Shown here in pieces: positions 1 through 64,000 of a DNA stretch of 64,000 nucleotides (within the stretch, counting starts at the first letter, position 1; every line of letters begins with the position of its first letter). The notes below the pieces were generated by a model. That model saw only the letters and a list, made by a program, of their open reading frames with translations. It was not told the origin of the DNA and searched no databases. The DNA is from Alcanivoracaceae bacterium (lineage in GTDB: Bacteria; Pseudomonadota; Gammaproteobacteria; Pseudomonadales; Alcanivoracaceae): contig JARGOL010000012.1 of NCBI GenBank assembly GCA_029212745.1, forward strand, positions 1-64,000. Reading direction: 5' to 3'. The translations under genes were made by a program, and so were the position numbers.

Positions 1-51
1 GAAGGCGGCCGTACCGTTGGCGCCGGCGTGGTGGCCAAGATCATCGAGTAA
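1..51 (+). CDS. tuf: Elongation factor Tu, C-terminal end (partial)
   Basis: The first 16 codons read EGGRTVGAGVVAKIIE then TAA, which is the conserved C-terminus of bacterial EF-Tu, the GTPase that brings aminoacyl-tRNA to the ribosome. Only this end is inside the window; the rest lies to the left. Its position upstream of the S10 operon fits the usual str-to-S10 order, except that the next gene is on the opposite strand. Confidence 0.93.
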   Translation, partial: EGGRTVGAGVVAKIIE

Positions 52-73
52 TCGTGATGGTCAGTGCCGTATG

Positions 74-105
74 AAAAAGGCCGTTCGAGAGAGCGGCTTT
101 TTTTT
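74..105 (+). terminator. Intrinsic terminator after tuf
   Basis: A GCCG/CGGC-centred stem (80-83 with 94-97, extended by wobble and A-T pairs) is followed by an uninterrupted run of eight T (98-105). It lies 22 bases after the EF-Tu stop and should end the tuf transcript. Confidence 0.8.
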
Positions 106-151
106 GCCCTCTGGAGGCAGGCGGTGTGGCGCATTATGCCCCCGGCGATAT

Positions 152-186
152 AAAAAAGGCCCGGCGCTTTCACGCCGGGCCTTTTT
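152..186 (-). terminator. Intrinsic terminator after the EF-G gene, probably bidirectional
   Basis: The arms GGCCCGGCG and CGCCGGGCC flank a short loop. There is an A-run on the left (152-157) and a T-run on the right (182-186), so it can act on either strand. It lies 24 bases beyond the stop of the leftward EF-G gene and also backs up the tuf terminator. Confidence 0.85.
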
Positions 187-209
187 GGTTGAAGAAGCGG
201 AGCGAAGTA

Positions 210-2294
<2,085 letters not shown>

Positions 2295-2338
2295 GGCTAT
2301 TCAACTTCTAGTCCGGTTGGGGGGTGGAAAAGCGCGCA

Positions 2339-2344
2339 ATTATA
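2339..2344 (-). promoter_or_regulatory. Probable -10 box for the EF-G gene
   Basis: A perfect TATAAT on the minus strand lies 45 bases before the EF-G start. No good -35 is seen at 16-18 bases (best is TATCTT), so the promoter call rests on the -10 alone. Confidence 0.5.
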
Positions 2345-2568
2345 CCGATGAGGGCGGGCACAAGATAGCGTTCCGGCGCATGAATTTGCGTGTCCATTGC
2401 GGGGGTGTGCCCGGGCCGGGTTGACGGCCCGGCCGGGGTGCTGGCAGTGTGGCCGCCGCTGGTGCCCCGCAAGGGGTTGTCCAGGCCGCCCCTCCCTGGC
2501 CCCCGGGGCCCGTCAAGGCGGCATTTCCGCCGCAATCGCGGGTTTTGGCAAAATATTTGCTCCAGGCA

Positions 2569-2597
2569 TTGCTCTGGCCGGATTTGTTCCCTATACT
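2569..2597 (+). promoter_or_regulatory. Sigma-70 promoter of the S10 operon
   Basis: TTGCTC (2569-2574), a 17-base spacer, then TATACT (2592-2597), followed by the GC-rich discriminator TCGCGCCC. This is the only strong rightward promoter before rpsJ and should drive the long ribosomal protein transcript. Confidence 0.75.
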
Positions 2598-2618
2598 TCG
2601 CGCCCTCTCACTGGCTAG

Positions 2619-3062
<444 letters not shown>

Positions 3063-3105
3063 CAGCTAGCGGCTATGGTCGCAGCGGGTTGTGAAGAGGT
3101 AAACA

Positions 3106-3741
3106 ATGGCGATTGGTGTAGTCGGTCGTAAATGCGGGATGACCCGGGTGTTTGCAGAGAACGGCGCAAGCATTCCCGTGACAGTCATCGAAGTGGCTCC
3201 TAACCGTGTCACGCAGGTAAAGACCGAAGAAGCTGACGGATATGAGGCAATCCAGGTTACCACTGGTGAGCGTCGTGCATCGCGTGTGACCAAGGCCCAG
3301 GCCGGTCATTTTGCCAAGGCAGGTACGCCTGCCGGGCGTATGGTTCGCGAGTTTCGCGCTGCCGCTGGTGAGCTCGAGCCGGGTTCCGAGGTGACGGTCG
3401 AGGTTTTTGAGGCGGGCCAGATGGTCGATGTTACCGGTACGTCCAAGGGCAAGGGTTTTGCCGGCGTGGTCAAGCGCTGGAATTTCCGCACCCAGGACGC
3501 CACCCATGGTAACTCCCTGTCACACCGTGCTCCGGGTTCCATTGGTCAGAACCAGACCCCGGGCCGTGTGTTCAAGGGCAAGAAGATGGCTGGTCACATG
3601 GGTGCCGAGCGCGTCACCGTCCAGAACCTGGAAGTGGTGCGTGTCGATGCAGAAAAGAATCTCCTGCTGATCAAGGGTGCAGTCCCCGGTGCTACTGGCA
3701 CTGACGTGGTTGTCTGCCCTGCAGTCAAGGCGAAGGCCTGA
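3106..3741 (+). CDS. rplC: 50S ribosomal protein L3
   Basis: 211 residues, full length. L3 nucleates early 50S assembly and reaches the peptidyl transferase centre with its extended loop. The loop motif [10 protein letters not shown] is present with Gln148 and Gln150; the second corresponds to the glutamine methylated by PrmB in E. coli (established knowledge). Follows rpsJ by 43 bases in the S10 operon. Confidence 0.97.
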
Positions 3742-3755
3742 AAGAGGAATAGAGG

Positions 3756-4358
3756 ATGAATCTCAACACAGCCTCTGGAGGAACCGTCACCGTTTCTGAA
3801 GTCGCGTTTGGCAAGGATTTCAACGAGCCTCTCGTGCATCAGGTGGTGACCGCGTATCTGGCTGGCGCCCGTCAGGGTAGCAAGGCCCAGAAGAGCCGTT
3901 CCCAGGTAAGTGGCGGCGGCAAGAAGCCGTGGCGCCAGAAAGGTACTGGCCGTGCGCGTGCCGGTACTATTCGCAGCCCGATTTGGCGCGGCGGCGGCAA
4001 GACCTTTGCTGCCACCCCGCAGGATCACTCGCAGAAGGTGAACCGCAAGATGTACCGCGGCGCCCTGCAGTGCATCCTGTCCGAGCTGGTTCGCCAGGAT
4101 CGCCTGGTGGTGGTTGACGAGTTCGCGGTAAGCGAGCCGAAAACCAAGGCGCTGGCCGGCAAGCTGAAGGATATGGATCTTAGCAACGTGCTGATTGTGA
4201 CCAACGAGGTCGACGAGAACCTGTTCCTGTCTTCACGCAACCTGCCGAAGGTTGATGTGCGCGACGCGAGCGGTGTCGACCCGGTCAGCCTGATCGCATT
4301 TGAAAAGGTGCTGGTGACTGTGCCGGCACTCAAGCAGCTGGAGGAGGCGCTGGCATGA
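3756..4358 (+). CDS. rplD: 50S ribosomal protein L4
   Basis: 200 residues, as expected for L4. The long basic loop [16 protein letters not shown] that lines the exit tunnel is intact. In E. coli L4 is also the autogenous repressor of this operon; whether that holds here is not shown. Its end overlaps the rplW start by four bases (ATGA), so the two are probably translationally coupled. Confidence 0.97.
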
Positions 4359-4651
4359 ACAAAGAGCGTATTTTCCAGGTGCTTTTGGCACCGCACATCT
4401 CCGAGAAGGCGACTCTGGTAGCCGAGTCAGGCAACCAGTTCGTGTTCCGGGTGGCGCGTGATGCCAAGAAGCCCGAGATCAAGAAGGCTGTCGAGCAGCT
4501 GTTCGACGTAAAGGTCAAATCCGTTCGTACGCTGAACGTAAAGGGCAAGGCCAAGACGTTTGGCCGCCTGCAAGGCAAGCGTAGCGACTGGAAGAAGGCG
4601 TATGTCGCTCTGGAAGCAGGGCAGGACATCGACTTCATGGCCGCAGAGTAA
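4355..4651 (+). CDS. rplW: 50S ribosomal protein L23
   Basis: 98 residues with the L23 N-terminus [11 protein letters not shown] and the central [13 protein letters not shown] segment. L23 sits at the tunnel exit and is the docking site for trigger factor and SRP. The start codon overlaps the rplD stop. Confidence 0.97.
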
Positions 4652-4670
4652 GGGATAGGAGACAGGAATC

Positions 4671-5498
4671 ATGGCGATTGTTAAGTGCAAGCCGACCTCT
4701 CCGGGCCGCCGTTTTGTAGTCAAGGTGGTAAACCCTGACCTGCACAAGGGCGCGCCTTACGCCCCGCTGCTGGAGAGCAAGAGCAAGAGTGGCGGTCGTA
4801 ACAATAACGGCCGCATTACCACGCGCCACAAGGGCGGTGGTCACAAGCAGAAGTACCGGGTAATCGATTTCCGTCGCAACAAGGACGGTGTCGCCGGGCA
4901 GATCGAGCGTCTCGAGTATGATCCGAACCGTTCGGCAAACATTGCCCTGGTCAAGTATCTGGATGGTGAGCGTCGTTACATTCTCGCTCCCAAAGGCCTG
5001 AAGGCGGGCGATCGCGTTCAGTCCGGTTCTGATTCGCCGATCAAGGTCGGCAATGCGCTGCCGCTGCGCAATATCCCGCTGGGTTCCACCGTGCATAACG
5101 TGGAGCTGAAGCCGGGCAAGGGCGGCCAGATGGCACGCTCAGCGGGCACTTCCGTACAGGTGCTGGCGAAGGACGGTCACACGGCAACCCTGCGTATGCG
5201 CTCCGGCGAGATGCGCAAGGTACACGCCGACTGCCGCGCCACCATCGGTGAGGTGTCAAACAGCGAGCACAGCCTGCGCTCACTGGGCAAGGCTGGTGCC
5301 AAGCGCTGGCGCGGTGTACGTCCGACGGTTCGTGGTGTGGCCATGAACCCGGTGGACCACCCGCATGGTGGTGGTGAGGGTCGTACTTCGGGCGGTCGTC
5401 ATCCGGTTTCCCCGTGGGGTGTGCCGACCAAGGGTCAGAAGACACGCACCAACAAGCGCACTCGCAAGATGATCGTTCGCGATCGTCGAGTGAAGTAA
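4671..5498 (+). CDS. rplB: 50S ribosomal protein L2
   Basis: 275 residues, full length. L2 is needed for subunit joining and peptidyl transferase activity. The near-invariant C-terminal motif [19 protein letters not shown] is intact, including the histidine equivalent to E. coli His229. It sits 19 bases after rplW. Confidence 0.97.
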
Positions 5499-5520
5499 GG
5501 GTTAGAGAGAGGTTCACGCT

Positions 5521-5796
5521 GTGGCACGTTCACTGAAGAAAGGTCCTTTTGTAGACCACCACCTGTTGAAGAAGGTGGAAGAGGCAGCGGACACGAGTTC
5601 CCGTAAGCCGATCAAGACCTGGTCTCGCCGCTCCATGATTATTCCGGAGATGGTTGGGATGACTATTGCGGTACACAACGGCCGCCAACATGTTCCGGTA
5701 CTGGTTACCGAGCATATGGTTGGTCACAAGTTGGGTGAGTTCGCCCTGACCCGCAACTATCGCGGGCACATCGTGGACAAGAAGGCCAAACGGTAA
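5521..5796 (+). CDS. rpsS: 30S ribosomal protein S19
   Basis: 91 residues starting at GTG ([19 protein letters not shown]), the standard S19 N-terminus. An AGAGAGG element lies about 8 bases before the GTG. S19 contacts the A-site finger and S13 in the 30S head. Confidence 0.96.
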
Positions 5797-5807
5797 GGTA
5801 GCAGACC

Positions 5808-6149
5808 ATGGCGACTGAAGTGGCAGCCCGCCTGCGCGGGGCAATGATTTCGGCACAGAAGGCACGGCTGGTTGCAGACCAGATTCGTGGCAAGAAGGTT
5901 GAGCAGGCTCTGAACGACCTGGCGTTCTCGTCCAAGAAGGCGGCGAAGATCGTGAAGAAGGTTCTGGAGTCAGCAATCGCAAACGCTGAAAACAATGACG
6001 GTGCGGACGTGGACGAGCTGAAAGTGTCCACCGTGTTCGTAGACGAGGGTATGACGATGAAGCGTATTCGCCCGCGGGCCAAAGGCCGCGCGGACCGGAT
6101 CCTCAAGCGTACCTGTCATATCACCGTCAAGGTTTCGGAAGGGGAGTAA
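5808..6149 (+). CDS. rplV: 50S ribosomal protein L22
   Basis: 113 residues. [18 protein letters not shown] and the C-terminal hairpin [15 protein letters not shown], whose loop lines the exit tunnel and is the macrolide-resistance hot spot in other bacteria, are intact. No resistance-type deletion is apparent. Confidence 0.96.
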
Positions 6150-6153
6150 CCAG

Positions 6154-6849
6154 ATGGGTCAGAAAGTACATCCAGTTGGCATTCGTCTGGGTATTGTCAA
6201 GGAGCACAACTCCCTGTGGTATGCCAGTCCGAAAAACTACTCCGATTACCTGGTTACTGATCTCCAGGTTCGTGAGTACCTGTTCGACCGCCTCAAGAAT
6301 GCGTCTGTAAGCCGTATCAAGATTGAGCGCCCGAGCGAAAATGTGCGGATCACCATTGCCACGGCACGCCCGGGCATCGTGATCGGCAAGAAAGGCGAAG
6401 ACGTTGAGCGTCTGCGTCGCGACGTAGCCAAGAAGATGGGCCGCGCGGTTCACATCAACATCGAGGAAGTGCGCAAGCCTGACCTTGATGCTCGCCTGGT
6501 GGGTGAGAATGTGGCCGGCCAGATCGAACGTCGCGTCATGTTCCGTCGCGCCATGAAGCGTGCTGTACAGAACGCCATGAAGGCGGGCGCTGAAGGTATC
6601 CGGATCCAGCTGTCCGGTCGCCTGGGTGGTGCCGAGATCGCGCGTACCGAGTGGTACCGTGAAGGCCGTGTGCCGCTGCACACCCTGCGTGCTGACATTG
6701 ATTACGCCAGCATCCGTGCCGAGACCACTTACGGCACGATCGGTATCAAGGTCTGGATCTTCCGTGGCGAAGTACTTGGCGGCATGGAGCAGATTCAGCA
6801 GGAAGAGAAAGCTAAGGCTGCGCCCAAAAAGCGTGGCGGCCGTAGCTAA
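6154..6849 (+). CDS. rpsC: 30S ribosomal protein S3
   Basis: 231 residues. The N-terminus [14 protein letters not shown], the KH domain motif [12 protein letters not shown] (about residues 74-85) and the C-terminal [13 protein letters not shown] segment identify S3, which lines the mRNA entry channel. Begins 5 bases after rplV. Confidence 0.97.
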
Positions 6850-6862
6850 GAGGTAGCGAGCA

Positions 6863-7276
6863 ATGTTGCAGCCGAAGCGTACAAAATTCCGCAAGCAGTT
6901 CAAGGGTCGCAACCGCGGCCTGGCACAGCGAGGCAGCAAGGTGTCTTTTGGCACCATTGGCCTGCAGTCCACCAGCCGAGGCCGGCTGACTGCGCGCCAG
7001 ATCGAAGCAGCGCGTCGTGCCATGACCCGTCACGTCAAGCGGGGCGGCAAGATCTGGATCCGGGTATTCCCGGACAAGCCGATCTCCAAGAAGCCGCTGG
7101 AAGTGCGGATGGGTAAAGGTAAGGGTAGCGTCGAGTACTGGGTGGCTGAGATCCGTCCCGGCAAGATGCTGTATGAAATGGAAGGTGTCGCGGAAGACGT
7201 GGCGCGTGAAGCGTTCCGTCTGGCTGCAGCCAAGCTGCCGCTGAATACCCGTGTTGTGACTCGGACGGTGATGTAA
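6863..7276 (+). CDS. rplP: 50S ribosomal protein L16
   Basis: 137 residues beginning [17 protein letters not shown], the L16 signature. [19 protein letters not shown] is intact. L16 sits at the base of the A-site tRNA and is added late in 50S assembly. Confidence 0.97.
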
Positions 7277-7279
7277 GCC

Positions 7280-7471
7280 ATGAAAGCGAGCGAGCTGAGA
7301 GAAAAGAGCGTTGATGAGCTGAAGCAGACGCACCTGGATCTGCTGGATGAGCAGTTCAAGGCGCGTATGGGCAAGGCCTCTGGTCAACTGTCTCGGACCC
7401 ACGAGCTGGGCAGGATTCGTCGCGATGTCGCGCGTGTATTGACCATCCTGAAAGAAAAGCAGGGTAACTGA
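7280..7471 (+). CDS. rpmC: 50S ribosomal protein L29
   Basis: 63 residues, two predicted helices, starting [14 protein letters not shown]. It starts 3 bases after rplP and ends 2 bases before rpsQ, the tight L16-L29-S17 arrangement that closes the S10 operon. Confidence 0.96.
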
Positions 7472-7473
7472 TT

Positions 7474-7737
7474 ATGGCAGAAGCAAAGTTGCGCCGTTCC
7501 GTAACCGGAAAGGTTGTTTCCTCAAAGGCAGACAAGACCATCACCGTGATGGTTGAGCGCCGGGTGAAGCACCCCGTTTACGGCAAGTTTATTCGTCGGT
7601 CCACCAAGCTGCTGGCGCACGACGAAACCAATCAGTGTCGGGAAGGCGACATCGTCACCATCGAGGAGAGCCGTCCTCTGTCCAAGCGCAAGACCTGGAC
7701 ACTGGTGAACGTCGTTGAAGAAGCGCCGCGGGCGTAA
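7474..7737 (+). CDS. rpsQ: 30S ribosomal protein S17
   Basis: 87 residues with the OB-fold core [20 protein letters not shown] and the [11 protein letters not shown] segment. A primary 16S-binding protein of the 30S body and the last gene of the S10 operon proper. A 48-base gap with a small hairpin (CTGCCT/AGGCAG, 7754-7768) separates it from rplN. Confidence 0.96.
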
Positions 7738-7785
7738 GCGAATTGGGCTGTGGCTGCCTGCGAGGCAGAGTTGGAGATATAAGCG

Positions 7786-8154
7786 ATGATTCAGACCGAA
7801 ACGATGCTCGAAGTGGCCGATAACAGCGGCGCCCGTCGAGTTCAGTGCATCAAGGTACTGGGTGGCTCCAAGCGCCGCTACGCAGGCATTGGGGACATTA
7901 TCAAGGTCACTGTAAAAGAGGCGATCCCGCGGGGCCGCGTCAAGAAGGGTGACGTCATGACTGCCGTTGTCGTTCGCACCCGCAAGGGCGTACGTCGTCC
8001 GGACGGATCGCTGATCCGTTTCGATGAGAATGCTGCGGTGCTGTTGAACAACAACAAGGCGCCAGTGGGCACCCGGATCTTCGGCCCGGTAACCCGGGAG
8101 CTGCGTACCGAGCAGTTCATGAAGATCATCTCCCTGGCACCTGAAGTACTTTGA
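7786..8154 (+). CDS. rplN: 50S ribosomal protein L14
   Basis: 122 residues, exactly the L14 length, beginning [18 protein letters not shown]. First gene of the spc group. No separate promoter is convincing in the short gap upstream, so it is probably read through from the S10 promoter. Confidence 0.97.
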
Positions 8155-8168
8155 GGCGGGTAAGGGCT

Positions 8169-8483
8169 ATGTTGAAGATCAAGCGAAATGACGAAGTAAT
8201 CGTTATCGCCGGAAAGGACAAGGGCAAGCGTGGCACCGTACAGCGTGTGCTTGCCAATGGTCGCGTCGTTGTAGGCGGCGTGAACATCGTCAAGAAGCAT
8301 GTGCGCCCGAACCCGAATGCGGGTGTTCAGGGTGGCATCGTTGAGCAGGAAGCCAGCATTCACCACTCAAACGTGGCGATCTGGAATCCGGCAACCGGCA
8401 AGGCGGACCGTATCGGCTTCCGCGTGGATGGCGACAAGAAAGTGCGCTTTTTCAAGTCTAACGGCGAAGCGCTGGACGCCTGA
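8169..8483 (+). CDS. rplX: 50S ribosomal protein L24
   Basis: 104 residues from the ATG at 8169 ([20 protein letters not shown], with a KOW motif). An alternative start at 8151 overlapping rplN would add six residues not typical of the family; the 8169 ATG gives the standard N-terminus. L24 initiates 50S assembly. Confidence 0.95.
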
Positions 8484-8495
8484 GGTTAGTGAGCC

Positions 8496-9035
8496 ATGAG
8501 TAATCTGAAGAAGGTTTACGAAAGTGAGATTCTCCCCAAGCTGAAAGAGCAGCTTGGACTGGAGAACGTGATGCAGGTACCGCGCATCACCAAGATCACC
8601 CTGAACATGGGTGTGGGTGAAGCGGCCCAGGATCGCAAGGCGATCGAGGGTGCCGTATCTGATATGACTGCGATTTCCGGGCAGAAGCCGGTGATCACCA
8701 ATGCGCGCAAGTCTGTGGCGGGTTTCAAGATCCGTGAAGGCTGGCCGATTGGTGTCAAGGTGACCCTGCGTGGCAGCCGCATGTATGAATTCCTGGAGCG
8801 TCTGGTGTCCATCGCCGTGCCCCGTGTCCGTGACTTCCGTGGTCTGAACCCGAAGTCCTTTGACGGCCGTGGCAACTACAGCATGGGCCTGAAAGAGCAG
8901 ATCGTTTTCCCGGAAATCGATTTCGACAAGGTCGACAAGCTGCGTGGTCTGGATATCACCATCACCACCTCGGCCGAGACTGATGATCAAGCACGGGCGC
9001 TGTTGCGCGCCTTCAACTTCCCGCTGAAGGGCTGA
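8496..9035 (+). CDS. rplE: 50S ribosomal protein L5
   Basis: 179 residues. [16 protein letters not shown], the P-site contact loop and the C-terminal [18 protein letters not shown] are diagnostic. L5 binds 5S rRNA and forms bridge B1b with S13. Confidence 0.97.
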
Positions 9036-9044
9036 GTATTTGTC

Positions 9045-9350
9045 ATGGCAAAGATCTCAATGAAAGAAAGGGAAAAGAAGCGCGCCAAGCTGGTAAAGCG
9101 CTATGGTGCGAAGCGTGATGAGCTGCGAGCCATCATCAAGGATCCCAACGCGGAGCCGGAAGCAAAGTGGGACGCGCAGCTGAAGCTGCAGAAGCTGCCC
9201 CGTGATTCTGCCCGTATTCGCCAGCGCAACCGTTGCCAGTTGACTGGTCGTCCCCACGGCTTCTACCGCAAGTTCGGTCTGAGCCGCATCAAGCTGCGTG
9301 AAGCGGCGATGCGTGGTGATGTACCGGGCCTGGTCAAGTCCAGCTGGTAA
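9045..9350 (+). CDS. rpsN: 30S ribosomal protein S14
   Basis: 101 residues of the long, zinc-free S14 type. The C-terminal segment [17 protein letters not shown] has one cysteine and no CxxC pairs, so this is the C-minus form that works without zinc. Confidence 0.96.
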
Positions 9351-9377
9351 TAGAAGGTTTAGCGGAGCGATATCAGC

Positions 9378-9770
9378 ATGAGCATGCAAGACACCCTGGC
9401 GGATATGTTTACCCGTATCCGCAATGCGCAGATGGCGAAGAAGAGCACGGTAGAGATTCCGTCCTCACGTACCAAGCTGGCAGTTGCCCAGGTACTGAAG
9501 GATGAGGGCTACATTGCCGACTTTTCCGCTGACAGCGAACTGAAGCCGACGCTCACCATTGAGCTGAAGTACTTCGAAGGCCAGCCGGTGATCGACAAGA
9601 TCGCCCGCGTCAGCAAGCCGGGTCTGCGTGTGTATCGTGCGGCCAATGAGATCCCCAAGGTCAAGGGTGGTCTGGGCATCATGATCGTTTCCACCAATCA
9701 GGGCATCATGACGGACCGGGCGGCACGCCAGGCAAACGTCGGCGGTGAACTGATTGGCGAAGTATCCTGA
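9378..9770 (+). CDS. rpsH: 30S ribosomal protein S8
   Basis: 130 residues, standard length ([18 protein letters not shown]). S8 organises the central domain of 16S rRNA and in E. coli represses the spc operon by binding near rplE mRNA. The C-terminal [14 protein letters not shown] signature is intact. Confidence 0.97.
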
Positions 9771-9801
9771 CGGATAGCGGCATAACGGGTTAGGTGCAGC
9801 A

Positions 9802-10335
9802 ATGTCTAGAGTAGCAAAGAGTCCAATTACCCTGCCCAAGGGCGTCGAAGTTAAAGTCGACGGCCAGAAGCTGGCGGTAAAAGGCACCAAGGGTGCCATG
9901 GAATTTGAAGTGAATCCGCTGGTCGAGTTCGTTGTCGAGGGCGATGTGCTTTCTGTCCGTCCGCGTGAGGAAAGCCCGAAGGGCTGGTCTCAGGCAGGCA
10001 CAGCACGCGCCGTGGCAGCGAACATGGTCACCGGTGTGGCCGAAGGCTTTGAGCGCAAGCTCGAGCTGGTGGGTGTGGGCTATCGTGCCCAGGCACAGGG
10101 CAAGGTTCTGAACCTGTCACTGGGCTTCTCGCACCCGATCGCGTTTGAACTGCCGGAAGGTATTACCGCAGAAACGCCGAGCCAGACCGAAATCGTGATT
10201 CGCGGAACAGACAAACAGTTGGTTGGCCAGGTTGCCGCCAACGTCCGGAGCTTCCGTCCCCCGGAGCCCTACAAGGGCAAGGGCGTGCGCTATGCCGATG
10301 AGTATGTGCGCCGGAAGGAAGCCAAGAAGAAATAA
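9802..10335 (+). CDS. rplF: 50S ribosomal protein L6
   Basis: 177 residues, two tandem L6 folds. [17 protein letters not shown] and the C-terminal [15 protein letters not shown] are diagnostic. L6 lies near the sarcin-ricin loop. Confidence 0.97.
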
Positions 10336-10352
10336 TCGTTGAGGCTGTAGTG

Positions 10353-10703
10353 ATGAAAGACAAGAAAGAGCAACGTCTTCGCAGGGCGAAACGCACACGG
10401 ATGAAAATCCGTTCCTTGGGCGAACACCGCCTGAGTGTGCATCGCACCCCGCGTCATATCTACGCTCAGATTCTCTCTCCTGCAGGGGATCAGGTGCTGG
10501 CTTCGGCCTCCACGGTTGAGAAAGATTTGCGCGGTCAGGGCACCGGTAACGTCGATGCTGCTGTCAACGTGGGCAAGCTGATTGCCGAGCGGGCCAAAGC
10601 CGCCGGTGTTGAGCGTGTTGCCTTCGATCGTTCCGGTTTCCGTTATCACGGCCGGGTAAAGGCGCTTGCCGATGCGGCGCGCGAAAACGGGCTTGAGTTC
10701 TAA
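10353..10703 (+). CDS. rplR: 50S ribosomal protein L18
   Basis: 116 residues from the ATG at 10353 ([20 protein letters not shown]). A GTG three bases earlier is also in frame, but GAGG at 10341-10344 is better spaced for the ATG. L18 binds 5S rRNA; the [20 protein letters not shown] end is conserved. Confidence 0.95.
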
Positions 10704-10714
10704 AGGTACCGAAT

Positions 10715-11212
10715 ATGGCGAAGGTTGATCCGAGCGAAGGTCTCCAGGAAAAGCTGGTACAGGTAAACCGTGTGGCCAAGGTTGTTAAAGGTGGTCGCAT
10801 TTTCGGTTTCACCGCACTGACCGTAGTAGGCGATGGCAACGGCAAGGTTGGCTTCGGTCGTGGCAAGGCGCGTGAAGTGCCTGCCGCAATCCAGAAGGCA
10901 CTGGAAGCTGCCCGTCGCAACATGATTCAGGTGGACCTCAAGGGGACCACCATCCAGCACCCGGTGAAGGCCCGTCACGGCGCTTCCAAGGTGTACATGC
11001 AGCCCGCTTCCGAGGGTACCGGTGTAATTGCTGGTGGCGCCATGCGTGCCGTCCTCGAGGTGGCAGGCGTCCAGAACGTGCTGGCCAAGTGTTACGGCTC
11101 CACCAACCCGGTGAACGTGGTACGTGCAACGTTTGAGGGCCTGAAGAACATGGCCTCAGCGGAGCAGGTGGCAGCCAAGCGCGGCAAGGCTGTGGAAGAG
11201 ATCCTGGGTTAA
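10715..11212 (+). CDS. rpsE: 30S ribosomal protein S5
   Basis: 165 residues with the N-terminal RNA-binding motif and [18 protein letters not shown], the loop implicated in decoding fidelity and spectinomycin sensitivity. Sequence in that loop looks like the usual sensitive type, though sensitivity cannot be stated from sequence alone. Confidence 0.97.
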
Positions 11213-11240
11213 TCCCGGACAGATAACGGAAGTTAGAGCG

Positions 11241-11426
11241 ATGGCGGCGAACAAGATCAAGGTAACGCTGGTTAAGAGCACCAACGGTCGACTGGAAGCC
11301 CATAAGGCTTGTGTGCGCGGTCTCGGCCTGCGTCGCATCGGCCACACTGTCGAAGTGGAAGACACTCCGTCAGTGCGCGGCATGATCAACAGGGTTAACT
11401 ACCTGCTTCAGGTTGAGGGAGCGTAA
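11241..11426 (+). CDS. rpmD: 50S ribosomal protein L30
   Basis: 61 residues, within the short bacterial L30 class; [20 protein letters not shown] is characteristic. Two bases separate it from rplO. Confidence 0.96.
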
Positions 11427-11428
11427 TC

Positions 11429-11863
11429 ATGCGTTTGAACGAATTGCGTCCGGCAGACGGTTCACGGTCCGCTGAAAAGCGGGTAGGTCGTGGTATCGGC
11501 AGTGGCCTGGGCAAGACTGGTGGCCGTGGCCACAAGGGCCAGACCTCTCGCTCCGGCGGCACCATCAAGCCCGGTTTCGAGGGCGGCCAGATGCCCCTGC
11601 AGCGTCGTCTGCCGAAGTTCGGCTTCACCTCCCGCAAGGGTATGGCCACCGCTGAGGTGCGCCTGTCCGAGCTGGCCAAGGTTGAAGGCGATGTGGTTGA
11701 TCTGGCCACGCTGAAGAGCGCCGGTGTCATCCGCGCTGACAAGCGTTTTGCCAAGATCGTCCTGAGCGGCGAGATTGACCGCGCTGTCACCGTTCGTGGT
11801 GTCGGTGCGACCAAAGGTGCCCGCGCTGCCATTGAGGCAGCTGGCGGCAAGGTAGAGGAATAA
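11429..11863 (+). CDS. rplO: 50S ribosomal protein L15
   Basis: 144 residues with the glycine-rich N-terminal arm ([19 protein letters not shown]) and [21 protein letters not shown] late-assembly 50S protein placed directly before secY, as is usual. Confidence 0.97.
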
Positions 11864-11872
11864 GGCTAGGGT

Positions 11873-13249
11873 ATGGCGAAGAACCGTGCGCAAACGCTGA
11901 ATGCTGGAAAGCCGTCCGTTGACGGCTCCGCCCTGTCGGAGCTGTGGCGTCGTCTTGCCTTCCTGCTCGGCGCACTGGTGGTGTTCCGGATCGGCGCACA
12001 TATCCCGGTTCCCGGCATGGACCCGGTCCAGCTCGAGCGGCTGTTCAACAGCAACCAGGACACCATCCTGAGCATGTTCAACATGTTCTCCGGTGGCGCG
12101 CTGGAGCGCATGAGTATCATGGCGCTTGGGATCATGCCCTACATCTCTGCGAGCATCGTCATCCAGTTGATGACCGCCGTGGTGCCCAAGCTTGAGCAAC
12201 TGAAGAAAGAGGGTGAGTCCGGCCGCCGCCAGATTACCCAGTACACCCGCTACCTGACCGTGGCACTGGCCATTATCCAGTCTGCGGGCGTGGCCTACGG
12301 CCTGCAGCAGCAGGGGATTACCCTGGTGCCCCAGGACGCAGCGTTCGTCGACAAGGCCTCGTTCATGTTCGTGGCGGTAACGTCGCTGGTGACCGGCACG
12401 GTTTTCCTGATGTGGCTGGGCGAGCAGATTACAGAGCGCGGCATCGGCAATGGTATTTCCATGCTGATTTTCGCCAGCATCGTTGCCGGGTTGCCCGGTG
12501 CCCTGGCGGGGCTGTTCGAGTCCACCAAGCAGGGTGAGATCGGCGTACTGTTGCTGCTGGTCATCCTGGCGGTAGCCATTGGCGTGATCTGCTTCGTCGT
12601 CTACGTGGAACGCGGGCAGCGCCGCATCACGGTGAACTACGCACGACGCCAGCAGGGCAAGCGCATATTTGCGGCACAGCAGAGCCATCTGCCGCTGAAA
12701 GTGAACATGGCAGGCGTGATTCCGGCGATTTTCGCCAGTTCCATCCTGCTGTTCCCGGCCTCCATCGCCCAGTTCGCGGGCTCTGGAGACAGCATGACAG
12801 CGACCATCATGCAGCGCGTGCAGGACGCCTTGCTGCCCGGTTCGCCGCTGTACATCCTGCTGTTCAGCCTGGGTATCATTTTCTTCTGCTACTTCTACAC
12901 GGCGCTGGTGTTCAACCCGCGTGACGTGGCGGACAACCTGAAGAAATCCGGTGCCTATATTCCAGGTATCCGGCCGGGTGAGCAGTCAGCCCGGTATATC
13001 GACACCGTAATGGGTCGTCTGACCCTGATTGGTGCGATCTATATGACGCTGGTTTGTTTGCTGCCGCTCGGTCTCCGGGCAGTGGCTAACGTGCCCTTCT
13101 ATCTCGGTGGTACGTCACTGCTCATCGTAGTGGTGGTGGTGATGGACTTCTGGTCGCAGGTAAACGCGCACCTGATGTCCACGCAGTACGAGAAGCTGAT
13201 GAAGAAGGCGAATATGAAGGGTTATGGCGGCACCGGACTGGTGCGCTAG
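11873..13249 (+). CDS. secY: Sec translocon channel subunit SecY
   Basis: 458 residues and ten hydrophobic segments, the size of other gammaproteobacterial Sec[20 protein letters not shown], the plug region [19 protein letters not shown] and the C5 loop ending in [12 protein letters not shown]-type sequence are present. It forms the inner-membrane protein channel with SecE and SecG. Nine bases after rplO in the spc operon. Confidence 0.97.
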
Positions 13250-13268
13250 TTACAAAGAGGCAATAGCA

Positions 13269-13385
13269 ATGAAAGTTCAGGCTTCTGTCAAGAAAGTATG
13301 CCGCAACTGCAAGGTTATTCGCCGCAAGGGCCGTGTAATGGTCATTTGCAGCGCTGAGCCGCGGCACAAGCAGCGGCAGGGATGA
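13269..13385 (+). CDS. rpmJ: 50S ribosomal protein L36
   Basis: A 38-codon gene: [20 protein letters not shown] through QRQG and TGA. The zinc-binding set Cys11, Cys14, Cys27 and His33 is present, so this is the zinc-containing (C-plus) form, which is unlike the zinc-free S14 in the same operon. It sits 19 bases after secY. Confidence 0.96.
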
Positions 13386-13402
13386 TTTGCCCAAGGCAAA
13401 TC
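13384..13402 (+). promoter_or_regulatory. Hairpin overlapping the rpmJ stop
   Basis: A perfect 8-base stem GATTTGCC/GGCAAATC with a 3-base loop begins in the rpmJ stop codon. No clean T-run follows, so it may be a processing or partial-termination site between the spc and alpha groups rather than a full terminator. Confidence 0.6.
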
Positions 13403-13412
13403 AAGAGTTTGG

Positions 13413-13441
13413 TTGAAATCAGCCCGGTCTGGCGCTAGTAT
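13413..13441 (+). promoter_or_regulatory. Promoter of the alpha operon (rpsM-rplQ)
   Basis: TTGAAA (13413-13418), 17-base spacer, TAGTAT (13436-13441), 54 bases before rpsM. It would give the alpha operon its own transcription start as well as read-through from spc. Confidence 0.7.
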
Positions 13442-13494
13442 CTGCCGCCTTTCGGCGCCGCCAGGCAAGCAACACCTGAATCGGAGATTTTCGG

Positions 13495-13851
13495 ATGGCC
13501 CGTATAGCAGGCGTAAACATCCCGGACAACAAACATGCAGTGATCTCGCTGACCTATATCTTTGGTATCGGTCGCACCACTGCCAAGCAGCTGTGCGCGA
13601 GCACCGGCGTAGAGCCGACCGCGCAGATTCGGGAATTGACCGAAGAGCAGCTTGACGCTCTGCGCGGCGAGATCGCCAAGATCTCCACCGAGGGTGATCT
13701 GCGCCGGGAAATTAACATGAATATCAAGCGGTTGATGGACCTGGGTTCCAATCGCGGTATCCGCCACCGTCGCAATTTGCCGGTGCGCGGGCAGCGTACC
13801 AAGACAAACGCCCGGACCCGCAAGGGACCGCGGAAACCGATCCGCAAGTAA
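13495..13851 (+). CDS. rpsM: 30S ribosomal protein S13
   Basis: 118 residues beginning [19 protein letters not shown]; the C-terminal basic tail [19 protein letters not shown] reaches the P-site tRNA. First gene of the alpha operon. Confidence 0.97.
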
Positions 13852-13876
13852 TCCAATATCTGGATAGGCACGTATC

Positions 13877-14269
13877 ATGGCGAAGAAAGACAGCGGCGCT
13901 CGTCGGAAGAAGGTAACTCGGACCGTGGCAGACGGTATTGCCCACGTCCATGCTTCTTTCAACAACACCATCATCACCATCTCTGATCGTCAGGGCAATG
14001 TACTGTCCTGGGCGACGTCCGGTGGTGCAGGCTTCCGTGGCTCTCGGAAAAGCACTCCGTTTGCTGCACAGGTTGCTGCCGAGAACGCAGGCAACGCGGC
14101 CAAGGACTATGGACTGAAGAACCTGGAAGTGCGGGTCAAGGGTCCGGGTCCGGGTCGCGAGTCCTCTGTGCGTGCATTGCACGCTTGCGGTTACAAGATT
14201 ACTAGCATCACCGACGTGACGCCGATCCCGCACAACGGGTGTCGTCCGCCGAAGAAGCGTCGGGTGTAA
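13877..14269 (+). CDS. rpsK: 30S ribosomal protein S11
   Basis: 130 residues. [19 protein letters not shown] and the end [20 protein letters not shown] are the S11 signatures. It forms the 30S platform with S6, S18 and S21. Confidence 0.97.
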
Positions 14270-14284
14270 CGGGAGTAGACGAGC

Positions 14285-14911
14285 ATGGCAAGATATCTGG
14301 GTCCCAAGTGCAGGCTTTCCCGTCGTGAGGGTACCGACCTGTTCCTGAAGAGCGGTATTCGCCCTCTGGATTCAAAGTGCAAGGCTGAGCAAGCGCCGGG
14401 TCACGCCGCCGCAAGCCGTCGGATGGGTCGTCTGTCCGACTATGGCGTTCAGCTGCGCGAGAAGCAGAAAGTACGCCGTATGTATGGTGTGCTGGAGAAG
14501 CAGTTCCGCAACTACTACAAGAAGGCGTCCCGCTCTCGCGGTGCCACCGGTGAGGTGCTGCTGCAGCTGCTGGAAGGCCGTCTGGACAACGTTGTTTACC
14601 GGATGGGCTTCGGCTCTACCCGCTCTGAAGCGCGCCAGCTGGTCAGCCACAAGGCGATCCTGGTCAACGGTCAGAAGGTGAACGTGGCGTCCTACCAGGT
14701 ACAGCCGGGTGATGTGGTAACCGTTGTTGAGAAGGCCAAGAACCAGCTGCGCGTCAAAAGCGCCATGGAACTGGCCCAGCAGCGTGGTTTCGCGCCCTGG
14801 ATTGAAGTGGACGAGAAGAAGCTTGAAGGTACGTACAAGGCAAAGCCTGAGCGTGTTGATTTGCCGTCAGAGATCAACGAGAACCTGATCGTCGAGCTTT
14901 ACTCCAAATAA
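14285..14911 (+). CDS. rpsD: 30S ribosomal protein S4
   Basis: 208 residues starting [19 protein letters not shown]. Only two N-terminal cysteines (Cys9, Cys32) remain, so it is the zinc-free form. The S4 RNA-binding domain ([14 protein letters not shown] onward) is intact. S4 is a primary 16S binder and the alpha-operon translational repressor in E. coli. Confidence 0.97.
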
Positions 14912-14931
14912 GGACTGCCCGAGGGATTTCT

Positions 14932-15939
14932 ATGACCGCTGTGAACGAATTTCTGACGCCGCGCTCGATTGCGGTGAACGCAGTCAGCCCGACTCATGCC
15001 AAGGTGGTGCTGGAGCCTCTCGAGCGTGGCTTTGGCCACACGCTGGGTACCGCGCTGCGCCGCATTCTGCTGTCCAGCATGCCCGGTTGTGCGATCACCG
15101 AGGTTGAAATCGACGGTGTTCAACACGAGTACTCCACCATCGAGGGCGTTCAGGAAGATGTGATCAACATCCTGCTGAACCTCAAGAATGTTGCCCTGAA
15201 GATGGAAGACCGTGACGAAGCGGTTCTCGAGCTCAGCAAGAAGGGCAAGGGTGCCGTCACTGCCGGTGATATCCAGCGTGATCATTCTGTGGAAGTGATC
15301 AATCCGGACCACGTGATCTGCAACATCACCGGTGATACTGAGATCCGCATGAAGCTGCGTATCGCCAAGGGTCGCGGCTATGTGCCGGCAGATGCCCGCC
15401 AGGGTGACGAGGAAGAGACCCGCGGTATTGGCAAACTGCAGCTGGATGCCAGCTTCAGCCCGGTGCGTCGTGTTGCCTACGTCGTCGAAGCGGCCCGGGT
15501 GGAGCAGCGTACCGACCTGGACAAGCTGGTCCTGGACCTGGACACCGACGGCACCATTGATCCGGAAGAGGCTATTCGTACCGCTGCCACCATCCTGCAG
15601 CAGCAGATTGCCGTGTTTGTCGATCTGGAGCAGGAAGCGCAGCCGGAGAAGAAAGAGCAGCGCGAAGAGGTGGATCCGATTCTGCTGCGTCCGGTTGACG
15701 ATCTGGAGCTTACGGTCCGTTCAGCCAACTGCCTGAAGGCAGAGAACATCTACTACATCGGTGATCTGGTACAGCGCACCGAAGTGGAGCTGCTGAAGAC
15801 CCCGAACTTGGGCAAGAAATCCCTGACCGAGATCAAGGACGTTCTGGCCTCCAAGGGTCTGTCACTGGGTATGCGTCTCGAGAGCTGGCCGCCAGCCAGC
15901 CTGCGTGACGATGACCGATTGAACAGCAGACTGCGTTAA
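14932..15939 (+). CDS. rpoA: RNA polymerase subunit alpha
   Basis: 335 residues. The N-terminal assembly domain runs to about residue 235 ([20 protein letters not shown]). After an acidic linker, the C-terminal domain carries [18 protein letters not shown] with the Arg-Ser-Ala-Asn-Cys-Leu-Lys set that binds UP elements and activators. It is followed by a 51-base gap with a GGGTGC/GCACCC hairpin (15953-15969) before rplQ. Confidence 0.98.
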
Positions 15940-15990
15940 ATCGTATTAGTGAGGGTGCGGTGAGCACCCCTGAAGCGAAGGAACAGAACC

Positions 15991-16371
15991 ATGCGTCATC
16001 GCAAGAGCGGCCGAAAATTCAACCGTAACAGCGCCCACCGTCAGGCCATGCTGCGTAACATGGCGGTGTCCCTGTTCGAGCACGAGGCCATCAAGACCAC
16101 GTTGCCGAAAGCCAAGGAGCTGCGTCGGGTGGCTGAGCCCCTGATCACCCTGGCCAAGAACGACTCCGTGGCCAACCGTCGTCTGGCGTTTGCCCGCACC
16201 CGCTCTGACGAGATGGTCGGCAAGCTGTTCAACGAGCTGGGCCCGCGCTACAAGGATCGTCCCGGTGGTTACATCCGCATCCTGAAGATGGGTTTCCGCA
16301 GTGGTGACAACGCCCCCATGGCGTATGTCGAGCTGGTGGACCGTCCGCAGGCCGAGGCGGCTGACGAGTAA
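15991..16371 (+). CDS. rplQ: 50S ribosomal protein L17
   Basis: 126 residues, [20 protein letters not shown] being the universal L17 start. Last gene of the alpha operon; a bidirectional terminator follows 15 bases later. Confidence 0.97.
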
Positions 16372-16386
16372 TTCACTCGTCAGAAA

Positions 16387-16417
16387 GAAAAAAGCCGGGC
16401 CCAGCCCGGCTTTTTTT
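16387..16417. terminator. Bidirectional terminator between rplQ and uvrA
   Basis: AGCCGGGC and GCCCGGCT arms (16393-16411) with a 3-base loop, flanked by an A-run on the left and seven T on the right. It ends both the rightward ribosomal transcript and the leftward uvrA transcript; it overlaps the last uvrA bases. Confidence 0.88.
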
Positions 16418-19259
16418 ATGCCTGTACTTTCTTGCGGCCTGGCGACAGCAATGGCTTGAGGAAATGCCCGGTGTGTGACCCCTTCTTCCTGGCCACTGCC
16501 TCCGGGGTGCCCTCGGCAATGATCTGTCCGCCGCCGTCACCGCCTTCCGGGCCCAGGTCCACGATCCAGTCTGCGGTCTTGATGACATCCAGGTTGTGCT
16601 CGATGACGACAATGGTATTGCCGTGGTCGCGCAACCTGAACAGTACGGCCAGCAGCTGCTGGATATCATGGAAGTGCAGGCCCGTGGTGGGTTCGTCGAG
16701 GATGTACATGGTGCGCCCGGTGTCGCGCTTGGACAGTTCCCTGGCGAGTTTGACGCGCTGTGCCTCACCCCCGGAGAGCGTGGTCGCCGCCTGGCCCAGT
16801 GTGATGTAACTCAGGCCTACGTCGATCAGCGTCTGCAGCTTGCGCGCCAGGGCCGGCACCGCGTCAAAGAACTCGCGGGCGTCTTCCACGGTCATGCAGA
16901 GCACTTCGTAGATGTTCTTGCCCTTGTACAGAATTTCCAGCGTTTCCCGGTTGTAGCGTTTCCCACCGCACACCTCGCAGGCCACATAGACGTCAGGGAG
17001 GAAGTGCATCTCCACCTTGATGACGCCATCGCCCTGGCAGGCTTCGCAGCGCCCGCCCTTGACGTTGAAGCTGAAACGCCCGGCCTTGTAACCCCGGGCG
17101 CGCGCCTCCTGGGTGCCGGCAAACAGGTCCCGCACGGGGGTGAAGATCCCCGTGTAGGTGGCCGGGTTGGAGCGGGGTGTCCGGCCAATGGGGCTCTGGT
17201 CGATGTCGATGACCTTGTCGAACTGGTCCAGCCCCTCGATGCCTGTGTGGGGGGCTGCCTTGAGCAATGTGACACCGTTCAGGGCCGTGGCGGCCACCGG
17301 GTAGAGGGTGCTGTTGATCAGGGTGGACTTGCCCGAGCCGGACACGCCGGTGACGCAGGTCATCAGGCCCACCGGAAGCTTCAGGGTGGTGTTCTTGAGG
17401 TTGTTGCCGCTGGCGCCAGACAGGGTCAGCCAACGGTCGCCTGCCGGTACGCGGGAGGACGGCACCTGGATTGCCTTGCGGCCGGCCAGGTAATCACCGG
17501 TGAGGGAGCGTTTGCTGTTGATGATGTCCTTTTCCTTGCCGGCAGCCACCACCTCGCCGCCATGGACGCCGGCACCGGGGCCAATGTCGATGATGTGGTC
17601 TGCCGTGCGGATGGCGTCTTCATCGTGTTCCACCACCAGTACGGTGTTGCCCAGGTCCCGCAAGCGCGTCAGCGTGGCCAGCAAGCGCTCATTGTCGCGT
17701 TGGTGCAGACCGATGGAGGGTTCATCCAGCACATACATGACGCCCACCAGGCCGGCACCGATCTGCGAGGCCAGGCGTATGCGCTGCGCTTCACCGCCGG
17801 ACAATGTTTCCGCATTGCGCGCCAGGTTCAGGTAATCGAGCCCGACGTTGACCAGGAACTGCAGGCGCTCCCGGATTTCCTTGAGAATCTTCTCGGCGAT
17901 TTCGCCACGATGGCCGGGCAGGGCCAGTGAGCCGAAGTAATCACACGCCTTGCCCACCGGCAGTTGCACGATGTCCGGCAGGGTCTGTTCATCGATGAAG
18001 ACATGGCGGGCGGCCTCGCGCAGCCGGGAGCCGCCACAATCGGGGCAGGCGGAGGTACTCAGGTAGTGCGCCAGGTCCTCGCGCACGGCCTCGGACTCGG
18101 TTTCCCGGTAGCGCCGTTCCATGTTCGGGATGATGCCCTCGAACGGATGACGACGACTGATGATATCGCCACGGTCGTTGAGGTAGCGGAACTCCACCAC
18201 GTCCTTGCCGGTGCCGTAGAGGATCTTCTTGCGAATGGCGGCTGGCAGTTCGGAGAACGGCTTGTCCATGTCGAACGCAAGCTGTTCGGCCAGGGACTTG
18301 AGCATCTGGAAGTAGTAGACGTTGCGCCGGTCCCAGCCACGAATAGCCCCCTCGGCCAGGGATGAGTCCGGTGACAGGACGATCTTGTCCGGATCAAAGA
18401 ACTGGTTGACGCCGAGGCCGTCACAGCGGCTGCAGGCGCCGGCGGGGTTGTTGAAGGAGAACAGCCGTGGCTCCAGCTCAGGTATGGAATAGCCGCAGTG
18501 GGAGCAGGCAAATCGCGCCGAAAACACGGTCTCGTCGCCATCGCCCTCCATGGGCGCGATGACGGCGATGCCGTCGGTGAGCTCCAGGGCCGTCTCGAAT
18601 GATTCTGCCAGCCGGTTCTGCAGGTCCTCACGCACCTTGAAACGGTCGACGACGACTTCGATGGTGTGTTTGCGCTTCTTGTCGAGAGTGGGGGTGTCGT
18701 CCAGGTCGGTTACCCGGCCGTCTATGCGTGCGCGAATGAAGCCGCGGGCACGCAGCTCCTCCAGCAGGCTCAGGTGCTCGCCCTTTTTCTCCCGGATCAC
18801 GGGCGCGAGCAGCATCAGTTTCTCACCGGCGGGGAGCGCCAGCACCTGGTCGACCATCTGGCTGATGGTCTGCGCTGCCAGGGGCGTGTTGTGCTCCGGA
18901 CAGCGTGGCTCGCCCGTGCGGGCGAACAGCAGGCGCAGGTAATCATAGATCTCGGTGATGGTGCCCACCGTCGAGCGCGGGTTGTGGCTGGTGCTCTTCT
19001 GCTCGATGGAGATCGCCGGACTCAGGCCCTCGATGTGGTCAACATCAGGCTTTTCCATCATGGAAAGGAACTGGCGGGCGTAGGTGGACAGTGATTCCAC
19101 ATAGCGACGCTGGCCCTCGGCATAGAGCGTATCGAACGCCAGTGAGGATTTGCCGGAACCGGACAGGCCGGTGATGACCACCAGTTTGTCGCGGGGGATG
19201 TCGAGATCGACGTTCTTGAGATTGTGGGTGCGGGCACCGCGAACCAGAATCGTTTCCAT
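16416..19259 (-). CDS. uvrA: Excinuclease ABC subunit A
   Basis: 947 residues, full length for UvrA, the damage-sensing ATPase of nucleotide excision repair. Walker A motifs [12 protein letters not shown] (near residue 31) and [12 protein letters not shown] (C-terminal half), two ABC signatures ([18 protein letters not shown]) and zinc-finger cysteine pairs (CSHC/CSRC and CEAC/CEVC) are all present. It faces rplQ. A LexA-type SOS box lies 15 bases before the start, so damage induction is likely. In Pseudomonas, katA and bfrA sit between rplQ and uvrA (from memory); here nothing does. Confidence 0.97.
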
Positions 19260-19273
19260 GCCACCTGCTACTA

Positions 19274-19289
19274 CTGTCTAAATGAACAG
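19274..19289 (-). promoter_or_regulatory. LexA (SOS) box upstream of uvrA
   Basis: On the minus strand CTGTTCATTTAGACAG gives CTGT-N8-ACAG, the LexA consensus spacing. A TATACT -10 box (19293-19298, minus) lies just upstream, so a bound repressor would cover the transcription start. Confidence 0.75.
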
Positions 19290-19351
19290 CGCAGTATAGG
19301 CCATATGAGGTGAAGGCTCTATGGATGCCAGGGTGAGATTGCTGGCGGGCA

Positions 19352-19379
19352 CAAAAAAAGCCGGCAGAGCCGGCTTTTT
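19352..19379 (-). terminator. Terminator after the LuxR-family gene
   Basis: GCCGGC-AGA-GCCGGC with an A-run on the left and T-run on the right (19375-19379). On the minus strand it lies about 20 bases beyond the LuxR-type regulator stop. Confidence 0.8.
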
Positions 19380-19398
19380 CAGCAGTGGTGCACGCGGG

Positions 19399-20049
19399 TC
19401 ACAGGTTTTCCTGGGCCCAGTTCACCGCCTGCAGGCGGTTGGACGCATTGATCTTCTTGAAGATGTTGTAGATGTGCGTCTTGATCGTGTGCGGGCTCAG
19501 GTTCAGGGACTTGGCGATTTCCGAATTCTTGGCGCCGGTAGCCAGTACCTTCAAGACCTCCACTTCGCGATCGGTGAGGGTGACCTCACTGCGGGCGAAG
19601 GTCTTGTTGAAGCCCCGGCTTTTCATCAGGTACTGCTGCAGCACCTTGCGCGGCAGCCAGAGCTCGCCTTCGAACATCGCCTTCACGCCCTTGAGCAGAT
19701 GTTCCTGCGGGCAGTCGTGGAGGAATCCACCGTTGACCATCGGCAGACCGGCGAGGCGTGACAGGGAATCTTCATCTTCCACGTTGAAGACCCCGATCAG
19801 CATTTCACCATCGACGCGCTGGTCGATTTCCATCAGGTAGCTGATGACGGCATTGATGTCCACGGTATTGAAGTCGATCAGGAACAGTGACTGCTCTGTG
19901 GTGGCGATGTCCGCCTCCGGCACGTCCTCGACGCGCTTGATGGCGGATGCCGATACCGACTGTTTTGTCAGGAACTCCGCCAGCAGTGAGTTCTGCAGGT
20001 GTTGGCCCCCGACGACATATACATGTTGTTCGTTATTAAAGGTTGTCAT
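19399..20049 (-). CDS. LuxR-family regulator, CsgD/VpsT-like
   Basis: 216 residues. The C-terminal LuxR helix-turn-helix begins LTDREVEVLKVLATG (about residue 152) and includes NSEIAKSLNLSPHTIKTHI. The N-terminal half resembles a degenerate receiver (FLIDFNTVDINAV) without the canonical phospho-acceptor pattern. HDCPQEHLLKGVKAMFEGE linking the two halves is the arrangement seen in CsgD/VpsT biofilm regulators. A biofilm role is inference. It is a single-gene unit, divergent from the MFS transporter, with its own terminator. Confidence 0.8.
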   Translation of the reverse strand: MTTFNNEQHVYVVGGQHLQNSLLAEFLTKQSVSASAIKRVEDVPEADIATTEQSLFLIDFNTVDINAVISYLMEIDQRVDGEMLIGVFNVEDEDSLSRLAGLPMVNGGFLHDCPQEHLLKGVKAMFEGELWLPRKVLQQYLMKSRGFNKTFARSEVTLTDREVEVLKVLATGAKNSEIAKSLNLSPHTIKTHIYNIFKKINASNRLQAVNWAQENL

Positions 20050-20215
20050 TTACTATCCATCCAGGACTATCGCACCCGGTGCGGATTCCAAGTGTGGAAT
20101 CAGGTAAGTACGAAAAAACACTGACAGTTCGGGAATTTATCACCTGTTGGCGAGCCATTCAATTTAACTTTCCCTCTATTTTTCCGGGGCCGGTCGTCCG
20201 CGGCGGCCGTTCTGG

Positions 20216-20221
20216 TACACT
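20216..20221 (+). promoter_or_regulatory. Probable -10 box of the MFS transporter gene
   Basis: TACACT followed by GCGCGCCC, the same -10 plus GC discriminator layout as the S10 and rplU promoters. The -35 region is poor (GTCGTC at 17 bases), so confidence is limited. Confidence 0.4.
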
Positions 20222-20251
20222 GCGCGCCCTGCAGGACCTGACAGGAACACC

Positions 20252-21637
20252 ATGAGTAGACATCAATCGCCTTCCCTGGTGCGTGCCGAGATGCGCGTGA
20301 CCGGCGCGCTGGCCAGCATTTTCGCCCTGCGCATGTTCGGCCTGTTCATGCTGCTGCCGGTGTTGTCACTGCTGGGCACCGAGCTGCCGGATGCGTCGCC
20401 ACTGCTGATTGGCACGGCCGTGGGTGCCTACGGGCTGATGCAGGCGCTGCTGCAGATACCCTTCGGGGCGCTGTCAGACCGCTTCGGGCGCCGGCCGCTG
20501 CTGGTGCTGGGCCTGTTGCTGTTTGTCGCGGGCGGGGCCGTGGCGGCCCTTTCAGAGACCATCCACGGCGTCATCATCGGCCGGGCCATCCAGGGCAGTG
20601 GCGCCATTGCCAGCGTCATCATGGCGCTGGTCAGTGATGTGGTGTCAGAGGCCCATCGTACCCGGGCCATGGCCGGCATCGGCATGTCCGTGGGCGGCAG
20701 CTTTGTGCTCGCCCTGATCCTCGGGCCGGTACTGGCGAGCTGGACCGGACTTTCCGGACTGTTCTGGATCACCAGTGGACTGGGGTTACTGGCGCTGGTG
20801 ATTGCCGTGACCCTGGTGCCGGCGGTGCGCGCCAGCAGTCACAAGGCACCCCTGAGTCGTCGCCAGCGAATGGCCCGGGTGCTCGGCAACCCGGTACTCA
20901 TGCGACTGAATGTGGGCATCCTGGTGTTGCACGCGGTGATGACCTGCTCGTTCGTGGTGGTGCCCCTGTGGCTGCATGAGCGGCTGGGTTTCGACATGGC
21001 GCAGCACAGCCTGCTGTACCTGGCCGTGCTGGTGGCCGGTTTCCTGGCCATGGTGCCGCTGATTATCCGCTCCGAGCGGCGCGGATTCCTGGGCGTCAAG
21101 CGGCTGGCCATTGGCCTGCTGCTGGTGGCCGAGCTGTTGCTGGCATTCTTTGCCCAGCACATCTGGCAGTTCGTGCTTGCCCTTTTTGTCTTCTTCACCG
21201 CCTTCAACCTGCTTGAGGCCCTGTTGCCGTCCCTGGTGGGGCGGGCGGCGCCGGCGGGCACCAAGGGCACGTCCATGGGCGTCTATTCAACCGCCCAGTT
21301 TCTCGGCGTCTTCCTGGGTGGCCAGTTGGGTGGCCTGGCCCTGCAGTATGGCGATGGCTCATGGGCCTTTATTGGCGGGGCGGTCCTGGTGCTGGGCTGG
21401 CTGCTGGCGCTGATCGGCATGCCGGCGTTGCCGCGCATGGACAATCGCGTCCTCGCCCTGGCCGGGCGTGAGCACGATAGTATCTGGCTGGAGCGCCTGC
21501 ACAATGTGGAGGGCGTGATCGAGGCGGTGCTGGTGCCGGAGGAGGGCATTGCCCTGCTCAAGGTGGACCCGGCGCGGCTGGATGAAGTCGCACTGGAGAA
21601 GTGGGCATCAGACGATGCGCAGGCTGTTCAAACCTGA
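20252..21637 (+). CDS. Major facilitator transporter, YajR-like with C-terminal domain
   Basis: 461 residues with about 12 membrane segments up to roughly residue 395. The motif A loop GALSDRFGRRPLL is intact. The last 60 residues are soluble and match the ferredoxin-like YAM-type tail of YajR (HNVEGVIEAVLVPEEGIALL). Substrate unknown. It lies between uvrA and ssb, a neighbourhood shared with Pseudomonas. A drug or metabolite efflux role is inference from the family. Confidence 0.85.
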   Translation: MSRHQSPSLVRAEMRVTGALASIFALRMFGLFMLLPVLSLLGTELPDASPLLIGTAVGAYGLMQALLQIPFGALSDRFGRRPLLVLGLLLFVAGGAVAALSETIHGVIIGRAIQGSGAIASVIMALVSDVVSEAHRTRAMAGIGMSVGGSFVLALILGPVLASWTGLSGLFWITSGLGLLALVIAVTLVPAVRASSHKAPLSRRQRMARVLGNPVLMRLNVGILVLHAVMTCSFVVVPLWLHERLGFDMAQHSLLYLAVLVAGFLAMVPLIIRSERRGFLGVKRLAIGLLLVAELLLAFFAQHIWQFVLALFVFFTAFNLLEALLPSLVGRAAPAGTKGTSMGVYSTAQFLGVFLGGQLGGLALQYGDGSWAFIGGAVLVLGWLLALIGMPALPRMDNRVLALAGREHDSIWLERLHNVEGVIEAVLVPEEGIALLKVDPARLDEVALEKWASDDAQAVQT

Positions 21638-21691
21638 CACAATACCGCTCCACCTGGGAAGACAAATAACCGTTTGAATGGAGTGTAAGGC

Positions 21692-22156
21692 ATGGCCCGA
21701 GGCGTCAATAAAGTGATCCTTATCGGTAACCTGGGAGCGGACCCCGAGACCCGTTTCATGCCCAGCGGTGGCGCTGTCACCAACATCCGCCTGGCCACCA
21801 GTGAATCCTGGAAAGACCGCCAGAGTGGGCAGATGCAGGAACGTACCGAATGGCACCGCGTGGTGTTTTTCAACAAGCTGGCCGAGATCGCGGGCGAGTA
21901 CCTGAAGAAAGGCGGCAAGGTCTACATCGAGGGCAGTCTGCGCACCCGCAAATGGCAGGGGCAGGACGGCCAGGACCGCTATACCACTGAAATCGTGGCC
22001 AACGAGATGCAGATGCTCGACAGCCGTGACGGCGGGAACTTCGGCGGCGGCGGCGGGTTTTCCGGCGGCCAGCAGCAGGACGCCCCGGCGGCCTCCCAGA
22101 GCGGTGGCAGCGCGCCATCCTCCGGTGGTGATTTCGACGACGATATCCCGTTCTGA
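21692..22156 (+). CDS. ssb: Single-stranded DNA-binding protein
   Basis: 154 residues. OB-fold from [14 protein letters not shown] to about residue 110, then a Gly/Gln/Ser-rich linker and the acidic partner-binding tail DFDDDIPF. It coats single-stranded DNA in replication, recombination and repair. No LexA box is seen upstream, unlike uvrA. Confidence 0.97.
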
Positions 22157-22172
22157 TACTGACTGACATTCC

Positions 22173-22877
22173 ATGATTCGTACCCGCTGGCTGGTGCTGG
22201 CATTCGTGCTGGCCCTGCCGCTGGCCCTGGTCCTCCGGGCGCCGGCGTCACTGCTTGTGCCCGCGTTCAGTGGCGTAGCGCTGGCCGGTGCGCCCCTGGT
22301 CTGTGGCGGTGCCCACGGCACCGTCTGGGACGGTGGCTGCCGCTGGCACTGGCGTGATTACCAGGGCGACCTGTCCTGGCAACTGGATGCCCATGGCCTG
22401 ATGCCCGGCGTGGCCGTTGACCTGTCCGGGGGCGTGCAGCTGCAGGGGTGGCTGGGCGCTGGCCCCGGCACGGTTGTGGTGCAGGGGCTGGATGGCCGCC
22501 TGCCGGCGGCGCTGCTGGAGCAGATGTCGCCAGCCAGTGCCGAGGGCAGCCTGAATGTCAGCAGTGTGTCGCTGCGCTGGCAAACGGAGCGCCTGTCCGA
22601 CGTTGCCGGGTCACTGCGCTACAGCGGTGGCGCGGTGAGCTGGAACAACGGCCGCGGTGAGGCAACCGTGCCCCCGCTGGATGCTGTGCTGGAGCCGCTG
22701 GCGGACGGCGCCGCCCTGGTGGTGACCGACGATAGCGGGAACTTGTTGATGCGTGGTGAGGTCATCAGCAATAGTGGCAGTCTGAAAGTATTCCGGGCCT
22801 GGCCCCAGTTGCTGGGGGTCAGCCGTGGCGGAGAGCCGGCGGACGTGGTGTTCCAGACCAGCCGGCCCCTGTGGTGA
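22173..22877 (+). CDS. gspN: Type II secretion system protein N
   Basis: 234 residues, one N-terminal membrane segment (RWLVLAFVLALPLALVLRA), then a periplasmic beta-rich domain with AHGTVWDGGCRWHW, matching GspN. Its exact role in type II secretion is not settled. It is followed by gspC and gspD. The same three-gene order separated from the rest of the gsp genes is, as I recall, found in Acinetobacter. Confidence 0.8.
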   Translation: MIRTRWLVLAFVLALPLALVLRAPASLLVPAFSGVALAGAPLVCGGAHGTVWDGGCRWHWRDYQGDLSWQLDAHGLMPGVAVDLSGGVQLQGWLGAGPGTVVVQGLDGRLPAALLEQMSPASAEGSLNVSSVSLRWQTERLSDVAGSLRYSGGAVSWNNGRGEATVPPLDAVLEPLADGAALVVTDDSGNLLMRGEVISNSGSLKVFRAWPQLLGVSRGGEPADVVFQTSRPLW

Positions 22878-22906
22878 ATAACAATGAAAAACGGGCGTAA
22901 TCGCTG

Positions 22907-23767
22907 ATGTCATTGTCCTCTTCCCTGCGTAGCGGCCAGTTCTGGGCCCGGGCAGGCCGGTCACTGGTGGCCCTGTTGCTGGTGCTGTGGCTGGCCTGGC
23001 TGCTGGCTGATGCCATCTGGCTGGCATGGAAGGGACCGAGCATGCCGGCCCTGTCTGACGACAAGGTGGTGCTGGCGGCCAGCAATACCAATACGTCCGC
23101 TGCCCTGTCGGTGGCCCGGGTGCGCCAGTGGCAGATATTTGGTCCGGCTGAGGCAGTGGCCAGTGATGGGCCGGTGGAGGCGCCGGAGACACGATTACGG
23201 CTTGAGTTGCTGGGCGTGTTCCAGCACCCTGACCCGGCCCAGGCGGGCGCCATCATTGCCCAGCAGGGCAAGGAAGGGGAGCTCTTCAGGCCCGGCGCAC
23301 GGGTGCCGGGCAATGCCACCCTCGAAGAGATCTATCCGGACCAGGTGATCCTTAATCGCATGGGCCAGCGCGAGGCGCTCAAGCTCAAGATGCCGGACCT
23401 GGCGGACGGTTTCGAGCAGACCGCGTCTGCGCCGGCGGTGGGCCGGCGCCCGCCTCGCCAGAGTGCACCACCGCCGGAAAAGGGAGTGGATATGGACTCC
23501 CTGGCACAACAGCGTGAAATGGTCATTGGTCAGCTGGGGCTGGTGCCCTTTGCTGCTGGCGGCTATCGCATCGGCGACAGCGCACCGTCGGAAATGCTGG
23601 CGCGCGTGGGCCTGCGCGGTGGTGATGTCCTGGTTTCAGTGAATGGCCACACCCTGGGTGAAGAAGCATCTGACCTGGCGGCCATGGAGAGTTTTCGCAA
23701 TACCGGCACCGCCACAGTGGTAGTGCAGCGTGGCGAACAACAGTTTACGGTAACGTATCCGCCCTAG
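22907..23767 (+). CDS. gspC: Type II secretion system protein C
   Basis: 286 residues: one membrane helix (about 19-40), a periplasmic homology region (VARVRQWQIFGPAE and LELLGVFQHPDP) that contacts the secretin N0 domain, a proline-rich linker and a C-terminal PDZ-like domain (about 205-286, GLRGGDVLVSVNGH). Links the inner-membrane platform to GspD. It ends 5 bases before gspD. Confidence 0.9.
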   Translation: MSLSSSLRSGQFWARAGRSLVALLLVLWLAWLLADAIWLAWKGPSMPALSDDKVVLAASNTNTSAALSVARVRQWQIFGPAEAVASDGPVEAPETRLRLELLGVFQHPDPAQAGAIIAQQGKEGELFRPGARVPGNATLEEIYPDQVILNRMGQREALKLKMPDLADGFEQTASAPAVGRRPPRQSAPPPEKGVDMDSLAQQREMVIGQLGLVPFAAGGYRIGDSAPSEMLARVGLRGGDVLVSVNGHTLGEEASDLAAMESFRNTGTATVVVQRGEQQFTVTYPP

Positions 23768-23772
23768 GATTA

Positions 23773-25950
23773 ATGGCGATGACAGACAGAATTAAAAGCA
23801 CATTGATGCTGCTGGCCCTGTTGCTGGTGGCGCCTGTTCCTGCCATGGCAGAGGACGGTGCAGCCCCGGACCCGGATGGCAAGACATGGACGGTGAATAT
23901 CCGCAACGCGGACATTCAGGCGTTCATCACCCAGGTGGCAGAGATGACCGGCAAGAATTTCGTTGTCGATCCGCGCGTGCGCAGCCGCGACGTCACCGTG
24001 ATTTCCTCCAAGCCCCTGTCTGCCGCCGAGGTCTATGAACTGTTCCTGTCCGTGCTGCAGGTGCACGGGTATGCGGCGGTTCCCGCTGGCGACGTGATCA
24101 AGATCATCAACAATGCCAATGCCAAGCAGAGTAATCTGCCGTTGTCGGAGAGCAAGGGCGAGAAAGGCGAAAACCTGATCACCCGGGTGATATCCGTGGA
24201 AGGGGCGCCGGTGGACGAACTGGTGCCGGTGTTACGTCCCATGGTGCCGCAATACGGCCACCTGGCGGCGGTATCGTCCGCCAATGTGCTGATCATCAGC
24301 GATCACGCTGACAATATCCGTCGCATCGAGGCCATCATTACCCACCTGGAAGGGTCTGAGTCGCAGGATGTCGAGATCCTGCAGCTCGAACATGCCTGGG
24401 CGGGGGACCTGGTGACCCTGCTGGAATCGCTGGTGCCGGAGAAGGCGGGCCGGCGTGGCAAGGAAGCGCCGTCCAGTGTCACACTGGTGGCAGACGAGCG
24501 CACCAATCGCCTGATTGTCAAAGGTGACCGTCTGGCGCGCGACCGTATCCGCAACCTGGTCATCGAGCTGGACGTGCCCTCCAATCATGCCGGCAGCCTC
24601 CAGGTGATCCGTCTCGACCATGCCGATGCCAAGTCCACCGCCGAGTTGCTGCGCAGCTTTGCCGAGGGCGGCAAGGGCGGTGGTGGTGGCGGTGAGGGCC
24701 AGTCTACACCGGCCTCCGGTGTTTCTATCCAGGCGGATGAATCCCTCAACGCCCTGATCATTCGTGCCGAGCCTGCGCTGATGAAGGAAATGAAATCCGT
24801 CATCAGCCAGCTGGATGTGCGTCGCGCCCAGGTGCTGATCGAGGCGGCAATCGTTGAAATTTCCAGTGGTGATGGCCGGGCGCTCGGCTTCCAGTATGCC
24901 TCCGGCGATGAAGAAAATGGTGTGGGCGCCATCAACTTCAGCAACGTCGGTGTCAGTGTGGGGGAGATTCTCGGGGCCGTGGTGGCGGACGACGCCTCCG
25001 CCGTCCAGTTGGGTGACGGCATTACCGCCGGCGGCGGCGAACGGGGTTCCGATGGTGAGCTGAAATGGGGGGTGCTGATCCAGGCGCTGGCGTCCACCAC
25101 CAATGCCAACCTGCTGAGCACGCCCAGCATACTGACGCTGGATAACCAGGAAGCGTCCATTATCGTTGGTGAGAACGTGCCGTTCGTGACCGGCCAGAGC
25201 ACCAGCACTGGTGCCGGCGTCTCCAACCCGTTTACCACCATCCAGCGTCAGGACGTGGGCCTGACGTTGAAGGTAACGCCGCACCTGGCCGGACTGGACA
25301 CCATCCGTCTGGAGCTGGAGCAGGAGACCTCATCGGTCAAGGATTCAAATGCCTCCACGGATACGCAGCAGCCCGTGGACATTGTCACAACCAAGCGCCA
25401 GATACAGACAACCGTGCTCGCTGACGATGGCGAGACCATCGTGCTCGGCGGCCTGATCAAGGATGATGTCCGCGAGGTGGTGCGCAAGGTACCCCTGCTC
25501 GGCGACATTCCCCTGCTGGGTATTCTGTTCCGCTCCAAGGGCACCAGCCGGGAAAAGCAGAACCTGGTGGTATTCCTGCGGCCGAGTATCCTGCGTGACA
25601 GCCAGCGGCTGCTCGACCTGACCCGTAACCGCTACCTGGGTGTCACTGCACTGCAGTTCGAAGTCAACCGGCGTGGCGATCTGGAGCGCGTGGTCAAGGC
25701 GCCGTTGCCGATCAATCCGGACGATGTGTTCTCTGGCCGCGACGGTGAGCAGGGCGAGGAGTTGGCCCCGGCCGTGGACGCCTATCTGGAAGAGCAGGGC
25801 GAGCAACCCTACACCCGCTCGACCCAAGCGCGACAAAGCGACGCCGACGAACCCGGACAGCCCGAGGATGCCGACACGGCTGGCAGTGAGTCCCGGGCAG
25901 ACACAGACGCACAATCCGCTGATGCGGAACCGGGGACAGTAGAGGACTGA
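23773..25950 (+). CDS. gspD: Type II secretion secretin GspD
   Basis: 725 residues. A signal peptide ends near PAMAED. The N0 domain (WTVNIRNADIQAFITQVAEM), repeated N1-N3 domains with a Gly-rich insert (KGGGGGGEG), and the secretin core with VPLLGDIPLLGILFRSKG follow. The last 110 residues are acidic and low-complexity, the likely S-domain/pilotin region. It forms the outer-membrane channel. An alternative ATG two codons later is possible. The remaining gsp genes are not in the window. Confidence 0.95.
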   Translation: MAMTDRIKSTLMLLALLLVAPVPAMAEDGAAPDPDGKTWTVNIRNADIQAFITQVAEMTGKNFVVDPRVRSRDVTVISSKPLSAAEVYELFLSVLQVHGYAAVPAGDVIKIINNANAKQSNLPLSESKGEKGENLITRVISVEGAPVDELVPVLRPMVPQYGHLAAVSSANVLIISDHADNIRRIEAIITHLEGSESQDVEILQLEHAWAGDLVTLLESLVPEKAGRRGKEAPSSVTLVADERTNRLIVKGDRLARDRIRNLVIELDVPSNHAGSLQVIRLDHADAKSTAELLRSFAEGGKGGGGGGEGQSTPASGVSIQADESLNALIIRAEPALMKEMKSVISQLDVRRAQVLIEAAIVEISSGDGRALGFQYASGDEENGVGAINFSNVGVSVGEILGAVVADDASAVQLGDGITAGGGERGSDGELKWGVLIQALASTTNANLLSTPSILTLDNQEASIIVGENVPFVTGQSTSTGAGVSNPFTTIQRQDVGLTLKVTPHLAGLDTIRLELEQETSSVKDSNASTDTQQPVDIVTTKRQIQTTVLADDGETIVLGGLIKDDVREVVRKVPLLGDIPLLGILFRSKGTSREKQNLVVFLRPSILRDSQRLLDLTRNRYLGVTALQFEVNRRGDLERVVKAPLPINPDDVFSGRDGEQGEELAPAVDAYLEEQGEQPYTRSTQARQSDADEPGQPEDADTAGSESRADTDAQSADAEPGTVED

Positions 25951-26089
25951 CGCCACCAGGGCCCGGCCCCGGCGGAGGTTTTCTTATCCCCGAGGGTCTT
26001 TTATATTGTCTCTTTGGGGAACTCAGGGCGATCGGGCCCTGCATACGACAAAATCAAAACTCCGGGCCCATAAGGGAGTAACAGGCGTC

Positions 26090-27037
26090 ATGCTCAAGCT
26101 GCAATTCAAGGACAAGCGCAAGGCAGCAATCTGGCTGGTAGATCCTCGCTATGCCATCGGTCGGGACAAATCCAACGATATCGTCATCGATGAAGACGGT
26201 GTCGCCGGTTTCCATGCCGAGCTGCGTATTGAAGATGACGACCGGATTTTCCTCACCGATGCGGGCAGCGCTACCGGCACCTACGTCAATGGCAAGCAGA
26301 TCAAGGCGCGCACCCAGCTGCGGGCTGGCGATGTCATTGGTGTCGCCACAGCAGAGATGAGCCTGGTTGACCCGAAGCAGGAGCTTGCTGGCCAGCCGGC
26401 ACCAGCCCTTGCCGATGAGGCCACTGCCCTGACGCCGGCCCTGCAGGGGCTTTCCGTTGGGGAAGGTGTCGGTGGTGTGCCCACCGGCTGGAGCCTGAAA
26501 GCGAAAACCGGGTCCGTGGCCGGGCGCGTTTTCCCCCTGCCTGCCAGTGGCCGGGCCATCGTTGGCCGGTCCCAGAACTGCGATATCGTCCTCGCTGGCA
26601 CCCACGTCTCCCGCCAGCACGCAGAATTGTATTTCCAGAGCGGCAAGCTGCATGTAAAGGATCTGGGCTCTTCCAATGGCACCTTCCTGAATCGCAAACG
26701 CGTGGAAGATGCCGTGGTAAGCCCGGGTGACGAACTGCGATTCGATACCCTGGTTTTCCAGGTGGAAGCGCCGGCCGAGAAGAAGCCGGAAGAGCCTGCA
26801 CAGCAGCCCGGGGATTCAACCATGTTCCGGGCACAGGCCGTTCAGGTGCCTGACGCGGGCGGCAAACCGGCGGCAAAGCCCGCGGCAAAACCCGAGCCGC
26901 GGCCGGTGGCTGCCAGTTCGGCAGCGGAGCCGGATCCGGTTGCGCCCGCCGCAGGCGGTGGCAGTGGCGCTATGGTGGCCATAGCGGTGGTGGTCGTGCT
27001 GGCAGGTGCTGCCGGGGCCGCCTACTTCCTGCTCTGA
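26090..27037 (+). CDS. Membrane-anchored protein with two FHA domains
   Basis: 315 residues from the ATG at 26090, which has AGGGAG upstream; an in-frame start at 26006 would add 28 residues of no recognisable character. FHA domain 1 spans about 22-90 (AIGRDKSNDIVIDEDGVAGFHAEL), FHA 2 about 165-225 (IVGRSQNCDIVLAGTHVSRQHAEL, LGSSNGTFLNRKRV). A Pro/Ala/Glu-rich linker leads to one C-terminal membrane helix that ends the protein. FHA domains bind phosphothreonine, so it may scaffold a phospho-signal at the inner face of the membrane. No Ser/Thr kinase is in the window. It is separated from gspD by 139 bases; functional linkage to secretion is inference. Confidence 0.85.
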   Translation: MLKLQFKDKRKAAIWLVDPRYAIGRDKSNDIVIDEDGVAGFHAELRIEDDDRIFLTDAGSATGTYVNGKQIKARTQLRAGDVIGVATAEMSLVDPKQELAGQPAPALADEATALTPALQGLSVGEGVGGVPTGWSLKAKTGSVAGRVFPLPASGRAIVGRSQNCDIVLAGTHVSRQHAELYFQSGKLHVKDLGSSNGTFLNRKRVEDAVVSPGDELRFDTLVFQVEAPAEKKPEEPAQQPGDSTMFRAQAVQVPDAGGKPAAKPAAKPEPRPVAASSAAEPDPVAPAAGGGSGAMVAIAVVVVLAGAAGAAYFLL

Positions 27038-27054
27038 TTTATCGTCCGGCCTGT

Positions 27055-28119
27055 TCAATCACGCTGCAGGGCTTCCAGGTTCTGCAGCACGCGGCCGACC
27101 CTCTCCAGCTTCTTGTTCAGCTCCGGATGCTCCGGTGAGATCGGCAGGATACGCTGCCAGGCCTGTTGTGCCTGGAGGTATTTCCCCTGGGCATACAGGT
27201 TTTCTCCTTCTCCCAGGCCAGCGCGCATGATCTGCTGGCACAGCTGCGTCACTTCCTGGTCCAGACGCTCCAGCGTGTCGCTGTGAGCAGATATGTAGTC
27301 GCGTGCCTTGAGCAGGTCTGACAGGTTGCCACTGTCCCGGTAGGCCCCCAGCAGGGCCTCGGCCTGGTCCCGTTGCCGGCGAACCTGTTGCTGGCGTTTG
27401 CGGTAGCTGGCGCTGGTGAGCGCCTGGCTGGCCTTGCGTTCCAGCTCGCTGGCGGGGCTGCCGTCAGCGGCCAGTTCGCGACTCAGTGACAGCAGCTGGT
27501 GGGTGCGTTGCCAGTCTTCCTGCTGGGCGAACCACTGCCCCAGTTCTGACAGCTCAAGGACAAGCTCGCTGCGCCGTTCGGCAAGGGTCTTGTGCGCACG
27601 TCGGGCAGCGGATGAGGTGAGCTGGTCCAGGGTGCGAACCTGCAACCCGTGATCGGCCAGCCAACGTCCTTCAGCAAGCAGCAATGCACTCACGGCCTGC
27701 GCCTGGACCCGTTCTTCCCGCTGCTCAAGGGCTGACCGGGTGCTGGCCAGGGCGGCACTATCGGGCAGCCGATCCGTGGCCGTGTCGAGGCGTTCGTGGG
27801 CTGCGCGCCAGTTGCCTGCCCGTGCCAGGGAGAGTGTTTCGCGATGGACCTGTTTCTCGAAATCACTGATTTCCCGGTCCAGCTTGCTGGCCTGGGCGCG
27901 AATGCTTTCGTACTGGGGGTGTGTATCAGCGGCCGAGTTGATCAGGTAGCGCGCGGTGCGGAAGTCCTGTTCCCGCCGGGCCTTCTCGATATCAGCGGTG
28001 AGGTCCTCGCTGGTCAGCAGCGTCAGCTGCGCGCAGCCCCCCAACAGGAGCAGCACGGCAAGACTAGCTGCCCTCCATACGCAGGCCGGTTTCCATGATC
28101 TGGTTGAGAAACTGGGCAA
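27055..28119 (-). CDS. TPR-like lipoprotein
   Basis: 354 residues from a TTG start at 28119, with GGAG seven bases upstream inside the end of the cyclase gene. A signal peptide ends in the lipobox LLGGC, with Cys29 as the likely lipidated residue. The rest is helical and alanine/leucine-rich with tetratricopeptide-like repeats (DFRTARYLINSAADTHPQYE; YLQAQQAWQRILPISPEHPEL). It overlaps the upstream cyclase by 56 bases, indicating translational coupling. It probably works in the periplasm as a partner or sensor for the cyclase; function unproven. Confidence 0.75.
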   Translation of the reverse strand: MPSFSTRSWKPACVWRAASLAVLLLLGGCAQLTLLTSEDLTADIEKARREQDFRTARYLINSAADTHPQYESIRAQASKLDREISDFEKQVHRETLSLARAGNWRAAHERLDTATDRLPDSAALASTRSALEQREERVQAQAVSALLLAEGRWLADHGLQVRTLDQLTSSAARRAHKTLAERRSELVLELSELGQWFAQQEDWQRTHQLLSLSRELAADGSPASELERKASQALTSASYRKRQQQVRRQRDQAEALLGAYRDSGNLSDLLKARDYISAHSDTLERLDQEVTQLCQQIMRAGLGEGENLYAQGKYLQAQQAWQRILPISPEHPELNKKLERVGRVLQNLEALQRD

Positions 28120-29596
28120 TGCGCTGCTCCATCAAGGTTTCCGAGTGGGCGTGTACGCCGGTAATCAGGAAGGTGCTTACCACGTCCGTCTTGCCTCTGA
28201 CCTGCATGCTGCCGGCGGGTTCAAAGCGTATACGCGGAGCGATGTTGGCATCAGTCACCACCGCTTCCGGTGCCACTACCTGGCCAGCTCCCGCCATGTT
28301 GGAAAGCCGTGATGCCAGGTTGACGGCATCGCCCACCACTGTGTACTGCATGCGGTCCCGGGACCCCAGGTTACCGGCCAGCATTTCACCGTAGTTGATT
28401 CCGATGCGGAAGTCGACGGTGGTCAGGCCTCGCTGCGAGCGAACCACGTTCAGGCGCTCGATCAGCCGCTGGATCATGACGGCACAGCACAGGCCATGAA
28501 ACAGGTGCTCGCTGTCGTCTTCCGGCACGCCGAAGACGATCATTGCGCAATCACCCATGTACTTGTCGATGGTGCCCCGGTAGAAGGTGGATGCCATGGT
28601 AATCGCATCAAAGTAGCCGTTGAGCATCTCCGCCACTGCATCGGGCGCCATGTTCTCCGACAGACTGGTGAAGCCGACGATATCGGCGAACACGACGGTG
28701 GCCTCGACCTCGCGCCCACCCAGTGACACCTGGTCCAGGTCCGACATCATGCGCTTGGCCACGGAGGGGCTGACGAAACGGGACAGGACCCGTTCCACCT
28801 GGTCCTTCTCGAGCATATCCACTGCCATGGTGTTGTAGGCATCAATGAGCTTGCCGATTTCGTCGTTGCGCCGTTCCTGGATACGGTAGTCCAGATTGCC
28901 CGCGCGCATTTCCCGCGCTGCGTGAAGCAGGTTGTGAATGGGGCGCGACAGGCGTCGGCTGACAATGAAAGAGACAATGATGGCCACGATGCCCATCAGC
29001 ACCGTCGCGGTAACGATGGTCTCACGGACTTTCTGCTGCGTGTCGATGATCGGCTGGCGTGACACGGTCACGGCGGCAAAGCCCACCAGCGTGCCATCCT
29101 GCTCTATGCGCGCAAAATAGCTCGATAGCGGCGTCTGTTCCTGCTGCCAGCGCACTGGTTCATCACTCAGCGCAGGCAGCACATTGGCTGGCACCGTGCC
29201 CACTTCAATCAGCTGCTGGCCGTCATGGTCGAACAGGGAGGCGCCCAGCAGGTTGTCGTTGTTGGTCAGGTTGTTGAGCAGGACCTGGAGGGTGAAATCA
29301 TCACTGGCGAGCAGGGGTTCCCTGGCGCTGGCGGAGAGCTGGGCGGCCAGGGCGGTGCCGAAGCTGTCTGCCTGGCTCTGCATGCGGGCGCTCTGGCTGT
29401 TGAGGATCACAGAGCCCAGTACGGCCATGCAGAAGGTGATCATCAGGGAAATGGATATGCCCAGCTTCCACGCCACCGGAAAGTATTCCGGCAGGTAGGG
29501 CACAAGGCCATCACCGAAATTACGGGCGACATTCCCCAGTTTTTCGCCGAATTTTCCTGCCACCCTGGCCCCCGTTGCAATCCTGCAAGCTGGCAT
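28064..29596 (-). CDS. Class III adenylate/guanylate cyclase with HAMP domain
   Basis: 510 residues. Membrane helices at about 44-65 and 195-214 bracket a periplasmic sensor region. HAMP follows (215-265), then the class III cyclase domain (about 295-460). Asp305 (VVFADIVGFTSL) and Asp349 (DKYMGDC) are the metal ligands, Lys345 the purine-recognition residue, and VVGDAVNLASR the transition-state region, so it should be active. The Lys plus Thr combination favours ATP. It probably makes cAMP in response to a periplasmic signal. It is translationally coupled to the downstream lipoprotein gene. Confidence 0.88.
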   Translation of the reverse strand: MPACRIATGARVAGKFGEKLGNVARNFGDGLVPYLPEYFPVAWKLGISISLMITFCMAVLGSVILNSQSARMQSQADSFGTALAAQLSASAREPLLASDDFTLQVLLNNLTNNDNLLGASLFDHDGQQLIEVGTVPANVLPALSDEPVRWQQEQTPLSSYFARIEQDGTLVGFAAVTVSRQPIIDTQQKVRETIVTATVLMGIVAIIVSFIVSRRLSRPIHNLLHAAREMRAGNLDYRIQERRNDEIGKLIDAYNTMAVDMLEKDQVERVLSRFVSPSVAKRMMSDLDQVSLGGREVEATVVFADIVGFTSLSENMAPDAVAEMLNGYFDAITMASTFYRGTIDKYMGDCAMIVFGVPEDDSEHLFHGLCCAVMIQRLIERLNVVRSQRGLTTVDFRIGINYGEMLAGNLGSRDRMQYTVVGDAVNLASRLSNMAGAGQVVAPEAVVTDANIAPRIRFEPAGSMQVRGKTDVVSTFLITGVHAHSETLMEQRIAQFLNQIMETGLRMEGS

Positions 29597-29699
29597 GATC
29601 TGCCGACGCTGCTGAGTGTCTGCTGGTCATTCCTGCTGCTGACCTGCCTAAGATAGCATCTAGACGGCGCTGGAATAACCTCCAGCATCGCCCAACGGG

Positions 29700-30680
29700 T
29701 CACACGGCGACGGGGACGCCGTGGTCGGTGCGGTCTGTCAGGATCTCGAATGCGGCGCCATGGGCACTGGTCAGTGTGCGGTGTTCGCCGTTGGCACTGA
29801 CCAGCTCGGCGGTACACCGTGCAATCTTGCTGTTCAGGCAGGTCTTGCTGCCCCCCGGGGGGTTGAAGTAGGTGAGGCCGGTGAAGTGCTGTGCAGGCGC
29901 CTCGATATGCACATTGAGCGTGTCACCGCCACTGCGCGTGCGGAAGCTCCAGTCGAAGAACCGGTATTTCCCCCTGGCACGCAATGCCTCACCGATGCGG
30001 TTGAAGCTGTAGTCTTTGCCGTCCAGGCGCAGGCAGGCGATGGTCAGCCAGGGAGAGGGTACTGGCCCTATACGGACCCGCGCAGTGATGCATTCCAGGA
30101 AGGCATCCGGGGCGTTGTCGAAGCCGGCCACCTGGCCCCAGGCGTACTGGTCGGTATGCTGGCTGCCCCAGTTATGGTTTTCGCTGCCTGACCAGCCATC
30201 AATCAGGTGCTCTTCGCCATTGACGCTGATGCGCCCGGTGAAGCGGACCATCGGACGGGACACCACAGATTTGGCCCGTGGCAGTTTGCGCGGGTAAAGC
30301 GCCTCGGGCAGGAACAGCACGGGGGCCTGGCCGTCATCATAGTTCAGGGTCCAGGACAGCCGGTTTCCGCCATGCTCGGCCTTGCCATTCAGGGCGTGGC
30401 TCTGCAGGTGCGCAGCGGCCAGCTGAACAGACATGGTGTGATCATCGAACTGGCAATCTGCCAGTGGGTATTCTTCCTTTACGGCCGTCACCTGCTGGCG
30501 GTCGCCATCAAACCAGATGGCCCACAGCTCGCCCATGGCCGCCCTTTTGCCGTCAGCGGGAATGAAAAGCGTGTAGCGAATCCAGAACGCACGCGGCGCA
30601 TCCGGTGCATTGGCACGCAGGAACCAGGATTCGTAATGCCCTCCCTGTCCGCTGTACTGGCAACCGTGGTAAGGAATCAC
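29700..30680 (-). CDS. CrtC/AttH-like beta-barrel protein of unknown function
   Basis: 326 residues, no signal peptide. The pattern of FWIRYTLFIP near the N-terminus, then LIDGWSGSENHNWGSQHTDQY and AWGQVAGF, resembles the hydroxyneurosporene synthase/AttH/tocopherol-cyclase-like lipocalin superfamily, which act on or bind hydrophobic isoprenoid or lipid molecules. Starts at GTG 30680, overlapping the preceding gene's stop (GTGA), so it is coupled to the small gene upstream and to the GMC oxidoreductase before that. A role on a lipid or steroid-like substrate is inference; the family assignment is by eye. Confidence 0.55.
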   Translation of the reverse strand: MIPYHGCQYSGQGGHYESWFLRANAPDAPRAFWIRYTLFIPADGKRAAMGELWAIWFDGDRQQVTAVKEEYPLADCQFDDHTMSVQLAAAHLQSHALNGKAEHGGNRLSWTLNYDDGQAPVLFLPEALYPRKLPRAKSVVSRPMVRFTGRISVNGEEHLIDGWSGSENHNWGSQHTDQYAWGQVAGFDNAPDAFLECITARVRIGPVPSPWLTIACLRLDGKDYSFNRIGEALRARGKYRFFDWSFRTRSGGDTLNVHIEAPAQHFTGLTYFNPPGGSKTCLNSKIARCTAELVSANGEHRTLTSAHGAAFEILTDRTDHGVPVAV

Positions 30681-31129
30681 GACAGTGCCCCGCTCTGGTC
30701 GTAGGCGTGCTCCTCGCGTACCAGGCGCAGCGCCTTGAACGGGAATGTCAGCATGGAATCGCGGTAGGCAACTTCTGCACGACCTGCCGGTTTGCCAGCA
30801 CGTGACACAGTCAGCGGGCAGGTGATCAGTGACTGCACCCAGCCGCCCTTGCCATAGGTTTTCTTGCCTTCAGCACGCAGGCTGCCAAGCACCGGATGGT
30901 CAAATTCAAGCCAGTAATGTGGTCCACTCAGGTGGATAGTCAGTTCGCCATTGCACTCACAGCGCTGGCCATCGATATCGACCACACCGCGAAAGACCCG
31001 CGGCACTGACAGGCTGAAAATCCGGGTAGTGAAAGCCTGGATGGAAAAGGCAAAGCTGTGTTCGACCGCATCGCCGTCCAGCTGCATCCAGCCACTCATG
31101 GTTTCGTTCAGTTGCAGTCCGACGCTCAT
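30677..31129 (-). CDS. Small unknown protein linked to the GMC oxidoreductase
   Basis: 150 residues from ATG 31129, chosen because AGGAGG lies six bases upstream; an ATG 15 bases earlier has no such site. Begins MSVGLQLNETMSGWMQLDGD and is beta-rich (CECNGELTIHLSGPHYWLEF). No signal peptide, membrane segment or catalytic motif that I recognise. It starts 11 bases after the GMC stop and overlaps the next gene by four bases, so the three are one transcript. I cannot name the family; it may be a small lipocalin-like or partner domain for the oxidoreductase. Confidence 0.6.
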   Translation of the reverse strand: MSVGLQLNETMSGWMQLDGDAVEHSFAFSIQAFTTRIFSLSVPRVFRGVVDIDGQRCECNGELTIHLSGPHYWLEFDHPVLGSLRAEGKKTYGKGGWVQSLITCPLTVSRAGKPAGRAEVAYRDSMLTFPFKALRLVREEHAYDQSGALS

Positions 31130-31140
31130 GGCAGACCTCC

Positions 31141-33066
31141 TCATTGGTTGATCGTTTCAGCCATCGTGGCAGCGGCACGGGCGGCCATGGCCATGATGGT
31201 TACTTGCGGATTTGCGCCCAGGCTCGTGGGAACATTGCTGCCGTCCATGACATAAAGGCCCTGCCAGCCATGTACGCGATGGTCCGGGTCGCAGACACCC
31301 TTGTCCGGGTTGGCGGACAGGCGTGCTGTGCCCAGTGGATGATAGGCGCTCATCAAGAAGTCGCGTGGTTTATGCCGGCGTGAGAGAAAAGCATCGAGCT
31401 GTTTTTCGCTGTCTATGGCCGTCAGTCCTGTCAGTCCGGGAATCAGCACCTTTTCGGCGCCGGCAGCCAGATAAATGCGCGACAGGATGTCGATGCCTTT
31501 CAGGAACATGCCGAAATCGTGGTCGTTCATGTTGTAACTGATCCAGGGCACGTCCCGGTGCGGGCCCTTGCGTACGCGACCCTCGCTGGTATCCCTGATC
31601 ATGAAGCCGAAGTAGGCCGTTTGCTGGTATTGCTCGCAGAAACGCACGAACCGTTCGCCGTAGAAGTTGCTGAACAGGCCATGGCCAATGAAGGGGATGG
31701 TGCCGCCCTCGAACATCAAACCCTCACTGGCCAGGTCGGCCATGCCGAAGCCCTGGGGGATGGTTCGGGAATTGCCGAAATCCCGGTCCGGGAACAGGGC
31801 GTTGACCACGCCAGCGGGGTGGATCGTCAGGTGCCTGCCCAGGTGGGCGCTGCGCACACCGTTGTCATGCAGGAACAAGGGGGTCATGAAGGTGCCCATT
31901 GCGATAATGGTACGCGCGGCGCGGATACGAAGTGTGACCGGCTTGCCTGCAGCATTGGTGCCGGTGGCTTCGACGCCATCGACACGATGGCCGTTGCGCA
32001 CTAACCGCTGTGCGCGCAAGCCGGTGAACAGGAATGCGCCGCGGTCGAGGGCGCGCGGGACGTAGCTGACATTGGTGGACTGCTTGGCGTCAGTGGGGCA
32101 GCCGAACTGGCACAGTCCCTGGCCATCACAGCCGCGCGCATTGCGGCGCAACGGATGCAACTGGCTGTAGCCCAGTTTGCGCGCGCCATCGGCAATCACG
32201 TTGCCGATTTCGCCCACGTAACGCGGGTCGGCCTGTTCCACGCACAGGACTTCCTCGACACCGGCAAAGACACTGTCGAGATTGTCCTCGGTAAAGCCGG
32301 TCAGGCCGAATTCGTTGCGCCAGCGCGCCAGCACGTTGGCGGGCGTGCGCATGCAGGTGCCGGAGTTGATGGTGGTGGTGCCGCCCACGCCCTTGCCCAC
32401 CGGTACCGGGATGGTGACGTTGCCCACTGCGGTGGTCGCCCCCATGCCGCGGTACAGGCGCGGGATGACTTTGGTGAGCTCACCACTGAAATCTTTCCGG
32501 TTCAGGTAGTCGCCTTCCTCGATCATGACCACGGCAAGCCCGCGGCTGGCCAGCTCATAGGCCGCCGCGGCGCCACCCGCGCCAGTGCCGACGATGACAA
32601 CATCGGCTTCCAGTTCCTCATCGCCGTCGAGATCTGCTGCGCTGGAGACCTGGTGTTGCCAGCGGAACTGTTCTATCTGGCTGGGAACTTCCACGGCAGG
32701 CCGGTTGCCAACTCGCTTTTGTGTCTCGGCATCCAGCATCCACGCCAGCTTGAAAGGCGCGGCGAGGGCGCGCAGCAGGTTGCCGCTGACCGCTTTCGTC
32801 GACAGCCGTTGCAGCACGTCAGCGCGGCGTTGGTGGCTGAGTCGGGTGAAGCGCTTGCCGGTGGACAGCACGGCACGTCCTTCCAGCCACACCAGGCTGG
32901 ACGCCAGTGCCCGGGTCCAGACGGGGTGTTCCTCGAGGTAGCCGGCAACGGTGTCGCAGACCGTGTCCACGTCAGCGGCAGGAATCTGCTCACCGGCCGG
33001 CAGCATGGCCTCCACCAGTGCGGCGGCAATATGCCGTGCTGGCAGCTCGGTAGTTGTTGTTGTCAT
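31141..33066 (-). CDS. GMC-family FAD oxidoreductase (alcohol/sterol oxidase-like)
   Basis: 641 residues from ATG 33066; an ATG at 33084 is also possible. Residues 1-150 are an N-terminal extension, followed by the FAD-binding Rossmann motif VVIVGTGAGGAAAAYELASRG (Gly160 onward). Then come GMC signatures such as GKGVGGTTTINSG, a cysteine cluster (GCDGQGLCQFGCPTDAK), and the C-terminal catalytic region SAYHPLGTARLS with the conserved His. The extension and size resemble long-chain alcohol oxidases and cholesterol-oxidase-like GMCs rather than the shorter AlkJ/choline dehydrogenases. It probably oxidises a long-chain or polycyclic alcohol; substrate is inference. A TACACT -10-like box just before the start suggests it heads this unit. 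Confidence 0.85.
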   Translation of the reverse strand: MTTTTTELPARHIAAALVEAMLPAGEQIPAADVDTVCDTVAGYLEEHPVWTRALASSLVWLEGRAVLSTGKRFTRLSHQRRADVLQRLSTKAVSGNLLRALAAPFKLAWMLDAETQKRVGNRPAVEVPSQIEQFRWQHQVSSAADLDGDEELEADVVIVGTGAGGAAAAYELASRGLAVVMIEEGDYLNRKDFSGELTKVIPRLYRGMGATTAVGNVTIPVPVGKGVGGTTTINSGTCMRTPANVLARWRNEFGLTGFTEDNLDSVFAGVEEVLCVEQADPRYVGEIGNVIADGARKLGYSQLHPLRRNARGCDGQGLCQFGCPTDAKQSTNVSYVPRALDRGAFLFTGLRAQRLVRNGHRVDGVEATGTNAAGKPVTLRIRAARTIIAMGTFMTPLFLHDNGVRSAHLGRHLTIHPAGVVNALFPDRDFGNSRTIPQGFGMADLASEGLMFEGGTIPFIGHGLFSNFYGERFVRFCEQYQQTAYFGFMIRDTSEGRVRKGPHRDVPWISYNMNDHDFGMFLKGIDILSRIYLAAGAEKVLIPGLTGLTAIDSEKQLDAFLSRRHKPRDFLMSAYHPLGTARLSANPDKGVCDPDHRVHGWQGLYVMDGSNVPTSLGANPQVTIMAMAARAAATMAETINQ

Positions 33067-33174
33067 GACGGAGTCTCTGATCATGATCCCAGTGTAGCGC
33101 GCCGGGACCTGTCTGCTTGTCCCAGTGTGCACCAGTGGGTGCGCCAGCCGTCAATCCTTTTGTGACCGGGCGCC

Positions 33175-34155
33175 CTAGCTGCCGGACCGCTTGCGCATGG
33201 GCCTGACATTGGAGGCCGGGTTGTCGCCCGTGGCCTCGTTGCGGGTGCCCTTGTTGCCGGACGAGAACTTCTCCGGAACGATCTGGTAGCCGGTGTTGAC
33301 GATGAACTCCGCCGTTTTAGGCAGCACGTAATACATGCCCAGGGAGAACAGCCCGAATGGCGTGACCATGCGTTTCGGGCGCCGGATGATGGCGTCGCAC
33401 ATCCATGCCACCGCTTTCTTTTCGCTCATGGCGGGAAAGTAGTCATAAATGCGGGTGGGCGCGATCATCGGTGTGCGTACCAGGGGGTAGTTCATCAGGG
33501 TGAAGCTGATGCCGGTGTGCAGCAGCTCGTTCTGGGCGGCCATGGTCCAGCCTTCCAGGGCGCATTTCGAGCCCAGGTAGGCGCTGAAGCGGGGCACGCC
33601 GTTCTGAACGCCCACGGTAGAGACGTTGATGATGTGTCCTTCACCCTGTTCGATCATCTGTGGAATCAGGTTGATGGCCACACGGATGGCGCCGAAGTAA
33701 TTCAGTTGCATGACCCGCTGGTAATCGTGGAACCGCTCCAGGGAGTAGATGATCGAGCGCCGGATGGAGCGCCCGGCGTTGTTGATCAGGATGTCCACCT
33801 TGCCATGCTCCTCGAGCACTTTCTGGCACAGGCGGTCACAGTCATCCAGGTCGGCGATGTCGCTGCGGTAGGCAAATGCCTGGTAGCCGTCGTCGCGCAG
33901 GCTGGCAGCCAGGTCCTGCAGGGTTTCGATGCTGCGGGCGGTGAGCAGTACCGTGGCGCCCGCCTCGGCCAGTTCCCGGGCAACGCCTGCGCCGATGCCG
34001 GAGCTGGCCCCGGTGATCAGTACCACTTTGCCATCGACACGCTTGCGCAGGGCCCAGGAAGGCAGCCGCGAACGCATTCCCCAGGTGACGGAATCGCGCA
34101 GTCGGCGCGCGTGGGGGAGCAGGTTGGGGACGCCGAGTTTGATCTTGCCAGCCAT
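33175..34155 (-). CDS. Short-chain dehydrogenase, stand-alone homologue of the acyl reductase C-terminal domain
   Basis: 326 residues from ATG 34155 (GGAG seven bases upstream); an ATG 21 bases earlier lacks a site. NADP-binding TGASSGIG (48-55), NNAG (125-128), Ser179, Tyr193 and Lys197 give a complete SDR active site. Residues 120-290 run closely parallel to residues 463-633 of the neighbouring acyl-CoA reductase, sharing NNAGRSIRRS, RFHD, MQLNYFGA, PRFSAY and PLVRTPMIAPT. A long-chain aldehyde or acyl-CoA reduction role is therefore likely (inference). A basic 40-residue N-terminus and charged C-terminal tail are extra. It is separated from the reductase by a strong hairpin. Confidence 0.88.
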   Translation of the reverse strand: MAGKIKLGVPNLLPHARRLRDSVTWGMRSRLPSWALRKRVDGKVVLITGASSGIGAGVARELAEAGATVLLTARSIETLQDLAASLRDDGYQAFAYRSDIADLDDCDRLCQKVLEEHGKVDILINNAGRSIRRSIIYSLERFHDYQRVMQLNYFGAIRVAINLIPQMIEQGEGHIINVSTVGVQNGVPRFSAYLGSKCALEGWTMAAQNELLHTGISFTLMNYPLVRTPMIAPTRIYDYFPAMSEKKAVAWMCDAIIRRPKRMVTPFGLFSLGMYYVLPKTAEFIVNTGYQIVPEKFSSGNKGTRNEATGDNPASNVRPMRKRSGS

Positions 34156-34244
34156 TTGACTCTCCAGGGTAAACATCGTGAATACCCCGGGAGTCTACTG
34201 GTACCCGAGGGTTCTGCCAGTACACATGGTGCAAGTTTTTGTGT

Positions 34245-34276
34245 CCACTGGCCCGGCCGTGGCGCCGGGCCAGTGG
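34245..34276 (-). repeat. Long perfect hairpin between the acyl reductase and the SDR
   Basis: 13-base perfect arms (CCACTGGCCCGGC at 34245-34257 and its complement at 34264-34276) with a 6-base loop. It lies 8 bases beyond the acyl reductase stop. On the minus strand no U-run follows, so it is not a textbook terminator; it may protect the reductase mRNA 3' end or slow read-through. Confidence 0.75.
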
Positions 34277-34283
34277 CACCGTA

Positions 34284-36293
34284 TTACCAGTGGATACCCT
34301 TGAAAAGGCGCGAGAACGCGGCCTGCTCGCGGGAGATCTTCTTCGGTGTCGACTCCTTGCCACCAAGGGCAGCGGCGGAGTCAGAGAAGATCTTGTAACC
34401 GGTATTCATGATGGTTTCCGTGACCTTTGGTGTCAGGAAATGCATGACCTGGCCGAAGATGCCGAGGCCCGTGGCCACCCGTTTCGGCTGGCGGACAATG
34501 GCATCGCAGATCATGTCGCCCGCCTGGTTGGGGCTGATCGTCGGCACATGGTTGTACAGTTTGGTGGGCGCAATCATCGGCGTGCGCACCAGCGGCATGT
34601 TGATGGTGGTGAAACGGACGCCCTCGTGCGCCAGTTCCGAGGAGGCGCAGCGGGTGAACGCATCCAGCGCGGCCTTGGAGGCGACATAGGCGGAGAAGCG
34701 GGGTGCGTTGGTCAGCACGCCGATGGAGGAGATATTGATCACGTGGCCACTGCCGCGCTCGGTCATCGAGGGCAACAGGCGCATGATCAGGCGCAGGGCG
34801 CCGAAATAGTTGAGCTGCATGGTGCGCTCGAAATCATGGAAGCGCTCATAGGTGTGCACCACCGAACGGCGAATGGAGCGACCGGCATTGTTCACCAGCA
34901 CATCCACATGGCCGTGTTCGGCCAGGACCTGTTCCACCAGGCGGTCACAGTCGTCCAGGTGTGAGACATCGGCGCTGTAGGAATAGGCCTTGCCGCCCAG
35001 TCGTTCGATCTCGTGCAGGGTTTCCTCGAGTTTCTCCCGTGTCCGCGCCACCACCAGGACAGTGGCACCGGCGCGTGCCAATTTCAGGGCAGCGGCCTTG
35101 CCGATGCCGGAAGTGGCGCCAGTGATCATCACCACCTTGCCTTCCACGCGCTCTTCCAGGGTGACTGAGGGCTCGCTTTCGTCCTCGCGCTCATCACGGT
35201 CCGGGTCCAGGTGGTTTTCCCAGTAGTCCCACAACAGCTGGGCGTAGGATTCCAGCTCCGGGCAGTCGATACCACTGCCTTCCAGGGCCGACTTGGCATG
35301 GGTGTTATCGAATGTGGTCGGGTAGCTGAGGAACTTCAGTGCGCCCTCAGGGATATCAAGGCCCTCAAGTGCCTGGTGAAGCAGGAACTTGGCCGGAGGC
35401 AATGCGCCCATGCCTTTGCGCACGAAGCCGGGCACGGCGGCAAAAAGACTGTTGTCCACCCGCACCGGCATCTTGGGGGCGTCGGCCACGGATGCAAAGA
35501 TGTTCATCACTTCGCCAACGCTGTAGTGCTCATCGGCGGTGAGGTGAAAACACTCGCCATCCTTGTCCGGCACATGGGCAATGTGATCGAGCGCTGCGGC
35601 AACGAAATCCACGGGCACGATATTGAACTGGCCGCCCTCAATGCCCAGCAGCGGCACCCAGGGTGGCAGGAAGTCACTGAGACGCTGGATCAGCTTGAAG
35701 AAGTAGTAGGGGCCATCGACCTTGTCCATTTCGCCGGTCTTGGAGTGGCCCACCACCATGGAGGGGCGATAGACCCGCCAGGGGATGGCGCATTCCATGC
35801 GTACTACTTTTTCGGCTTCATGTTTGGTCTGCAGGTACGGGTCGGCCAGCTCGCCGGCCTCGGCAAACATGTATTCCTTGAATTCGCCTTCGTAGAGACC
35901 GGCCGCCGCAATGGAGCTGACATGATGGAAGCAGGTGGCACCCAGCTCCTCGGCCAGTTTCATGGCATGACGGGTGCCTTCGATGTTGGTATAGCGCTGC
36001 TGGTTTTCGTCCGCTTCAAGGTCATAGATCGCGGCCAGGTGAAAGAAGTGCCCGACCTGGTCCTTCAGGTCATCGCGGTCGCGCTTGCTGACACCCAGCA
36101 ATTTGCGGGTGAGGTCGCCCTTGATGGCAATCAGCCGGTCTTCTTCCACACCCAGGCGTTTACGCAGGGCATCAAGCTTGTATTCGGAGCCTGCCCTGAC
36201 CAGGGCGAACACGCGGCTGTCATCACGCTCAAGCAAACGAGCGACCAGAAAACGGCCAATAAAGCCGGTGGCACCGGTAACGAGGTAATTCAT
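34284..36293 (-). CDS. Two-domain fatty acyl-CoA/ACP reductase (alcohol-forming)
   Basis: 669 residues from ATG 36293 (MNYLVTGATGFIGRFLV); a longer in-frame start adds 35 low-quality residues. The N-terminal extended Rossmann domain has TGATGFIG (6-13), HVSS at 124-127, and Tyr153/Lys157. The C-terminal SDR domain has TGATSGIG (391-398), NNAG (469-472 region), Ser522/523, Tyr536 and Lys540. Layout, length and many segments (MDKVDGPYYFFK, GQFNIVPVDFV, WDYWENHLDPD) match the Marinobacter fatty acyl-CoA reductase Maqu_2507, which turns long-chain acyl-CoA through the aldehyde to the alcohol for wax esters (established knowledge). Expression is probably controlled by the divergent TetR gene through the operator at 36454. 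Confidence 0.92.
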   Translation of the reverse strand: MNYLVTGATGFIGRFLVARLLERDDSRVFALVRAGSEYKLDALRKRLGVEEDRLIAIKGDLTRKLLGVSKRDRDDLKDQVGHFFHLAAIYDLEADENQQRYTNIEGTRHAMKLAEELGATCFHHVSSIAAAGLYEGEFKEYMFAEAGELADPYLQTKHEAEKVVRMECAIPWRVYRPSMVVGHSKTGEMDKVDGPYYFFKLIQRLSDFLPPWVPLLGIEGGQFNIVPVDFVAAALDHIAHVPDKDGECFHLTADEHYSVGEVMNIFASVADAPKMPVRVDNSLFAAVPGFVRKGMGALPPAKFLLHQALEGLDIPEGALKFLSYPTTFDNTHAKSALEGSGIDCPELESYAQLLWDYWENHLDPDRDEREDESEPSVTLEERVEGKVVMITGATSGIGKAAALKLARAGATVLVVARTREKLEETLHEIERLGGKAYSYSADVSHLDDCDRLVEQVLAEHGHVDVLVNNAGRSIRRSVVHTYERFHDFERTMQLNYFGALRLIMRLLPSMTERGSGHVINISSIGVLTNAPRFSAYVASKAALDAFTRCASSELAHEGVRFTTINMPLVRTPMIAPTKLYNHVPTISPNQAGDMICDAIVRQPKRVATGLGIFGQVMHFLTPKVTETIMNTGYKIFSDSAAALGGKESTPKKISREQAAFSRLFKGIHW

Positions 36294-36453
36294 CAGGCGT
36301 CCCCTTTTTTGGATTCCGTGTAGCGTCTTCATGACCGTCCTTCGTGGACGGTGTCCCTTGTGCCCAGCAGGGCTGCCACCTAGCGGCAGGATTCCCACTG
36401 TAGCGCATCTTCTCGTGTCTCTGGCAGGCTTGATCGGCCGGCCGGACTTTATG

Positions 36454-36469
36454 ACTAACAGTTGTTAGT
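36454..36469. promoter_or_regulatory. TetR-type operator at the acyl reductase promoter
   Basis: A perfect 16-base palindrome, ACTAACAGTTGTTAGT, placed over the predicted transcription start of the leftward reductase promoter. It shares the core CTWACA-NN-TGTWAG with the palindrome at 36560. Confidence 0.7.
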
Positions 36470-36472
36470 TGA

Positions 36473-36501
36473 ATTGTGGTGAATTGGCGGGGTTCTGTCA
36501 A
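36473..36501 (-). promoter_or_regulatory. Promoter of the fatty acyl-CoA reductase gene
   Basis: On the minus strand TTGACA (36496-36501), 17-base spacer, CACAAT (36473-36478). The start point would fall within the palindrome at 36454-36469. Confidence 0.65.
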
Positions 36502-36530
36502 TATTCAGGGTTGAGGCCCTTTATAACGTT

Positions 36531-36560
36531 TTGTTTTAGGGTTGTTTGTGTTTTTATATA
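36531..36560 (+). promoter_or_regulatory. Promoter of the TetR gene
   Basis: TTGTTT (36531-36536), 18-base spacer, TATATA (36555-36560), in a T/A-rich stretch unlike its surroundings. The adjoining palindrome at 36560-36577 would block initiation, consistent with autorepression. Confidence 0.45.
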
Positions 36561-36577
36561 ACTTACATCTGTAAGTT
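36560..36577. promoter_or_regulatory. TetR-type operator at the regulator's own promoter
   Basis: A perfect 18-base palindrome AACTTACATCTGTAAGTT, 11 bases before the TetR start codon and sharing the CTWACA-NN-TGTWAG core with the site at 36454. Confidence 0.7.
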
Positions 36578-36588
36578 GGCAGAAGAAA

Positions 36589-37242
36589 ATGACGGAAACA
36601 CGGGCGGAGAAGAAGGAGCGCACCCGGATGCGCATCCTGGATGCAGCGCTGGACCTGATGGCCCGGGGGCGCAGTCTGGATAGCCTGGGTCTGAGGGAGG
36701 TGGCACGCAGTGCCGGTCTGGCGGCCACGTCGCTGTACAACCACTTTGCCGACATGGACGCTCTCGGACTGGCGCTGATCGACCAGGCCTGTTTCCGGTT
36801 GCGCACCGGCATGAGCCAGGGTCGGCGGGCGCTGATCGAGGAGGACCCGGCGGCGGGGCTGCAGGACCTGGTGGACCGGTTTACCACCTACCTGGACCAG
36901 CACGAGGCCGAGTTTCGCCTGCTGATGAAGCAGCGGCTGGGTAATTCGGCCCTGTTTCGCCGCCGCATCCAGCGTGAGCTGGAGCTGCTGGTGGAGGAGC
37001 TGGCGGAGGACGTGCGCCGGGCGGGGGAGCGGCGTGGCCTGCCCGCCATGGATTACGACCGGGCCGCAGAGGCAGCGGTGGCGGTGATGTTCGGGTTTGG
37101 CGCCGTGGCCCTGGACCTGTCCCCGCGGGCGCGCCGACAGGGCCGCGAGCGGGTGGCGGTGCAGCTGAGCATGGTGTTCCTTGGCGGCCGGGCGCTGGCG
37201 GCCGGGTTGCGGCCGGGGGATGCAATCCAGGGTCGAAATTAA
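36589..37242 (+). CDS. TetR-family regulator, FabR/DesT-like
   Basis: 217 residues. The N-terminal helix-turn-helix (RILDAALDLMARGRSLDSLGL, REVARSAGLAATSLYNHFADMD) and the ligand domain (EFRLLMKQRLGNSALFRR) resemble FabR and DesT, which sense unsaturated/saturated acyl-CoA and control membrane lipid genes (family knowledge). It is divergent from the fatty acyl-CoA reductase, and both promoters carry matching palindromes, so it probably represses the reductase and itself in response to acyl-CoA. The effector is inference. Confidence 0.85.
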   Translation: MTETRAEKKERTRMRILDAALDLMARGRSLDSLGLREVARSAGLAATSLYNHFADMDALGLALIDQACFRLRTGMSQGRRALIEEDPAAGLQDLVDRFTTYLDQHEAEFRLLMKQRLGNSALFRRRIQRELELLVEELAEDVRRAGERRGLPAMDYDRAAEAAVAVMFGFGAVALDLSPRARRQGRERVAVQLSMVFLGGRALAAGLRPGDAIQGRN

Positions 37243-37320
37243 TGTTTTTTCTAGGTTTTGCGCCCAACTATATGAGATAAATCACAAAAATCGGGAAATA
37301 GCGCTTGCAATCGCCCAAAC

Positions 37321-37346
37321 AGTTACTTTAACTTTCGGCTGTAACT
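37321..37346. repeat. Spaced inverted repeat upstream of the Cys-rich small gene
   Basis: AGTTAC and GTAACT arms separated by 14 bases. The right arm lies in CTGTAACTT, one base from the CTGTAAGTT half-site of the TetR operator at 36560. A weak promoter (TTGCAA at 37305, TTAACT at 37328) overlaps it. Possibly a third, degenerate binding site. Confidence 0.35.
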
Positions 37347-37370
37347 TATTGATATTGGCCGGAGGCTGGT

Positions 37371-37712
37371 ATGGCGTTTGATCCCAGGGATATCTACGAT
37401 GCAGCGGCGTTGTATGACATGTGGCTGAACTGCCATGCATGTCCGGCGTCCTTCGATTTCGAGCCCAACCGGCCCATCGGCCTGGACTACTATCACGACA
37501 TTGGCCAGAAGGCGAAGCAGGAAGGCTGGCTGGTGGCGGAGCAGATTGATGCCGCCGCACCGGACGAGCAGGCCTACCTGGTGATGTGTCCCCGGTGTGC
37601 GCGCGCGCACGGCATCGAGCCCGATCACCGTCGCCGCGATGCGGTGCCGACCGCGGTCAAGCAGGTGTGCCAGGTGATGGCCCGCGCCGAGGCTGGCAAG
37701 CAGGTGGCGTGA
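37371..37712 (+). CDS. Unknown small protein with two CxxC pairs
   Basis: 113 residues, MAFDPRDIYDAAALYDMWLN. Cys21-His22-Ala-Cys24 and Cys73-Pro-Arg-Cys76 form two knuckles 50 residues apart, as in a split zinc ribbon; Cys100 is extra. No membrane segment or signal. A GGAGG site lies 7 bases upstream. It follows the TetR gene by 128 bases on the same strand and converges on a small membrane protein gene. I do not recognise the family; a zinc-binding adaptor is the most that can be said. Confidence 0.6.
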   Translation: MAFDPRDIYDAAALYDMWLNCHACPASFDFEPNRPIGLDYYHDIGQKAKQEGWLVAEQIDAAAPDEQAYLVMCPRCARAHGIEPDHRRRDAVPTAVKQVCQVMARAEAGKQVA

Positions 37713-37713
37713 G

Positions 37714-37947
37714 TTAGCGCTCGCTTTCGTCCGAGGCCCTTTCTTTAAGGGCCTCGCCGGTTTTCTCCAGCGCGTCACCGGATTCACGCACCAGTGAGCG
37801 GCCGGAGTCGCGCAGCTGCTGGTCCACCGGGGTGTCAGCCAGCGGGTTCGACAGCAGGGGGCGGCCCTTGCCGATATTGACGCCGCCCCACAGTCCGGCC
37901 AGCAGGCCGATGACCAATCCCACCAGTAATACTTTCGCTTTTGCCAT
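37714..37947 (-). CDS. Small membrane-anchored protein
   Basis: 77 residues. One N-terminal helix (VLLVGLVIGLLAGLWGGV) is followed by a charged, probably helical cytoplasmic or periplasmic tail (SGRSLVRESGDALEKTGEAL) reminiscent of YtxH-like stress proteins. An AGGAGAG site precedes the ATG. Its stop lies one base from the stop of the convergent Cys-rich gene, and a 9-base-arm hairpin (37733-37755) is embedded in its 3' end. Function unknown. Confidence 0.6.
   Translation of the reverse strand: MAKAKVLLVGLVIGLLAGLWGGVNIGKGRPLLSNPLADTPVDQQLRDSGRSLVRESGDALEKTGEALKERASDESER
37733..37755 (-). repeat. Hairpin inside the 3' end of the small membrane protein gene
   Basis: Perfect arms GAGGCCCTT and AAGGGCCTC with a 5-base loop, located 20 bases beyond the end of the convergent gene and within the last codons of this one. 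It may end or stabilise both transcripts, but has no T-run. Confidence 0.55.
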
Positions 37948-38091
37948 CGCACTCTCCTCCGATGCTGTTCATGATACGGCCTTTGCTGGCTGGCCGACGC
38001 AGACCGGTGCACGAAATCCGTATCCGGCACTGTTTTTTGCCCGCCGGAAAGCCGGCGCTACCCTGCTGGCGAGCCGCATCGGGCCGGCGTT

Positions 38092-38110
38092 TCGCCGGCC
38101 GGACCGTTTC
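38092..38110 (+). repeat. GC hairpin in the nitroreductase leader
   Basis: GGCCGGCG and CGCCGGCC with a TTT loop, ending 14 bases before the nitroreductase ATG and just ahead of its GGAGGAG ribosome site. It is positioned to modulate translation, but no ligand-binding structure is recognisable. Confidence 0.5.
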
Positions 38111-38124
38111 TGGAGGAGAAAAAC

Positions 38125-38808
38125 ATGAATGCAGCTGACATGTCCCTTGAGCAGGCCATTCGCTCGCGCCGTTCTGTGCGTGGCTTCCTGCCTGATCCTG
38201 TGCCCCGTGACACCCTGGAAGCGGTGTTTTCACTGGCCCAGCTGGCACCTTCCAACTGCAATATCCAGCCCTGGAAAGTGCTGGTGGCTTCCGGTGAGGT
38301 GCGCGACGAGCTGCGCCGACGCATGGTGGACAATGTGACCGCCGGCAAGCCCATCGCCCCGGATTATGAGCACCTGCCCAGGTTCGAGGGTGTCTACCGC
38401 GAGCGCCAGGTGGACTGTGCCGTGGCGCTGTATAACGAAATGGGCATCGCCCGGGACGACCGGGAGGGACGCGAGCGCGCCAGCCTGCGCAATTTCGAGC
38501 TGTTTGACGCGCCCCATGTGGCCTTTATCGGCATGGAGCGCGACTTCGGCGTCACCGTGGCCCTGGACGTGGGCATGTATATCCAGAACCTGTGGCTGGC
38601 GATGACCGCCTATGGCATTGGTGCCTGTGCCCAGGGCAGCATGCGTTATTACCCGGATGATGTGCGCGCGCTTTTCGGCGAGCCGGACAGCACCGCCATC
38701 CTCTGCGGCATCAGTTTTGGCTACGAGGATGCCGAGGTGGACGCCAATCGCACCCGCGTTGGTCGGGCCAATATCAGTGAGAACGTGGTTTTCAGGGACA
38801 CCCTGTAA
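38125..38808 (+). CDS. Nitroreductase-family FMN oxidoreductase
   Basis: 227 residues. The N-terminal FMN-phosphate motif AIRSRRSVRGFLPDPV, APSNCNIQPWKVLV in the middle, and GIGACAQGSM then CGISFGYEDAE near the end are typical of the NAD(P)H nitroreductase family. Substrate unknown; these enzymes reduce nitro compounds, quinones or enones. A GGAGGAG site precedes the start. The dienelactone hydrolase-like gene follows 45 bases later on the same strand, probably co-transcribed. Confidence 0.85.
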   Translation: MNAADMSLEQAIRSRRSVRGFLPDPVPRDTLEAVFSLAQLAPSNCNIQPWKVLVASGEVRDELRRRMVDNVTAGKPIAPDYEHLPRFEGVYRERQVDCAVALYNEMGIARDDREGRERASLRNFELFDAPHVAFIGMERDFGVTVALDVGMYIQNLWLAMTAYGIGACAQGSMRYYPDDVRALFGEPDSTAILCGISFGYEDAEVDANRTRVGRANISENVVFRDTL

Positions 38809-38853
38809 TAGGCTTTTCGCCCTGTGAAGAGCAGTCCGTCAGCGAGGAGAGCC

Positions 38854-39642
38854 ATGGACACGCTGGATGATTTCCAGGTCTACCAATTCAGCCATGCCGG
38901 CTACACCTACCCGGTCTATCGCAAGGGGCAGGGGCCAGGTGTTGTTGTCATCCATGAAGTGCCTGGTGTGACGCCGGAGGTGGCCAACTTTGCCCGGCGG
39001 GTGGAGCAGGCCGGTTTTACCGTGTTCATGCCCAGCCTGTTTGGCACGCCCGGCAAGGACTTCAGCATGGCCTACGCGGGCCAGCAGCTGGCCCTGTCCT
39101 GCGTGCGCCGGGAGTTTGCGGTGATGGCGGCCAACAAGGCCAGTCCCGTGACCGAGTTCCTGCGTGGTCTTTGCCGGGCTGTGCATGAGGAGCTGGACGG
39201 GCCCGTGGGCGCCATCGGCATGTGCCTGACGGGCAACTTTGCCCTGACCCTGGCGGTGGATCCGTGGATGATGGCGCCGGTTCTGAGCCAGCCGTCCCTG
39301 CCCCTGGGGTCTACCCCGGCCCTGCGGCGAGCCATGCATGTGTCCCCTGCGGACCTCGCCGAAGTCCGCCGACGCGTGGATGAAGAAGGCCTGAAAGTGC
39401 TGGGGTTGCGCTTTACCGGCGATTCCCTCTGCACCGGCGCACGTTTTCGCAGCCTGTCTGATGCCCTCGGAGACGGTTTCGAGGCCATCGAGATCAATTC
39501 CGGCCTCGGCAATGGTCAGCGGATATCGCCCACGGCGCACTCCGTGGTCACCCTGGACCTGGTCGACAGGGCCGGTCATCCCACCCGCCAGGCCCTGGAC
39601 CGGGTGATCGGTTTCTTCCGCGAGCGCCTTCATGCCGCCTGA
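38854..39642 (+). CDS. Dienelactone hydrolase-family protein
   Basis: 262 residues from ATG 38854, preceded by GAGGAGA; an in-frame start 30 bases earlier lacks this. Alpha/beta-hydrolase fold with the DLH nucleophile elbow GMCLTG (Cys nucleophile), the HEVPG glutamate loop near residue 32 that modulates it, and a C-terminal AHSVV histidine. DLH acts in chlorocatechol breakdown, but family members have many ester substrates, so the real substrate is unknown. Confidence 0.82.
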   Translation: MDTLDDFQVYQFSHAGYTYPVYRKGQGPGVVVIHEVPGVTPEVANFARRVEQAGFTVFMPSLFGTPGKDFSMAYAGQQLALSCVRREFAVMAANKASPVTEFLRGLCRAVHEELDGPVGAIGMCLTGNFALTLAVDPWMMAPVLSQPSLPLGSTPALRRAMHVSPADLAEVRRRVDEEGLKVLGLRFTGDSLCTGARFRSLSDALGDGFEAIEINSGLGNGQRISPTAHSVVTLDLVDRAGHPTRQALDRVIGFFRERLHAA

Positions 39643-39667
39643 CGGCAGCCGCCATATGTGCTAGAAT
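39639..39667 (+). promoter_or_regulatory. Promoter of the antibiotic-monooxygenase-fold gene
   Basis: CTGACG (39639-39644), 17-base spacer, TAGAAT (39662-39667), then CCGCGCCCC. Twenty-nine bases separate the -10 from the start codon. Confidence 0.65.
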
Positions 39668-39695
39668 CCGCGCCCCTTTCACAGGCTGGATCACC

Positions 39696-40064
39696 ATGAT
39701 TATCGTCAAAGGCTCCATACCCGTGCGCACCGAAGACCGGCCCCAGGCCCTTGCCCTGGTGCAGGAACTGGCGCGGGAATCCCGCCACGAGCGCGGCTGC
39801 CTTGTCTATGACGTGCTGGTGCAGGCTGACGCCCCCGAAGTGATTGTGCTGTGGCAGCAATGGTCCTGTATTGAGGCCCTGGAGGAGCATTTTGCCTCCT
39901 CCCATGTGGATGCCTTCCTGGATGCGATTCCGGATTTCATCGAGGGCGAGGTCACCTCGGCCCGCTTCGAGGTGCAGGCGTTCGACGGTGACGTGGTCAC
40001 CGAGCTGGTTGATACTGACACCCAGCCCCACGTCGAGTACGCCGAGGACCTCATCGTCCACTGA
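39696..40064 (+). CDS. Antibiotic biosynthesis monooxygenase (ABM) domain protein
   Basis: 122 residues; the ABM ferredoxin-like fold covers about 1-95 (RTEDRPQALALVQELARESR, GCLVYDVLVQADAPEVIVLW, ASSHVDAFL). YgiN-like members act as small oxygenases on quinols or reactive aromatic compounds without cofactor. The last 25 residues (DTDTQPHVEYAEDLIVH) are acidic. It has its own promoter and converges on the HAD gene. Confidence 0.8.
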   Translation: MIIVKGSIPVRTEDRPQALALVQELARESRHERGCLVYDVLVQADAPEVIVLWQQWSCIEALEEHFASSHVDAFLDAIPDFIEGEVTSARFEVQAFDGDVVTELVDTDTQPHVEYAEDLIVH

Positions 40065-40082
40065 GCTGTTTCGGCGCTGCTG

Positions 40083-40733
40083 TCAGGGCAGCGGTACCGG
40101 ATGTCCCAGCGTCTCCTGCAATGCCTCGACAGCCTGTTGCTCGCCGGTGACCTTGATGGTGGTCATGCCCATGGCCCGGGCCGGTTTCAGGTTGATGCCC
40201 AGATCGTCCAGAAACAGCACCTGTTGCGGTGACACCGCAGCCATTTCGCAGGCGCGCTGGAAGAAAGCCGGCTCTGGTTTGCGCGCCCCTGCCTTGCTTG
40301 ATTCCAGCACGAAGTCGAACAGCGCCAGCGCCTCGGCAGCCGCTGCCCCGTGGGCGCCGTCCTGGCTCATGGCGGCGCCCTGGCCCACGGGCAGGTTGTT
40401 GGTCAGGCAGGCCTGTCGGTAGCGGCTGGCGAGGGAACGTATGACTTCCACCATGCGCGGTCGCACAGCCACCTGCAGGAGTGGCAGCAGGTCGCGACCG
40501 GGCACCCGGTGCCCGCGGGCCGCCGTTTCCTCGGCAAAACGCCGGTCAAATGTTTCCACATCAATGTCGCCGCGTTCGAAGCAGGCCCAGGCGTTGGTGT
40601 CTGCATTCTGCGCGTTGGTCAGGCGCAGGAAATCCATGGGCAGGTCGTTTTCGCGCTCATAGCGTGCCAGGTTGTCGAACGGGCTGTCGGCAACAACGCC
40701 GCCAAAATCCCAGAACAGGGTGGTGATTGTCAT
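40083..40733 (-). CDS. HAD-superfamily hydrolase
   Basis: 216 residues from ATG 40733; a longer start adds 27 residues of unlikely sequence. Motif I WDFGGVVADS (Asp nucleophile, with Gly in place of the second Asp, as in epoxide-hydrolase N-domain and haloacid dehalogenase types), motif II LTNN, motif III Lys in ARKPEPAFF, motif IV FLDDLGIN. Probably a phosphatase or dehalogenase-like enzyme; substrate unknown. Divergent from the MoxR ATPase. Confidence 0.85.
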   Translation of the reverse strand: MTITTLFWDFGGVVADSPFDNLARYERENDLPMDFLRLTNAQNADTNAWACFERGDIDVETFDRRFAEETAARGHRVPGRDLLPLLQVAVRPRMVEVIRSLASRYRQACLTNNLPVGQGAAMSQDGAHGAAAAEALALFDFVLESSKAGARKPEPAFFQRACEMAAVSPQQVLFLDDLGINLKPARAMGMTTIKVTGEQQAVEALQETLGHPVPLP

Positions 40734-40854
40734 GCTGTTCCCCAGGGTTGTGTCATGCAGGCGCCCGTGCGCAATGCGCCGGCGAAAATGTTCGGCGCGA
40801 CCCCGGCAGGGCATTTGCGTAGACTGTTGCTTTCAATGCATTACGGAGTCGTTC

Positions 40855-41790
40855 ATGAAGACCCGGATACAGTCCGTGGACGAGGTGATAGAGAGTTTTG
40901 CCTCCCAGGGCTACATCTGCAATGACCAGATTGCTACCGCTGTGTATCTCGCCGCGCAATTGCGCAAGCCGGTGCTGGTAGAAGGGCCTCCCGGTGTCGG
41001 CAAAACCGAGCTGGCGAAAGCCTCTGCCGCCTTTCTTGAAGCACCGCTGATCCGTCTGCAGTGCTATGAAGGTGTTGACGAAGCCAAGGCGCTGTATGAG
41101 TGGAAGTATGGCAAGCAATTGCTTTACACCCAGTTGCTCAAGGAAAAGCTGGGCGACCTTCTTGCCGGTGCAGACAGCATGGATGCCTGCATGGAGCGGT
41201 TGGCCGGTATGGGCGATGCCTTCTACTCGGAAACATTTCTTGAGCCGCGCCCCCTTTTGCAGGCATTGCGATCCGATGAAGCGCCGGTGCTGCTGGTGGA
41301 CGAGGTGGACAAGGCCGATCAGGAATTCGAGTCGTTCCTGCTGGAACTGTTGTCCGATTACCAGATCAGTGTGCCGGAGCTGGGGACGGTATCTGCGCGC
41401 ACGGAACCGCTGGTTTTCCTGACCAGCAATAACACCCGGGAACTGTCTGATGCGCTCAAGCGGCGCTGCCTGCATCTGTACATTCCGTTCCCGGACCAGG
41501 CTCTGGAAAACCGTATCGTTGCCGCCCGTGTGCCGGAAGTCAGCGACAGTCTGCGTGACCAGCTGGTGAGCTTTGTCCAGGCCCTGCGTGAGCAGGATCT
41601 GCGCAAGCAGCCGGCGGTATCGGAAACCCTCGACTGGGCCAGAAGCCTGTTGTTGCTGCATGCGTCAGAGCTTGACCAGGCACTGGTTGAGAAAACACTC
41701 AATGTGTTGCTCAAGTACGAGGATGATATTCGCACGGTGGAGGAGGGGCTGGGCGGGCTGCTCAGGAAGCTATGGCCAGCAAGGTCCTGA
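40855..41790 (+). CDS. MoxR-family AAA+ ATPase (CoxD-like)
   Basis: 311 residues from ATG 40855 with ACGGAG upstream. Walker A EGPPGVGKTELAKA (Gly44-Thr51), Walker B VLLVDEVDKAD, sensor 1 LTSNNTRELSD and the arginine finger region LKRRCLHLYIPFPD are intact. MoxR/CoxD ATPases pair with VWA proteins to remodel or load metal cofactors into oxidoreductases. The VWA gene overlaps its end by 19 bases, so the two are coupled. Confidence 0.88.
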   Translation: MKTRIQSVDEVIESFASQGYICNDQIATAVYLAAQLRKPVLVEGPPGVGKTELAKASAAFLEAPLIRLQCYEGVDEAKALYEWKYGKQLLYTQLLKEKLGDLLAGADSMDACMERLAGMGDAFYSETFLEPRPLLQALRSDEAPVLLVDEVDKADQEFESFLLELLSDYQISVPELGTVSARTEPLVFLTSNNTRELSDALKRRCLHLYIPFPDQALENRIVAARVPEVSDSLRDQLVSFVQALREQDLRKQPAVSETLDWARSLLLLHASELDQALVEKTLNVLLKYEDDIRTVEEGLGGLLRKLWPARS

Positions 41791-43157
41791 CGGATTTTAT
41801 CGACGTCCTGCGCGCTGCTGACGTGCCGGTTTCCACGGCAGAGACACTGGATGCCCTGCAGGTGGCTGACAGCCTCGGCTATGGCGACCGCGCCCGGCTC
41901 AAGGCCGGGCTGTCATTGGCGCTGGCCAAGGATGCGGCGCGCAAGCGGGTGTTTGACGCCTGTTTCGAGCAGTATTTCCGCTTTGCTCCGGCGTCCGGTG
42001 ATGACAATGACCCGGCATCGGAACACCGCCCTGATGTGCAGGATTCCGGCCAGCGCGGGCAAGCGGGCGGGGCATCGTCGGCGGGTGGCAATAACCTGTC
42101 TGAACTGTCGGCACAGCTGCTGCAGGGTAGCGATGCTGACCAGCAGCTGGCACTTGCACGTGCCCTTGAGCAGGCCCAGGCCCGGGACATCAAGGTGATA
42201 ACCCAGAAGGGTTTGGTTGGGCGACGGGTCTACCAGGCCCTCGGGGGCGACGGCCTGGATGATGATATTCGGCGACTCTCCGAGTCCGGTGCTGTCGCCG
42301 ACCGGCAGCTGGAAAATGCACTGCGGGCGCGGCGGGACCAGGTGCGCGCCAGTATCCGGGAGCAGGTGGCGCGTGAGTTCCTGATGCGAGGTGCGCGCGA
42401 AAGCCGGGCACTGCGGGAGCGGGCCATGCGCGCCAGCAGCCTGCGCGATCTTTCCGACTTCCGTGATGTGCGCGCGCAGATCGAAAAGATGGCACGGCGC
42501 CTGGTGGCCATGCATTCGCGCCGGCAGCGGCGCATGAAGCGCGGCATTCTCGATGCTCGCCGGACGGTCACTGCCAGCGTGCCGCTGGAGGGTGTGCCGG
42601 GACGTCTCTACTGGCGTGACCGGCGCCGCAACAAGGCGCGGCTGTTCGTCATCTGTGACGTGTCATCGTCCGTGCAGGCAGCGGCCCGTTTCCTGCTTCT
42701 GTTTCTCGCCGCCGTCAATGACGTGCTGCCGCGCACGCGCAGTTTTGTCTTTGCGGCGCGTTTCGCCGAAGTCACGGACCTGTTCAGCCAGTTCGGCCCT
42801 GATGACGCGGTAGACGAGATACTCGATACCTGGGCCGGTTCCGGCACCGATTATGCCGCCATGTTCGAGCAGTTCCTCGCAGCCAGCGGCAGACAGCTGG
42901 ACCGCCGCTCCACGGTGATCATCCTCGGCGATGGCCGCAATAACGATATGCCGGCCGGGCAACAGTATCTAGCCGCTATCCAGGCGCGGGCGAAGCAGGT
43001 GCTGTGGTTGAATCCCGAAGGGCAATGGCGGTGGGGCAGCGGTGACTCCGAGGTGCCGGCCTATCGTCCTTACTGCACGCGGATGAGCACCTGTGCCACG
43101 CTGGCGGACCTGGAGCGTTTTGTTGCTGACTTGTTGCGTGCGTTGCAGACGTCCTGA
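41772..43157 (+). CDS. VWA domain protein, CoxE-like
   Basis: 461 residues. A helical N-terminal half with a low-complexity Gly/Ser insert (about 75-110) is followed by a C-terminal von Willebrand A domain. The MIDAS motif DVSSS is at 296-300, with Thr359-Asp360 (GSGTDYA) and GDGRNND completing it, so metal binding should be intact. Partner of the MoxR ATPase just upstream. In carbon monoxide dehydrogenase clusters CoxD/CoxE mature the molybdenum-copper site (established). Here no coxL is present, but a molybdopterin oxidoreductase lies 2.7 kb away; linkage is inference. Confidence 0.86.
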   Translation: MASKVLTDFIDVLRAADVPVSTAETLDALQVADSLGYGDRARLKAGLSLALAKDAARKRVFDACFEQYFRFAPASGDDNDPASEHRPDVQDSGQRGQAGGASSAGGNNLSELSAQLLQGSDADQQLALARALEQAQARDIKVITQKGLVGRRVYQALGGDGLDDDIRRLSESGAVADRQLENALRARRDQVRASIREQVAREFLMRGARESRALRERAMRASSLRDLSDFRDVRAQIEKMARRLVAMHSRRQRRMKRGILDARRTVTASVPLEGVPGRLYWRDRRRNKARLFVICDVSSSVQAAARFLLLFLAAVNDVLPRTRSFVFAARFAEVTDLFSQFGPDDAVDEILDTWAGSGTDYAAMFEQFLAASGRQLDRRSTVIILGDGRNNDMPAGQQYLAAIQARAKQVLWLNPEGQWRWGSGDSEVPAYRPYCTRMSTCATLADLERFVADLLRALQTS

Positions 43158-43171
43158 CGGACGCAAACTGA

Positions 43172-45649
<2,478 letters not shown>

Positions 45650-45694
45650 CCACGATTCCTGTCAGGTGGATCTTCTTATTTTGTGTATTCGGTC

Positions 45695-45722
45695 AGTGTA
45701 CCCCCAAGGCGGCAGGGGGCAA
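45695..45722 (-). promoter_or_regulatory. Promoter of the hybrid kinase gene
   Basis: On the minus strand TTGCCC (45717-45722), 16-base spacer, TACACT (45695-45700), 45 bases before the start codon. Confidence 0.5.
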
Positions 45723-45815
45723 GCATTGTGCCGCCGGCGTATTGAGGTGCTCGCGGGCAGCAGGCAGACTGACGGGTCCAACAGGTAGCGACCGGGTAGC
45801 GCGGCGGAGGGTCCA

Positions 45816-48074
45816 ATGGCACTGCATTATCGGACATGCAATTTGTGCGAGGCCATGTGTGGTCTCGAGATTGAACACCAGGACGGCGCCGTGGTGGCCA
45901 TCCGTGGCGACAAGCAGGACCCGCTGTCGCAAGGACACATCTGCCCCAAGGCCGTGGCCCTCAAGGACCTGCATGAGGACCCGGACCGCCTGCGCCAGCC
46001 CATGCGTCGCACCGACAACGGCTGGGAGCCGATCAGCTGGGAAGAGGCCCTTGATGAGACCGCCCGGCGATTGCGCGAGACCCGTGAAACCCATGGCAAG
46101 AACGCGGTGGCGGCGTACATTGGCAATCCCACGGTGCACAATCATGGCGCACTGCTGTTCCTGATTCCGTTCCTGCGGGCGCTGGGTACCCGCAATCGCT
46201 ACAGCGCCACGTCCGCAGACCAGTTACCGCAGATGCTGGCATGCCTGCAGATGTTCGGTCACCAGGCGGCCTTTCCGGTGCCGGATATCGACCGCACCGA
46301 CTACTTCCTGGTGATCGGAGCCAACCCGATGGCGTCCAACGGTTCCGTGATGACCGCGCCGGACATGCGTGGCCGCCTGAAGAAATTGCGCGCGCGTGGT
46401 GGCCGCCTGGTGGTGATCGACCCGCGCCGCACCGAGACGGCGGCCGTGGCTGACGAGCACCTGTTCATCCGTCCGGGCACGGATGCCTACCTGATGCTGG
46501 CGATGGTGCATGTGCTGTTTCGTGATACCCGCATCGATATGGGCCACCTGGATGGCATGGTCACCGGTACCGAGCAGCTGGCCGAGGCAGTTGCCCCGTG
46601 GACGCCGGACCGGGTGGCGGACATCACAGGGATTGACGCCGCCACCATCGAGCGGCTGGCGCACGAATTTGCGGCTGCCCCCAGTGCCGCTGCCTATTGC
46701 CGCGTAGGTACCAGCACGGCACCGTTCAGCAGTATCGCCACGGCCCTTGTTTACGCCCTGAATATCATCACCGGTAACCTGGACCGGCCGGGTGGCCTGA
46801 TGTTTACCCAGCCGGCCATGGATGTGGTCGGGCTGGGGGCCATGTCCGGTGACACCGGCAGCTTTGACCGCTATCGCAGCCGTGTCCGCGACCTGCCTGA
46901 GTTCGGTGGTGAGTTCCCGGTGACCACGCTGGCGGACGAAATACTGGCACCCGGCGACGGTCAGGTCCGTGCCGTGGTCACCCACGCCGGCAACCCGGTG
47001 CTGTCCACGCCCGACGGCAAGCGGCTGGACAAGGCCCTCGCAGGCCTCGATTTCATGGTCAGCATTGATCTGTATATCAACGAGACCACCCGCCATGCGG
47101 ATATCATCCTGCCGCCCACCGGGCATCTGGAGCATGCGCAGTGCGACCCGGCGTTTCACGCCCTGGCGGTGCGTAACACCATCAAGTTCTCACCGGCCCT
47201 GTTTGAGCCGGCGCCCGACGCCATGCACGACTGGGAGATACTGCTGGGCCTGATCTACCGCCTCAATGGTGGTGACAGCCAGCCTGCCGGCGGCCGCCTG
47301 GTTCACCGCTTGCTGAAACGGCTGGGGGATCGCGGCATGGTGGATCTGCTGCTGCGACTGGGGCCCTATGGCAAGCGCCCGGCCTGGCTTGAAACGCCGC
47401 GCAACTGGCTGGCGCGCCTGCCCGGCGGTGGCGCCATCGAGCGACGCCTGGCCCGCCTGCCCCTGGTCAAGGCCATGGCCAGTTACGGCCCCTGGGCCAG
47501 TGAGCAGAAGCCCGGGCGCGGGCTGACCCTGAAGAAAGTGATTGCCGAACCCCATGGCATCGACCTTGGCCCCCTTCAGCCCATGCTGGCGCGCCGCATC
47601 TTTACCCGTGACCGGCGTATCCAGCTGATGCCAGAGGTGTACGGCAAGACGCTGGCAGCGATGGAGAACTGGCAGGCGCCGGCGGATGGATTCCTGATGA
47701 TTGGTCGGCGTCATGTGCGCAGCAACAACTCGTGGATGCATAACAGCCAGCGTCTGGTGAAGGGCAAGGGACGTTGTGATGTGATGATGCATCCGGATGA
47801 TGCGGCGCGCCTGTCACTGGCGGATGGCCAGACGGTCAGCGTGATTTCCGACACCGGCCAGATCAGCCTGCCGTTGAAAGTCAGTGAAGACATCATGCCC
47901 GGCGTCATCAGCGTGCCCCACGGCTGGGGGCATGGGCGCGAGGGGGTTCAGTTGCGGGTGGCCACGCGCCATGCCGGCGCCAGCGTCAACGACGTGATCG
48001 GCAGTGCAACCGTGGAAACCCTCACGGGCATGGCGGTGCTGAACGCGGTGCCGGTGCAGGTAGAGGCGGCCTGA
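45816..48074 (+). CDS. Molybdopterin-dependent oxidoreductase (DMSO reductase family)
   Basis: 752 residues, cytoplasmic (no Tat signal). The N-terminal 4Fe-4S site is Cys8-x2-Cys11-x3-Cys15 and Cys43 (HICPKAVALK). Molybdopterin-binding signatures include VIGANPMASNGSVM and the C-terminal domain with RHVRSNNSWMHNSQ and MMHPDDAARLSL. No cysteine or selenocysteine is obvious at the molybdenum-ligand position; the local sequence is RYSATSADQLPQM, so serine or aspartate may serve. No electron-transfer partner subunit is adjacent. Substrate unknown. The gene ends in a palindrome shared with the convergent ABC1 kinase. Confidence 0.88.
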   Translation: MALHYRTCNLCEAMCGLEIEHQDGAVVAIRGDKQDPLSQGHICPKAVALKDLHEDPDRLRQPMRRTDNGWEPISWEEALDETARRLRETRETHGKNAVAAYIGNPTVHNHGALLFLIPFLRALGTRNRYSATSADQLPQMLACLQMFGHQAAFPVPDIDRTDYFLVIGANPMASNGSVMTAPDMRGRLKKLRARGGRLVVIDPRRTETAAVADEHLFIRPGTDAYLMLAMVHVLFRDTRIDMGHLDGMVTGTEQLAEAVAPWTPDRVADITGIDAATIERLAHEFAAAPSAAAYCRVGTSTAPFSSIATALVYALNIITGNLDRPGGLMFTQPAMDVVGLGAMSGDTGSFDRYRSRVRDLPEFGGEFPVTTLADEILAPGDGQVRAVVTHAGNPVLSTPDGKRLDKALAGLDFMVSIDLYINETTRHADIILPPTGHLEHAQCDPAFHALAVRNTIKFSPALFEPAPDAMHDWEILLGLIYRLNGGDSQPAGGRLVHRLLKRLGDRGMVDLLLRLGPYGKRPAWLETPRNWLARLPGGGAIERRLARLPLVKAMASYGPWASEQKPGRGLTLKKVIAEPHGIDLGPLQPMLARRIFTRDRRIQLMPEVYGKTLAAMENWQAPADGFLMIGRRHVRSNNSWMHNSQRLVKGKGRCDVMMHPDDAARLSLADGQTVSVISDTGQISLPLKVSEDIMPGVISVPHGWGHGREGVQLRVATRHAGASVNDVIGSATVETLTGMAVLNAVPVQVEAA

Positions 48075-48084
48075 GTCAGGCCGC
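48066..48084. repeat. Palindrome joining two convergent stop codons
   Basis: A 19-base perfect palindrome, GCGGCCTGA-G-TCAGGCCGC, contains the TGA of the molybdopterin gene and the TGA of the leftward ABC1 kinase gene, one base apart. As a result both proteins end Ala-Ala. No T-run, so it is not a canonical terminator. Confidence 0.8.
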
Positions 48085-49404
48085 TTCCTCCATCGCTTTT
48101 TCGAGATTGTCGCGGAAAGCGGTGTGCACGCCCAGCCGGCGCAGCGTCCAGTAATGGCCGCCAAGCACACGGTTGAGCAACAGCGTGCGCGGTGACGGCT
48201 GGAAAGATTCCAGGTATTTCCATGGCGTGTTGCGGGTTTCCCTGACCAGGTCCAGGTGCAGCCGCGACGCGGAGAAATCGAACGGTTCATCGCCGAACGG
48301 TGGCAGTAACAGGTCCACCCAGCGGGCATAGAAATCATCACTGACGCGCGGTCCGTGGGCCTTGCGTACCTCCAGTTCGATCAGCACCTCATCCAGGGTG
48401 TCGTAGTCCGACGCAATGGCGGCCCGCGTCAGTCGTTTCAGGGCCCGGGCATCATCGGCGTGCAATCGTTTGATGGCGCCGAAGTCGTACATCACCACGG
48501 TGCCGTCCGGACGGAAGGCGAAGTTGCCCGGGTGCGGATCGCAGTGAACCTGCCTGAGGGCGAAGATTTCACGGCCAATGGCATCAAACAGGCGTTTGCC
48601 GAGCAGGTTGCGGGTGGCCTGGTCATAGGCATCGCTGTGCTGCACGGTGTCCAGATCGTCACCTGGCTCATACACCAGGGTCAGCACCTGCCCGGTGGAG
48701 CGTTCCTGTACCACTTCCGGGATCACCAGCCAGGGTTCGTCGGCATGAAAGTCGCGGAAGGCGGCCAGGTTGGCGGCTTCCTGTTCGTAGTCCAGCTCTT
48801 CAGCCAGTTGTGTGCGGATCTCGGCAAATATGGCGTCAAGGGTGCGCTCATCCACCTTGAACAGGGCGCCCAGGCGCAGGATGCGGCGCAGGTGTTTCAT
48901 ATCCGAGTCGATGGAGCTCTTCACCGCCGGATACTGGACCTTCACCACCACATCCCGCCCGTCGGCGAGTCTGGCCCGGTGGACCTGGCCGATGGATGCG
49001 GCAGCAAACGGCTTCTCATCGAAATGCTCGAACAGGTTTTCCGGCTCGTCGCCCAGTTCGCGCTTGAGCTGGCGGCGGATGATGGAAAACGGCATTGGCG
49101 CAGAGGACTTCTGCAGAACGGTCAGGGCTTCAGCGATTTCACGGGGCAGCACGTCCTGCATCTGGGATGCAATCTGTCCCACCTTCATGACGGCGCCTTT
49201 CATCTGGCCGAGCGTCTCGGCCACCTGACGACCGACATCGCGCATCAGCTTTTCGCGGTCACGCTTGAGGGCTTCCTCGTCCTGGAACAGCCGCTTTACC
49301 TGGTGTCCGGCGACCCGGGTGGCGATGGACGTGGTCATGCCGGTAAGGCGTAACAGCCGGCCCGCCTGGGTGGTGGCGCCCCGGTTGCGTTTGTTTCTGG
49401 CCAT
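48076..49404 (-). CDS. ABC1/UbiB-family atypical kinase
   Basis: 442 residues from ATG 49404 (GGGAGAG upstream; a start 21 bases earlier is less likely). The family marks are the KxGQ motif in MKVGQIASQMQDVLP, the Ala-rich loop AAASIGQVHRA in place of a glycine loop, VQYPAV, and the catalytic HCDPHPGNFAFRPDG and YDFGAIK motifs. There is no C-terminal membrane helix pair, so it is an ADCK/COQ8-like soluble paralogue rather than UbiB itself. Likely involved in ubiquinone or lipid homeostasis by family; not proven here. Confidence 0.88.
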   Translation of the reverse strand: MARNKRNRGATTQAGRLLRLTGMTTSIATRVAGHQVKRLFQDEEALKRDREKLMRDVGRQVAETLGQMKGAVMKVGQIASQMQDVLPREIAEALTVLQKSSAPMPFSIIRRQLKRELGDEPENLFEHFDEKPFAAASIGQVHRARLADGRDVVVKVQYPAVKSSIDSDMKHLRRILRLGALFKVDERTLDAIFAEIRTQLAEELDYEQEAANLAAFRDFHADEPWLVIPEVVQERSTGQVLTLVYEPGDDLDTVQHSDAYDQATRNLLGKRLFDAIGREIFALRQVHCDPHPGNFAFRPDGTVVMYDFGAIKRLHADDARALKRLTRAAIASDYDTLDEVLIELEVRKAHGPRVSDDFYARWVDLLLPPFGDEPFDFSASRLHLDLVRETRNTPWKYLESFQPSPRTLLLNRVLGGHYWTLRRLGVHTAFRDNLEKAMEEAA

Positions 49405-49483
49405 GTGACTCTCCCGCACTGGCATTTGCCTGAGGTTTCAAGAGTGCGAGGGTGGCCCGGTCAGGTCAATGGGCGCTGGGGTC

Positions 49484-49513
49484 AAAAAAAAAGGGGGCCA
49501 GGCGGCCCCCTTA
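49484..49513 (-). terminator. Terminator after the phasin-like gene
   Basis: AAGGGGGCC and GGCCCCCTT arms with a 4-base loop, with an A-run (49484-49492) that becomes a U-run on the minus strand. It sits 34 bases beyond the phasin-like stop. Confidence 0.85.
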
Positions 49514-49546
49514 ACACGGAGAGTGACAGTAATGTGTACTGTCAGT

Positions 49547-49975
49547 TCAAGCGCGCTCTTCGCCAGCGGCGACGAGCTCGTTGAACAGCTTTTCGCTCTC
49601 TTCACGGGCGGTGATCACAGCACCGATGCCCGCCAGAACGAATTCGTTGGTTTCTTCAGCTTTCTCGCCACGCTCGCCTTTGCCGGCGGTGACGAAACGC
49701 TCGTACAGTTCCTTGCGCTTCTCCGGCGCGGTATCAACCAGCTCGCGGGCTGCCTGGATCAGGCCACGGCCTGCCAGTACGGCCTTCGGCTTGCCCTCGG
49801 CTTCTTCGCCGAACGCTTCGCTGCCGGCTTCGACATACTTCTCAACCAGCTCGGAAGAGGTGCTGCCGGCCTTGCTGTAGGCACCCAGGCCTGCCAGGTA
49901 CAGCTTGTTGCCCAGCTCTTTGGCCCGGTTCAGCAGTTCTTCTTGCTGCTCGCGCAGATCTTTAAGCTCGCCCAT
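49547..49975 (-). CDS. Phasin-like protein with three internal repeats
   Basis: 142 residues, highly charged and helical, Glu/Lys/Ala-rich, no signal. Three units begin YLAGLGAYSKA, VLAGRGLIQAA and VLAGIGAVITA and each runs into an ELV...AG segment, about 37 residues apart. The LAGLGAYSKA segment is typical of PhaI/PhaF phasins that coat polyhydroxyalkanoate granules. In wax- and triglyceride-storing bacteria such proteins may coat other lipid bodies (inference). It is a single-gene unit with a strong terminator; expression is probably high. No PHA synthase is nearby. Confidence 0.72.
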   Translation of the reverse strand: MGELKDLREQQEELLNRAKELGNKLYLAGLGAYSKAGSTSSELVEKYVEAGSEAFGEEAEGKPKAVLAGRGLIQAARELVDTAPEKRKELYERFVTAGKGERGEKAEETNEFVLAGIGAVITAREESEKLFNELVAAGEERA

Positions 49976-50185
49976 GAATCAATCCCTCAAAATCAGTCGA
50001 TGTGTGAATCAGAAATTTGTCTGCAAGCGCATTGCAGTGAGTGAAGGATACGCCGCTGGCTGCGACACTGCGTTTTGCTTGTTCGACAATAATACAGAGG
50101 GCTCGACGGCCTTCCTGGATGGGGTCAATGCCAGGAGATGTGCCGTGTTGTGACCCGTGTCCGCTCCCGGCCGCCAAGTGCCACA

Positions 50186-50214
50186 CGGACACGTTCCCGG
50201 TCGCCCCCTAGACT
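50186..50214 (+). promoter_or_regulatory. Promoter of the 125-residue unknown gene
   Basis: CGGACA (50186-50191), 17-base spacer, TAGACT (50209-50214), then GCGCCT. The start codon follows 33 bases after the -10. Confidence 0.55.
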
Positions 50215-50247
50215 GCGCCTCATGGGTAGTCGACAGGAGTGAAACCG

Positions 50248-50625
50248 ATGCAGGCATATGAAGTGTCACAGGTCCCGTCCCGGGTCTGGGAAACCAGCGG
50301 TGTGCGCCAGCGGGTGCGTGGCGGTGAATTCAACGTGGCCGCCTGGGTCCACCTCAAGGGCACGGCGACACAGGTGTTACTGGTGGTGGAGCATGAGGAC
50401 GACGCTGGTCAGCATGAGGCGCTTGTGGACAAGGCCACCACCAACGGCGACGGGGCACTGCTGATGTCCGGCCTGGTCAGCCTGCGATTCACCGGCGAGG
50501 TCAAGAACGTGAAGGTGTCATTGATAATGGCAGAGCAGGGTGTGACGTTCCGCGTTGACGAGCTGTTCATGCAGCGTCGCGGCGCTGCCCTGGACCAGCA
50601 GGACAAGCTGATCAGCAACTTTTAG
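50248..50625 (+). CDS. Unknown beta-rich protein
   Basis: 125 residues from ATG 50248, with CAGGAG eight bases upstream; a GTG at 50239 falls on the ribosome site. Sequence alternates hydrophobic and polar residues (FNVAAWVHLKGTATQVLLVV; VSLRFTGEVKNVKVSLIMAE) as in a small beta-sandwich, with no cysteine, signal or membrane segment. Own promoter and terminator. I do not recognise the family. Confidence 0.65.
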   Translation: MQAYEVSQVPSRVWETSGVRQRVRGGEFNVAAWVHLKGTATQVLLVVEHEDDAGQHEALVDKATTNGDGALLMSGLVSLRFTGEVKNVKVSLIMAEQGVTFRVDELFMQRRGAALDQQDKLISNF

Positions 50626-50629
50626 ACCC

Positions 50630-50662
50630 GGTGACAGTTCAGCACCCGCTGCAACTGTCACC
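50630..50662. repeat. Inverted repeat between two convergent small genes
   Basis: Perfect 10-base arms GGTGACAGTT and AACTGTCACC separated by 13 bases, just after the stop of the 125-residue gene and over the end of the 66-residue one. Confidence 0.6.
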
Positions 50663-50839
50663 CATGCGCCTGGCGCCGGTCTCCATGACCGGCTTTTTTT
50701 CGCCAGGCTGCCCCCCGGTCACGGGCCCCGCCGGCAGTAACGACTCCGGCACCTGGTCGAAATCCAGGCCCGTCAGTCGTTTCAGCCGTGTCAGCATGGC
50801 ATCGGGTCGCGCCTGGGCCATGTGGATGATCTGTGACAT
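50639..50839 (-). CDS. Unknown 66-residue protein
   Basis: MSQIIHMAQARPDAMLTRLK, then RLTGLDFDQVPESLLPAG and a less ordered tail ending SCSGC. Supported by GGAG eight bases before the ATG and by a promoter at 50864-50892. Its codon use looks like its neighbours. The rightward terminator of the opposite gene lies inside it, so the 3' half is shared with non-coding function; the reading could be chance. No family recognised. Confidence 0.45.
   Translation of the reverse strand: MSQIIHMAQARPDAMLTRLKRLTGLDFDQVPESLLPAGPVTGGQPGEKKPVMETGARRMGDSCSGC
50675..50700 (+). terminator. Terminator after the 125-residue unknown gene
   Basis: GCCGGTC and GACCGGC arms with a 5-base loop followed by seven T (50694-50700). 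Confidence 0.85.
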
Positions 50840-50863
50840 GGTTTGCTCCGTTGTGTGAACTGA

Positions 50864-50892
50864 GTCATACGAATTTCATGCCACTTTTCCAA
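50864..50892 (-). promoter_or_regulatory. Promoter of the 66-residue gene
   Basis: On the minus strand TTGGAA (50887-50892), 17-base spacer, TATGAC (50864-50869), 25 bases before the ATG, in an A/T-rich stretch. Confidence 0.5.
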
Positions 50893-50985
50893 TAGCCTTT
50901 TAAATCAACAGCTTGTGATGCTCGGCCCTGGGACTGGCCTGCACCGGGCTGTCGTCCCTGGGCCACAGTTGACGCTGGGCGGCAC

Positions 50986-51816
50986 TCAGTCGAGGAAAAA
51001 GTCCGGCAACAGCTGGGACGGGTCCAGAGAGGGGTCCACCTGGTAGGCACTGAAGTCGGTGGTGCCGGCATCGCGCAGGACGTCTTCGTCGATGAAGAAA
51101 TTGCCGCTGCAATCCAGCTCCCGGGTCAGGATGTGCCAGGCGGCATCGGCCATGATCGTTGGCTGGCGGGCCTGCTGGACACTGGGGACGCCACCCAGCT
51201 GGTTCTGCACCGCGGCGGTGTTGATCACTGTCTTTGGCCACAGGGCGTTGAAGGCCACCTTGTTGCGGTATTCCTCCGCCATGCCCAGCACGCACAGGCT
51301 CATGCCGTACTTGGCCATGGTGTAGGCCACGTGGCGGCCGAACCAGTTTGGGCTCATGTTCAGCGGCGGTGCCAGGTTGAGCACATGCGGGCGTTCCGCC
51401 TGCTTGAGGTGTGGCAGGCACAGTTTACTGGCCAGGAAGGTGCCCCGGGTGTTGATGTCATGCATCAGGTCATAGCGTTTCATGTCGGTGGCTTCAGTGC
51501 CGGTGAGGCTGATGGCGCTGGCATTGTTGACCAGCACGTCAATGCCGCCGAAGGTGCTGACGGCCTGGTCCACGGCCGCCTGCAGCTGGCTTTCCTCGCG
51601 CACGTCACCGACACAGACCAGCGTCTTGCCGCCTGCCTTTTCCATGTCCTCGGCCGCTGTATACAGGGTGCCGGGCAGCTTCGGGTGCGGCTCGGTGGTT
51701 TTCGAGAACAGCACGATGTTGGCGCCATCCCGGGCGCAGCGTTCGCCAATGGCCTTGCCAATGCCGCGGCTGGCACCGGTGATGAACACGGTCTTGCCTT
51801 TCAGTGATGCGCTCAT
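50986..51816 (-). CDS. HSDL2-like short-chain dehydrogenase, catalytic Ser replaced
   Basis: 276 residues from ATG 51816 (AGGAG upstream). TGASRGIG (cofactor), NNASAIS, and YTMAK give the Rossmann fold, Tyr and Lys. The segment HVLNLAPPLNMSPNWF matches the HSDL2 branch (LNISPPLNLNP in the human protein, from memory), but the catalytic Ser position is Ala here. No SCP2 sterol-carrier domain follows, unlike human HSDL2. Probably handles a fatty acyl or steroid-like ketone/alcohol; activity uncertain because of the Ser loss. Confidence 0.82.
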   Translation of the reverse strand: MSASLKGKTVFITGASRGIGKAIGERCARDGANIVLFSKTTEPHPKLPGTLYTAAEDMEKAGGKTLVCVGDVREESQLQAAVDQAVSTFGGIDVLVNNASAISLTGTEATDMKRYDLMHDINTRGTFLASKLCLPHLKQAERPHVLNLAPPLNMSPNWFGRHVAYTMAKYGMSLCVLGMAEEYRNKVAFNALWPKTVINTAAVQNQLGGVPSVQQARQPTIMADAAWHILTRELDCSGNFFIDEDVLRDAGTTDFSAYQVDPSLDPSQLLPDFFLD

Positions 51817-51942
51817 GCCTTGCTCCTGGTGTTGCATGGATGTGCGCAGAACCTAGCAAGCGCTTGGTTGGCAGGCAAGGGCAGAAGCGGTCAGCCGGTG
51901 GCGGATACGGTCAGTTCGTTGGTAGAAGGTCGCGGGGGAGGC

Positions 51943-51970
51943 AAAAAAAGGCCCGCCGAGGCGGGCCTGT
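51943..51970 (-). terminator. Terminator after the PF10118-type gene
   Basis: GGCCCGCC and GGCGGGCC arms with a short loop and an A-run (51943-51949) that reads as a U-run on the minus strand, 43 bases beyond the stop. Confidence 0.82.
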
Positions 51971-52013
51971 TCAGGGTTGGAGGTGTAGCGCACACCGTTT
52001 TCCTGAGCCACCG

Positions 52014-52844
52014 TTATACCTCATATTCGGCCATCCTGTCCTGTAATGGCCGAATCAGTTCGCGATTGTCATGGTCCCAGGGGTGAAAGCCCGGGCGGAA
52101 ATAGTCCAGGTACTCGGGCAGCAGTTTGCGCAGGGGGCCGGGTTTGCCCACCAGCCACCAGTAACCGCGCAGCATGCGGGTGATACTGGCGTTGCCCTCG
52201 CTCTTCAGGTTGCGCCAGGTGATCCGGGTGATGGCGAACCAGAACAGCAGCGTAACCTGCAGCATGATCATTACCCGGTTCCAGTAACCGCCGTCCACGG
52301 CCTGGTAGACATCAAATGCCACCGCCTTGTGCTCGGTTTCCTCCACCGCATGCCAGATAAACAGTTCCCGGATTTCCGGATGAATCTGCTCGGACAGTTC
52401 CGGCAGGGTCAGGAACTGGTTGGCCATGATGGCGGTGAAATGCTCCAGCGCCAGAGTCATGGCCAGCTGCTGGCGAGGCGACAGGCGCTGCCGGGCGGCG
52501 GACAGGCCCTCGCTCAGGCGGCGCAGGGTCTCACTCACCGGATAGCCCTTGTCTTCCAGCCACTGGTTGAACGCCTCGTGCTCCTGGCCGTGATGGGCTT
52601 CCTGGCCGATAAAGCGCCGGACCTGCCGGGCCAGCTCCGGGTCATTCAGTTGCTTCTGGTAGTGGCGCACGGAATCAATGAAAAAGCGCTCGCCATCGGG
52701 GAACACACTGCTCATGGCGGCGAAAAACGCGCTCAGGAACGGGTCACCGCCGTGAAAGTGCTTGGCGATGCTGGCGCTGGGCCGCAGGGACAGCTTGCGC
52801 ACGGTGATGTCGATGGCCTTGTGCAGGCGTGCTTGTGCGGTCAT
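52014..52844 (-). CDS. Predicted metal-dependent hydrolase (PF10118 type)
   Basis: 276 residues, helical. Three Glu/His clusters, GQEAHHGQEHEA (near 80-90), LALEHFTA (near 131) and WHAVEETEHKA (near 165), look like a ferritin-like di-metal site and define this family. A hydrophobic stretch (VMIMLQVTLLFWFAITRI) may associate with membrane. Biochemical function has not, to my knowledge, been established. Divergent from the AraC regulator, which may control it. Confidence 0.78.
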   Translation of the reverse strand: MTAQARLHKAIDITVRKLSLRPSASIAKHFHGGDPFLSAFFAAMSSVFPDGERFFIDSVRHYQKQLNDPELARQVRRFIGQEAHHGQEHEAFNQWLEDKGYPVSETLRRLSEGLSAARQRLSPRQQLAMTLALEHFTAIMANQFLTLPELSEQIHPEIRELFIWHAVEETEHKAVAFDVYQAVDGGYWNRVMIMLQVTLLFWFAITRITWRNLKSEGNASITRMLRGYWWLVGKPGPLRKLLPEYLDYFRPGFHPWDHDNRELIRPLQDRMAEYEV

Positions 52845-52995
52845 GGTGCCTCCTCGCTCGGTTTGCGTCGGCTGTATGGCCGCCGCTAATGGGCAATATG
52901 CCTTGCAGGTGCGGGGCTCTCGAGGTTATGTTGTGTCATTCGCCGGTCATTTTGGGCCAGTCGTTGGACGCCATGAACAGGGGGCAGTTGCGATC

Positions 52996-54015
52996 ATGAC
53001 GATCCTGAAAATGAATCCCGATGAATACTCCATCTCTGCGGAGTATGCACCGTTATTGCTGAGCCTGCTCGAGCGCTACAACGTCAGTGAGGCGCAGCTG
53101 CTTGAGGGCATGGACACGCGTGGCCTGCCGGACTGGCGGGAGCCGGGTGGGCGCCTGCCGCTGCACCAGTTCCAGGTGCTGGTAAAGCGGGCCATGGAGC
53201 TGGCCCATGCACCCTGGCTGGGCTGGGAGTTCGGCGCCACGCTGACGCTGTCATCCCATGGCTTCCTGGGCTACGCCGCCATGAGCAGCGAGACCCTGCG
53301 CGATGCCCTGGACCTGGCGGTGAAATTCTTCCGCACCCGCGGCACCATCGTGGACCTGCAGTATTTCGTCGAGGGCGATACCGCCGTGATACAGGTGGAC
53401 GAGCTGGTGGCCCTTAACGACCTGGCGCCGTTCATGGTGGAAAGCCTGTTCTCGAGCCTGCATTTCATGGGCGTGAAGCTGCTGGGCGAATTGCCCATGG
53501 ACGGCGAGTTGCGTTTTGCCTTTCCCGAACCGAGCTATTTTGAGCGCTTCAAGGCGCTGGTGCCGGTGCCGGTCCTGTTCGACTGTGCCTACAACCAGAT
53601 GCGCTTTCCAGCGACCCGGCTCGACCAGCAGTTGCGTTTTGCCGACCCACGCCTGGCGCGTATGGCGGAGGCCCAGTGTGAACAGGAGCTGGCGACGATC
53701 AAGTCGCCGCCCAAGCTGCTTGGCCAGGTGCGACGCATTATCCTCGGTGAATCCGGTCGCTTCCCGGCCGTGGACGAGGCCGCCAGCGAACTGCACATGT
53801 CGTCGCGAACGCTCAAGCGCAAGCTCCAGCAGCTGGGCACCAGCTACCAGAAGATCCTGGATGACCTGCGCAAGGGGCTGGCGGTGGAGTATCTGGCCCA
53901 GACCGACATGACCGTGGATGAAATTGCCATTCAGCTGGGCTACTCCGATGCGTCAAACTTTGCCCGTGCGTTCCGGCGCTGGACCGGACGCAGTCCCTCT
54001 GATTACCGCCGCTGA
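52996..54015 (+). CDS. AraC-family regulator with PF12625-type N-terminal domain
   Basis: 339 residues from ATG 52996; an ATG at 53011 is also possible, and longer starts run into the divergent promoter. The N-terminal 200 residues fit the arabinose-binding-like domain of the OruR/ArgR AraC group. The C-terminal double helix-turn-helix has DEAASELHMSSRTLKRKLQQL and VDEIAIQLGYSDASNFARAF. The dienoyl-CoA reductase-like gene starts 12 bases downstream, so it probably regulates that fatty acid unit and perhaps the divergent gene. Ligand unknown. Confidence 0.85.
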   Translation: MTILKMNPDEYSISAEYAPLLLSLLERYNVSEAQLLEGMDTRGLPDWREPGGRLPLHQFQVLVKRAMELAHAPWLGWEFGATLTLSSHGFLGYAAMSSETLRDALDLAVKFFRTRGTIVDLQYFVEGDTAVIQVDELVALNDLAPFMVESLFSSLHFMGVKLLGELPMDGELRFAFPEPSYFERFKALVPVPVLFDCAYNQMRFPATRLDQQLRFADPRLARMAEAQCEQELATIKSPPKLLGQVRRIILGESGRFPAVDEAASELHMSSRTLKRKLQQLGTSYQKILDDLRKGLAVEYLAQTDMTVDEIAIQLGYSDASNFARAFRRWTGRSPSDYRR

Positions 54016-54027
54016 GCGGGAGGCCCC

Positions 54028-54828
54028 ATGAAAAGTGAAATTCTGCCGGCAGACCTGTTTGCCGGTGATGTTGCCCTGATTACCGGGGGCGGTTCCGGCA
54101 TCAACCGGGGCATTGCCCGAATGATGGCCAACCATGGTGCGCGTGTCGTGATCATTGGCAGGCGCCAGGAAAAACTGGATGAAACCTGTGCCCTGATTGC
54201 GGAGCACGGCGGTGAGGCCGTGGGTTATTCCGCGGATGTGCGCGACGCGGATGCCATGGCAGAGGCCGCGCGCCAGGGTGCCGAACGATTCGGCCCCTAC
54301 ACCGTGGTGGTGGCCGGTGCCGCCGGGAATTTCCTGGCGCCGGCCGACCAGCTGTCTGCCAATGGTTTCAGCGCAGTGGTGGATATCGACCTGAAGGGTA
54401 CCTTCCATACCTTCAAGGCCTGCCGCCCCCATTTTGCTGACAGCAATGTGCGTTGCCTGGCGATCACGGCGCCGCAGTCGCAGATGCCGATGCCTTTCCA
54501 GAGCCATGTCTGCGCGGCCAAATCCGCCATCGATATGCTGGTGAAGACGCTGGCGCTGGAATGGGGAGCGTCTGGCGTGCGGCTGAACGCACTGTCCCCC
54601 GGCTATGTGCAGGGCACGGTGGGCGGCGACCTGCTGGCGGCGGGCAAGGCCGACACCATCAGCGCACGCCTGCCGGTGCCCCGTTTCACCAACGTTGAAG
54701 AAATGGCGCAGATGGCGCTGGTGTTGCTGAGCCCGTTGACGGCCTACATGACCGGGCAGGTGGTAGCGCTGGATGGCGGCGTCAACCTGCTCGGGGGCGC
54801 CGCCATGACGGAGATTGCCGGTGGTTGA
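54028..54828 (+). CDS. SDR of the 2,4-dienoyl-CoA reductase type
   Basis: 266 residues. Cofactor loop GGGSGINRGIA and GAAGNFLAPADQLS match peroxisomal-type 2,4-dienoyl-CoA reductases. As in that family, the canonical Tyr is absent (SHVCAAKSAID) while the Lys is kept, so this is not a defect. It would remove double bonds during oxidation of unsaturated acyl-CoA. It leads a run with HIT, CPXCG and enoyl-CoA hydratase genes. Confidence 0.8.
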   Translation: MKSEILPADLFAGDVALITGGGSGINRGIARMMANHGARVVIIGRRQEKLDETCALIAEHGGEAVGYSADVRDADAMAEAARQGAERFGPYTVVVAGAAGNFLAPADQLSANGFSAVVDIDLKGTFHTFKACRPHFADSNVRCLAITAPQSQMPMPFQSHVCAAKSAIDMLVKTLALEWGASGVRLNALSPGYVQGTVGGDLLAAGKADTISARLPVPRFTNVEEMAQMALVLLSPLTAYMTGQVVALDGGVNLLGGAAMTEIAGG

Positions 54829-55234
54829 GTTGCACCCGCGCCTGCAGCAGGATACGCGCGCGTTGGGCGAGACGCCGCTGTGCTGGATTCGCTACATGAA
54901 TGATCGCCGGTTTCCCTGGCTGATCCTGGTGCCACGTGTGGCAGGCGTGACCGAGTGGCATGAACTCGCCGTGCAGCAGCAGCAGGAGCTGCTGGCGCTG
55001 GTCAATCGTTGTGCCGAAAACCTCAAACGTGTGGCGGCTGTGGACAAGATCAACATCGGCGCGCTCGGTAACCTTGTGCCGCAGTTGCACGTCCATGTGA
55101 TTGGTCGTCATGACGGCGACCCGTGCTGGCCCGGGCCAGTGTGGGGAAACGGCGCGCCGCAACCCTGGCCAGAGGGCGAGTCGCCGGACTGGCTACAGCC
55201 GCTGCGCGAATCGCTGAGTGACCGTTGTGCTTGA
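54821..55234 (+). CDS. HIT-domain protein
   Basis: 137 residues from GTG 54821, seven bases after GGAG and overlapping the SDR stop. The histidine triad appears as QLHVHVIGR: the first His of the usual HxHxH is Gln, as I recall for this gammaproteobacterial HIT subgroup, which also shares the DPCWPGPVWG segment. Nucleotide hydrolase or transferase by fold; substrate unknown. Confidence 0.85.
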   Translation: MVELHPRLQQDTRALGETPLCWIRYMNDRRFPWLILVPRVAGVTEWHELAVQQQQELLALVNRCAENLKRVAAVDKINIGALGNLVPQLHVHVIGRHDGDPCWPGPVWGNGAPQPWPEGESPDWLQPLRESLSDRCA

Positions 55235-55412
55235 AGAAGTGATGATCAGTTGCCCGTATTGTGGTGAGGCATTCACCGTGCTGGTGGATTGTTCCGCGGG
55301 CGACCAGCAGTACATAGAGGATTGTCAGGTATGTTGCCGGCCCATGGTGCTGGCGGTGCACCTGGATGAACAGGGCCGGCCCGCTGTCGAGCCGCGCCGT
55401 GATGATGAATGA
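55227..55412 (+). CDS. CPXCG-motif cysteine-rich protein
   Basis: 61 residues from GTG 55227 (MLEEVMISCPYCGEAF), the N-terminus usual for this family; GTG 55218 and ATG 55242 are alternatives. CPYC and CQVC with CRP form a small zinc ribbon. It overlaps the HIT gene by 8 bases. Function unknown in the family. Confidence 0.8.
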   Translation: MLEEVMISCPYCGEAFTVLVDCSAGDQQYIEDCQVCCRPMVLAVHLDEQGRPAVEPRRDDE

Positions 55413-55424
55413 ATGGAGTACCCG

Positions 55425-56204
55425 ATGGCTGCAGCCAGTGAATTTGTAAATGTTTCTGTTGATCAGGGCGTGATGGAAATCAGCCTGCAACGCCCCGAGC
55501 GCAAGAACGCACTTACCCATGATATGTACACGGCGCTGAGCGCGGCCATGGACGAAGCCGAGGCCACGCCTTCCGTGCGTGTAATGCTGCTGACAGGCAC
55601 GCAGGACTGCTTCACGGCCGGCAATGACATGCTCGATTTTCTCAATAATCCCCCCAAAGGCGACAACAGTCCGGTGATGATTTTCCTGCGCAAGCTGGTG
55701 GAAATCAGCAAGCCGCTGGTGGCGGCCGTGAATGGGCCGGCCGTGGGTGTCGGCACCACCCTGCTGTTTCACTGTGACCTGGTGTTTGTGGCGCGCGGGG
55801 CACGCTTGCAGATGCCTTTCACCAGCCTGGGCCTGTGCCCGGAGGCCGGTTCGTCCATGCTGCTGCCGATGATCGTCGGTCACCAGCGAGCTGCCGAGCT
55901 GCTCATGCAGAGCAAGGTCATTGACGGCGAAAAGGCCGAGCGTATCGGTATCGCCAACGCGGTTTTCGATGACAACGATTATCTGGTGCGTGCCCGTGAG
56001 GAGAGCCGCAAACTGGCCGCGCAACCGGCGGCTGCAGTACGCCTGACCAAGCAGTTGCTGAAGGCCCCGTACATTGATCAGCTGCGCGCGCACATGAAGG
56101 AAGAGGGCGACCTGTTCGGCGAGCGTCTCGAATCACCCGAGGCCCGCGAAGCCATGAGTGCGTTTGTGGAAAAGCGCAAGCCGGACTTCAGTCAGTTTGA
56201 CTGA
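55425..56204 (+). CDS. Enoyl-CoA hydratase/isomerase-family protein
   Basis: 259 residues from ATG 55425 (GGAG seven bases upstream; an in-frame ATG at 55413 is the alternative). Crotonase fold: RPERKNALTHDMY, oxyanion loop AGNDMLDFLN, AAVNGPAVGVGTTLLFHCDL, and TSLGLCPEAGSSMLLP with a Glu equivalent to the hydratase acid near residue 146. Acts in beta-oxidation. The combination with the 2,4-dienoyl-CoA reductase gene upstream suggests turnover of unsaturated acyl-CoA. Its last 17 bases overlap the convergent TetR gene. Confidence 0.86.
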   Translation: MAAASEFVNVSVDQGVMEISLQRPERKNALTHDMYTALSAAMDEAEATPSVRVMLLTGTQDCFTAGNDMLDFLNNPPKGDNSPVMIFLRKLVEISKPLVAAVNGPAVGVGTTLLFHCDLVFVARGARLQMPFTSLGLCPEAGSSMLLPMIVGHQRAAELLMQSKVIDGEKAERIGIANAVFDDNDYLVRAREESRKLAAQPAAAVRLTKQLLKAPYIDQLRAHMKEEGDLFGERLESPEAREAMSAFVEKRKPDFSQFD

Positions 56205-56772
56205 CCGGTTGCAGCAGTACCTGTACGAGCTGGCCATTGAAGCACTGGGTCAGCACTTCAGAGACCTCGCGCGGCGACTGCTTCCAGTCGTCGCGCAACC
56301 ATTGCCGAACGGTATGGAAGCAGGCACCGGCCAACAGGGCTGTCAGCAATGACAGTTTGCCGCTGTGAATCGGCGGCTGGCCTTTCTGGCGCAGCATGCT
56401 GCCCACCATGCGGGCGAAGTACTTGCGCAGCTGGCTGGTGAAGATGTCGTCTGCACCACTGTCCACCAGGGCCCGGATCAACCGCGGGTTGTGGTAGGCC
56501 ACGGTGGCGGCCATGAAGTTCAGCGCCATCGACAGGCTGTCGTCAAAGTTCTCCAGGTAGGGGCCGGCCTGGTCATAGAATTCCTCGAACATGGCATCGG
56601 CCGTGGCCCGGAACAGCTCTTCGCGTGAGTGGTAATAGCGGTAAAGGGTGGGCCGGGACACACCGGCCTGCCGCGCCACGTCACCCATACGCACCTGGCT
56701 GTAGCCGACGTCCATCAACCGCGCCACAAATGCCTCCCGGCACCGGGCGGCGGTATCTTCCTGTCTGTCCAT
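56188..56772 (-). CDS. TetR-family regulator
   Basis: 194 residues from ATG 56772 (MDRQEDTAARCREAFVARLM); a TTG three codons earlier is possible. Helix-turn-helix MGDVARQAGVSRPTLYRYYHS. Ligand domain not specific. Divergent from the desaturase gene, with an inverted repeat at 56877 between them, so it probably represses the desaturase and itself. Overlaps the end of the enoyl-CoA hydratase gene. Confidence 0.85.
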   Translation of the reverse strand: MDRQEDTAARCREAFVARLMDVGYSQVRMGDVARQAGVSRPTLYRYYHSREELFRATADAMFEEFYDQAGPYLENFDDSLSMALNFMAATVAYHNPRLIRALVDSGADDIFTSQLRKYFARMVGSMLRQKGQPPIHSGKLSLLTALLAGACFHTVRQWLRDDWKQSPREVSEVLTQCFNGQLVQVLLQPVSQTD

Positions 56773-56876
56773 GAAACACAATCCATTTTCTGTAATGCAT
56801 CAGCCGCAGCATAACCGCCTCTACCGGGGCCTGTCAGCGCCGGTATACACCGCTGGTGGCTTTGCGCATTACAAAT

Positions 56877-56889
56877 GACAGTATCTGTC
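56877..56889. promoter_or_regulatory. Candidate TetR operator upstream of the desaturase
   Basis: GACAG-TAT-CTGTC, a perfect 5-base-arm inverted repeat halfway between the TetR and desaturase starts (105 and 56 bases). Arms are short, so chance is possible. Confidence 0.4.
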
Positions 56890-56944
56890 TCGTGTGCTGC
56901 TGCATCATGCAAGGGATAAAGGGCGGTGACCAAGGAGAAACGCC

Positions 56945-57835
56945 ATGTCCGAACACCATGATGACGCGGTGCAGTTTGCTGCACTCAGGAAGCGACCAGA
57001 TGTGGCCTGGCCCACCGTGCTGCTACTGCTGGCATGCCACAGCGCGATTTTCGGCAGCTGGTACCTGGTGCTGACCGGGAGCATGAATGTCTGGGCGGGC
57101 TGCCTGGTAAATTCCGTCGCCATGTATTTCCTGTTCAGCCCCATCCACGACGCCATTCACCGCAGCATGAGCATGAATGACCGCCTCAATGAGTTTTTCA
57201 TGTACCTGATCCTGCTGCCCATTGCACCGCTCTCCAATGGCAGGCTGTTGCGGCTGATGCACTTCCGGCATCACCGTTTTGCCAATGACCCGGAGAAGGA
57301 CCCCGATCACTTCACCATGACGGCGCCGTTCAAGACCCTGTGGATCTGGTTCTTCTGGGATTTCTGGTACCTGATCCATTACCTGAAGAACAAGGACGCT
57401 GTGCCCGACTGTGGCAACCCCCTGCGTGACACCGTGGTGGTCTGGGTGCTGGCCATTGGCCTGGGTATCTACTACCCCATGGAAGTGCTGTGCCTGTGGT
57501 TCATCCCGTCGCGCATGATGGCGTGGCTGATTGCCGCCGTGTTCATGTACCTGCCGCACTGGCCGCACGACGTGCGCCATGAGGATGATGCCTGGCAGGC
57601 CACCCATTTCCGTCGCGGGCTGGACTGGCTGCTGACGCCGCTGATGGGCTACCAGAATTATCATCTGGTGCATCACCTGTACCCCACTGTGCCGTTCTAT
57701 CGCTACCGGAAGATCTGGTTGGCGCGGCGGCAATTCCACGAAGCACAGAATCCATCTTACGTGGATGGTTTGCGGCTGGCGCCGGAGCGTGTCCGTTCGC
57801 CACGCGAGGACAACGGCGCCGGAGAACGGGTCTGA
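56945..57835 (+). CDS. Membrane fatty acid desaturase/hydroxylase family protein
   Basis: 296 residues with about four membrane helices. The histidine boxes of the di-iron site are His68-x3-His72 (HDAIH), His106-x2-His109-His110 (HFRHH) and His240-x2-His243-His244 (HLVHH), with further His205 and His208. This pattern is shared by desaturases and carotenoid-type hydroxylases. Which lipid is modified is not clear. Expression is probably controlled by the divergent TetR. Confidence 0.85.
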   Translation: MSEHHDDAVQFAALRKRPDVAWPTVLLLLACHSAIFGSWYLVLTGSMNVWAGCLVNSVAMYFLFSPIHDAIHRSMSMNDRLNEFFMYLILLPIAPLSNGRLLRLMHFRHHRFANDPEKDPDHFTMTAPFKTLWIWFFWDFWYLIHYLKNKDAVPDCGNPLRDTVVVWVLAIGLGIYYPMEVLCLWFIPSRMMAWLIAAVFMYLPHWPHDVRHEDDAWQATHFRRGLDWLLTPLMGYQNYHLVHHLYPTVPFYRYRKIWLARRQFHEAQNPSYVDGLRLAPERVRSPREDNGAGERV

Positions 57836-57884
57836 AGCGTCGTCTGTCATAATCCTGTCGCATGGGGTGGTCATCCTGTGATGG

Positions 57885-59036
57885 ATGACTCTCCCCGGCA
57901 AGTACCTGCAGCTGTTCCTGGCCACCTGGCGTCCACGCCCAGGCAGTGCCTACGGTGTTACTGATTGTCGCCGGTTTCTGGTCATGTTGCTGTTCTGGCC
58001 AGTGTTCCTGTCGCTGGTGCTGGTCAACAGTACCTGCCTGTTGCTGGACCACCTTTTCTTTCCGCGTTTTCGGCGCGTGCCGGTGATTGAGCCCGTTTTC
58101 GTGGTGGGCGTGCCGCGCTCGGGGACCACCTTCATGCATCGCCTGCTGGCACTGGATGACGGGCGTTTCACCACCACGGCCCTGTGGGAGTTGCTGTTTG
58201 CACCGTCGATCCTGCAGCGGCGCTTGTGGATGGCGCTGGCCCGGGTCGATGGCATGCTGGGTGGCCCCTGCCGCCGCCTGTTGCTGTGGCTGGAACGACG
58301 CATGCTGGGCAGGCTGGATGATGTGCACAGGACCGGTCTGCTGGCCCCGGAGGAAGACTACCTGGCACTGGCACCGGTGCTTGGTTGTTTCCTGCTGATC
58401 CTGCCATTTGGTGATCCCTCCCTGTGGCGGCTTGCCTACTTTGACCAGCAGCTGTCGGCAGCCGAGCAGGAGCGCATACTGGGCTACTACTCCCGCCTGG
58501 TTCAGCGCCACCTGTATGTGCACGGCCAGCACAAGACGTTCCTTTCCAAGAACCCTTCCTTTACCCCGATGATGGACGGTTTGCGACGCCACTTTCCGGA
58601 TGCACGTTTGATTGGCTGTGTGCGTAATCCGGCGCGCTCGGTGCCATCGCAGATCAGTGCCATCCTGGTGGGGGCGCGATTGTTTTCGACACGGGTGGAC
58701 AGCGACTGGTGGCGGGAGGGTTTGTCAGAAATGCTGCGCTATTACTACCGCCGCTTGCTTGCCGACTTGCCGGCGATGGCGCCACATCAGGCCAGGCTGG
58801 TGCCGCTGGAAAGCATTGCTGACTGCCCGCTGGAGGGTATCCAGGCGCTTTACCGGCAGTTCGGCTTGTTGATGCATCGCGACTACCGTGCCCGGCTGGT
58901 GATCGAGAACGAAAAGGCGCGCGCCTATCGAAGTGGTCATGGCTACAGCAGCAAGTCACTGGGTGTCTGCGAGGCGCATCTGGCGCAACGTTTCGACTTT
59001 GTTTTCGACGCCCTGTCCTATCCTCGCCCCGGCTGA
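57885..59036 (+). CDS. Sulfotransferase-family protein
   Basis: 383 residues. One N-terminal hydrophobic stretch (about 32-58) may anchor it. The 5'-phosphosulfate loop GVPRSGTTFMHRLL (75-88) and the 3'-phosphate motif CVRNPARSVPS (near 247) bind PAPS; both are intact. It would put sulfate on a lipid or glycan hydroxyl. The glycosyltransferase and polysaccharide deacetylase-like genes follow on the same strand, 88 bases on and then overlapping, suggesting a sulfated glycoconjugate (inference). Confidence 0.85.
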   Translation: MTLPGKYLQLFLATWRPRPGSAYGVTDCRRFLVMLLFWPVFLSLVLVNSTCLLLDHLFFPRFRRVPVIEPVFVVGVPRSGTTFMHRLLALDDGRFTTTALWELLFAPSILQRRLWMALARVDGMLGGPCRRLLLWLERRMLGRLDDVHRTGLLAPEEDYLALAPVLGCFLLILPFGDPSLWRLAYFDQQLSAAEQERILGYYSRLVQRHLYVHGQHKTFLSKNPSFTPMMDGLRRHFPDARLIGCVRNPARSVPSQISAILVGARLFSTRVDSDWWREGLSEMLRYYYRRLLADLPAMAPHQARLVPLESIADCPLEGIQALYRQFGLLMHRDYRARLVIENEKARAYRSGHGYSSKSLGVCEAHLAQRFDFVFDALSYPRPG

Positions 59037-59124
59037 AACATTCTCTTGCAAAGACAGTCCGCACACGTCCCTTGATGCCGGTCATGGTCATAAATCCGAC
59101 ATGGTCGCTACCCATACTGGTGCC

Positions 59125-60288
59125 ATGAATAACAAAACGCTCAACGTACTGTTTGTCATGGATGCGTTATCGCAGCGCAACGGTGTCGGCTCCTACTACC
59201 ACGACCTTGTGGCCCAGTTGTCCGAGCGGGTCGACAGGGTGGAATTGGTGGCGCCGTCGCTGCAGTCTCCGCACCCGTGCCAGGGTATTGCCCTGCCCAT
59301 GCCCGGTGATGATACCCAGCAGCTTTACCTGCCCAGATTGCGGCAGCTCACTCATGCCATTCGTGAACAACGGCCCGATGTCATGGTGGTGCCCGGACCG
59401 GGTGTGTTCTCCATCGTTGCGCAATGGATCGCCCGCCGCGAGGGTATTCCGGTATGTGTCATTCACCAGACCGATTACGACCGGCTGGCGGGCCTTTATT
59501 ACGGCGGGTGGCGTGGCCGGTTTTTTGCCGTGCTGATGCGGGCCCTGACCCGGATGATGTTCAGGCAGGCGTCGGCCGTGGCAACGATCAGTGAGATGTT
59601 GCGCGACCAGATGCGTCGGCTGGGGGCGGCGGGCGCGCGCGTACTGGCGACTCCGTTGGCCCGACAGTTTGTGCAGACGCCCCGGCCTGCCCGCTTTGAT
59701 CATCTTGAACGGCTGCTGTTCGTGGGCAGGTTGGCGCCGGAAAAGAACCTGCCCGCGGTGCTGGACCTGGCCAGGGCCCGGCCGGATATCGAGGTGGCTA
59801 TCGCAGGGGATGGCCCCCTGCGGGCCTGTGTCGAGGAAGCGGCCCGAGAGCTGGCAAACCTGCGTTTCCACGGTTGGTGTGACCGTGACCGTGTCCGTGA
59901 CCTGATGGACGACAGCCAGGTGTTGCTGTTGCCTTCGCGGGTAGAGGCATTTGGCACAGTAGCCCTGGAGGCGATGGCGCGAGGCCGCCTGGTGCTGACA
60001 GCGCCAGGCTGTGGCATCAATGCCTGGCCGGGCATGACCAGCGCTATCTGGCCGCAGCGCGAAGGCGAGTCCCTTGCTGGCTGCCTGGCGCGTCTGGAGC
60101 AGCTGTCGCCGGCGCAGCGGTTGCTGCGCGCCAACCGGGGTCGCCAGCTGGCCTTGGCAGTGAACGAGCAGGCCATGCAGCAATGGCTGCAGCTGCTCCA
60201 GTATGCGACGTCCCGCCGTTCCACCCTGCCGACACCGATGTCTGCGGTCTACGCGCTTCTGCGTCGCATGGCGGATCAGCGCGCATGA
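59125..60288 (+). CDS. Glycosyltransferase, GT4-like (GT-B fold)
   Basis: 387 residues from ATG 59125; ATG 59101 is an alternative and neither has a strong ribosome site. N-terminal acceptor domain starts LNVLFVMDALSQRNGVGSYY; the donor domain has LLFVGRLAPEKNL, AIAGDGPL and the E-x7-E motif EAFGTVALE. A retaining GT-B enzyme by family. Sugar and acceptor unknown. The stop overlaps the start of the next gene (ATGA). Confidence 0.87.
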   Translation: MNNKTLNVLFVMDALSQRNGVGSYYHDLVAQLSERVDRVELVAPSLQSPHPCQGIALPMPGDDTQQLYLPRLRQLTHAIREQRPDVMVVPGPGVFSIVAQWIARREGIPVCVIHQTDYDRLAGLYYGGWRGRFFAVLMRALTRMMFRQASAVATISEMLRDQMRRLGAAGARVLATPLARQFVQTPRPARFDHLERLLFVGRLAPEKNLPAVLDLARARPDIEVAIAGDGPLRACVEEAARELANLRFHGWCDRDRVRDLMDDSQVLLLPSRVEAFGTVALEAMARGRLVLTAPGCGINAWPGMTSAIWPQREGESLAGCLARLEQLSPAQRLLRANRGRQLALAVNEQAMQQWLQLLQYATSRRSTLPTPMSAVYALLRRMADQRA

Positions 60289-61019
60289 TGGTTCGGGCCA
60301 TGGTGACCCTGCATGACGTCATGCCGGAAAGCCGATACGCGGTGGAGGGGCTGCTGTCCTTTCTTCGCGAGCACGTACCGCATCTCGAGCCAGCGGATAT
60401 CACCTTGCTGGTTGTGCCCGGACGGGACTGGTCGTCTGCGGATCTGGCCTGGCTGCGCGAACTGGTGGCACAGGGGCATCCGCTGGCCGGGCATGGCTGG
60501 AGCCACCGGGCAAAACCGCCGGCGACGGTGTTTCATTGGCTGCACAGCCTGCTTTTGTCCAGGGACGTTGCTGAACACCTGTCACGCTCTTCGTCATCCT
60601 GTTTCCAGCGGGTGCAGCGGTGTCACGACTGGTTTGCCGAGCACGGTTTGCCGGTGCCGGCGATCTATGTGCCGCCTGCCTGGGCCCTTGGCAAGTTGGG
60701 GCCGCGTCACCGCGCTGCGCTTCCGTTCCGGTATTTCGAGGACCTGTTCGGGATACACGACAGCCAGCAAGCACGCTATTACCGTTTGCCCCTGGTGGGC
60801 TTTGAGGCGGATACGCCCTGGCGCGCCGGTGTCCTGCGCCTGCTGAATGCCTGGAGTCTGTTTCGCGCACGGCGAACCGACAGGGCCTTGCGGGTCGCGT
60901 TACACCCCAATGACAGCAGTTACCTGCTGGCCGTGGATATCGCCCGCTACCTCGGGGCTGTGCAGTGCTTCGCCGGTGTGGGGGACATTCACCCGGGCGG
61001 GCCCGAAATGGCCCGCTGA
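60285..61019 (+). CDS. Polysaccharide deacetylase-like protein (DUF2334-type)
   Basis: 244 residues from ATG 60285, overlapping the glycosyltransferase stop by four bases. TLHDVMPE near the N-terminus supplies the metal Asp11, GHGWSHR supplies His70 and His74, and VALHPND is the C-terminal motif; the same layout is seen in DUF2334 deacetylases. It would trim N-acetyl groups from a glycan. Translationally coupled to the glycosyltransferase, so probably acts on the same product. Confidence 0.8.
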   Translation: MMVRAMVTLHDVMPESRYAVEGLLSFLREHVPHLEPADITLLVVPGRDWSSADLAWLRELVAQGHPLAGHGWSHRAKPPATVFHWLHSLLLSRDVAEHLSRSSSSCFQRVQRCHDWFAEHGLPVPAIYVPPAWALGKLGPRHRAALPFRYFEDLFGIHDSQQARYYRLPLVGFEADTPWRAGVLRLLNAWSLFRARRTDRALRVALHPNDSSYLLAVDIARYLGAVQCFAGVGDIHPGGPEMAR

Positions 61020-61033
61020 GCCGGGGGTGGGTA

Positions 61034-61606
61034 TCACGGACGCGCCAGGAACTCGTGCAGGGCCGGGTCAGCCAGCAGCTTGTCCAGCGCCCGCTCCAGC
61101 ACTTCATTGATCATGCGCTCGTTCTGTCGTGCTGTCGGTGTCAGTGGCTGGTTGAAGTCGCTGCTGGTGCGGTACACGCCGGTGTAGGTATCACCATCGG
61201 TATTGCTGGCAACGGCTTTCAGGCGGGCATTGACGCGCACCTCGTTGATCACGTGGCCCGCCTCCGGAATGTACTCCAGCGTGGTGATGCGCACTTCCAG
61301 CTTGCGGCTGTCGTCGCCGGGGTTGAATGCGTTGTAGCCGCGCGACTGCAGGGCCTTCTTGAGGACCTCGGTGACCGCCTGCGGGACGTCATTGGCCGGG
61401 CGGATCAGGGATGTTTCGCTGTACACACCACCGCGGGTGCCGAACTGCGTGTGCTCACGCTGGTCGACGACGCGCACGGCAACCGGCTGGTTGTTGCCCA
61501 TGTTTTCACTGGATGGGGCCGGTGACGGCGCAATCTCAATCACCTGTGGGCTCAGGCCGCAGCCCGTGAGGATCAGTGCCAGCAGTGCGGGGACCAGGTT
61601 TCGCAT
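61034..61606 (-). CDS. YajG-family lipoprotein
   Basis: 190 residues from ATG 61606, with AGGAG seven bases upstream. A short signal peptide ends in the lipobox LILTGC (Cys16 lipidated). The rest has the YajG-type fold (VAVRVVDQREHTQFGTRGG, VLERALDKLLADP). Outer-membrane or periplasmic; function unknown. It follows ispB on the same strand with a 55-base gap. Confidence 0.8.
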   Translation of the reverse strand: MRNLVPALLALILTGCGLSPQVIEIAPSPAPSSENMGNNQPVAVRVVDQREHTQFGTRGGVYSETSLIRPANDVPQAVTEVLKKALQSRGYNAFNPGDDSRKLEVRITTLEYIPEAGHVINEVRVNARLKAVASNTDGDTYTGVYRTSSDFNQPLTPTARQNERMINEVLERALDKLLADPALHEFLARP

Positions 61607-61661
61607 GGGGTGCTCCTGCCGAAATACTCGGCCTGTTGAGTGTCGGGTTGTGCGCTGTGGT

Positions 61662-62636
61662 TCAGAAATGCCGGTCCACGGCATCCCGGGCCAGTTGCTC
61701 CAGGCTGTCACGGTACCCGGACGTCGCCACCGGGGCGAGTGCCTCATGGGCCAGCCGGGTCTGTTCACGGGCCTTTTCCATGGTGTACTCCAGGCCGCCG
61801 GACTGCTGGACGATATCGACAATGTCCTGCAGGTGTTCCAGTCCGCCGTGGCGAATGGCGTCGCGAATCAGCGCCGCCTGTGCCGCTGAGCCCTCGCGCA
61901 TGGCGTGGATCAGGGGCAGGGTGGGTTTGCCCTCGGCCAGGTCGTCACCGACGTTCTTGCCCAGCTCATCGGCATCGCCGACGTAATCCAGCACATCATC
62001 CACCAGCTGGAAGGCAATACCCAGGTGGCGGCCATAGCTGGCCAGGCCCTGGCGGATGGCCGGGTCACCGGCGCCGGCACCGAGCACGGCGCCGGTTTCG
62101 GCGGCGGACTCGAACATCTTGGCGGTCTTGTGATGAATCACGCGCATGTAACGTTCTTCCGTGGTTTCCGGGTCGCGGCAGTTGATCAGCTGCAGCACCT
62201 CGCCCTCGGAAATGACGTTGGTGCTCTGCGCCAGAATCTCCATCAAGCGCTGGTCGCCCACCTCTACCACCAGCTGGAAAGCCCGCGAGATAAGGAAATC
62301 GCCCACCAGCACGCTGGCGGAGTTGCCATAGACCGCGTTCACCGTGGGTCGGCCGCGGCGCAGGGCGGACTCATCCACGACATCGTCGTGCAGCAGGGTG
62401 GCGGTGTGAAGGAACTCGATCACGGCGGCAATATTGACGTGCAGGTCGCCCTCATAACCGCAGGCCCGGGCGCTGAGTATCGACACCAGCGGGCGCAGCC
62501 GCTTGCCGCCAGAGCTGACGATATAGTCGCCCACCTCCCGGATCAGCGGGACATTGGAGTCCAGGTGCCGGTTGATGAACTGGTTGACCGCGTCAAAGTC
62601 ATCGGCGACAACGGCGTAGATTGATTCGAAATCCAT
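61662..62636 (-). CDS. ispB: Octaprenyl diphosphate synthase
   Basis: 324 residues. The first aspartate-rich motif LLHDDVVDES (about 84-93) and second QLVDDVLDY (about 211-219), with GGKRLRP near the start, define a trans long-chain prenyl synthase. It makes the ubiquinone side chain; octaprenyl versus nonaprenyl cannot be read reliably. Divergent from rplU, the usual gammaproteobacterial arrangement. Confidence 0.94.
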   Translation of the reverse strand: MDFESIYAVVADDFDAVNQFINRHLDSNVPLIREVGDYIVSSGGKRLRPLVSILSARACGYEGDLHVNIAAVIEFLHTATLLHDDVVDESALRRGRPTVNAVYGNSASVLVGDFLISRAFQLVVEVGDQRLMEILAQSTNVISEGEVLQLINCRDPETTEERYMRVIHHKTAKMFESAAETGAVLGAGAGDPAIRQGLASYGRHLGIAFQLVDDVLDYVGDADELGKNVGDDLAEGKPTLPLIHAMREGSAAQAALIRDAIRHGGLEHLQDIVDIVQQSGGLEYTMEKAREQTRLAHEALAPVATSGYRDSLEQLARDAVDRHF

Positions 62637-62776
62637 GGAGGCGTCCAGCGCAGGTTCGCGGCAATGCTAACAGCGGCGTGCCGGCAGTCAAGAAACTCGC
62701 GCAAGCCTGCCATGGCGGGCGTCAGGGAGGCATCAACAGGGGCCCCGAAAGCGCTTGCCGTTATTCGAGCCATCTC

Positions 62777-62805
62777 TTGTCCCGGCCGCCGAAATCGCCT
62801 AGAAT
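62777..62805 (+). promoter_or_regulatory. Promoter of rplU-rpmA
   Basis: TTGTCC (62777-62782), 17-base spacer, TAGAAT (62800-62805), then TCGCGCCCC. A 96-base leader follows to rplU. Confidence 0.72.
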
Positions 62806-62901
62806 TCGCGCCCCTGACCGTCGCCGTGGCCCGCAAGAGCCGGAATCCGGGTGTTTCCCCGTTCCCGCCGCCACAGGGGGCTCCATTTGAGGAAAGAAGG
62901 T

Positions 62902-63213
62902 ATGTACGCAGTTATCAAGACCGGTGGCAAGCAGTATCGCGTGGAAGAGGGTGATCTGCTCAAGGTCGAGAAGATCGAGAAAGGCACCGGTGAAAGCATC
63001 GAATTTGACCAGGTATTGCTGGTCGCGGATGGTGACAAGGTTTCCGTGGGCCAGCCGCTGCTGGACGGCGCCAAGGTCACTGCCGAGGTGGTCGAGCAGG
63101 GCCGCCACAAGAAGATCAAGATCGTCAAGTTCCGTCGCCGCAAGCACAGCCGCAAGCAGCAGGGACATCGTCAGTGGTTTACCGCTGTAAAGATCACCGG
63201 CATCAAGGCCTGA
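62902..63213 (+). CDS. rplU: 50S ribosomal protein L21
   Basis: 103 residues from ATG 62902 ([20 protein letters not shown]), standard L21; an earlier in-frame start at 62851 adds 17 non-family residues. GAGGAAAGAAGG lies before the ATG. It binds 23S domain V with L20. Confidence 0.96.
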
Positions 63214-63238
63214 GACGGTAACGAGAGAGGATTGAGCA

Positions 63239-63499
63239 ATGGCACATAAAAAAGCTGCGGGCAGTACCCGTAACGGTCGCGATTCAGAAAGTAAACGCCT
63301 TGGCGTCAAGCGCTTCGGTGGCCAGCTGGTGAAAGCCGGTGAAATCATCGTGCGCCAGCGTGGCACCCGCTTCCATTCCGGTGTGAACACCGGTCTTGGC
63401 CGTGACCACACCATCTTCGCCACTGCCGAGGGCCGGGTGAAGTTCGAGGTCAAGGGTCCGCACAGCCGCAAGTTCGTCACCATCGAGCCGGTTGCCTGA
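63239..63499 (+). CDS. rpmA: 50S ribosomal protein L27
   Basis: 86 residues, [20 protein letters not shown]. The N-terminal arm reaches the peptidyl transferase centre. No Firmicutes-type cleavable extension. Followed by a terminator. Confidence 0.96.
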
Positions 63500-63520
63500 T
63501 CCGTTCCGGATCGGACCAAA

Positions 63521-63550
63521 GCCCCGCTGGCTCGGCCGCGGGGCTTTTTT
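63521..63550 (+). terminator. Terminator after rpmA
   Basis: GCCCCGC (63521-63527) and GCGGGGC (63538-63544) arms with a 10-base loop, then six T. Confidence 0.85.
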
Positions 63551-63611
63551 GTTGGCAGTGCCCCCTGCCAGCGCCATTATCGGGGCAGGGCCTTCGGGTC
63601 CCGGCCATTGA

Positions 63612-64000
<389 letters not shown>

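Follow-up and report, generated by a model that had tools for sequence, protein, structure and literature searches.

The stand-alone SDR encoded behind a two-domain fatty acyl-CoA reductase (FAR) in the window (the whole 64,000-nucleotide stretch of Alcanivoracaceae DNA analyzed here) is a relative of the C-terminal half of such reductases, and belongs to a clade of its own that lacks a conserved tail and carries threonine at the active-site serine position. Our preferred reading, in which belief and doubt are about evenly balanced, is that it is an old C-half paralogue, freed and in some relatives later rejoined and resplit, which would act as an acyl-CoA reductase yielding aldehyde.

The locus

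The window FAR matches NF005539 over its full length (residues 1-669; 954 bits, cut-off 549) and consists of two SDR domains, NAD_binding_4 and adh_short in Pfam; it probably makes fatty alcohols for waxes. Maqu_2507 would belong to the same NCBIfam family, the AcrB name following the available part of PMC11948995. The SDR is a classical one (PF00106, 163.8 bits), with TGxxxGxG, NNAG and YxxxK motifs and a Rossmann fold. Its AlphaFold2 model has a mean pLDDT of 74.3, with each block between residues 41 and 130 above 90 and both ends low; in the leader, helices are modeled at 20-34, with low confidence, and at 40-47. Translation probably begins at Met8: it is preceded, six bases upstream, by GGAG, and several relatives have leaders that start at this point.

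Table 1. Features of the FAR-SDR locus (window coordinates)
Feature	Position	Strand	Basis or remark
D326, 326-aa protein without family match	29700..30680	-	
D155, 155-aa protein without family match	30677..31144	-	
GMC oxidoreductase gene, downstream	31141..33132	-	PF00732, PF05199
Stand-alone SDR, 326 aa from Met8	33175..34155	-	333 aa from ATG at 34176
SDR Lys204, catalytic Lys	33565..33567	-	29/29 in clade
SDR Tyr200, catalytic Tyr	33577..33579	-	29/29 in clade
SDR Thr187, catalytic Ser position	33616..33618	-	
SDR N-terminal leader, residues 8-45	34042..34155	-	linker in fused relatives
Strong hairpin, FAR-SDR gap	34241..34279	-	-51.3 kcal/mol for 101 nt, z -5.64
Two-domain FAR, AcrB/Maqu_2507 type, 669 aa	34284..36293	-	NCBIfam NF005539, Pfam
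FAR C-half, acyl-CoA-reductase half by homology	34287..35168	-	adh_short 386-576; start taken from start of SDR match
FAR G-I-H-W tail, missing in SDR	34287..34298	-	
FAR Ser523, active-site Ser column	34725..34727	-	aligns with SDR Thr187
FAR N-half, aldehyde-reductase half by homology	35178..36293	-	NAD_binding_4 residues 5-234; role per PMC7573125 (partial text)
FabR-like TetR regulator, divergent	36589..37242	+	NF008402, 155 bits, cut-off 151

Relationship of the SDR to FAR C-halves

By BLASTP, the SDR and the FAR C-half are identical at 146 of 284 positions (51%; 301 bits, E 2e-101). The five shared words singled out in the preliminary description do occur in the same order, all in register at a constant offset of 336 (SDR residues 132, 148, 156, 195 and 231; FAR residues 468, 484, 492, 531 and 567). 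Searched against its own genome, the SDR gives 41 matches, counting the self-match; the FAR C-half reaches 327 bits (53%) and the one after it 96 bits (31%), so that the likeness is far above chance and above the SDR background. Compared with an AcrB-type FAR, the SDR has the same Tyr-Lys pair but neither the N-half nor the G-x-H-W tail, shows Thr in place of the active-site Ser, and carries its own leader; it matches NF005539 at residues 42-313 only (350.6 bits, below the cut-off of 549), outside that family.

A tree of C-domains was built from 109 rows, hand-picked for spread out of 160 C-domain proteins above 200 bits. The preliminary description had named branching outside the FAR clade as the outcome that would speak against its reading; the SDR instead falls on the FAR/Acr1 side (99/90 against other SDRs), inside a 29-row clade (100/100). 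The 15 FAR C-halves of the window's family form a separate group (97/99), and the C-half of the window FAR itself sits in a different clade from the SDR. Four rows from genus g8 lie among those of another family, f199, which suggests transfer, as judged from the tree. One long-branch Rhodococcus row (L223), filed with the other SDRs, landed in the actinobacterial clade.

Counted on the same 109 rows, the G-x-H-W tail is present in 0/29 members of the SDR clade, 4/7 Acr1-like rows and 4/4 actinobacterial rows. All 29 clade members have Thr at the active-site Ser position, along with the Tyr and Lys; this Ser/Thr comparison sets 29 rows against 67, with FAR3 and other-SDR rows kept outside it. 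The three FAR3 rows have Ser (3/3) and no tail (0/3), and the ten rows filed as other SDRs have Thr in six, Ser in four, and no tail (0/10).

Lone relatives of the FAR C-half are known elsewhere: Acr1 of Acinetobacter, a stand-alone aldehyde-forming acyl-CoA reductase, and FCR2 (Rv1543) of Mycobacterium tuberculosis, whose genome also encodes the two-domain FCR1 (PMC3522743, partial text). The SDR is likewise a FAR C-half homologue on the FAR/Acr1 side, but it branches with neither the Moraxellaceae nor the actinobacterial lone enzymes. Acr1 is represented in the tree by a named Psychrobacter relative (L219) rather than by itself; the five Acr1-like rows from f23/Moraxellaceae belong to another clade and, unlike the SDR, have Ser (5/5) and mostly a tail of the G-x-H kind (4/5). 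The four actinobacterial stand-alone rows, again in another clade, all keep GxHW and Ser, and Rv1543 would end in GIHW, to judge from a primer printed in the available part of PMC3522743.

Wider searches covered a scan of genome contigs (best 80 of 583 relatives, many of them general SDRs), which bears on presence in some organisms but not on absence, and 274 genomes of the class, of which 12 had a match at 1e-60, to FARs and other SDRs; only some of these matches were placed in the tree. Two sequence searches of the PDB yielded 658 and 615 matches; the best 60 of each were other SDRs and one MxaA, with no entry named as a fatty acyl-CoA reductase. Neither the SDR clade nor a FAR split in nature was reported in the literature listings consulted or in passages of PMC3522743, PMC7744569, PMC7573125, PMC11948995, PMC10351704 and PMC5806253.

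Arrangements in relatives and possible origin

Members of the SDR clade occur as lone genes, as genes beside a lone FAR N-half (L136, L141, L143 and L144), or fused to an N-half (L137-L140, L142, L145, L146 and G012). The last of these comes from a single draft genome, 86% complete with 3% contamination. In all four fused forms whose linker was read (G012, L137, L145 and L146, out of eight), the linker consists of the end of the FAR N-half followed by the SDR leader, which does not occur in the window FAR's own linker. In the C and N trees alike, the split rows L141 and L144 branch from within the fused rows.

We infer the following course of events. The SDR would be an old paralogue of the C-half of AcrB-type reductases, freed long ago from a two-domain ancestor, with an N-terminal leader of its own, loss of the G-x-H-W tail and Thr at the active-site Ser. 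Fusion to a FAR N-half would have come later, in two lineages (a single genome from the window's family, and a clade of f199), and within a sub-clade of the latter the fused SDR would have split off again, once. The window has the SDR as a lone gene behind an intact FAR. The suggestion in the preliminary description that a duplication freed one domain suits the old origin of the clade, but does not concern the FAR of the window, the C-half of which lies in the other clade; the converse suggestion, that the fusion captured a neighboring SDR, is one way to read the fused relatives and again does not apply to the window FAR.

The f199 N-halves bear on this course. Those of the second FAR (FAR2) group with the FAR N-halves of the window's family (96/69, or 95/82 once six long or distant rows are removed), and in an unrooted tree the TetR regulator beside f199 FAR2 falls with the TetR side of that family (96/98). 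Duplication of f199's own FAR1 as the source of the FAR2 N-half was rejected (AU p 9.6e-6); as in all the tests reported here, the groups were named only after the trees had been seen. Under the same proviso, a single clade of f199 fused N-halves is borderline (p 0.056), the long-branched G012 N-half is ambiguously placed (AU 0.41 and 0.53), and on the C tree both a clade of all fused rows (p 0.00019) and one of family SDRs plus G012 (p 0.006) were rejected. The scatter of the fused rows does not by itself imply several fusions, since one fused ancestor whose descendants lost the N-half repeatedly would fit as well.

The main alternative is possible but rather doubtful: a tandem duplication of the entire FAR (FAR1-FAR2) was followed by repeated loss of the N-half from FAR2, and the SDR is a remnant. 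G012 shows just such a FAR1-FAR2-GMC order; the N-halves of family FAR1, f199 FAR2 and G012 FAR2 come together in the best tree, at an unsupported node (53/78); and, with groups likewise chosen after the trees, single clades of G012 plus f199 FAR2 N-halves (p 0.41) and of the SDR clade plus family FAR1 C-halves (p 0.41, C tree) were not rejected. It needs six N-half losses, however (a hand count on the C tree, partly across weak branches), as against three changes within the clade if both directions are allowed. The four fused linkers above hold the leader with which the stand-alone proteins start, and this is absent from the window FAR1 linker. Among the 40 loci L045-L084, G012 alone gave a FAR2-kind N-half, and the nine g8 SDR loci gave zero N-half matches.

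Within the freed-paralogue reading, we tentatively suggest, with somewhat more doubt than confidence, that f199 holds a natural split FAR, in which the AcrB acyl-CoA-reductase half was lost and replaced by the neighboring freed SDR, with Thr and without the tail, passing from subunit gene to fused to resplit. If so, the window, with its TetR, intact FAR and SDR, represents the state from which such a replacement could start.

Possible function

As a freed C-half, the SDR would act as an NADPH-dependent acyl-CoA reductase giving aldehyde, which the FAR N-half, or in f199 the linked or fused N-half, would reduce to the alcohol needed for wax esters. Aldehyde formation from acyl-CoA is the most likely activity because of homology with assayed FAR domains: in Marinobacter FAR the C-half is the acyl-CoA reductase and the N-half the aldehyde reductase (PMC7573125, partial text). 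Production of aldehyde and alcohol in separate steps by the SDR and FAR, as the preliminary description proposed, is by the same analogy plausible. Stand-alone FCR2 is reported to give alcohol as well as aldehyde (PMC3522743, partial text), so the reaction of a C-type enzyme on its own may go further than aldehyde.

The SDR has Thr where the assayed Marinobacter FAR needs Ser. According to the available part of PMC7573125, changing that Ser to Ala abolishes acyl-CoA reductase activity; the same source gives the SDR triad as serine/threonine-tyrosine-lysine. Together with the missing tail, also invariant in the clade (29/29 for each), the Thr could mean that the SDR has abandoned acyl-CoA for a different carbonyl or alcohol substrate (a fatty aldehyde or alcohol, or a ketone), perhaps passing its product to the GMC oxidoreductase, as could its location away from FAR in one genus and its presence in 23/25 genomes with GMC. 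We consider this rather unlikely: f199 places an SDR-type half in the acyl-CoA-reductase position, fused to or paired with an aldehyde-reductase half, as expected if the step was kept, and 8/21 genomes without GMC still carry the SDR.

The counts come from 46 family genomes, of which 31 have the SDR and 25 have GMC, D326 being present in the same 25; they are raw, uncorrected for relatedness. In 16 genomes of the one genus, the SDR is on a different contig from FAR or more than 1 Mb away. Feeding of the GMC oxidase by the SDR and FAR, as first envisaged, is thus weakly supported, 8/31 SDR genomes being without GMC, and a close SDR-GMC tie is rejected. The GMC protein has weak matches (best, choline oxidase, 1.5e-15), and D326 has none in the PDB better than E 0.15.

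The isolated acyl-CoA-reductase half of Marinobacter FAR, cut in the laboratory, retained only 3.2% of its activity (PMC7573125, partial text), which counts against the proposed role of the SDR; here there are natural versions in which the halves are apart, joined or alone. These would allow direct tests of aldehyde passing between the halves, of the role of the conserved tail, and of whether a lone C-half can supply aldehyde efficiently for making alkanes or waxes.

Age of the likeness to the neighboring FAR

It is exceedingly improbable that the SDR arose from the neighboring C-half by recent local duplication or by gene conversion: the two genes adjoin, share long identical words, and in 5/8 genomes the SDR is slightly nearer to its own FAR than to the mean of the others, but the difference does not go beyond 1.9 points and is reversed in 3/8, synonymous sites are saturated, and the two groups form separate clades. 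The term "near copy" in the preliminary description was therefore too strong. Nucleotide identity is 59.6% over the 284 aligned codons, and at identical residues other than M and W the third base agrees in 71/136 (0.52), against 0.50 expected from the codon usage of seven local genes. As for the quoted words, PLVRTPMIAPT is also present in all eight FAR C-halves of f199 and in 6/7 Acr1-like rows; these words are family signatures.

Relationship of the stand-alone SDR to the two-domain reductase

The two-domain FAR matches NF005539 in full (954 bits; cut-off 549), a model taken here for fatty acyl-CoA reductases (FARs) of the AcrB/Maqu_2507 type; by homology, its N-half is the aldehyde-reductase half and its C-half the acyl-CoA-reductase half. 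The adjacent stand-alone SDR matches the C-half of the model alone (350.6 bits, against the same cut-off of 549). Its alignment with the FAR C-half spans 284 aa with 51% identity (E 2e-101). A search of the genome with the SDR gave 41 matches, the third best at only 96 bits and 31%, so that no other SDR approaches the FAR C-half in similarity.

Features of the FAR-SDR locus in the window
Feature	Coordinates	Strand	Remarks
GMC-D155-D326 genes	29700-33132	minus	GMC/D155 overlap 4 bases; D155/D326 overlap 4 bases
Stand-alone SDR, 333 aa	33175-34176	minus	ORF; probable start Met8 at 34155
Strong hairpin directly behind FAR stop, between FAR and SDR	34241-34279	minus	-51.3 kcal/mol over 101 nt; z -5.64
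Two-domain reductase FAR, 669 aa	34284-36293	minus	ORF; NF005539 match
FabR-like TetR regulator, divergent from FAR	36589-37242	plus	NF008402 155 bits (cut-off 151)

The preliminary description regarded the SDR as a near copy of the C-half, citing shared words in the same order. These are real, displaced by 336 residues throughout, and also occur in other FARs and Acr1-like enzymes. In the C-domain tree (109 rows) the SDR branches on the FAR/Acr1 side (99/90 vs other SDRs); a place among unrelated SDRs would have refuted that description. Recent copying is not supported: at identical residues, third codon bases agree at 71/136 (0.52), where codon usage gives 0.50. Across eight genomes the SDR is 48-54% identical to its own FAR C-half, and means against the other seven are 47-55%; the own C-half is closer in 5/8 (by at most 1.9 points) and farther in 3/8. 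The kinship is real and old, and was mistaken for a near copy.

The SDR and its relatives form a clade of 29 rows (100/100), and the C-halves of FARs from the window's family (f1) form a separate one (97/99). Branches nesting the SDR clade deeper have 93/77, 82/57, 80/81 and 86/90, none starred.

Active site and putative function

Tyr200 and Lys204 are conserved in 29/29 of the SDR clade. Thr187, 13 residues ahead of the Tyr, aligns with FAR Ser523 and with a Ser of actinorhodin ketoreductase chains, their catalytic residue. All 29 rows of the SDR clade have Thr in this column, as do 6/10 other SDRs, and Ser stands there in 65/67 rows of the FAR, Acr1-like and actinobacterial groups (all but the long-branch rows L220 and L225); it is the sole column meeting a 90%/90% difference rule, with six more under a looser rule. 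The tail G-x-[HYN]-[WFVYH] is found in 15/15, 8/8 and 31/33 FARs, 0/3 FAR3 and 0/29 of the SDR clade. Free C-halves of FARs, Acr1- or FCR2-like, are already known; a clade with Thr, without the tail, and in free, split and fused states is, to our knowledge, new.

Mutating Ser515, the Tyr or the Lys of the Marinobacter FAR is described as abolishing acyl-CoA reduction, and the halves alone as retaining 3.2% activity (C-half) and 122% of aldehyde reduction (N-half) (PMC7573125); from length and spacing, Ser515 would be in the column of Ser523. Acr1 is described as aldehyde-forming (PMC7744569), and both aldehyde and alcohol are reported for FCR2, another stand-alone relative (PMC3522743). Given the Marinobacter assays and Acr1, our best guess for the SDR is acyl-CoA to aldehyde; pairing with an aldehyde-reductase half in a second family (f199) points to this rather than to an FCR2-like outcome. 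The FAR product is likely to be used in wax esters, since three WS/DGAT genes score above cut-off in this genome. A WS/DGAT gene adjoins another SDR-like match there (G000:C10:74038-75387 and 75819-76343).

When the stretch behind FAR was folded for 16 relatives, several also gave strong hairpins, of different sequence.

Distribution and neighbors

Of two genome sets compared (57 related genomes, then 46 of f1), the second has the SDR type in 31/46, one of them fused. By hand count, it is within about 6 kb of FAR in 15/31, and on another contig or more than 1 Mb away in 16/31, all of genus g8 (L051-L059 being examples of loci away from FAR). In nine g8 loci viewed from L054, SDR is present in 9/9 and the commonest neighbor gene in 7/9. 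Four g8 rows of the C tree join f199 split forms (98/93), which suggests horizontal transfer. Alcanivorax sp. Bin_5 and a g8 genome have SDRs with 89% identity, which makes f1 probably the family of Alcanivorax. Among the matches listed for a FAR C-half query of 390 genomes of the order, clade members were identified in f1 and f199, a distribution based on rows fetched and placed in the tree rather than every match. Many f1 genomes have a second stand-alone SDR type (L075-L077, L079, L080; 268-288 aa, with 40-45% identity to the SDR of the window); in the C tree, which has all of these but L076, it falls outside the FAR clade.

GMC and D326 are present in the same 25/46 f1 genomes, a firm pair; D155 and D326 had no match in Pfam or NCBIfam. 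Alcohol or aldehyde may be the substrate of the GMC oxidase. FAR and SDR together had been proposed to feed it, but a close tie of SDR and GMC is not borne out: SDR is present in 23/25 genomes with GMC and 8/21 without. A FabR-like TetR gene is beside FAR in many relatives.

Free, split and fused forms

In one f1 genome (G012), a second two-domain protein lies beyond the end of the FAR; its C-half is an SDR relative (64% over 322 aa), and its N-half, 52% identical to that of the window FAR, is too divergent for placement in the N-domain tree (70 rows). In f199, the C type is fused to an N-half in L137, L138, L139 (ending at a contig end), L140, L142, L145 and L146, directly behind a lone N-half gene in L136, L141, L143 and L144, and alone in L135 and L148. 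One f199 genome (G630, 5% contamination) apparently has two fused copies, L138 and L139, the latter being the one cut by the contig end.

The split pairs do not reflect one missed stop codon, since from coordinates N and C genes are in different frames in 4/4, every N gene has its own stop, and they are separated by 22 bases (L136), 16 or 25 depending on start (L141) and 43 (L144), or overlap by 8 (L143). All four C genes begin with the leader (SDR residues 8-45), which also serves as linker in the fused forms G012, L137, L145 and L146.

Ten N-halves of these f199 fused or paired forms (FAR2) make one clade in the N tree (100/99), adjoining f1 FAR N-halves (96/69, or 95/82 once six long or distant rows are dropped). 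Grouping with f199's own FAR N-halves was rejected (p 9.6e-6). Both FAR in f1 and ten f199 FAR2 loci have a divergent TetR gene before them; in the TetR tree (36 rows, unrooted, long stems) the f199 FAR2-linked regulators are on the f1 side (96/98) and those linked to f199's own FAR (FAR1) on the other. By these trees and the SDR clade, the TetR, N-half and SDR of f199 resemble the f1 TetR-FAR-SDR locus, minus the FAR C-half. We prefer the reading that the neighboring SDR would have taken the place of a lost FAR C-half in f199. Whole-gene duplication with repeated N-half loss would be a less likely alternative. Three changes between alone and fused are needed within the clade; a hand count gives six if only losses are allowed.

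Within the f199 clade of the N tree, L136 and L143 branch deepest, so splitting may also have preceded fusion; L141 and L144 sit within fused rows in both C and N trees, and would most simply be fissions of the fused form. Further two-domain FARs in f199 lack the G-x-H-W tail (L147, 7163-9115; L149, 7067-8983; L150, 6886-8913) and are distant from other FARs in both trees.
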